Below, in pieces: positions 1 to 23,138 of a stretch of 23,138 nucleotides of DNA; within the stretch, counting starts at the first letter, position 1, and every line of letters begins with the position of its first letter. The stretch lies in the IMG/VR virus record IMGVR_UViG_3300032954_000069, positions 1-23,138 of that record. The stretch is one strand, 5' to 3'. The position numbers were made by a program, and so were the translations under genes. A model generated the notes under the pieces. That model saw only the letters and a list, made by a program, of their open reading frames with translations, ran no database searches and was not told the DNA's origin. This DNA comes from a virus.

Positions 1-305
1 GTGCCGCTCTGGCTCGCGCCGTTCACCAGGGGCGTGCCTCCTCCCACGCCGTTCTGGGTGGCGTAGAACTGATGCACGATGTCGAAGACCGTGCCCCCCT
101 GCCACAGCGCCATCACCTGAGACCACCAGCCGCGCACCACCGGATCCGTCATCTTGATTGGGCCGAAGACCTCATCCCACACATGCCCGATCTGGCCGAA
201 GGACCGGAGCTGCAGCTTGCCGGACTGGGTGACGCTCAGGAGTGGGCTGCCGTACCGGAACGGCGTGCTCAGCTTCGGCATGACGGTGCGAGGAAAGGCG
301 GCCAT
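1..305 (-). CDS. Tail protein following the tape measure, N-terminal part
   Basis: This gene starts at an ATG three bases past the tape-measure stop and runs off the left edge, so only about 101 residues are visible. They read MAAFPRTVMPKLSTPF, then a segment with WDEVFGPIK and WWSQVMALWQGG, and end in a GGGTPLVNGASQSG stretch. The pattern of a short loop-rich start, a central W-x-E-x-x-x-P segment and the TPLVNGAS ending recalls small phage tail proteins encoded just after the tape measure, at the position where distal-tail or tail-tip proteins sit in siphoviruses. The family assignment is from memory of similar proteins and position, not from a domain match. The end and total length are unknown. 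Confidence 0.75.
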   Translation of the reverse strand, partial: MAAFPRTVMPKLSTPFRYGSPLLSVTQSGKLQLRSFGQIGHVWDEVFGPIKMTDPVVRGWWSQVMALWQGGTVFDIVHQFYATQNGVGGGTPLVNGASQSG

Positions 306-308
306 GGC

Positions 309-2243
309 TCAGCCTCCCCGGAACAGGGCAGCGCGGTAGCTGGAGGACTGCCGCGTGGACTGCAGCACGATCCCGGCGATGGTGCTGCCGTGGCGCTTCA
401 GGAGGCTCTGCACACTCGGGCCATCCATGGCCTGGATGTGGAAGTGGACCTCCTGATGAACGTAGGGACCGGCTGCGGCCATCACACTGTCCAGGCCCGG
501 GCCACGCGGGCCGGTGCCCGGGGCAGAGACCGTGCTGGGGCCGGATGGCGCCCCTCCGGCGCTGGAGATGGCATTCCCCAGCAGCTTGAACAGTTGGGAG
601 GTGAGCAGCTGGGCTTCCAGGTTGGCCCAGATGTCCAGCACCCGCTGTGCGAAGGACTGGAACAGATCCCCCATGCTCTTCGTACCGCTGGCCCAGCTGC
701 CCAGCATGCTGGCGAGGCTGTCCTGGATGTTCTTGAAGGCGTGCACCGTGAGTTCTTCTGTGGCCTTGTTGGCCTTGTCCTCTGCCTGCTTCCGGGCCTC
801 CAGCTTCTGCTGGTAGTCCCGCTCGGCCTGGATGGTCAGGGCCAGGGCATGCATCTCATCCAGCTGGGCCTGCGTGGCGCCCCGGAGCGTGGCTTCATAG
901 ATCTGGATCTGCTCATCCGTCATGTTGAAGGTGGCCGCCTGCTCCCGCATCGCGTCAATCTGGTCCTGGATGGCCTGGGTGTTGCGCTGGTTGTCCTCCG
1001 TGGACTTGTTGTGGTCCTTGTCTCGCTGCACCCGGTCGAAGGCTGCAGCTGCAGCCTGCAGATCGGCAGCCGTGGCCCCTTCATCTGCCAGCTTTTTCAG
1101 CAGCGCCGCCTTCGCCCCCTTCTCCAAGGCGAAGGCCTCCTGTGTCAGGGCAGCGATTTCCTGCTGAATGGCTTTCGTGTGATCCACCGTCGTGGAGTCA
1201 CCGGCTGATCCACCCTTGGCAGCAGCAGCCCGGCTCTGGGCATCATAGAGCTTGTTGTAGGCCGTGATCCGGGCCTGGGTGTTCGTGACGATGGCCTGCT
1301 GCCGGGCAATGGCCTGGCTGCCGCTGAGCACATCCCCACTCTCATCATCCACGAACCCGGTGGCGCCCTGCTTCATCTGCTGCTTGATGTCTTCGATCCG
1401 GGACTGGGCCTTGTCCAGGGTGATCTGCAGATCCTGCAGCGGGTCCGTCGTCAGTTCCCTGTTCCGGAAGAACTGCTTGAAGAACTCTGAGAGCTGGCCG
1501 AGCACGGTGGAGGACTGCTGGGTGCGCCCCAGGCTCTCCAGGAAGTCATCGTAGGCCTTCTTCGCGCCCTTGATGCCCCCGATGAGGCCTTCCGTGGCAG
1601 CTTCCCCGGCCCCGCCGAACTTCTTCGTCAGGGCATCAATGATGTAGGCCTGGGCTCCGGCCAGATCATTGGTCTGCAGGAAGCCCCGGATGATGTCCTT
1701 CTGGGCTGCAGAGAACTGGACGCCGACCCGCTGCAGGTTGGTCATCCCCCGCTCCGGGTCATTCAGCGCCTTCCCGATCATCACGACAGCAGAGTGGAGA
1801 TCAGAGCCCATCACGGTGGAGAGATCCGTGGCCAGCTTCAGGCCCTTCGTGAAGACATCCCCGGAGACATTCCCGAAGGTGGCCAGGACAGCAGCGGCAT
1901 CCGTGATCTCCCGGCGATTGAACAGGGAGCTGTTTGCCAGCGTCTCGGAATAGAGTTCAATCTTTCGGGCCGTGAAGCCCACGCTGTCCCCGGAGGCCCG
2001 GAGGACGGCGTTCAGCTTGTTCTGCGCCTGCTCAGCCTGCTCCGTGACATCCAGGAACTCCCGGAAGCTGGAGCTGCCCACCTGGATGCCCAGGAAGGCC
2101 GTCAGCGCCGTGCGAGCCAGGTCCGCCGCCGACTGCACACGACGGCCGATCTGCTCCATCGTATCGGCGGCCGCCCGCATGTCCTGATGGAACTGGGCCG
2201 TCTCTGCCGTCAGCTTGACGATCAGGGAGGCTGCTGTAGCCAT
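309..2243 (-). CDS. Tail tape measure protein
   Basis: This protein sets tail length and acts inside the growing tail tube. At about 644 residues it is short for the family. The N-terminus (LIVKLTAETAQFHQDMRAA) and long helical stretches rich in Gln, Ala and Glu between about 270 and 480 fit a coiled-coil tape. Around residues 510-560 the segment FKNIQDSLASMLGSWASGTK, followed by LFQSFAQRVLDIWANLEAQL, resembles the C-terminal region of lambda-type tape measures. The tail ends HFHIQAMDGPSVQSLLKRHG, also common in the family. GTG at 2246 and ATG at 2243 are adjacent starts. I prefer the ATG because GGAGG lies six bases before it and because it overlaps the stop of the frameshifted chaperone in TGATG. 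Confidence 0.95.
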   Translation of the reverse strand: MATAASLIVKLTAETAQFHQDMRAAADTMEQIGRRVQSAADLARTALTAFLGIQVGSSSFREFLDVTEQAEQAQNKLNAVLRASGDSVGFTARKIELYSETLANSSLFNRREITDAAAVLATFGNVSGDVFTKGLKLATDLSTVMGSDLHSAVVMIGKALNDPERGMTNLQRVGVQFSAAQKDIIRGFLQTNDLAGAQAYIIDALTKKFGGAGEAATEGLIGGIKGAKKAYDDFLESLGRTQQSSTVLGQLSEFFKQFFRNRELTTDPLQDLQITLDKAQSRIEDIKQQMKQGATGFVDDESGDVLSGSQAIARQQAIVTNTQARITAYNKLYDAQSRAAAAKGGSAGDSTTVDHTKAIQQEIAALTQEAFALEKGAKAALLKKLADEGATAADLQAAAAAFDRVQRDKDHNKSTEDNQRNTQAIQDQIDAMREQAATFNMTDEQIQIYEATLRGATQAQLDEMHALALTIQAERDYQQKLEARKQAEDKANKATEELTVHAFKNIQDSLASMLGSWASGTKSMGDLFQSFAQRVLDIWANLEAQLLTSQLFKLLGNAISSAGGAPSGPSTVSAPGTGPRGPGLDSVMAAAGPYVHQEVHFHIQAMDGPSVQSLLKRHGSTIAGIVLQSTRQSSSYRAALFRGG

Positions 2244-2841
2244 CACTTACCTCCACGGTGCTTCTGGGCCTTCCGGGCTCCCAGCTTCTTCACGGCTTCC
2301 TGCTGCAGATCCTGCTTCCGGAGTTCTGCGGCCCGGTCTTCCGCCTCCAGCTCAAAGAAGATGGCCCACTCCGTCAGCTCCCGGGCTGTCAGGCTCCCGA
2401 GGAGCTGATCGACGCTGGGGACGCCGAGCTGTTGGGCGAGTCGGAAGGCAAAGCGCCGTCCGGCCCGCCCCCGGAGTTTCCCCGGAGGTCCGCCTCGGCC
2501 TTCCCCCCAATCCCGTTCAGCTGCCGGGCCACCTCATAGAGCCGGTCTATCGCGACGGAGGACTTGTTGCCCAGCTCCTGGGCGTCCTCATCACTGAACA
2601 GCCGTCGGCCGTCATGGTCCACGATGCACCGGACCAGAAACCTGGCCTTCTGGTTCTCCTGGATGAAGCGCACGGTCTTCCCATCAGAGACATCCATGGA
2701 GCTGGCCGTGTAGCTGTCATGCTCCGCCCCGGTCAGGGCGCGCACGGTGACGGCCAGGCCGCCCCACTCCGGCACGATGATGGTTTCCCGAGGCAAGTCC
2801 TCGGCCTTCAGGATGGCGTCCCGCGTGGCGATGGCACTCAT
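2243..2841 (-). CDS. Tail assembly chaperone, -1 frameshifted (GT-type) product
   Basis: Shifting to the -1 frame at the GGGAAAC heptamer (2476-2482) opens a stop-free reading frame of about 77 residues that ends at a TGA at 2243-2245, sharing its A with the tape-measure ATG. The extension contains RFAFRLAQQLGVPSVDQLLG and then SLTARELTEWAIFFELEAED, followed by a basic, Gln-rich helix. The (S)-x-x-E-L-x-E-W-x-x-[FY][FY]-x-L-E pattern is the hallmark of the T-type extension (DUF4035-like) of phage tail chaperones. In lambda, GpG and GpGT are made from one start at a fixed ratio by slippage at GGGAAAG. Here the same arrangement is inferred from sequence. The extension has no start codon or ribosome site of its own, so it would be missed as a separate gene. 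Confidence 0.85.
2389..2841 (-). CDS. Tail assembly chaperone, short (G-type) product
   Basis: This 150-residue protein lies between the major tail protein and the tape measure, the canonical place for the tail assembly chaperone that binds the tape measure and recruits tube subunits. The start is MSAIATRDAILKAEDLPRET, preceded by GAGGT about six bases upstream; an upstream in-frame ATG gives an unconvincing extension. The core has the PEWGGLAVTVRALTGAE segment typical of these proteins, followed by a helical region (FLVRCIVDHDGRRLFSDEDA, LGNKSSVAIDRLYEVARQL). The last 30 residues after the slippery site are low-complexity Gly/Pro/Ser/Ala, as expected of sequence under weak constraint once most function lies upstream or in the frameshifted form. 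Confidence 0.88.
   Translation of the reverse strand: MSAIATRDAILKAEDLPRETIIVPEWGGLAVTVRALTGAEHDSYTASSMDVSDGKTVRFIQENQKARFLVRCIVDHDGRRLFSDEDAQELGNKSSVAIDRLYEVARQLNGIGGKAEADLRGNSGGGPDGALPSDSPNSSASPASISSSGA
2476..2482 (-). promoter_or_regulatory. Programmed -1 ribosomal frameshift slippery site
   Basis: The minus-strand heptamer is G GGA AAC in the zero frame (preceding codon CGG), a canonical X XXY YYZ slippery site. It differs in one base from the lambda G/T site GGGAAAG. Slippage moves the ribosome into the chaperone T-type extension, which runs without a stop to the tape-measure start. The following GC-rich sequence could form a stimulatory structure, but I did not identify a clear pseudoknot. 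Confidence 0.85.
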
Positions 2842-2881
2842 CAGCAGACCTCGACGGTGAAAGGAGAAGCCAGAGAGAGCG

Positions 2882-2938
2882 GCAGCGTTGCTTCGCTGCG
2901 CCAGCACGCCGTCATCGTGCCTGGGCCGTTACCGGCCC
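2882..2938 (-). terminator. Hairpins between major tail protein and chaperone (possible attenuator)
   Basis: The 127-base gap between the major tail protein stop and the chaperone start holds two small GC-rich hairpins: 2933-2938 with 2923-2928 (six pairs, four-base loop), about 30 bases past the stop, and 2894-2899 with 2882-2887 (six pairs, six-base loop). Neither is followed by a U-run, so a Rho-independent terminator is not proven. The position would suit reduced readthrough from an abundant tube gene into low-copy chaperone and tape genes. Confidence 0.3.
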
Positions 2939-2968
2939 CGCTCCCCACCGGCGGCGCTGCAGCTGGGC

Positions 2969-3382
2969 TCAGCTGCTGGCGACGGTGATCGCCGAGCTGC
3001 CCAGCAGGATGGCCGGAGCCATGACGGCATCCCCGACCTTGCCTCCGAGAAACGGATACTTCTGCACCAGGGCACTCCCGGAGATCCGGGGGTTCGTGGC
3101 GCTCACGCCCGTGCCCTTCACCGGAATCAGCTCCCAGGTGGTCACGGCTCCCAGCAGCCCGTACATCGTCGCATGGGTCTTCGCAGCCGCATAGTCCTGG
3201 TAAAACTCGATGTTGAGGGTGTAGTCCTTCAGCCCGCCCAGGCGCTGGATGACGCCGCCCCCGCCAAAGGCCGTCACGTCCAGGGCCACTGCCGTGGCCT
3301 CCAGCGTGACCTGCCGCACATGATCCGAAAGGTCCACGCTGTTGACCTTTACGGAACAGTCAGTGAAGACGAGGTCGGCCAT
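2969..3382 (-). CDS. Major tail (tube) protein
   Basis: This 137-residue protein is placed just upstream of the chaperone pair, the usual position of the tube subunit. It starts MADLVFTDCSVKVNSVDLSD and has the pattern VALDVTAFGGGGVIQRLGGL, followed by KDYTLNIEFYQDY, which is common in short tail-tube proteins of phages of GC-rich hosts. The C-terminal half carries PRISGSALVQKYPFLGGKVGD, a strand-rich segment. A TAAGGAG site lies 8-10 bases before the ATG. The neighbouring upstream gene (3395-4123) shares the N-terminal pattern and the GKVGD motif, so the two are paralogues. The smaller size, Gly-rich core and adjacency to the chaperone make this one the likelier main tube subunit. Confidence 0.82.
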   Translation of the reverse strand: MADLVFTDCSVKVNSVDLSDHVRQVTLEATAVALDVTAFGGGGVIQRLGGLKDYTLNIEFYQDYAAAKTHATMYGLLGAVTTWELIPVKGTGVSATNPRISGSALVQKYPFLGGKVGDAVMAPAILLGSSAITVASS

Positions 3383-3394
3383 GATCTCCGCTCC

Positions 3395-4123
3395 TTACTG
3401 GATGCCCACGTTGACGAAAAAGGCGACGGAGGTGCCCGTGAAGGTCCAGGACGCCCGCCACCAGGTTTCCCCGGCAATCGGCCCAGCAACCGGTGCAGCA
3501 TACTGCCCCCCCACGGCGCTGGCAGCCGCGAAGGTGATCTGCGTGGCAGGGGACGGGAACCCGCTGCCGTTGTCACTCTGGATGGAGACGGTGAGAGAGC
3601 CCGAGCCGGTGTAGGCCAGCACATGGAGGGCCGCGTAGAGCTTCTGGCCGGATCCCACTGCTCCCAGGTTGAACCCGGTGCCGTTCCCTCCGGCCACCAC
3701 GCCGGTCTTGTTGGCCAGGATGGTGCCGACGAAGTAGCCTCCGGCACCCTCCAGCAGGCCGGTGAACTTCAGCAGATCCCCGACCTTCCCGGCCATGCCC
3801 CACTTGCTCTGCAGGGGCGGGAAGCTGAAGGCCAGCTCCCCCTCCGCGCCGGTCTGCGGCCCGATGGTGGCGACGGCAGCCCCGCCCCCCAGGTTGCCCC
3901 AGGCATCCCCGCCCGGCACCGTGGGCCCGCTGGGGTCTATGAAGCCCTCAGCCTGGAAGGACACATCCCGCAGCCCTCCGGCCCGCTGCATCCAGCCCCC
4001 GCTCCCGAACGTGGTGGCGTCCAGGGCCACAGCTGAGCCGTCCATCGCGACGGCATTCAGGTCCCCGGAGTAGTCATAGCCATCCACCAGGATCTTGGCG
4101 TTCGTGATGACCTCGAAGCCCAT
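3395..4123 (-). CDS. Second tail-tube-like protein with C-terminal beta domain
   Basis: This 242-residue protein begins like the downstream tube protein: residues about 27-52 read GSAVALDATTFGSGGWMQRA then GGLRDVSF, matching AVALD-T-FG-GG--QR-GGL-D of its neighbour, and both contain GKVGD. From about residue 130 onward it adds a Gly/Ser/Ala-rich, aromatic-poor region ending in WWRASWTFTGTSVAFFVNVG, which looks like an exposed beta-sandwich. Such C-terminal domains on tail-tube subunits decorate the tail surface. It starts with ATG overlapping the previous stop (TGATG). It may be a second tube or tail-terminator-proximal subunit, or a decorated minor tube form. The relationship to the neighbour is seen in the sequence; the role is inferred. 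Confidence 0.75.
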   Translation of the reverse strand: MGFEVITNAKILVDGYDYSGDLNAVAMDGSAVALDATTFGSGGWMQRAGGLRDVSFQAEGFIDPSGPTVPGGDAWGNLGGGAAVATIGPQTGAEGELAFSFPPLQSKWGMAGKVGDLLKFTGLLEGAGGYFVGTILANKTGVVAGGNGTGFNLGAVGSGQKLYAALHVLAYTGSGSLTVSIQSDNGSGFPSPATQITFAAASAVGGQYAAPVAGPIAGETWWRASWTFTGTSVAFFVNVGIQ

Positions 4124-4560
4124 CAGACGCCTCCCTTATCCCAGACTGCCTCTATGGTGCTCACCAGGGCTGCACTCACCTGATCCGGAGCCGTGGCCCG
4201 GTTGGCCGCCCAGGCCGGACGCACGAAGGGATGGGCCGGAACGTGCCCCACCTCTTTACCCTCATGGACTGCCCGGTGCCCGAACTCCACCCACGGGGCC
4301 ACGGGATCATCGAAGATCCCCACGCCGATGATGGCATGGGTGCTGTCTGAGGCCAGGGTACGCATGTCTGCATGGGAGGCCAGCTCCCCGGACTGCCGGG
4401 GGATCCGGGGCTCAATGGTCTCCAGGAGCGGGGTGCCTGCGCTGACCAGGGCTTCCACCAGGACCAGGCCCTGGATCTCCTGGTCCAGCTGGTTGAAGCG
4501 CCCGATCACTTCACGCAGGCCTTCGACCTCAATCCCAACCCGTCGCCCAATGCGTGCCAC
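4123..4560 (-). CDS. HK97 gp10-like tail completion protein
   Basis: I start this protein at GTG 4560 (VARIGRRVGIEVEGL), giving 145 residues, because upstream in-frame sequence overlaps the preceding gene and looks non-native. The N-terminal helix LREVIGRFNQLDQEIQGLVL is followed by IPRQSGELASHADMRT and IIGVGIFDDPVAPWVEFGHR, then HVPAHPFVRPAWAANR. The G-x-L-x-x-S, WVEFGH and PAHPFVRPA elements in this order are typical of the HK97 gp10 family, which acts at the head-tail junction or tail completion. It lies between the DUF3168-like protein and the tail-tube genes, matching the standard order connector, closure, completion, tube. Confidence 0.85.
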   Translation of the reverse strand: MARIGRRVGIEVEGLREVIGRFNQLDQEIQGLVLVEALVSAGTPLLETIEPRIPRQSGELASHADMRTLASDSTHAIIGVGIFDDPVAPWVEFGHRAVHEGKEVGHVPAHPFVRPAWAANRATAPDQVSAALVSTIEAVWDKGGV

Positions 4561-4564
4561 GCTC

Positions 4565-4948
4565 TCAGGTCTCCGTGTGGTGGATCCGGATGTCCACGAC
4601 AATATGCCAGATCCGGACCTCCGGCTGATAGAGGTCCACTTCATTCTCGATGAAGGTGGTGATCACCGTGTCCCCGTCCCCCCAGCGCTGCAGGCAGGCC
4701 CGCACCTGCTCCTTGACCGCCTTGGCGGCTGCGAACCCGCTGTCATTCCAGATGGAGATCTGGAAGTTCGTGGTCACGTTCCCCGTGTCCGTCCCCATCG
4801 CGGAGTCCCGGACCGAGGAGATCAGCTGGTAGGTGACGGCAGGGTAGACCGGAGCCTGGGGCAGCACCATGGCGTAGATCCGGTCTGCCACCAGGTCCGT
4901 GAGACCGGAGAACCCGGCCAGCCGGGCCGCCAGGACTTCATCAATCAT
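4565..4948 (-). CDS. DUF3168-like tail terminator/completion protein
   Basis: This 127-residue protein begins MIDEVLAARLAGFSGLTDLV with a helical start, followed by DRIYAMVLPQAPVYPAVTYQ and strands such as TNFQISIWNDSGFAAAKAVK. The order helix, then R-I-Y-x-x-x-x-P-Q-x-x-x-x-P-x-x-x-Y, then a Q-I-x-I-W strand and a K-x-V helix, is that of the DUF3168/SPP1 gp17-like family that caps the tail tube at the head-proximal end. Its ATG overlaps the previous stop in ATGA. The stop lies five bases before the GTG of the gp10-like gene. Confidence 0.82.
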   Translation of the reverse strand: MIDEVLAARLAGFSGLTDLVADRIYAMVLPQAPVYPAVTYQLISSVRDSAMGTDTGNVTTNFQISIWNDSGFAAAKAVKEQVRACLQRWGDGDTVITTFIENEVDLYQPEVRIWHIVVDIRIHHTET

Positions 4949-5295
4949 TGGGGCACCTCCCCGACGATTTCCTTGGCCAGGATCTCCAGCACGCGGTGCC
5001 GTTCCTCAACATCCCGGACGAACTGGACGAGAAAGACGCGGCCATCCTCCAGCCGGATCCGGGTCTCCACGCTGCTGATGTTTGGCAGATACCGGATGGT
5101 GATCTGGTGGAAGGCTTCCCCGGCGAACTGCTGGGCCACATAGCGCAGCTCGCCCCGGGGCGTGTCCACGCTGGCAGGCACCAGGGCCGCCACCGGGGTC
5201 CAGGTCCGGACCTCAGACCGGAAGCTGTCCAGGGACCGGGTGGCCTGCTCGATGGTGACCCGCTGCCGCAGGGTGCCTGCCGCGACGGCTTTCAT
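4945..5295 (-). CDS. Head closure / head-tail joining protein
   Basis: This 116-residue protein starts MKAVAAGTLRQRVTIEQATR. The segment AGTLRQRVTIEQ is the signature opening of the SPP1 gp16-like head-tail joining family (Phage_H_T_join), and the strand-rich remainder (HQITIRYLPNISSVETRIRL, then EDGRVFLVQFVRDVEERHRV) continues the usual small beta-barrel. It plugs the connector after DNA packaging. Its ATG overlaps the stop of the connector gene in ATGA, and its stop overlaps the next start in the same way. Length and neighbours are standard. Confidence 0.88.
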   Translation of the reverse strand: MKAVAAGTLRQRVTIEQATRSLDSFRSEVRTWTPVAALVPASVDTPRGELRYVAQQFAGEAFHQITIRYLPNISSVETRIRLEDGRVFLVQFVRDVEERHRVLEILAKEIVGEVPQ

Positions 5296-5954
5296 GAGAG
5301 CCAGAAGACCCGATACCGGGAGATGAGATTCTTGAACACGAACGGGATCTCATTCTGCAGGGAGTCCACGGACAGCTCCCGGTGCTCATACATGGTTCCG
5401 GCCAGCACCTTGATGGCCTGCCGCAGCGGCTCCGGCACGTCCTTGGGGTTGTTCCCGAACCCGGCAGTGAACTGGACGTGGACGGCATTCGGCACGGCGC
5501 GGGCCACCGGCCACACGCAGCCGTAGGCCGGAAGCACCCGGCCCGGGATGCCCACCAGGTCCAGCTGGTACTGCGAGGCATCCAGGAGCTGGGTGCTGCC
5601 ATCATCCGCGATGTATTCCAGTTTCACGATGCTCTGCAGGGGCGGGCGCGGCAGGCTCAGGTCCCCGGAGGGGAACACATAGGAGTAGCGGGGCACCATG
5701 GCGACGTAGGGTGACCCATAGGTGTAGCGGAGGGGGTACAGCCCCCCATAGGGAAAGAAGTCCAGCCAGTAGTCCAGGGTCTGGGTGATGAGGGCCACCC
5801 CGGTGATGTCCTCGACGTACATCCGGGCGGCCAGGAGGATCCCGGCCAGCAGCTCATCATCCGCATCCGTGTAGACGCGGCTCCAGTCCTTCTGTTCTTC
5901 CACCCCCACGACTTCCAGCGCCGGGGGGATGCTGACCTTGAGCGTGCCGTCCAC
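5292..5954 (-). CDS. Head-tail connector (adaptor), gp6/phiE125 gp8 type
   Basis: This 220-residue protein, starting at a GTG, has the helical segment DADDELLAGILLAARMYVED, the ITGVALITQTLDYWLD strand region, and RPPLQSIVKLEYIADDGSTQ followed by YQLDLVGIPGRVLPAYG and WPVARAVPNAVHVQFTAGFG. The A-x-x-Y-x-E-x-x-T-G-x-A-L-x-x-Q-T pattern and the V-x-V-x-F-T-A-G-F-G strand with a C-terminal helix (PEPLRQAIKVLAGTMYEHRE) are those of the phiE125 gp8/HK97 gp6 adaptor family that docks under the portal. The C-terminal YRVFWLS matches the usual ending. It sits between capsid and head-closure genes as expected. Confidence 0.88.
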   Translation of the reverse strand: MDGTLKVSIPPALEVVGVEEQKDWSRVYTDADDELLAGILLAARMYVEDITGVALITQTLDYWLDFFPYGGLYPLRYTYGSPYVAMVPRYSYVFPSGDLSLPRPPLQSIVKLEYIADDGSTQLLDASQYQLDLVGIPGRVLPAYGCVWPVARAVPNAVHVQFTAGFGNNPKDVPEPLRQAIKVLAGTMYEHRELSVDSLQNEIPFVFKNLISRYRVFWLS

Positions 5955-5958
5955 CCTG

Positions 5959-6165
5959 CTACCTCCGGCGTCGGCGCTGCGGGGACTTCACGGCCTGCTC
6001 CGGCACCAGCCGGGTAGCCGTGGCCGTCAGGGGCTCAGACAGGATCTCCCCGGCGCCACGTTCACAGACCCGGGCCGCCAGCTCGGGCTCCAGCTCCGTG
6101 ATGTCGCCGGGGAGATAGGTGGTGCCGTCCGGTGCTGGGAACGGAGTCCAGAACCGGACGCGCAT
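5959..6165 (-). CDS. Small conserved head-region protein, unknown function
   Basis: This 68-residue protein (MRVRFWTPFPAPDGTTYLPG) has a short strand-turn start, an acidic helix (ELEPELAARVCERGAGEILS) and a strongly basic C-terminus ending in six arginines after a Gln. The F-x-x-G-x-x-Y-x-x-G-D-x-x-x-L-x-x-x-x-A-x-x-x-x-x-x-G-A-x-E pattern is seen in many tiny phage proteins next to head-tail connector genes. I know no established function. It overlaps the upstream stop in TGATG and lies four bases before the connector, so it is co-translated with the head completion genes. Confidence 0.75.
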   Translation of the reverse strand: MRVRFWTPFPAPDGTTYLPGDITELEPELAARVCERGAGEILSEPLTATATRLVPEQAVKSPQRRRRR

Positions 6166-6611
6166 CAGGTCTTCAGCCGCTTACTGGTGAGGACGATGAG
6201 CCCCGCGAGGAAGGAGGTGTCATTGGCCGAGGCCGCCCGGGCCAAGAGGCGCAGATAGCGCTTGGCTCCGGTGTAGGACTTGCCGACGTAGGAGGCGTTG
6301 TCCACGGTGTCCGTGAGCACGGAGTCTATGTTGTTCCAGCTCACGTCCGCGGCCGCCGAGTCCTGCAGCACGACGTAGACCTTGGAGCCGGAGGCGTCCA
6401 CGGAGTGCCCGATGGCGACGAAGTACCAGGCCCCGAAGTAGCCGGAACGGTCCACCGTGGTGCCGGTGTGTGCGGCATTGATGTGGATGACCGGGGCGAT
6501 GCTGGGCTTCACGGCGTTGCCGGAGGCCGGGTCCGGGTTCTGTGCCCAGAGCGGCTGCACGGCCGCGGTGAGGACCAGGAGGGCCAGGAGCAGAGGCTTG
6601 AAGATCCGCAT
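6165..6611 (-). CDS. Capsid-region protein with N-terminal signal peptide
   Basis: I choose the ATG at 6611 (AAGGAG nine bases upstream), giving 148 residues. The first 22 residues MRIFKPLLLALLVLTAAVQP plus LWA form a classic signal peptide: positive start, hydrophobic core and a likely signal peptidase I site after LWA, before QNPDP. The mature part contains AWYFVAIGHSVDASGSKVYV, DSAAADVSWNNIDSVLTDTV and YTGAKRYLRLLARA, then ASANDTSFLAGLIVLTSKRL. The G-x-K-R-Y-L-R strand pattern recalls a family of small phage proteins placed between the capsid and connector genes and often regarded as minor capsid or decoration proteins. A secretion signal on such a protein is unexpected. Role uncertain: decoration protein with an acquired leader, or an exported moron. 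Confidence 0.78.
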   Translation of the reverse strand: MRIFKPLLLALLVLTAAVQPLWAQNPDPASGNAVKPSIAPVIHINAAHTGTTVDRSGYFGAWYFVAIGHSVDASGSKVYVVLQDSAAADVSWNNIDSVLTDTVDNASYVGKSYTGAKRYLRLLARAASANDTSFLAGLIVLTSKRLKT

Positions 6612-6668
6612 GGACGGGTTCTCCTTCGTATGAGTCAGCACGTCAGGGGCACCAGAGACTGGGTGAGA

Positions 6669-6696
6669 AGGGGCGGGCTGGCTGCGCCCGGCCCCT
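6669..6696 (-). terminator. GC-rich hairpin after the capsid gene
   Basis: About 14 bases past the capsid stop the minus strand folds AGGGGCCGGGC against GCCCGCCCCT with one bulged C and a seven-base loop (6679-6685), roughly ten pairs. No U-run follows (CTTCTC instead), so it is better viewed as a partial terminator or a 3' mRNA-stabilising stem that lets capsid mRNA accumulate above downstream genes. Confidence 0.5.
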
Positions 6697-6709
6697 CCCA
6701 GTGGGTCAC

Positions 6710-8059
6710 TCAGTTGAACAGCAGCCGGACGAAGGCCTCACCGAGGACCGGCGCGGCATCCGTCTCCGCGCGGACGATGAAGCCCACCTGCCCGGTCTCG
6801 GCATACAGCTCATCGAGGCGCTGGATCCGCACGTCCAGGGCATCCACGATGTGGTAGTAGTTGAAGTCCCCGATCAGGCCCGCGTAGACGCCGGCGCCCG
6901 GAGTGGTGTTGCTCGGGGCGAACTCGTCCTCGACGTAGGGCTGCCCGAGGATGGTGGAGGGCTGCCCCAGCGCCAGCCCGGGCTGCCACAGGTAGGCGAT
7001 CGGGGAGCTGGTCTTCAGCTGCCGGATCTTGCCCAGGAAGGTCGGGTGCAGGTGCCACCGTGCCCGTGCCCGGTACACCGGACGGAGCGTGAAGAAGGCC
7101 GCGATCACCTTGTCCGGATCCAGCGCCGAGCTGGTCACGGTGCTCACGTCCTGGGTGGAGGGGATGCCGTTGGCATCCGCCGTGTAGAGGCCGAGGGGCT
7201 TGTTGTTGCCGTCCCCGGTGTTGAAGGCCTTGGACTGGGCCAGGGCCACGATGTAGGCGAGCCGGTCACGGACGATGGACTCCGCGCCGAGGGGCGAGGC
7301 CCGCAGCAGCTTCTCACTCACCTTGATGCGCTTCGCCAGCGGGTTGGGCCGCATCTCCCGCTTGCCGAAGGCCAGCGTGCTGTCCTCGTTCCCCGTGCCC
7401 AGCTCCACCGTCCAGTCCGCATCGGCAGGCATGGTCTGGATGGTCGGGATGCCGAGGGACTGGGCCTGGGCCACCGTGTATTTCGTGGACAGGCCCCGGA
7501 TCACCATCTCTTCGTCCAGGCGCTTGATCAGCGTCATGACGAAGTCCTCCAGGGGCACCGTGTAGCCACCCTGGCTGTTGGTGCCCATGCTCATGGCACG
7601 CCGTTCCTCCGGCGTGAGGCTGGCGAACCCGGCCTGCAGCCAGCGCCGGAACGCGTCCCGGTACTCCGGCGTGGCGAGGTCCGCCTTCAGGTGATCCACG
7701 CGCCCCAGCGCCACGTCAGCCAGGATGCTGGAGGCCTGGTCCAGGCGGGGCGTGCCGTTCCACCGGCCCCGGAACTCCTTGATCCGGGTGTCCCGCACCT
7801 CCAGGGCCTTCTTCTTGCCTTCCTCCGTGCTGGGATCCAGGCGGTCCACCGGCGTCCGGGCGGGCTCAGCCAGCGCCAGCTCCCGGCGCTCCTGGTCCTC
7901 CGTCATCCGGATCTCCCGCTCCGTGGCGGAGATGTCCTTCTCGATCTTGTCCAGCGCCGCGTTCTGCTCTGCGCTGCGCTTCTCCGGAGCGATGTCCAGC
8001 AGCTCCCGCATCGCATGGGTCTGCTCGCCGAGCTTCTGCCGGAGTTCCTTGCTTTTCAT
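6710..8059 (-). CDS. Major capsid protein, HK97 fold
   Basis: This 449-residue protein has two parts. Residues 1 to about 75 are charged and helical (MKSKELRQKLGEQTHAMREL, then NAALDKIEKDISATEREIRM), the coiled-coil delta domain that acts as a scaffold and is usually removed by the prohead protease. The mature shell domain starts near 157 (MGTNSQGGYTVPLEDFVMTL) and includes WTVELGTGNEDSTLAFGKRE, AKRIKVSEKLLRASPLGAES, a nucleotide of the usual G-L pattern (FNTGDGNNKPLGLYTADANG), and ARWHLHPTFLGKIRQLKTSS before the final VGFIVRAETDAAPVLGEAFV. These are standard HK97-fold capsid landmarks. GGAGG lies seven bases before the ATG. It is preceded by a dedicated promoter and a structured leader and followed by a strong stem, consistent with separate high expression. 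Confidence 0.95.
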   Translation of the reverse strand: MKSKELRQKLGEQTHAMRELLDIAPEKRSAEQNAALDKIEKDISATEREIRMTEDQERRELALAEPARTPVDRLDPSTEEGKKKALEVRDTRIKEFRGRWNGTPRLDQASSILADVALGRVDHLKADLATPEYRDAFRRWLQAGFASLTPEERRAMSMGTNSQGGYTVPLEDFVMTLIKRLDEEMVIRGLSTKYTVAQAQSLGIPTIQTMPADADWTVELGTGNEDSTLAFGKREMRPNPLAKRIKVSEKLLRASPLGAESIVRDRLAYIVALAQSKAFNTGDGNNKPLGLYTADANGIPSTQDVSTVTSSALDPDKVIAAFFTLRPVYRARARWHLHPTFLGKIRQLKTSSPIAYLWQPGLALGQPSTILGQPYVEDEFAPSNTTPGAGVYAGLIGDFNYYHIVDALDVRIQRLDELYAETGQVGFIVRAETDAAPVLGEAFVRLLFN

Positions 8060-8092
8060 GGTGAGGCCTCCTCAAAGGTCCCAGAACGCGAA

Positions 8093-8165
8093 GCACCCGG
8101 GAAACGACGGGAAGGAGCTGCTGAGGCGAGGGCTCAGCACGTCCTTCCAGTGATCTCCCGGGTGC
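8093..8165 (-). promoter_or_regulatory. Long structured RNA leader (inverted repeat) of the capsid gene
   Basis: The 73-base stretch between the putative promoter and the capsid ribosome site is an imperfect inverted repeat. Outer arm: ten perfect pairs (8156-8165 with 8093-8102). Then a symmetrical seven-by-seven internal loop with some possible pairs, seven perfect pairs (8142-8148 with 8110-8116), a two-by-two mismatch, seven perfect pairs (8133-8139 with 8119-8125) and a seven-base loop (8126-8132). That is at least 24 Watson-Crick pairs. The base of the stem is 33 bases upstream of the ATG, leaving GGAGG free. Likely roles are mRNA 5' stabilisation, RNase III processing or translational control. 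No U-run follows, so a simple terminator is less likely. Confidence 0.7.
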
Positions 8166-8239
8166 CAGTGTGCGCGGCGTGCCTCAGTGGGCAGGTGCGC
8201 TTCCATCACGGGCGGCGCGGTCACTTCATCATGGGCAGC

Positions 8240-8269
8240 ACGGTAGGGGCAGCACCGGCCTTCTGTCAA
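8240..8269 (-). promoter_or_regulatory. Putative promoter for the capsid/tail block
   Basis: The minus strand has a perfect TTGACA (8264-8269), an 18-base spacer and TACCGT (8240-8245). It lies directly after a terminator-like stem and about 180 bases before the capsid ATG. The spacer contains GCCGGTGCTG, which also occurs between the boxes of the promoter at 18123-18152, so the match is unlikely to be chance. Confidence 0.65.
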
Positions 8270-8275
8270 GCGAAT

Positions 8276-8304
8276 GGCCCCCAGCCGAAGGGGCACTGGG
8301 GGCC
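8276..8304 (-). terminator. Terminator-like hairpin upstream of the capsid promoter
   Basis: A perfect nine-pair stem (8296-8304 with 8276-8284) with an eleven-base loop stands between the protease gene and the capsid promoter. It is very GC-rich but is followed by ATTCG rather than a U-run; the -35 box begins six bases later. With the hairpin at 8332-8349 it would insulate the packaging block from the capsid block. Confidence 0.55.
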
Positions 8305-8331
8305 TCAAACGAAGTCGAAAAACCGGACATG

Positions 8332-8349
8332 GGGCCAGAAAACTGGCCC
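8332..8349 (-). terminator. Terminator hairpin after the prohead protease
   Basis: Twelve bases past the protease stop the minus strand folds GGGCCAG against CTGGCCC around a TTTT loop: seven perfect GC-rich pairs. About eight bases later comes a TTTTT run. This is the first of two tandem stems in the gap and is a plausible stop point for the packaging transcript. Confidence 0.6.
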
Positions 8350-8360
8350 AGGCACTGGAC

Positions 8361-9371
8361 TTATGCGACGGGTGCCCCGCCGACGATGCGCTCAGCCCGG
8401 CGCAGCAGCCGGAGCCGGTCTTCATCGCTCCGACCGGCCAGGGGCAGCATCCGGCTGATCTTCTCCAGCTGCTGCCGGACCTCCTGGGCCAGGTCCATCT
8501 TGATGGTGCCGCCCTCAGCCTGCACGATGGCCGCCACCAGGAGGCTGAGATCCACCCCAGCCTGCACGGAGGCGACATCCAGAAGGCTGCGCTTCTCTGC
8601 CGTGGCCTCCGGATAGGCCGGGAATGTCACCGGGCTCACGTCACTCAGCCGGGCCTCCACCAGGGAGCGCAGCGGCAGGCCGTCGGAGGCCGTGCCTTCC
8701 CAGTTGTCCCGCACCTTCTCGAAGCCGAAGCTGGTGCCGCTCACGTCACCCCGCTCCACGCGGCGTGCGAAGTGGGTGTGCATGGGATCTTCCCCGTCCA
8801 GCTGCACCTTCCCCTCCAGCGCGTCATCGTTGCTCCGGAGCTGGAGGGTTTTGTTGGCCGTGCGGCCCAGCACCCACTCCGGCTGGTGGTTCCAGAGGCT
8901 CACGATGTCCTGCTCCTTCATCGTCTTGGCGAAGGCCCCGGGCCGGACCACTTCCCGGAACCCGCCCATGGACTCCGACTCCGAGTTGTAGGGCACGCTC
9001 ATGTGGATCTGCGGCCCCTGGTCCGTGCGCCGAAGCTCGATGTGGGCCGGGATCACCCGCAGCTCATGACGGGGGAGGCTGGCCCGCAGTTCTTCCAGGC
9101 TCCGGTCCAGCGAGCGCGCATATTCCTTCTCGAAGTTCTCCGTGTTGATCCCGAAGGACTTCGCTTTGTTGGCGATCTTCTTCGCGACGGCCTTCTTCTC
9201 ACTGGCCGGGATGCCCTCCGTCTGGTTGAACCGGGACATCGCATCCTGGGCATGAGCCTCATCATGGATGGGCAGGTGCCAGGTGCTGGTGTCCTCCGGG
9301 TCCCCGACATAGGCGAAGGCACTGGCGGGCAGCTCCTTCCCGCCGACGGACTTCGTCTTACTCTTGGCCAC
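8361..9371 (-). CDS. Prohead protease with N-terminal DUF6582-like domain
   Basis: I place the start at GTG 9371 (VAKSKTKSVGGKELPASAFA), with AAGGAG nine bases upstream and a 14-base overlap with the portal gene, giving 336 residues. Residues about 12-90 (LPASAFAYVGDPEDTSTWHL, then PIHDEAHAQDAMSRFNQTEG) form a separate alpha module that I recognise as DUF6582-like. The HK97 gp4-type serine protease domain follows at about 110-255: FREVVRPGAFAKTM, SLWNHQPEWVLGRT with the likely catalytic His162, GDVSGTSFGF with the likely catalytic Ser214, and RLSDVSPVTFPAYPEA. It would mature the capsid by removing the delta domain. The last 80 residues are helical and may aid co-assembly. Being between portal and capsid is the standard position. 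Confidence 0.92.
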   Translation of the reverse strand: MAKSKTKSVGGKELPASAFAYVGDPEDTSTWHLPIHDEAHAQDAMSRFNQTEGIPASEKKAVAKKIANKAKSFGINTENFEKEYARSLDRSLEELRASLPRHELRVIPAHIELRRTDQGPQIHMSVPYNSESESMGGFREVVRPGAFAKTMKEQDIVSLWNHQPEWVLGRTANKTLQLRSNDDALEGKVQLDGEDPMHTHFARRVERGDVSGTSFGFEKVRDNWEGTASDGLPLRSLVEARLSDVSPVTFPAYPEATAEKRSLLDVASVQAGVDLSLLVAAIVQAEGGTIKMDLAQEVRQQLEKISRMLPLAGRSDEDRLRLLRRAERIVGGAPVA

Positions 9372-10611
9372 TTTGCGGCGCTCCTTCCGGCTTGGGCACA
9401 TCCGGCCCCGTGATGGGGACCAGGGTGGAGAGGATGCGATGCACGTCGCCACCCTCGATGGGATTGAGATCTTCCAGCTCCAGCACATCGTTCTGCGAAA
9501 AGACGCCGTTCTGGATCATGCCCTGGTAGAAGGCCAGCCGGGCCGCCGAGTCCCCGCGCAGCAGGCTGTTCATCCGGAACTTGAAGTAAGTGGAGCTGGC
9601 ATCCTTGAAGCCCAGCAGCATCTTGCGCAGCCGCTGCTCCCAGCGCACTGCCCACGGCATCATGGTATAGGTCACGAACTCGATGCCCTGCTGCTCAATG
9701 TTGCTGAACGTGCCCCGGGTCAGATCATACAGCAGATGGGGCGGGATCCGGAGGATCCGGGACGCCTCCACGACCTGGAACTGCCGCGTCCCCAGGAACT
9801 GGGCCTTTTCCGGATCCACGCTGGTCTGGTGCCAGGTCATCCCTTCTTCCAGGATCATGACCCGGTGTGCCCGGGAGATCCCGGCCACCTGGTTCTCCTT
9901 CTGCTTGCGCAGCCGCTCCTGGGCTTCTTCCGTCAGCTGGGCCGGATGCGTGATCACCCCTCCGGCATTCGCGCCCTGGCCGAAGAACAGGGCCCCGAAC
10001 AGCTCCGTCGCGAGCCCCAGGCCGATGGTTTCCCGGAACGTCTGCGTCATCCGGTCCCCCATCAGGCCGTACCGGGTGAAGCCCCGGATGTGCAGCACCT
10101 CATCGGCAGGCAGCAGGACGGAGGTGGCCGCCATGCCGTAGGGCTCACGCGGCAGCCCGATGCGATAGATGAGGTTCATGGCCCCATCCCGGAAGACCGT
10201 GACCCGATCCGGGCTGAGGGGCCACAATTCGATGGGGATCCCGCCCTTATTCCGGATGATCTGCGCGTACCCATTGCCCCACCAGAGGGCGTGGGACTGG
10301 AGCATCTCCTTGAACTCGAAGGCCGTCTGCTCCGGATTGGGGTCATCCAGCACCCGGGCTGCCGGATGGTTGTCCAGGATGTCCCGGCCCCGGTCCCGAC
10401 GACGGCAGACATCCACGGGCAGCATCCCGATGGTCTCCGCGATCAGCCGGATCCCGCAGCTGAGGGCAGGCCAGGAGATCGCGGTGCGCTCCGAGACATC
10501 CACTCCGGCCGCTGCCGGACGGACCCCGAACAGTTCCGCGAGGGCCGGATCCCGGGGATGCAGCGGGCCGATCAGCTGGTCACGGCGCTCCTGGAAGAAG
10601 CGGGTCAGCAT
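9358..10611 (-). CDS. Portal protein, HK97 family
   Basis: This 417-residue protein forms the dodecameric DNA entry ring. Landmarks are ISWPALSCGIRLIAETIGML followed by PVDVCRR, HPAARVLDDPNPEQTAFEFK, ALWWGNGYAQIIRNKGGIPI with ELWPLSPDRVTV, EVLHIRGFTRYGLMG, and in the C-terminal half EASRILRIPPHLLYDLTRGT followed by FSNIEQQGIEFVTYTMMPWA and RWEQRLRKMLL. These are consecutive conserved segments of the HK97 portal family, and the length is usual. GGAGG lies nine bases before the ATG. The gene follows a small membrane protein gene and overlaps the protease by 14 bases. Confidence 0.95.
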   Translation of the reverse strand: MLTRFFQERRDQLIGPLHPRDPALAELFGVRPAAAGVDVSERTAISWPALSCGIRLIAETIGMLPVDVCRRRDRGRDILDNHPAARVLDDPNPEQTAFEFKEMLQSHALWWGNGYAQIIRNKGGIPIELWPLSPDRVTVFRDGAMNLIYRIGLPREPYGMAATSVLLPADEVLHIRGFTRYGLMGDRMTQTFRETIGLGLATELFGALFFGQGANAGGVITHPAQLTEEAQERLRKQKENQVAGISRAHRVMILEEGMTWHQTSVDPEKAQFLGTRQFQVVEASRILRIPPHLLYDLTRGTFSNIEQQGIEFVTYTMMPWAVRWEQRLRKMLLGFKDASSTYFKFRMNSLLRGDSAARLAFYQGMIQNGVFSQNDVLELEDLNPIEGGDVHRILSTLVPITGPDVPKPEGAPQSGQE

Positions 10612-10614
10612 GGC

Positions 10615-10779
10615 TCATCCCCTCCGGGACTGGACGCGGGACTTCGCATCAATGATGCCAAAGGCCACCACCCCGAGGCCGATGGTGATGACCCCGGCAG
10701 GCAGGTAGATCAGCATCACGCCGCCCGCGACGAGGAGCCAGCCCGTGGCCACGATGAGGTCTGCCGGATCCAGCTTCAC
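10615..10779 (-). CDS. Small two-helix membrane protein between TerL and portal
   Basis: The 160-base space between the large terminase and portal genes encodes a 54-residue protein. It begins at a GTG overlapping the terminase stop (GTGA) with GGAGG seven bases upstream, and its TGA lies three bases before the portal ATG. The sequence has two hydrophobic helices, LIVATGWLLVAGGVMLIYLP and AGVITIGLGVVAFGII, joined by a tight turn, with a basic C-terminus (KSRVQSRRG). The perfect fit between neighbours and the clean hydrophobic pattern support a real gene. Function is unknown; possibilities include a membrane anchor for early prohead assembly or an unrelated moron. Confidence 0.72.
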   Translation of the reverse strand: MKLDPADLIVATGWLLVAGGVMLIYLPAGVITIGLGVVAFGIIDAKSRVQSRRG

Positions 10780-12476
10780 AGCTCTACCTCCACCATGCCA
10801 CGGCTCTCATAGATGGAAGGCTTCGGCCCCGTCATCACCAGCTTCATCAGCATGAACAGGGACACCGGGCCGTCAATCTTGTTGTCCGGGCGTTCCTTGC
10901 GGGGGAAGATGTTGTCCTTCGCATCCGGCTTGACGGTCACGTTCCCGATCATCCAGGTCATGCACCGGTTGCCGGGGTGGTGCAGCCGCCCGTCCTTCAC
11001 GGCGGCCTCCACGGCCTTCATCGGCTCTGAGAAGTGCTGCACCTGCTGGGGGATCTCCACGCAGGGGATGCTCAGCTTCTTCAGGCCGTCCCGCAGCCCG
11101 ATGGAGTTCCAGGGGTCGAACCCGGCTGCCTGGATCCCGAACTTCTTCCGGTCTGCGGCGACATCCTCCAGGATCCGGTCCAGGTCGCAGTCATTCCCCT
11201 CCGTCTGGATCAGATCGCCGGTGTGCACCCAGCTCTGATAATGCTGCTTGGCCGGATCCTGGACGGCAGCCTCCGGGCAGTAGTAGCGCCCGAAGTAGTA
11301 GAAGTGCATCTGGTCCTTGACCAGCTTGGGGAACAGGTAGCCTGCGCTCACCAGGTCCAGCCGGTTGGCCAGGTCCAGGGCCAGGTAGCAGCGCTGGCCC
11401 TGGAAGTCCTCCAGCCGGAGCTTCGTGTCTGCCTGCCGCTGCCACCAGTGGAGATTCATCCAGGGGCTGCGGGCCGTGACCCAGAGGTTCAGGTGCTTCG
11501 TCTTGAACGTGTTCTGGTGCCGGGGCTCCCGGATGGCTGTCTGCTGCTGCTCCCGCAGGAACTCCCCGTCCACGGACACGTCAAAGTTGGGGTTGGCCTT
11601 CCGCAGGGCTGCCTCACTGGTCCAGTCATCCTCGTCGTCAATCGTGTAGATCGTGGCGAACAGGGTGTCGTCCGGCAGTGAGCCCTCCAGCATCTTCTGC
11701 GCCCGCTCATGGAGGCTGTAGCACGGGCCACTGATGTCAGACCCTGCCGTGGTGATCACCAGGGCCAGGGGCTGACGGCGGGCTCCCATGCCCGTGATCA
11801 TCGTATCGAACTGTGTGCTGTCCGGATGCTCATGGTACTCATCCGTGATGGAGCAGCTGGGGCTGGCCCCGTCGCCGGGCTTCCCGATGATGGGCTCGAA
11901 CCGGCAGCCGCTGTCCACCAGGGCGATGCTCTTGGCATGCACCGTGATCCCGTAGTGCTCCAGGAAGTCCGGCGTGCGTTCAGCCATCTGCTTGGCAGGC
12001 CGGAAGACCTCCCAGGCCTGCTTCTCTGAGGTGGCCCCGGAGTAGACCTCCGCGCCGAACTCCTGGTCGGCAGCCAGCATGTATAGCCCGGTGATCGCGG
12101 CATCCACACTCTTGCCGTTCTTGCGAGGCCGCTCAATGTAGGCGATCCGGAACCGGCGCAGACCGGTCTTCTTCTGCACCCAGCCGAACAGCACAGCCCG
12201 CTCGAAGCACTGGAACGGCTGCAGCTGGATCCGGTTCAGCTGGCCCGGCACAGGGATGGCCCAGTGGCCCTTCACATGCGGCAGCAGCTCCGCGAAGGCA
12301 CAGGCCCGCTCAGCCTTGTCCGCATCGAACCGGAAGGGGTAGTCCTTCTTCAGGGACTTCTTCAGGTCATCCAGGTGACGCTGGCAGGCCAGCCGGACCC
12401 ACTTGCAGGCCAGGATCTTCTCCGCGACGACGGCCTTCGCATACCGGGTGGCCGTCTCCACATGGGGATGGGTCAT
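10776..12476 (-). CDS. Terminase large subunit (packaging ATPase and nuclease)
   Basis: The ATG at 12476 overlaps the preceding stop in ATGA and gives 566 residues. The N-terminal ATPase has a Walker A variant RPRKNGKS at 116-123, a Walker B ITDE at 210-213 and the coupling motif VITTAG near 240-245. The C-terminal RNase H-like nuclease has acidic residues at D368 (YLALDLANRLD), D454 (AAGFDPWNS) and D535 (NKIDGPVSLFML). This is the Terminase_1/HK97-like class that usually works with a P27-type small subunit and cuts at cos or pac sites. The full set of motifs is intact. The HNH gene and TerS lie upstream in the same operon. Confidence 0.96.
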   Translation of the reverse strand: MTHPHVETATRYAKAVVAEKILACKWVRLACQRHLDDLKKSLKKDYPFRFDADKAERACAFAELLPHVKGHWAIPVPGQLNRIQLQPFQCFERAVLFGWVQKKTGLRRFRIAYIERPRKNGKSVDAAITGLYMLAADQEFGAEVYSGATSEKQAWEVFRPAKQMAERTPDFLEHYGITVHAKSIALVDSGCRFEPIIGKPGDGASPSCSITDEYHEHPDSTQFDTMITGMGARRQPLALVITTAGSDISGPCYSLHERAQKMLEGSLPDDTLFATIYTIDDEDDWTSEAALRKANPNFDVSVDGEFLREQQQTAIREPRHQNTFKTKHLNLWVTARSPWMNLHWWQRQADTKLRLEDFQGQRCYLALDLANRLDLVSAGYLFPKLVKDQMHFYYFGRYYCPEAAVQDPAKQHYQSWVHTGDLIQTEGNDCDLDRILEDVAADRKKFGIQAAGFDPWNSIGLRDGLKKLSIPCVEIPQQVQHFSEPMKAVEAAVKDGRLHHPGNRCMTWMIGNVTVKPDAKDNIFPRKERPDNKIDGPVSLFMLMKLVMTGPKPSIYESRGMVEVEL

Positions 12477-12883
12477 TCCGGCTGCAGCTCCCCGTTCGTG
12501 AGGTTCCCGTGCCACCAGCCCTTGATGTCTATCGAAGGCTGCACCGTGATGAGCGGGGCTTCCCCACTGACCTTCCAGCCGCCGTGGTAGCCCTGCTCCT
12601 TGTTGTAACACTTGCTGTCAATGCAGTGCCAGCAGGCCGTCAGCCGGTCACCGTGCCGGGCAGGCACCACGACGATGAGGGGTGCCCTCCGTGGCTCTGG
12701 GAGAGCCCAATACTGATCCGTGAGTTCTTCCCGGATCCCACCCTGCTGGAGTTTCCAGGGAGCGAAGAACATGTCGCCCGGGACTGGGGCCTTCCCTGTG
12801 GCCACATCCAGAAACTCTGACGTGATGCCGTCCTGGGGAGGGTCATAGGAGCGCAGCTCCACCACGATCATGCGGCACTTCAT
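12473..12883 (-). CDS. Conserved phage hypothetical next to terminase
   Basis: This 136-residue protein begins MKCRMIVVELRSYDPPQDGI and ends ACWHCIDSKCYNKEQGYHGG then WKVSGEAPLITVQPSIDIKG and WWHGNLTNGELQPE. The ending pattern G-W-x-V-x-G-x-x-P-x-I-T-x-x-P-S-I-x-x-x-x-x-W-H-G-x-x-x-x-G-x-L is one I have seen in small phage proteins encoded beside terminase genes; it also resembles DUF6527. Cys residues C-x2-C and a later Cys could bind a metal but the set is incomplete. ATGA overlaps at both ends place it firmly in the packaging operon. No function is established. Confidence 0.78.
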   Translation of the reverse strand: MKCRMIVVELRSYDPPQDGITSEFLDVATGKAPVPGDMFFAPWKLQQGGIREELTDQYWALPEPRRAPLIVVVPARHGDRLTACWHCIDSKCYNKEQGYHGGWKVSGEAPLITVQPSIDIKGWWHGNLTNGELQPE

Positions 12884-13044
12884 CTGCCGGTCCTCTTGTG
12901 CTCATGGGCACGGTCGAGGATCTGCTGCAGCCTGTCCTTCAGCTGCTGGCGCTCCCATGGCGGCACGGCATCCAGAGCCTCATGCATGATCTCCAGGATC
13001 TCCGGGAGATCCAGAATCGTGACCGTCGCGTTCAGGGAGGCCAT
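12880..13044 (-). CDS. Small helical protein between TerS and TerL
   Basis: A 54-residue frame fills the space between the TerS stop and the next gene, beginning at an ATG in a TGATG overlap with TerS and ending in an ATGA overlap with the next start. The sequence MASLNATVTILDLPEILEIM, then HEALDAVPPWERQQLKDRLQ and QILDRAHEHKRTGR, is a helical, charged protein with a P-P-W-E turn. There is no clear ribosome site, so translation probably depends on coupling. The snug fit between overlapping neighbours is the main support. Function unknown. Confidence 0.65.
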   Translation of the reverse strand: MASLNATVTILDLPEILEIMHEALDAVPPWERQQLKDRLQQILDRAHEHKRTGR

Positions 13045-13436
13045 CAGCCCAGTGCCGCGAAGCCATTCTTCGGCTTCCCCTTCTGCTTGCTGCCACCCGG
13101 CACCTTCACCCGAGACCGGTCAGAGGGCGTCATCCCCAGCTGCCGGAGGTTCATGGCCAGCAGCCGGGAGTGGCCCGGCGTGGCATCCCCGTTGCGCTCC
13201 TTCATGATCAGGCGGCAGGTCTGCTCCACGATCAGCCGGTCCGCTGAGGTGAGCCAGTTGGCAGCTTCCCGGATCTCCTTCCACCGGGCCTTCAGCGCCT
13301 CATCGAAGAACTCCGGAGCTGGTCCGAGGCCACCTTCTGGCTCCGGCTCGTCCTCCCGGTCCTTCAGCCGCTCCGGGTGCTTCTTGTAGGAGCCCCGGAG
13401 CTTCAGGACGGCTGTGGGTGTGCGTGGGCGTCCCAT
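13044..13436 (-). CDS. Terminase small subunit, P27 family
   Basis: I use the ATG at 13436 (MGRPRTPTAVLKLRGSYKKH), 130 residues. An upstream in-frame extension is rejected because family members begin with this G-R-P-R-x-P-T motif. The next segments, PERLKDREDEPEPEGGLGPA and PEFFDEALKARWKEIREAAN with WLTSADRLIVEQTCRLI, follow the P27 pattern: a basic start, an acidic Pro-rich linker and a helical DNA-binding core. It recognises the packaging site and regulates TerL. The last 35 residues are basic (SDRSRVKVPGGSKQKGKPKN). It lies downstream of a 156-base non-coding gap, a position where cos sites are often found. Confidence 0.92.
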   Translation of the reverse strand: MGRPRTPTAVLKLRGSYKKHPERLKDREDEPEPEGGLGPAPEFFDEALKARWKEIREAANWLTSADRLIVEQTCRLIMKERNGDATPGHSRLLAMNLRQLGMTPSDRSRVKVPGGSKQKGKPKNGFAALG

Positions 13437-13592
13437 CAGGGTCTCACAAAAGTGCCCCTGCGCGACGGAACTGCGTAGGGGAGATATGAAAAAACGCTCG
13501 GAGCCCGGTCTGCAGCGGCGTGCCGGTAGAGATTTACCCCCCATAGGGTGGGCGAAGCATGCTTGACCCGGGTGCCCATGGTAGTCATGCGA
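13437..13592 (-). other. Non-coding gap upstream of TerS; candidate packaging site
   Basis: This gap breaks an otherwise overlapping operon. It contains a ten-base palindrome (13555-13564), a run of six T on the minus strand (13489-13494), an imperfect hairpin (13455-13463 with 13473-13481, eight pairs and one mismatch), and one arm of a seven-pair inverted repeat whose other arm is at the HNH 3' end (13570-13576 with 13596-13602). A location between HNH and TerS is typical for cos or pac sites. No promoter resembling the other two is visible on the minus strand. The packaging role is inferred. Confidence 0.4.
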
Positions 13593-14012
13593 TCAGGCAC
13601 CCCGCTGGAATGCCGGGTGATGTCTCCAGCCCCTGGGTGCTGGCTCGCCGTTCCGCTCTCCGAGTGTGCGCAATCTCGTCCCGAACGTGGGGTCAGCCTG
13701 CTCAGCTGTGATCTTATAGCCGTGGCAGTCACTGCACAGGCCCTGCTGGTTCATCATGTCCGTCTTCGAGCCGCCATCCTGGATCCGGATGATGTGGTCA
13801 TCCACGACCGAGGCCGCATGGTCGCAGCCTCGGCAGATCGGGTCACGGTTCAGCACGAGCCGTCTGCGCCGGGTGTGGGCACGGTCATAGCCGCGTGAGT
13901 GGGCCGTGCCCCGGTACTGCTCACGGCTGCGCTGGTGATCCCGGCAGTAGCCAGAACCCACCAGGTTGCTGCAGCCCGGTGCCGGACAGGGATGCAGCGG
14001 CCGTGTGGGCAT
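13593..14012 (-). CDS. HNH endonuclease
   Basis: This 139-residue protein has two zinc-binding parts. The first, CPAPGCSNLVGSGYCRDHQR, is a short finger near residues 9-26. The HNH core follows with ICRGCDH (Cys60, Cys63), VVDDHIIRIQDGGSKTDMMN (His73 and Asn88) and GLCSDCHGYKI (Cys93, Cys96, His97). HNH proteins next to terminase genes, as in HK97 gp74, stimulate specific cos cleavage by TerL and are required for packaging in several phages. Its ATG overlaps the previous stop in TGATG. It could also be a mobile HNH nuclease, but the conserved position before TerS and the compact size favour a packaging role. Confidence 0.92.
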   Translation of the reverse strand: MPTRPLHPCPAPGCSNLVGSGYCRDHQRSREQYRGTAHSRGYDRAHTRRRRLVLNRDPICRGCDHAASVVDDHIIRIQDGGSKTDMMNQQGLCSDCHGYKITAEQADPTFGTRLRTLGERNGEPAPRGWRHHPAFQRGA

Positions 14013-14365
14013 CAGGACTCCGGATCCTGAGCTGTCAGACGGCGCACGATGGTCTTCAGTTCTCCGGCTGCTTGGCAGGTGACGACCAGCCGATACCGCT
14101 TCCCGGCGATCAGCTGCAGCGCCGAGGACAGGATGCCCTGGTAGACGCCCTGAAGGCTGGCGAAGTCCCCGCCGGGGGTGGCGACGTATTCCAGCGGCTC
14201 CGGGAACGTCTGCCCAGCGATGTTGGCGCCTGCCAGATCCGTGAGCTGCATGCTGACCACAGCCGTGGTGATGGGAGCGCCGGTAGCCGCGTTGGCCACG
14301 GTCACCGTGATCAGGTTGTCCGTATCCACAGCCAGCGTGCGGCTGGGCGTGCCGAGACCGATCAC
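14012..14365 (-). CDS. Ig-like beta-sandwich structural protein
   Basis: This 117-residue protein starts MIGLGTPSRTLAVDTDNLIT and continues with ITVTVANAATGAPITTAVVS, then LTDLAGANIAGQTFPEP and YRLVVTCQAAGELKTIVRRL. Alternating hydrophobic strands, V-T-V-x-N-A-x-T-G-x-P-I and a final G-K-R-Y-x-L-V-V strand, are those of Ig-like or BppU-like beta-sandwich proteins found in phage fibres and baseplates. It overlaps the repeat protein upstream by ATGA and the HNH gene downstream by TGATG, so the host-recognition cassette and packaging operon are translationally joined here. The precise role is unknown. Confidence 0.68.
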   Translation of the reverse strand: MIGLGTPSRTLAVDTDNLITVTVANAATGAPITTAVVSMQLTDLAGANIAGQTFPEPLEYVATPGGDFASLQGVYQGILSSALQLIAGKRYRLVVTCQAAGELKTIVRRLTAQDPES

Positions 14366-15150
14366 AGGGGCCTCACGTCAATGGAGGTGTCCAGCGCCGT
14401 CACGATCAGCACTTCCGTGGTCAGCGCGGTGGGAGGCGGCTTCATGCGCAGCTGGGCCGTCAGGACGGCATCCGTCAGCACCACCGTGCCTGCTGCCGGG
14501 ATCAGGTTCTGCTGCAGCATCAGGCTGAGGACGCGGCTAATGGTGCTGATGCGCCCCTGGATCTGAATGCCCTGCAGCAGAGTGACGGAACCCTTCAACC
14601 GTGCAGACGGCAGACAGCTGTGCCCGGTGATGGTCGTCGTGGAAACGATGGTGCCGATCCCGAGCACTCTCGCCGTCGTCGCCCGGACAGTCCCCTTCAG
14701 TGCGGTTGCGGTCCCCAGCGTGCCGTAGAGCCTGGAGCTGGGCAGGCTGATCTCAGCCGCGTAGAAGACCGTCCGCAGCAGTCCGGGCCGCAGCACACTG
14801 ACCGTCCGGATGCTGCCCTTCAGCGCCACTCCGGCAGGGGCATGGAGCACCCCCGAGAGCACGGCCATGCTTCTGACCGGCGTGACCTTGGCCACCAGCT
14901 GGATGCCCGTGGACCGAAGGCGGGCCGAGGTGGCAGCCATCGTCCCGGCGCACGGTGCCGGAGTGATGTGGAAGGAGAGCGGTGCCGTCAGGACCGGTGC
15001 CGTTACCCGGACAGTAGCGCTGACGCCCTGCAGGGTGCTGGGCGCGGCCTGCAGCCGTGCAGACGGCATGCTGACTGTGCCGGTGATCAGCAGCCCGGTG
15101 GTAACGATGCCGTTGAGGGCAGCCCCGTTGAGTGGGAACCCGTTCAGCAT
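14362..15150 (-). CDS. Repeat-rich fibre or adhesin-like protein with LNG start
   Basis: This 262-residue protein begins MLNGFPLNGAALNGIVTTGL, a start common to phage tail and fibre-associated proteins. It then contains repeats around a short motif: MPSARL at 28-33, ATSARL at 73-78, LPSSRL at 136-141 and LPSARL at 180-185, spaced 45, 63 and 44 residues. Between them are alternating strands (ALKGSIRTVS, ALKGTVRATTARV, LLQGIQIQGRIST). It is rich in Thr, Ser, Val and Leu and almost free of acidic residues for its first 220 positions. The pattern suggests a beta-structured repeat shaft or a set of small beta-sandwich units. No known enzyme motif is present. Role inferred from cassette context. 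Confidence 0.72.
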   Translation of the reverse strand: MLNGFPLNGAALNGIVTTGLLITGTVSMPSARLQAAPSTLQGVSATVRVTAPVLTAPLSFHITPAPCAGTMAATSARLRSTGIQLVAKVTPVRSMAVLSGVLHAPAGVALKGSIRTVSVLRPGLLRTVFYAAEISLPSSRLYGTLGTATALKGTVRATTARVLGIGTIVSTTTITGHSCLPSARLKGSVTLLQGIQIQGRISTISRVLSLMLQQNLIPAAGTVVLTDAVLTAQLRMKPPPTALTTEVLIVTALDTSIDVRPL

Positions 15151-15152
15151 GG

Positions 15153-15257
15153 CTAGGCAGGCACCAGGAGCACGGTCACGAAGGTCTCATGCTCCACGCT
15201 GGGGGCGAGGTAGCCGGTGCCATCTATCGGTGCTGCATTCAGCGATGAGTCGTTCAT
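15153..15257 (-). CDS. Small protein, 34 residues, in fibre cassette
   Basis: This short frame begins four bases after the stop of the upstream fibre gene and ends two bases before the next start. It reads MNDSSLNAAPIDGTGYLAPS followed by VEHETFVTVLLVPA. The S-L-N-A-A-P-I-D-G-T-G start resembles the S-L-N-G/A-x-x-L/I-N/D-G start of the following protein and of other small phage tail proteins, so it may be a truncated or minimal relative. No strong ribosome site is visible; coupling with the upstream gene is likely. The evidence is position plus this motif. Confidence 0.5.
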   Translation of the reverse strand: MNDSSLNAAPIDGTGYLAPSVEHETFVTVLLVPA

Positions 15258-15261
15258 CAGC

Positions 15262-16428
15262 TCAGGACAGCGTCTCCATATAGACCCGGTGCAGCCGGAA
15301 GGCCACGGCGGTGGCATCTGAAGATCCCGTGCCCACGCCCACGATGTAGCGCATGAACTGGTTGCTGCGCGGCAGGTGGCTGGTGATCGCCTGATTCGTG
15401 CAGACGCGCGTCTTCGTGTTTCCAATCCACTGATCCACCGTCACATAGATCGTGGAATCATTCGGCGCGCAGAAGATCTCGACCTCCAGCATCTGGTTCG
15501 GGTTGTTCGTGATGTCCTTCTTGATGCCCAGATCCGTCTTCGCCGCTGTGGTGCCGTCCTTGGAGATGATCTGGAAGTTCGCATCAGCCACGTCCGCGCC
15601 TACCCCGATCATGTCTGCTGCCGTGCCGGACGGGTCTGCTGCGTTGGGATCCGTGGAGAGGGTGGTGAGCCCGATGAAGGCGCGCTGGGCTGAGGTCAGC
15701 GCAGTGATGGTCACCCGGGCTTTGAAGTAGAAGCCGCCGAGGCCGGAGGCATTCCCCACCCAGAACCGGAAGCCGCCGGAGGTCTGCCCCCGCCAGCTGT
15801 TGCCGGTGTTGGTCGTCCCGGCACTGGTCAGGACGACCGCAGGCTGCGAGGAGACGTAATCCGTCGAGGTTGGGGTGTACCCGGACTTCGTGCCGGTGGA
15901 TGTTTCGATGTCACCCACGACGCTCACCCCGGTGCCGCCCGGCTGCGGGATCAGCATGGTGAACGACACATCCCCGAGCGCCCGCTGCAGGGCCGGGGCT
16001 TGCTGGCTCTCTGCACCCCGGATGAACAGCTCCCGCCGTGACCGCTTGGCTGCAAACAGCTGCAGATCCGTGGCAATCGGGCCAGCGGCAGGCTCCGTCA
16101 CCAGGCCGGTCTCCAGCCCGATCAGGTCCAGCATTTCCTGCGTGACGATCCGGAGCTCGATGCGGTCCCCATTGTTCCAGGCCACTGCGGAGGTGCCCAG
16201 CTGGCCCCGCACGATGGTGCTGAAGGTGTCTGTGGAGCGAGCCGTGACCTTGATGATCTCCCAGGCCGTCTCCGGGTTGGCAGCATTCGCCAGGGTGGCG
16301 TAGAAGTAGTCACCTCCGGACGGATTGGGGAACTTGGCCCCGTCCCCAGACTGCACGGCCAGGGAGGTGGCCGAGTTCGTGATCGCCCCGTTCAGGGTGG
16401 ACTTGGCGTTGTTGGCAAGTAGTTTCAC
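15262..16428 (-). CDS. Tail fibre-like protein
   Basis: This 388-residue protein starts at GTG 16428 with GAGG just upstream. Residues 1 to about 95 (MKLLANNAKSTLNGAITNSA, then TSLAVQSGDGAKFPNPSGGD with YFYATLANA and STIVRGQLGTSAVAWNNGDR) form the common small N-terminal domain of phage fibres: L-x-N-N-A-x-S-T-L, L-x-V-x-S-G-x-G-x-x-F-P, Y-F-Y-A-T-L and V-R-G-Q-x-G-T. The C-terminal 240 residues are a strand-rich, Gly/Thr/Asn-rich domain (FRFWVGNASGLGGFYFKARV, AFIGLTTLSTDPNAAD, MLEVEIFCAPNDSTIYVTVD) with the look of a trimeric receptor-binding head. It probably attaches at the tail tip and contacts the host surface. Confidence 0.82.
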   Translation of the reverse strand: MKLLANNAKSTLNGAITNSATSLAVQSGDGAKFPNPSGGDYFYATLANAANPETAWEIIKVTARSTDTFSTIVRGQLGTSAVAWNNGDRIELRIVTQEMLDLIGLETGLVTEPAAGPIATDLQLFAAKRSRRELFIRGAESQQAPALQRALGDVSFTMLIPQPGGTGVSVVGDIETSTGTKSGYTPTSTDYVSSQPAVVLTSAGTTNTGNSWRGQTSGGFRFWVGNASGLGGFYFKARVTITALTSAQRAFIGLTTLSTDPNAADPSGTAADMIGVGADVADANFQIISKDGTTAAKTDLGIKKDITNNPNQMLEVEIFCAPNDSTIYVTVDQWIGNTKTRVCTNQAITSHLPRSNQFMRYIVGVGTGSSDATAVAFRLHRVYMETLS

Positions 16429-16438
16429 GGCGCCCTCA

Positions 16439-17341
16439 TCAAGTGAAAGTCACGCCCCAGTCCGGGGCCTGATCCCAGACAGAGACATCATCAATCGCGA
16501 AGTGGGTGTCCACCAGGTACGGGGCATTCGCATTCCCCAGCAGGTAGCCGCCCCGCCACCAGTTGTTCGCAGCCCCGATGGTAGTGTAGATGGTATAGCC
16601 CGGATGGCTCTGCACGATCAGGGTGGTGTCGAACCAGACCTGATACGTCCCATTGTCTGAGTAGCCCCCGGCTCCGTTCGGCGTGGCAGCCCGGTTGTGG
16701 CTGCGCAGCCGGTGCCAAGATCCGGCGATGGAGGACGGGTTGAAGATGTTGTAGTGGTCAGTGTTTGCATCCCCGTTGGACTGATCCACGCCCTGGGGGG
16801 CACTCCGCAGGGACCCGACATGGGCGACCACATAGGGCGCAGAAGTGGGTGTGCCCTGGTACTCCGTCCCGCTGTTCAGGTCACTGGTGACGCTGTAGGT
16901 CTCTGCCCAGCAGTAAAAGAGTTTGTTGTTGTTGGGCGTGTCGCTGACCTGGTAGACGTATTCCGGCGGGAACCAGAGCCACCATTCCATCCAGAACTCA
17001 TGCAGCCCCTGGCCCAGCGGCTTCAGCTGATAGGGCTGGTCGAAGTCCTCATGCCCGGCGAGGTAGGTGACGCCCAGCGACTTCGTGCCGGAGTGGGACA
17101 CGTCATTGCGAACGATGCCGGATCCGGCCCCAGTCCCGTTGTAGGAGGGCAGCCAGAGGAAGCCATTCGCGCCGCGGTTGTAGACGTTCGCCCCAACGAT
17201 GGCGCTCTCAAAGTCTTCCGTGAAGTAGGGGGCTGCTCCTGGAGCCGGCGCAGTCATCTGCCCCTGCAGCCGCTGCAGGTCCGCGACCGTACCCCGGAGG
17301 ATACGGCGCGGACGCGGCAGCCACAGCAGGGAAGACGACAC
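16439..17341 (-). CDS. Jelly-roll, lectin- or glycan-lyase-like tail protein
   Basis: This 300-residue protein starts at GTG 17341 (a second possible start is Met29 at 17257). After a basic start it has PYFTEDFESAIVGANVYNRG, SGTKSLGVTYLAGHEDFDQP and LHEFWMEWWLWFPPEYVYQV, then SWHRLRSHNRAATPNGAGGY, DNGTYQVWFDTTLIVQSHPG and YLVDTHFAIDDVSVWDQAPD. F-E-D/T-F-E near the start, the E-x-W-x-x-W-W-L-x-x-P strand, the W-H-R-L strand and the final H-F-x-I-D-D-V-S-V-W are the ordered landmarks of concanavalin-like jelly rolls in glycan-binding modules and polysaccharide lyases or hydrolases. It is a candidate for sugar recognition or cleavage at the host surface. I cannot assign catalytic residues. Confidence 0.72.
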   Translation of the reverse strand: MSSSLLWLPRPRRILRGTVADLQRLQGQMTAPAPGAAPYFTEDFESAIVGANVYNRGANGFLWLPSYNGTGAGSGIVRNDVSHSGTKSLGVTYLAGHEDFDQPYQLKPLGQGLHEFWMEWWLWFPPEYVYQVSDTPNNNKLFYCWAETYSVTSDLNSGTEYQGTPTSAPYVVAHVGSLRSAPQGVDQSNGDANTDHYNIFNPSSIAGSWHRLRSHNRAATPNGAGGYSDNGTYQVWFDTTLIVQSHPGYTIYTTIGAANNWWRGGYLLGNANAPYLVDTHFAIDDVSVWDQAPDWGVTFT

Positions 17342-17349
17342 CGTGCCGG

Positions 17350-18003
17350 TCAGACCTGCAGAACGAGCGCGCCGATGGCGAACTGGGGCGTGGCGTTCGT
17401 TGCCACTGCCACCGGGGTATAGGGCATGAACAGCGCGCCGCCCCTGGTGGTGATGTTCACCGGATTGGCATTCGCCGGTGTGGTGGACAGGGTGATGTGG
17501 TCCGAGTCCGGCACGGTGCCGACGTAGTAGGCGGTGTTCTCTGCCAGCGGCGCCGGGAGGGCCAGGCCGGGTGCCGCGAGCACGAAGACCCGGTGATCCG
17601 CCAACATGCCGTGGGCCGGGATCACGATCTGGTCTGCCGTGGTGTCCACCACCTCGCCCACCAGCGGGGGATCGCTGTCCAGGAAGCCGATGGCCTTGAG
17701 GTTGCCTCCCGTCGCAGCATCCCAGATCCCGAAGGCGATCTCGCTCTCAGACCCGCCCGTGTTCTGGGGGAAGGTGACGAGTCCGGAGTTGGAGATCTGC
17801 CGTCCCCCTGCCGGAGAGGTGTCTGCTGGCGCACCGAAGGCTGCTGAGGGCCGCGTGCCATAGCCCGTGTAGGCGGCTTCCGTCACGGTGCCGGAACGGA
17901 AGTTCGTGATCGCGCTGATCAGGCCGATGTAGCCGGTCCAGGGGGCGAAGTCCGTGCTCCGCAGCGTGTTGAGGATCTGGTCACGCATGTAGCTCGTCAG
18001 CAT
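17350..18003 (-). CDS. Tail fibre-type protein with inserted small domain
   Basis: The ATG at 18003 has GGAG about nine bases upstream and gives 217 residues; an earlier in-frame ATG adds a non-native Pro-rich stretch. The frame MLTSYMRDQILNTLRSTDFA, then WTGYIGLISA, TEAAYTGYGTRPSAAF and IAFGIWDAATGGNLKAIGFL matches a fibre-type protein family (short helix, G-Y-x-R strand, F-G-I-x-D-A-A-x-G-G). The expected final strand FAIGALVLQV comes only after an insertion at about residues 125-190: DQIVIPAHGMLADHRVFVLA, LAENTAYYVGTVPDSDHITL and STTPANANPVNITTRGGALF. That insert has the H-G-x-x-x-x-D-x-V pattern of a small beta domain recurrent in phage tail proteins. The cassette begins here, after a promoter. 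Confidence 0.75.
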   Translation of the reverse strand: MLTSYMRDQILNTLRSTDFAPWTGYIGLISAITNFRSGTVTEAAYTGYGTRPSAAFGAPADTSPAGGRQISNSGLVTFPQNTGGSESEIAFGIWDAATGGNLKAIGFLDSDPPLVGEVVDTTADQIVIPAHGMLADHRVFVLAAPGLALPAPLAENTAYYVGTVPDSDHITLSTTPANANPVNITTRGGALFMPYTPVAVATNATPQFAIGALVLQV

Positions 18004-18122
18004 GGGGCAGTCTCCGTGCAGGGGATGCGGAAGTAGCAGCTGGATAGGCTGGGGGAGCAACGGGTCAGGCCGGGGATCAGTGCCGTCAGCTCGGCCTCAC
18101 AGGGCAGGTGGTCTGGGATGGC

Positions 18123-18152
18123 AACCTAGGTCCCAGCACCGGCTGGCGTCAA
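18123..18152 (-). promoter_or_regulatory. Putative promoter for fibre/packaging block
   Basis: The minus strand shows TTGACG (18147-18152), an 18-base spacer and TAGGTT (18123-18128), eleven bases after the glycosyltransferase stop and about 120 before the first fibre ATG. The spacer carries GCCGGTGCTG (18134-18143), as in the capsid promoter. The spacer can also pair CCAGC with GCTGG across CGGT, so a weak terminator overlapping the promoter is possible. The rest of the gap 18004-18122 holds an AGGCCG/CGGCCT repeat and the ribosome site and nothing else I recognise. Confidence 0.55.
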
Positions 18153-18162
18153 GCAGCTGGGC

Positions 18163-19056
18163 TCAGGCGGCACACCGGCAAGTGGCGGGAGTGGGCTGAT
18201 AACCTGGAGGAACGATGGGACGGGTGCAGCTGGGGCAGAGGCGGCACAGCACCATCCGGTACGGATCCGTGGCCGGGATCTGGGCATCAGGCCGGAGCTG
18301 CAGCCGGTTGCGGGTGAAGCCTGAGTAGTCCACCTGGTGCTGCCAGCGGCCCCACTTCCAGGTGATGGTGGTAATGTCCGGATGCTGGTCCCGCAGAGAC
18401 TCGGCCATCTTCAGGCGTCCATCTCCCGCGTAGAGTTCATCCGTGTTGCCGCCCTTCAGCACCATCGTCGTGACCTTCTTCGCGAGGAAGGCCTGAAAGA
18501 GGATCGTGCACCAGCCGTCCTTGAGCGCACGCAGGGACAGATCTGTGTCTTCATTGTAGCGTCCCCGCCAGCGATAGGGCAGGTCATTCTGAATCAGGAT
18601 GCAGGAGTAGATCCGGGTGTTGAGCCGGAACGGCTCATGCGCATCCCAGCGTGGGGCGAAGGACTCATACTGGAAACCGGCCAGCGCGACGTTGGTGTAG
18701 CGGTCCACATAGTCTTCGGCGGCCCGGAAGATGGTGCCGTCCCCAACCTGGATCTTGGAGTTCCGGTGCATGCGGTAGAAGCCCTGGATGTTGTCATCCA
18801 GGATCCAGTGCCGGGCTGCGCCGGAGTTGAGGGCATGCTCCCAGATCCAGTTGCGGGCCGGGATGGAGCCCTGCCCTAGGTTGCTGAACGGCAGCACCAG
18901 CACCTGGTCAGCCGGGATCACGGCAGAATAGGCCGCAGCCTCCTGGGGTTCCACCACGATGTGGAAGGGGACCTGCATGCGCTGGAGGTAGCGGGCCGTG
19001 ATCCGGGTGTCCCAGCGGCCCTTGCTCACGATGTAGACGGGATAGGCCGGGTTCAC
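18163..19056 (-). CDS. TET-associated family glycosyltransferase with Cys-rich tail
   Basis: The start is a GTG overlapping the previous stop in GTGA; 297 residues. The segments PVYIVSKGRWDTRITARYL, VVEPQEAAAYSAVI, VLPFSNLGQGSIPARNWIWE, HWILDDNIQGFYRM, IFRAAEDYVDRYTNVALAGF, LNTRIYSCILIQNDLPYRWR and GRYNEDTDLSLRALKDGWCT, then KGGNTDELY and WGRWQHQVDYSGFTRNRL, match the phage family described as TET-associated glycosyltransferase. The DD pair at 87-88 and NED at 168-170 are likely nucleotide-sugar and metal sites of a GT-A fold. Such enzymes add sugars to 5-hydroxymethylcytosine made by phage TET/JBP oxygenases. An extra C-terminus (CRLCPSC, later CRC, residues 271-295) could bind zinc. No methyltransferase or TET gene is visible in the window. 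Confidence 0.88.
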   Translation of the reverse strand: MNPAYPVYIVSKGRWDTRITARYLQRMQVPFHIVVEPQEAAAYSAVIPADQVLVLPFSNLGQGSIPARNWIWEHALNSGAARHWILDDNIQGFYRMHRNSKIQVGDGTIFRAAEDYVDRYTNVALAGFQYESFAPRWDAHEPFRLNTRIYSCILIQNDLPYRWRGRYNEDTDLSLRALKDGWCTILFQAFLAKKVTTMVLKGGNTDELYAGDGRLKMAESLRDQHPDITTITWKWGRWQHQVDYSGFTRNRLQLRPDAQIPATDPYRMVLCRLCPSCTRPIVPPGYQPTPATCRCAA

Positions 19057-19292
19057 ACGAATTCCTGGAAGGACTTCGGGAAGCCTGCCTCTTGCATCTG
19101 CACAGCATCCAGGATGGCCGGTTCTATGTAGCCGCGCCGTCCGGCTTCCCGGGCTGCCACCTTCCTGGTCCAGAATCTCCCGGCATAGAGGTAGCCGCCA
19201 TGGTCGAGCCGGCGGTAGGATCTCCAGCCGCCCCGCTCATTGATCGGCACCCGGTCCAGCTCTGAGCTGGGATCCAGCAGCTGCGCCGTCAT
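19053..19292 (-). CDS. Hypothetical protein, 79 residues
   Basis: This small protein (MTAQLLDPSSELDRVPINER, then GGWRSYRRLDHGGYLYAGRF) is basic, with W-T-R-K-V-A-A-R-E-A-G-R-R-G-Y-I followed by an acidic C-terminal helix. I do not recognise a family. It overlaps the 3' end of the 19289 gene and the 5' end of the glycosyltransferase, so it is translated with both and may assist in DNA modification. No catalytic motif is visible. Confidence 0.65.
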   Translation of the reverse strand: MTAQLLDPSSELDRVPINERGGWRSYRRLDHGGYLYAGRFWTRKVAAREAGRRGYIEPAILDAVQMQEAGFPKSFQEFV

Positions 19293-19666
19293 TCCGGCTC
19301 TGCTTCTTCCAGCTGAGGCGGCTGCTCAGCCGGAGGGTTGAGGGACAGGGCCACCCACCGCTTGTCTGCATACAGGGCCCGCTCAGCTTCCGGATGCCAG
19401 AGGAACCGGGTGAAGGTGTTGACCCGTTGGCCCACAAGCTGGCTGAAGGCCTCCATGTCCTCCCGGCTCTTGAAGTGAACCAGGATGGAGTGGTAGGGCT
19501 GCAGATCCTTCTGCTCGAAGGGGGGCATCCCGCGCCAGTCCGGGCCGTCATCCCCGAACAGGGAGACCTGCCCGGCATCCGGAAGACCGGTGACCATCGG
19601 AGCTGCGCCGTTGCCTCCGGTGGCAGCATCCCCGTTCATGAGCGCGAACAGATCCTGGTCAGCCAT
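19289..19666 (-). CDS. Conserved phage protein with WxGMPxF motif
   Basis: This 125-residue protein has an Ala/Gly-rich start, then DWRGMPPFEQKDLQPYHSIL, VHFKSREDMEAFSQLVGQRV and NTFTRFLWHPEAERALYADK, and an acidic Pro/Glu tail. The ordered pattern W-x-G-M-P-x-F-x-Q-x-D-L-x-x-x-x-S-I-x-V-H-F-x-S-x-E-D-x-x-x-F, then G-Q-x-x-x-x-x-T-x-x-x-W-x-P, is widely found in small phage proteins, often close to ParB-like or DNA-modification genes. No function is established to my knowledge. It overlaps RusA by eight bases and the next gene by four. Confidence 0.75.
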   Translation of the reverse strand: MADQDLFALMNGDAATGGNGAAPMVTGLPDAGQVSLFGDDGPDWRGMPPFEQKDLQPYHSILVHFKSREDMEAFSQLVGQRVNTFTRFLWHPEAERALYADKRWVALSLNPPAEQPPQLEEAEPE

Positions 19667-20114
19667 TGGCCGTCACTTCCTCCAGCACCACCTCCACGCG
19701 CGGCCGCTCCGGATCTGCCAGCAGCCGGGATCCGTCCCAGCTCACGATCTGGATGTCATTCTCCACCACGCCCCGGGCTTCCAGGAGATCTGCCAGGCCC
19801 TGGTAGAAGCCCACGGCATCACCTACGCGGCGATCCCGGTAGAACAAGGCCCGGCAGTTCACCTGGATGGGCTTGCTGATGAGCCGGGGTGGGTCCTTCG
19901 GCTGCAGCTCTGCAGGCAGCCCCTTGATCTCCCGGGCCGGATGCCAGCACCAGGGGTCCTGCTTCTCCCCGATGCTGATCTGGGCTGACTTCTCCCACTG
20001 CCGGAACTCCGGGGACGGCAGCAGCACAGCACGCTTCATGGCACCCACGGTCGTGATGATGCCGTGGTTCTTCTTCGTGCGGGGCTTTCCCCAGACGGTG
20101 AGGGTCCAGCTCAT
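19659..20114 (-). CDS. RusA-like Holliday junction resolvase
   Basis: This 151-residue protein starts MSWTLTVWGKPRTKKNHGII, the usual small-strand start with K-P-R-x-K-x-N, and ends with FYRDRRVGDAVGFYQGLADL, LEARGVVENDIQIVSWDGSR and PRVEVVLEE. The helix with D99 and D109, followed by G-V-V-x-N-D (D120), matches the RusA fold that cleaves four-way junctions and resolves branched DNA before packaging. The Asp doublet of E. coli RusA (D70-x-D72) appears here as V97-G-D99, so one of the two acids is absent; related phage proteins vary at this place. It overlaps its upstream neighbour in ATGA. Confidence 0.85.
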   Translation of the reverse strand: MSWTLTVWGKPRTKKNHGIITTVGAMKRAVLLPSPEFRQWEKSAQISIGEKQDPWCWHPAREIKGLPAELQPKDPPRLISKPIQVNCRALFYRDRRVGDAVGFYQGLADLLEARGVVENDIQIVSWDGSRLLADPERPRVEVVLEEVTANG

Positions 20115-20428
20115 GAGTCCAGCGTCCGCAGCAGCTTCTCCACTTCATCTTCCGCCATGACCTGCTCTGCTGTCTTCTCTGGCTGTGTGAGCACTGCTGC
20201 CCACTGCTTCAGTCCCACCCACAGCTGCATGAGGAAGTAGCCCAGATACCCGGCAGCGAACAGGGGGAACAGGAGGAACACCGCGATCCACAGGACGGCG
20301 AACTGCTGATCAGTCAGAAACTTCGGCGACCTTTCCTCCAGGTGTGCCACCATAGGCACGGAGCAGGCCCCTCCGATCACTGCCCAGAGCCCGAGCACGA
20401 TGATGGTGGCACTTGGGGCTGCGTTCAC
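20111..20428 (-). CDS. Two-helix membrane protein
   Basis: This 105-residue protein begins at a GTG in a GTGA overlap. Hydrophobic segments ATIIVLGLWAVIGGACSVPM and QFAVLWIAVFLLFPLFAAGY continuing LGYFLMQLWVGL suggest two membrane helices with a short loop (VAHLEERSPKFLTDQ). The C-terminal 35 residues are charged and helical (QPEKTAEQVMAEDEVEKLLR). I know no family match. It lies between a helical hypothetical and RusA, in the replication/recombination module; it may be a membrane anchor or a superinfection-related protein. Function unknown. Confidence 0.7.
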   Translation of the reverse strand: MNAAPSATIIVLGLWAVIGGACSVPMVAHLEERSPKFLTDQQFAVLWIAVFLLFPLFAAGYLGYFLMQLWVGLKQWAAVLTQPEKTAEQVMAEDEVEKLLRTLDS

Positions 20429-20820
20429 TTCTCACTCCCGGATGCCAGCTTCAGCTCCGTCTGATCCTCCAGACCAGGCAGCACCTTCGTCTCCAGCTCC
20501 TCAGCTTCCTTCGTCAGCATATCAGCCCATTCCGTGCGGCCCAGGCCGGTGACGGTGCCGGAGGCTGCCCTGGCATTCCGGCAGTAGAGCTTCAGCCCAC
20601 TCCGGATGGCCGCCCGTTCCCGGGTGCTCAGTTCTTCCTCATCCTTGCGCACCGTGGGTGCAGCCGCCAGGATCAGCTGCTCCACGAACTCCTTCTCCTT
20701 GACGGTGGCAGCGGCAGACTTCGTGAGCCCGGCCATGTGCTCACTCTTCGCGACTTCATCCAGCTTCCGGGACAGGATGGTGAGGGCACAGACGGCCTGC
20801 GTGACGGTTAGGTGTTTCAC
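20425..20820 (-). CDS. Helical hypothetical protein, 131 residues
   Basis: The start is a GTG with GGAGG five bases upstream. The protein is predicted to be almost all helix: HLTVTQAVCALTILSRKLDE, KSAAATVKEKEFVEQLILAA, RERAAIRSGLKLYCRNARAA and WADMLTKEAEELETKVLPGL. No catalytic motif is visible, and I do not recognise a family. It follows the AT-rich repeat element at 20843-20875, which lies about 23 bases before its start, so it may have its own promoter or be under an operator. Possible roles are a small DNA- or protein-binding accessory of replication. Confidence 0.72.
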   Translation of the reverse strand: MKHLTVTQAVCALTILSRKLDEVAKSEHMAGLTKSAAATVKEKEFVEQLILAAAPTVRKDEEELSTRERAAIRSGLKLYCRNARAASGTVTGLGRTEWADMLTKEAEELETKVLPGLEDQTELKLASGSEK

Positions 20821-20842
20821 AGATCCTCCGGAGCGAGACGTG

Positions 20843-20875
20843 ATTTAATACCCATTTAAATGCCATTTATGTATC
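20843..20875. repeat. AT-rich tandem 11-bp repeats
   Basis: On the plus strand three contiguous 11-mers share ATTTA at the start: ATTTAATACCC, ATTTAAATGCC and ATTTATGTATC. The element is the only AT-rich stretch in a GC-rich window. The period equals about one helical turn. It sits in a 67-base gap between the helicase gene and the next gene. Candidates are an operator/promoter for gene 20425-20820, or an iteron-like or unwinding part of a replication origin. Confidence 0.55.
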
Positions 20876-20887
20876 TCGGAGCATTCC

Positions 20888-21934
20888 TCAGAAGGGCAGC
20901 TCCTGCTCCGGTTCCTCACCGGGCTCTCGCGGTGCTGGCACAGCCTGAGTGGCCTCGAACTGCTGGCGCACCTGCTCCGTCATCTCATCCTCCAGCTTCC
21001 CGCCTTTGGCCACCTTCAGCCGGATCATGCGGCCCACGGAGCTGCCCCGCCGCCGGTGCTTGCCCACGCTCATGCACATCACGCCTTCTTCCAGCAGATC
21101 CTTGGCCTCCCGCTGCCCGTTCACCACCTCTTTCATCATCGCTGCCGTGGCATCGGCCTTCCGTTGCCGGTGCAGCATGATGACCACGCTGGACTCCTGC
21201 TCCAGGGCTGAGGTCTGCTGCAGCGCAGACAGGGGCGGGGGCAGGAAGTCTGCCAGAGGGTTCCGGTCCTGGCCGCGGCTGATCTGTGCGGCAAGGATCA
21301 CGCAGAGCTTGTGCTTCATCGCCACTTCCTTGAAGCCCTGCACGGCCTCCGTCAGCTCCTGGGTCTTCTGGGATCCGTCACGGGGGATCCAGCGATTGAT
21401 GTGGTCCAGGATCACGATGCTGTACCGGGCCCCGATGGCGTACTCCTTCAGGGCCTTCCGGACGCCGGACGCATCCAAGCGCGGCAGGTCATGGAACAGC
21501 CCGACATCCGGCAGGTGCTCGCACTGATACTTCACGTCGCCGTCCACCATCTCCTGGGCACCCGGCGGCAGCAGGTGCCAGGCGTTCTCCAGCACATAGT
21601 CAGGCCGGAAGCCCAACCGGAGGGCTGCCCACTGCCTGCGCATCTGTGCAGCAGAGATCTCCGTGGTGAGGAACAGGGTGGGCAGCCTCCGCTCCACCAG
21701 GCCCTCAAACAGGTTGAGGAGAAAGGTGGTCTTGCCGTTCCCGGTGCGCGCGCCCACGGTCCAGAGGTCACTGGGGATCATGGGGCCGATGATGGGCATC
21801 GCGGAGGGGAACATCGTGAGGTGCGGGAGATCCCGGAAATCATCCCGGGACATCTGGAGGGCCTGCAGCATCTGAGTCTCAGCCAACGCCAGGGGCGTGG
21901 GGATCCGGACGACATCCGGGTTCGGCTCAGCCAT
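20888..21934 (-). CDS. Replicative DNA helicase, DnaB C-terminal type
   Basis: This 348-residue protein has a RecA-type core. Walker A is GARTGNGKTT at 61-70, followed by LFLTTEISAAQMRRQWAALR (motif H1a), Walker B VILDH at 174-178, and LAAQISRGQDRNP with the sensing Gln at about 217. The basic segment SVGKHRRRGSS near 290 is in the position of the arginine finger. This is a DnaB-family helicase reduced to the C-terminal motor, with only about 50 N-terminal residues instead of the usual N-terminal domain. It unwinds DNA at the phage fork and probably works with the protein encoded upstream at 22346. It overlaps its upstream neighbour by eight bases. Confidence 0.93.
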   Translation of the reverse strand: MAEPNPDVVRIPTPLALAETQMLQALQMSRDDFRDLPHLTMFPSAMPIIGPMIPSDLWTVGARTGNGKTTFLLNLFEGLVERRLPTLFLTTEISAAQMRRQWAALRLGFRPDYVLENAWHLLPPGAQEMVDGDVKYQCEHLPDVGLFHDLPRLDASGVRKALKEYAIGARYSIVILDHINRWIPRDGSQKTQELTEAVQGFKEVAMKHKLCVILAAQISRGQDRNPLADFLPPPLSALQQTSALEQESSVVIMLHRQRKADATAAMMKEVVNGQREAKDLLEEGVMCMSVGKHRRRGSSVGRMIRLKVAKGGKLEDEMTEQVRQQFEATQAVPAPREPGEEPEQELPF

Positions 21935-22349
21935 GGTCTGGCCGCAGCACTTCCAGGGACATCCCTTCCTGCAGGACCATCACGCGGGCACCGTCTGGGA
22001 GCACCGGCTGCAGGTGAGCTGCCAGCTGGTGCTCTGCCTCCAGGGACAAGTAGCCTGGATACCGAACCACGATGATGTCACCAGACTTCACCCGCAACAG
22101 CAGGGGCTGCAGCTCCCCGAAGTCCGGATCAGACGCCTGCACCTTCTCCAGCACCTTGGCCTCTGCTGTTCCGGCGACCACTTCTTGGCCGGAGAGCTGC
22201 AGGGAGAGCCGGACCAGATCCCCCACATGGGACCGGAGCGTGAACCCGGAGACCAGGCGGCTGAGATCCACGCCGTCCACCTTGATGCTACCCTGCCCCA
22301 GGGCGCTGACCTCAAACTCCACCTTGATCGGGGTGTGCTCAGTGCTCAT
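21927..22349 (-). CDS. Beta-rich phage hypothetical in replication module
   Basis: This 140-residue protein begins MSTEHTPIKVEFEVSALGQG and continues SIKVDGVDLSRLVSGFTLRS, DLVRLSLQLSGQEVVAGTAE. The I-x-V-D-G-V-D-L-S-x-x-V-x-x-F-x-L-x-S strand pattern is common in small phage proteins of GC-rich hosts. The second half has VKSGDIIVVRYPGYLSLEAE and LPDGARVMVLQEGMSLEVLR, which may be a separate small strand-helix domain. I know no function. It overlaps both neighbours by four or eight bases and so is made with the helicase and the nuclease-like protein. Confidence 0.72.
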   Translation of the reverse strand: MSTEHTPIKVEFEVSALGQGSIKVDGVDLSRLVSGFTLRSHVGDLVRLSLQLSGQEVVAGTAEAKVLEKVQASDPDFGELQPLLLRVKSGDIIVVRYPGYLSLEAEHQLAAHLQPVLPDGARVMVLQEGMSLEVLRPDHG

Positions 22350-23047
22350 CGGCGTACCTGGGAGAGCCGGAGGAAGTAGGCATCCACCGATTCTTCTGGC
22401 CGCTGGTCCAGGGGATCCGCTGGCTTCCGGGCTGGGGCATCACCGTCCCAGATCCCGAACGTCTGGGCGAACCGCTCCACGCTGGCATACCGACCCGGGG
22501 TGACCTTCAGGTAGATCCGGAAACGCCGCAGCACTTCTTCCTCCCCATGCTCCAGGTGCAGAGGCCGCAGTGCCCTGCCGATCCGCCCGAAGGGAGGCAC
22601 ACCCTGATAGGCAGCCTTCCAGGCCTCCGCGTAGGCTGTGAGCCAGGTGCCAGCAGTGATGGCAACCGGCTGAGCCTGCGGCTTGATGGGAGAGACCTTC
22701 AGATGCTCCGGCAGGGCGGCATCACGCTCAATGAAGGCAGCCACAGCGTCCACGACCTCATCCATGGTCAGCGCTGTGACCAGCAGAGCTGGGACCCCAC
22801 ATCGAAGATAGTTCTCTCGCTGTCTACTGCCCATGGTGTCCTTGGATCCCTTAGCCTCGATGACCACAGCCAGCCGTCCATCAGGGCCGTACACAGCCAG
22901 ATCCACGGAGAAATTGGCTGACCGTGAGTGAGGGGACATGGCTGCCAGCCGGACCTCTGACTTCACGGTTAACCAGCGAGTCCGGAGCCGGTAGAACGTC
23001 TCAACCTTCACCTCATCATCCCTCGGGTTCTGCTCACCGACGGGCAT
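22346..23047 (-). CDS. PD-(D/E)XK-like protein with replication-protein-like C-terminus
   Basis: I choose ATG 23047 (MPVGEQNPRDDEVKVETFYR; 233 residues) because AGGGGGAAAGG stands just upstream. Residues 10-95 have a nuclease-like arrangement: SVDLAVYGPDG with D49, AVVIEAKGSKD with E64-x-K66, then RQRENYLRCGVPALLVT with Q76 and Y80. That is the core of PD-(D/E)XK folds. After a Pro-rich linker, residues about 135-205 read WLTAYAEAWKAAYQGVPPFG, RIGRALRPLHLEHGEEEVLR and RFRIYLKVTPGRYASVERFA, then QTFGIWDGD. The last segment resembles DnaD/replication-initiation-type C-termini of phage proteins. Next to the helicase it may load it. The nuclease activity is inferred from motif only. Confidence 0.75.
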   Translation of the reverse strand: MPVGEQNPRDDEVKVETFYRLRTRWLTVKSEVRLAAMSPHSRSANFSVDLAVYGPDGRLAVVIEAKGSKDTMGSRQRENYLRCGVPALLVTALTMDEVVDAVAAFIERDAALPEHLKVSPIKPQAQPVAITAGTWLTAYAEAWKAAYQGVPPFGRIGRALRPLHLEHGEEEVLRRFRIYLKVTPGRYASVERFAQTFGIWDGDAPARKPADPLDQRPEESVDAYFLRLSQVRR

Positions 23048-23138
23048 AACCTTTCCCCCTTGTAAGTCCCGAAACATTTCGAGATCTCACTGCGCCCCTT
23101 AGCCGCAGTGACGAGCCCCCCGAGTGGGGCCGATAGAT
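23048..23138 (-). promoter_or_regulatory. Leader with stacked inverted repeats at right edge
   Basis: The leader before the first gene of the block contains four inverted repeats: 23126-23130 with 23115-23119 (five GC pairs), 23104-23110 with 23088-23094 (seven perfect pairs, nine-base loop), GAGATCTC at 23081-23088, and CGAAA-TG-TTTCG at 23070-23081 or very near. No clear -35/-10 pair is visible within the window. The GC-rich stems may be a terminator for an upstream gene, and the shorter palindromes are candidate operators. Confidence 0.45.

Follow-up and report, generated by a model that had tools for sequence, protein, structure and literature searches.

A conserved folded leader RNA ahead of the capsid gene in a clade of environmental phages

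The long hairpin that precedes the capsid gene in the window, a 23.1-kb genome fragment from IMG/VR (23,138 nt), is, as judged by comparison of related sequences, one part of a conserved folded leader RNA. The same architecture, a small hairpin (P2) followed by a long one (P3), lies directly 5' of the capsid gene in the window and in 11 other IMG/VR phages. Sequence comparison establishes this architecture and its covariation, as well as where it lies and that it is confined to one capsid clade. Since paired mutations preserve the shape across the phage group, the leader almost certainly controls capsid production, by a mechanism that we infer below. The explanation we tentatively favour is that P3 is the distal element of a cis-acting leader with a dedicated sigma-70-type promoter, which would control the entry of polymerase into the capsid operon.

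The protease and capsid genes of the window are separated by a gap of 301 nt, in which the minus strand carries, in order, a promoter, P2, P3, a fairly U-rich tail, and the Shine-Dalgarno sequence of the capsid gene (Table 1). A further hairpin, P1, is found in most leaders of the family and is weak in the window. The predicted promoter (TTGACA-N18-TACCGT) is sigma-70-like, with a score of 9/12 that none of 200 dinucleotide shuffles reached. It would place the transcription start near position 8233, giving a predicted leader of about 174 nt. Two hairpins that follow the protease stop and precede the promoter possibly insulate the capsid unit, and a short stem at 8360-8346, overlapping the one nearer the protease stop, was terminator-like in our scan.

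Table 1. Features of the protease-capsid junction in the window, in the order of transcription.
Feature	Position	Strand	Evidence or remark
Prohead protease gene (S78), upstream of the capsid gene	8361..9488	-	PF04586, E 4.1e-33
Hairpin GGGCCAGTTTTCTGGCCC, just past the protease stop	8330..8347	-	folding
GC-rich hairpin GGCCCCCAGTGCCCCTTCGGCTGGGGGCC, between protease stop and promoter	8275..8303	-	folding
-35 element TTGACA, predicted capsid promoter	8264..8269	-	consensus score
-10 element TACCGT	8240..8245	-	consensus score
P2 hairpin	8172..8200	-	conserved in 12 phages; stems covary
P3, long hairpin	8093..8165	-	fold z -7.2; basal stem GCACCCGGGA/TCCCGGGTGC; pairing conserved
Tail after P3, TTCGCGTTCT	8083..8092	-	5 U of 10; weak U-rich tract in terminator position
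Shine-Dalgarno GAGGAGG, capsid gene	8067..8073	-	read from sequence
Major capsid protein gene, HK97 fold	6710..8059	-	PF05065, E 8.8e-52; phrog_10

The original prediction described a single hairpin with arms of 10, 7, and 7 perfect pairs and symmetrical internal loops, ending 33 nt before the capsid start. Folding of minus-strand positions 8165-8093 gave the same arms, and the spacing between the end of P3 and the capsid ATG at 8059 is indeed 33 nt. The minimum free energy is -51.7 kcal/mol, compared with -25.1 +/- 3.7 kcal/mol for shuffled sequences (z -7.2), and none of 200 dinucleotide shuffles was equally stable. The basal arm has 10 perfect pairs, or 13 with a GAT/GTT extension. Above it follow a 1x1 mismatch, 2 bp, a 1x1 U.C mismatch, the 7 bp of GGAAGGA/TCCTTCC, a 2x2 internal loop, the 7 bp of TGCTGAG/CTCAGCA, and the terminal loop. 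P3 is the top and longest inverted repeat found in the window, and the most extreme of 2305 80-nt segments scanned on the coding strand (z -7.0). Larger regions also fold better than shuffled sequence, with z -3.7 for the 181 nt at 8060-8240, the region singled out in the original prediction, and z -4.2 for the full 301-nt intergenic region.

Relatives were collected with the large terminase of the window, which led to 80 related contigs, and with two capsid-alignment scans, which added more; a direct search of viral contigs with the capsid as query found no relative. The close capsid relatives all have a non-coding gap ahead of the capsid gene, with a long hairpin at its end. Once duplicates were removed, the carriers of the leader were the window, L006, L086, L089, L091, L092, L093, L094, L010, L016, L187, and L191. 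Statistical power is limited by this number of 12 leaders, three of which (L010, L016, and L086) are close to each other in sequence. In the capsid tree, the carriers group in a single clade (support 100/100), which also takes in duplicate loci from the same records; the 9 label changes on this tree come solely from duplicate loci that were left unlabelled. The P2-P3 element was not found in any sampled sequence outside this clade, and phages with the same capsid fold outside it are without the RNA. Searches of 400 Chloroflexota genomes and of 8 host genomes with capsid relatives returned no copy of the leader, a result that is uninformative on the phage host. The exact pattern of the outer arm had no match in viral contigs, because the sequence of the stem varies. 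Pattern matches in L182 and L183 were rejected as capsid leaders: they resemble coding sequence and are due to chance.

The folds of the individual leaders converge on a common structure. In all members, the 5' strand of the P2 outer stem is followed by an invariant ACC; next come an inner stem, which encloses 2-6 nt of variable loop, and a 3' loop whose last two bases are an invariant CC, before the other strand completes the outer stem. In the window these are GCGC/GCGC for the outer stem, ACC (8196-8194) for the 5' loop, TGCC/GGCA for the inner stem, and CGCC (8179-8176) for the 3' loop. A linker of 4-6 nt joins P2 to P3, whose base pairs GCACC[C/T]G with C[G/A]GGTG[C/T] in nearly all members. 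Covariation was tested on an 11-sequence MAFFT alignment (A5), where 97.8% of the pair cells are standard pairs, against 82.0% when shuffled, and 11 of the 17 pairs show two-sided (compensatory) changes, against 5.5 when shuffled. The covariation score is 0.536, compared with 0.209 for shuffled alignments (0/500), and falls to at most 0.10 when the strands are slid by 1-3 columns. The basal stem of P3 is 98% paired across the 11 phages, with two-sided changes in 4 of its 9 pairs. RNAalifold predicted the same helices when no structure was supplied. The changes in loop length are not multiples of three, which argues against a protein-coding explanation.

As we had chosen the boundaries of the alignment ourselves, a covariance model (R3) was built without the window, from seven phages, leaving out also the group of L010, L016, L086, and L094. 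This model finds the window leader with 44.5 bits and a rough E-value of 8e-7 in 118 kb. Its top five matches are the five held-out leaders, the window first and L010, L016, L086, and L094 after it. The full model (R2) gives one strong match per record, always ahead of the capsid gene (12/12 members). An earlier model from three phages (R1) was too narrow, scoring the window at 17 bits, below false matches. The view that this DNA is a structured leader of the capsid mRNA and not idle is strongly supported by its own predicted promoter, clade-wide conservation, and paired substitutions. The latter are present in the related phages, the opposite of the outcome that the original prediction had named as counting against it. 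Its single hairpin stands as P3, but at least one more conserved element, P2, precedes it and had been missed.

How would such a leader act? Transcription would start at the dedicated sigma-70-type promoter and run through the leader. P3 would serve as a transcription-attenuator or pause hairpin, a derivative of an intrinsic terminator between promoter and capsid gene. P2, with P1 where present, may be the part of the leader that is recognised and that determines the frequency with which polymerase passes P3, whether through a bound phage or host factor or through a direct effect on polymerase. Over the roles suggested in the original prediction, namely protection of the mRNA 5' end, an RNase III site, or a translational sensor of capsid level, we favour such control of elongation or termination because of the U-rich tails of P3 and the plain terminators at the same place in distant relatives. 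The first 10 nt past P3 are on average 44% U in the family, a figure made slightly uncertain by the L187 tail, which is shortened by a misplaced start, against about 15% in these genomes. Six members pass the terminator criterion (L094, L093, L006, L092, L088/L089, and L187). In the distant relatives L248/L250 (U8), L234 (UUUUUAUUUU), and L008 (U5), a plain intrinsic terminator separates the capsid gene from a possible promoter. A terminator-like hairpin lies no farther than 150 nt from the start in 31% of 118 non-redundant capsid loci, compared with 2-9% at the starts of the terL, portal, and protease genes, and this difference also favours control of transcription elongation.

Several observations stand against attenuation. 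At about 30 bp, P3 is longer and more conserved in sequence than a simple terminator requires. The terminator scan did not accept the tail of the window, which has 4-5 U in 8-10 nt, and the tails of L010, L016, L086, and L091 are likewise poor. Good promoters lie 209-210 nt ahead of the capsid start in L006, L092, and L089, whereas a simple consensus measure detects weak promoters or none in L093, L094, and L191. Because the U-tract of the window is poor, RNase III processing, 5'-end stabilisation, and translational control have to be weighed as alternatives.

The alternative that survives best, although we consider it unlikely, is that P3 is a processing site for RNase III or a similar enzyme, a stabiliser of the 5' end, or both, with no regulated termination. 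Processing would separate a low-copy portal and protease message from a high-copy capsid message and protect the latter. The T7-type RNase III sites lie between phage genes and are long, imperfectly paired hairpins that contain internal loops, and P3 resembles them in all these respects. Its length, its symmetrical 1x1 and 2x2 internal loops, and its place 33 nt before the start, with the Shine-Dalgarno sequence left uncovered, are compatible with such a site, and the poor U-tract of several members fits as well. However, this would leave unexplained the conserved P2 with its invariant ACC/CC loop, the sequence conservation at the base of P3, the U-rich tails, and the plain terminators of the relatives. 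To our knowledge, the T7-type sites have neither a second conserved hairpin nor an adjacent U-rich tail.

Slightly lower in our ranking, and rather doubtful, is translational control, with the leader as an operator for the capsid protein, the protease, or another phage protein that alters ribosome access. The sequence-conserved internal loop of P2 would suit recognition by a protein, and capsid is presumably the gene whose dosage matters most. In L092, L089, and L006 an extra covarying inverted repeat between P3 and the capsid start (CATGATCGAGCC / GGCTTTTCGATCATG in L092) includes the AUG and sequesters it by pairing, and this speaks for a degree of translational input in these three phages. 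Yet this start-codon hairpin is absent in the window and several other members, the start region of the window is largely accessible (mean unpaired probability of 0.69 around the ATG), and the phages of the same capsid fold outside the clade do without the RNA. Two other likenesses were examined and rejected: in the window the apical CCUC loop of P3 can pair with the Shine-Dalgarno sequence of the capsid gene, but by inspection this pairing is not conserved, and the resemblance of the L010-type P2 (CACCUCCU) to the 16S anti-Shine-Dalgarno sequence is not shared by other members.

A further reading, which we regard as improbable, is that P2 with its ACC/CC loop and the long P3 make up an RNA-only switch of the capsid operon, either toggling between two structures or acting on the host RNA polymerase in the manner of put. 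The sequence GCACC[C/T] is common to the 5' side of P2 and the 5' base of P3, and both copies are complementary to the 3' strand of P3. The third pairing of GCACC can form in 98.5% of cells, with a concerted change in L010 and L016 among them. It has no covariation support, its positions being mostly invariant.

There is little to recommend a separate small RNA, made of the promoter and P1-P2-P3, ending at P3 and acting in trans: it would have its own promoter, a length of 130-190 nt, and a terminator-like hairpin at its end, but every occurrence of the element lies immediately 5' of the capsid gene, with one per record, and many of the tails are poor terminators. Least credible of all is that P3 is just a constitutive or decaying terminator that separates two transcription units and regulates nothing, since, common as terminator-like hairpins are ahead of the capsid genes of relatives, P3 lies downstream of the predicted promoter, where constitutive termination would shut off the capsid gene, and P2 is independently conserved with covariation.

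Many capsid genes outside the clade, among them those of L109, L110, L104, and L098, have a plain terminator about 20-80 nt from the capsid start, in a short gap after the protease gene. Such terminators are odd for a highly expressed capsid gene unless antitermination operates. The leaders of L231, L212, L250, and L008, which are more distant relatives, share the sequence CGAGTAG, found in 4 of 123 non-redundant upstream regions where 1.3 were expected, and in three of the four it lies 136-148 nt ahead of the capsid start. This is a weak hint of another leader motif.

The window has other features of interest. A second very strong hairpin lies at a gene start (17334-17262, minus strand), with -68.2 kcal/mol and z -7.9 for 17345-17250. 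The in-frame ATG of the downstream gene is within its 3' arm, and the hairpin may be either an early coding segment or a leader that sequesters the start codon. Another strong hairpin (6118-6039, minus strand; z -6.4, arms of 15 nt) is in or overlaps a small open frame (5959-6165) between head genes. At 18163-19056 (minus strand) there is a gene for a TET-associated glycosyltransferase (PF20691, E 2e-49), which suggests that the DNA of the window phage has hypermodified bases.

No Rfam family matched the leader of the window or 14 related loci at the gathering threshold, and the low-threshold matches to miRNA and snoRNA families were dismissed as chance. The literature searched, consisting of open-licence papers, held no description of such a leader. 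We rate it as a new motif of structured RNA that Rfam lacks and whose general kind, the cis-acting phage leader RNA, is known. In the late control of lambdoid phages, a terminator separates the late genes from their promoter, and Q enables polymerase to read through it (phage 21 PR'/tR', PMC6606751). The favoured layout would resemble the pR'-tR' regions of lambda and 21, with a promoter, a short untranslated leader, a terminator hairpin, and late genes. However, lambdoid Q acts from a DNA site in the promoter, whereas the element conserved here is an RNA structure downstream of it, so that the signal would be carried by RNA. Another parallel is the putRNA of HK022, an RNA of about 70 nt with two stem-loops and bulges; it follows a phage promoter, and it both binds polymerase and counters termination (PMC9378689). 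P2 with its neighbours is comparable to it in size and place, and has a similar two-hairpin arrangement, the likeness being one of layout alone. The putRNA stem-loops bind the beta' zinc-binding domain of RNA polymerase. A difference is that put serves early operons and suppresses distant terminators. We regard both parallels as analogies of function and claim no membership in either system. The Mu-gpT-DE RNA motif is another structured RNA at phage capsid genes, those of the Mu type. It belongs to a different phage group and lies on the other side of the gene, downstream of it.

Phages must make far more capsid protein than portal or protease, and it is often unclear how those with linked head genes do so. 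With an RNA element that the whole clade has exactly at the protease-capsid junction, the question can be tested on a small, portable sequence, and the new motif comes from phages known only from environmental sequence. If the RNA-only switch of P2 and P3 were true, it would represent a new class of phage RNA element that times capsid synthesis.
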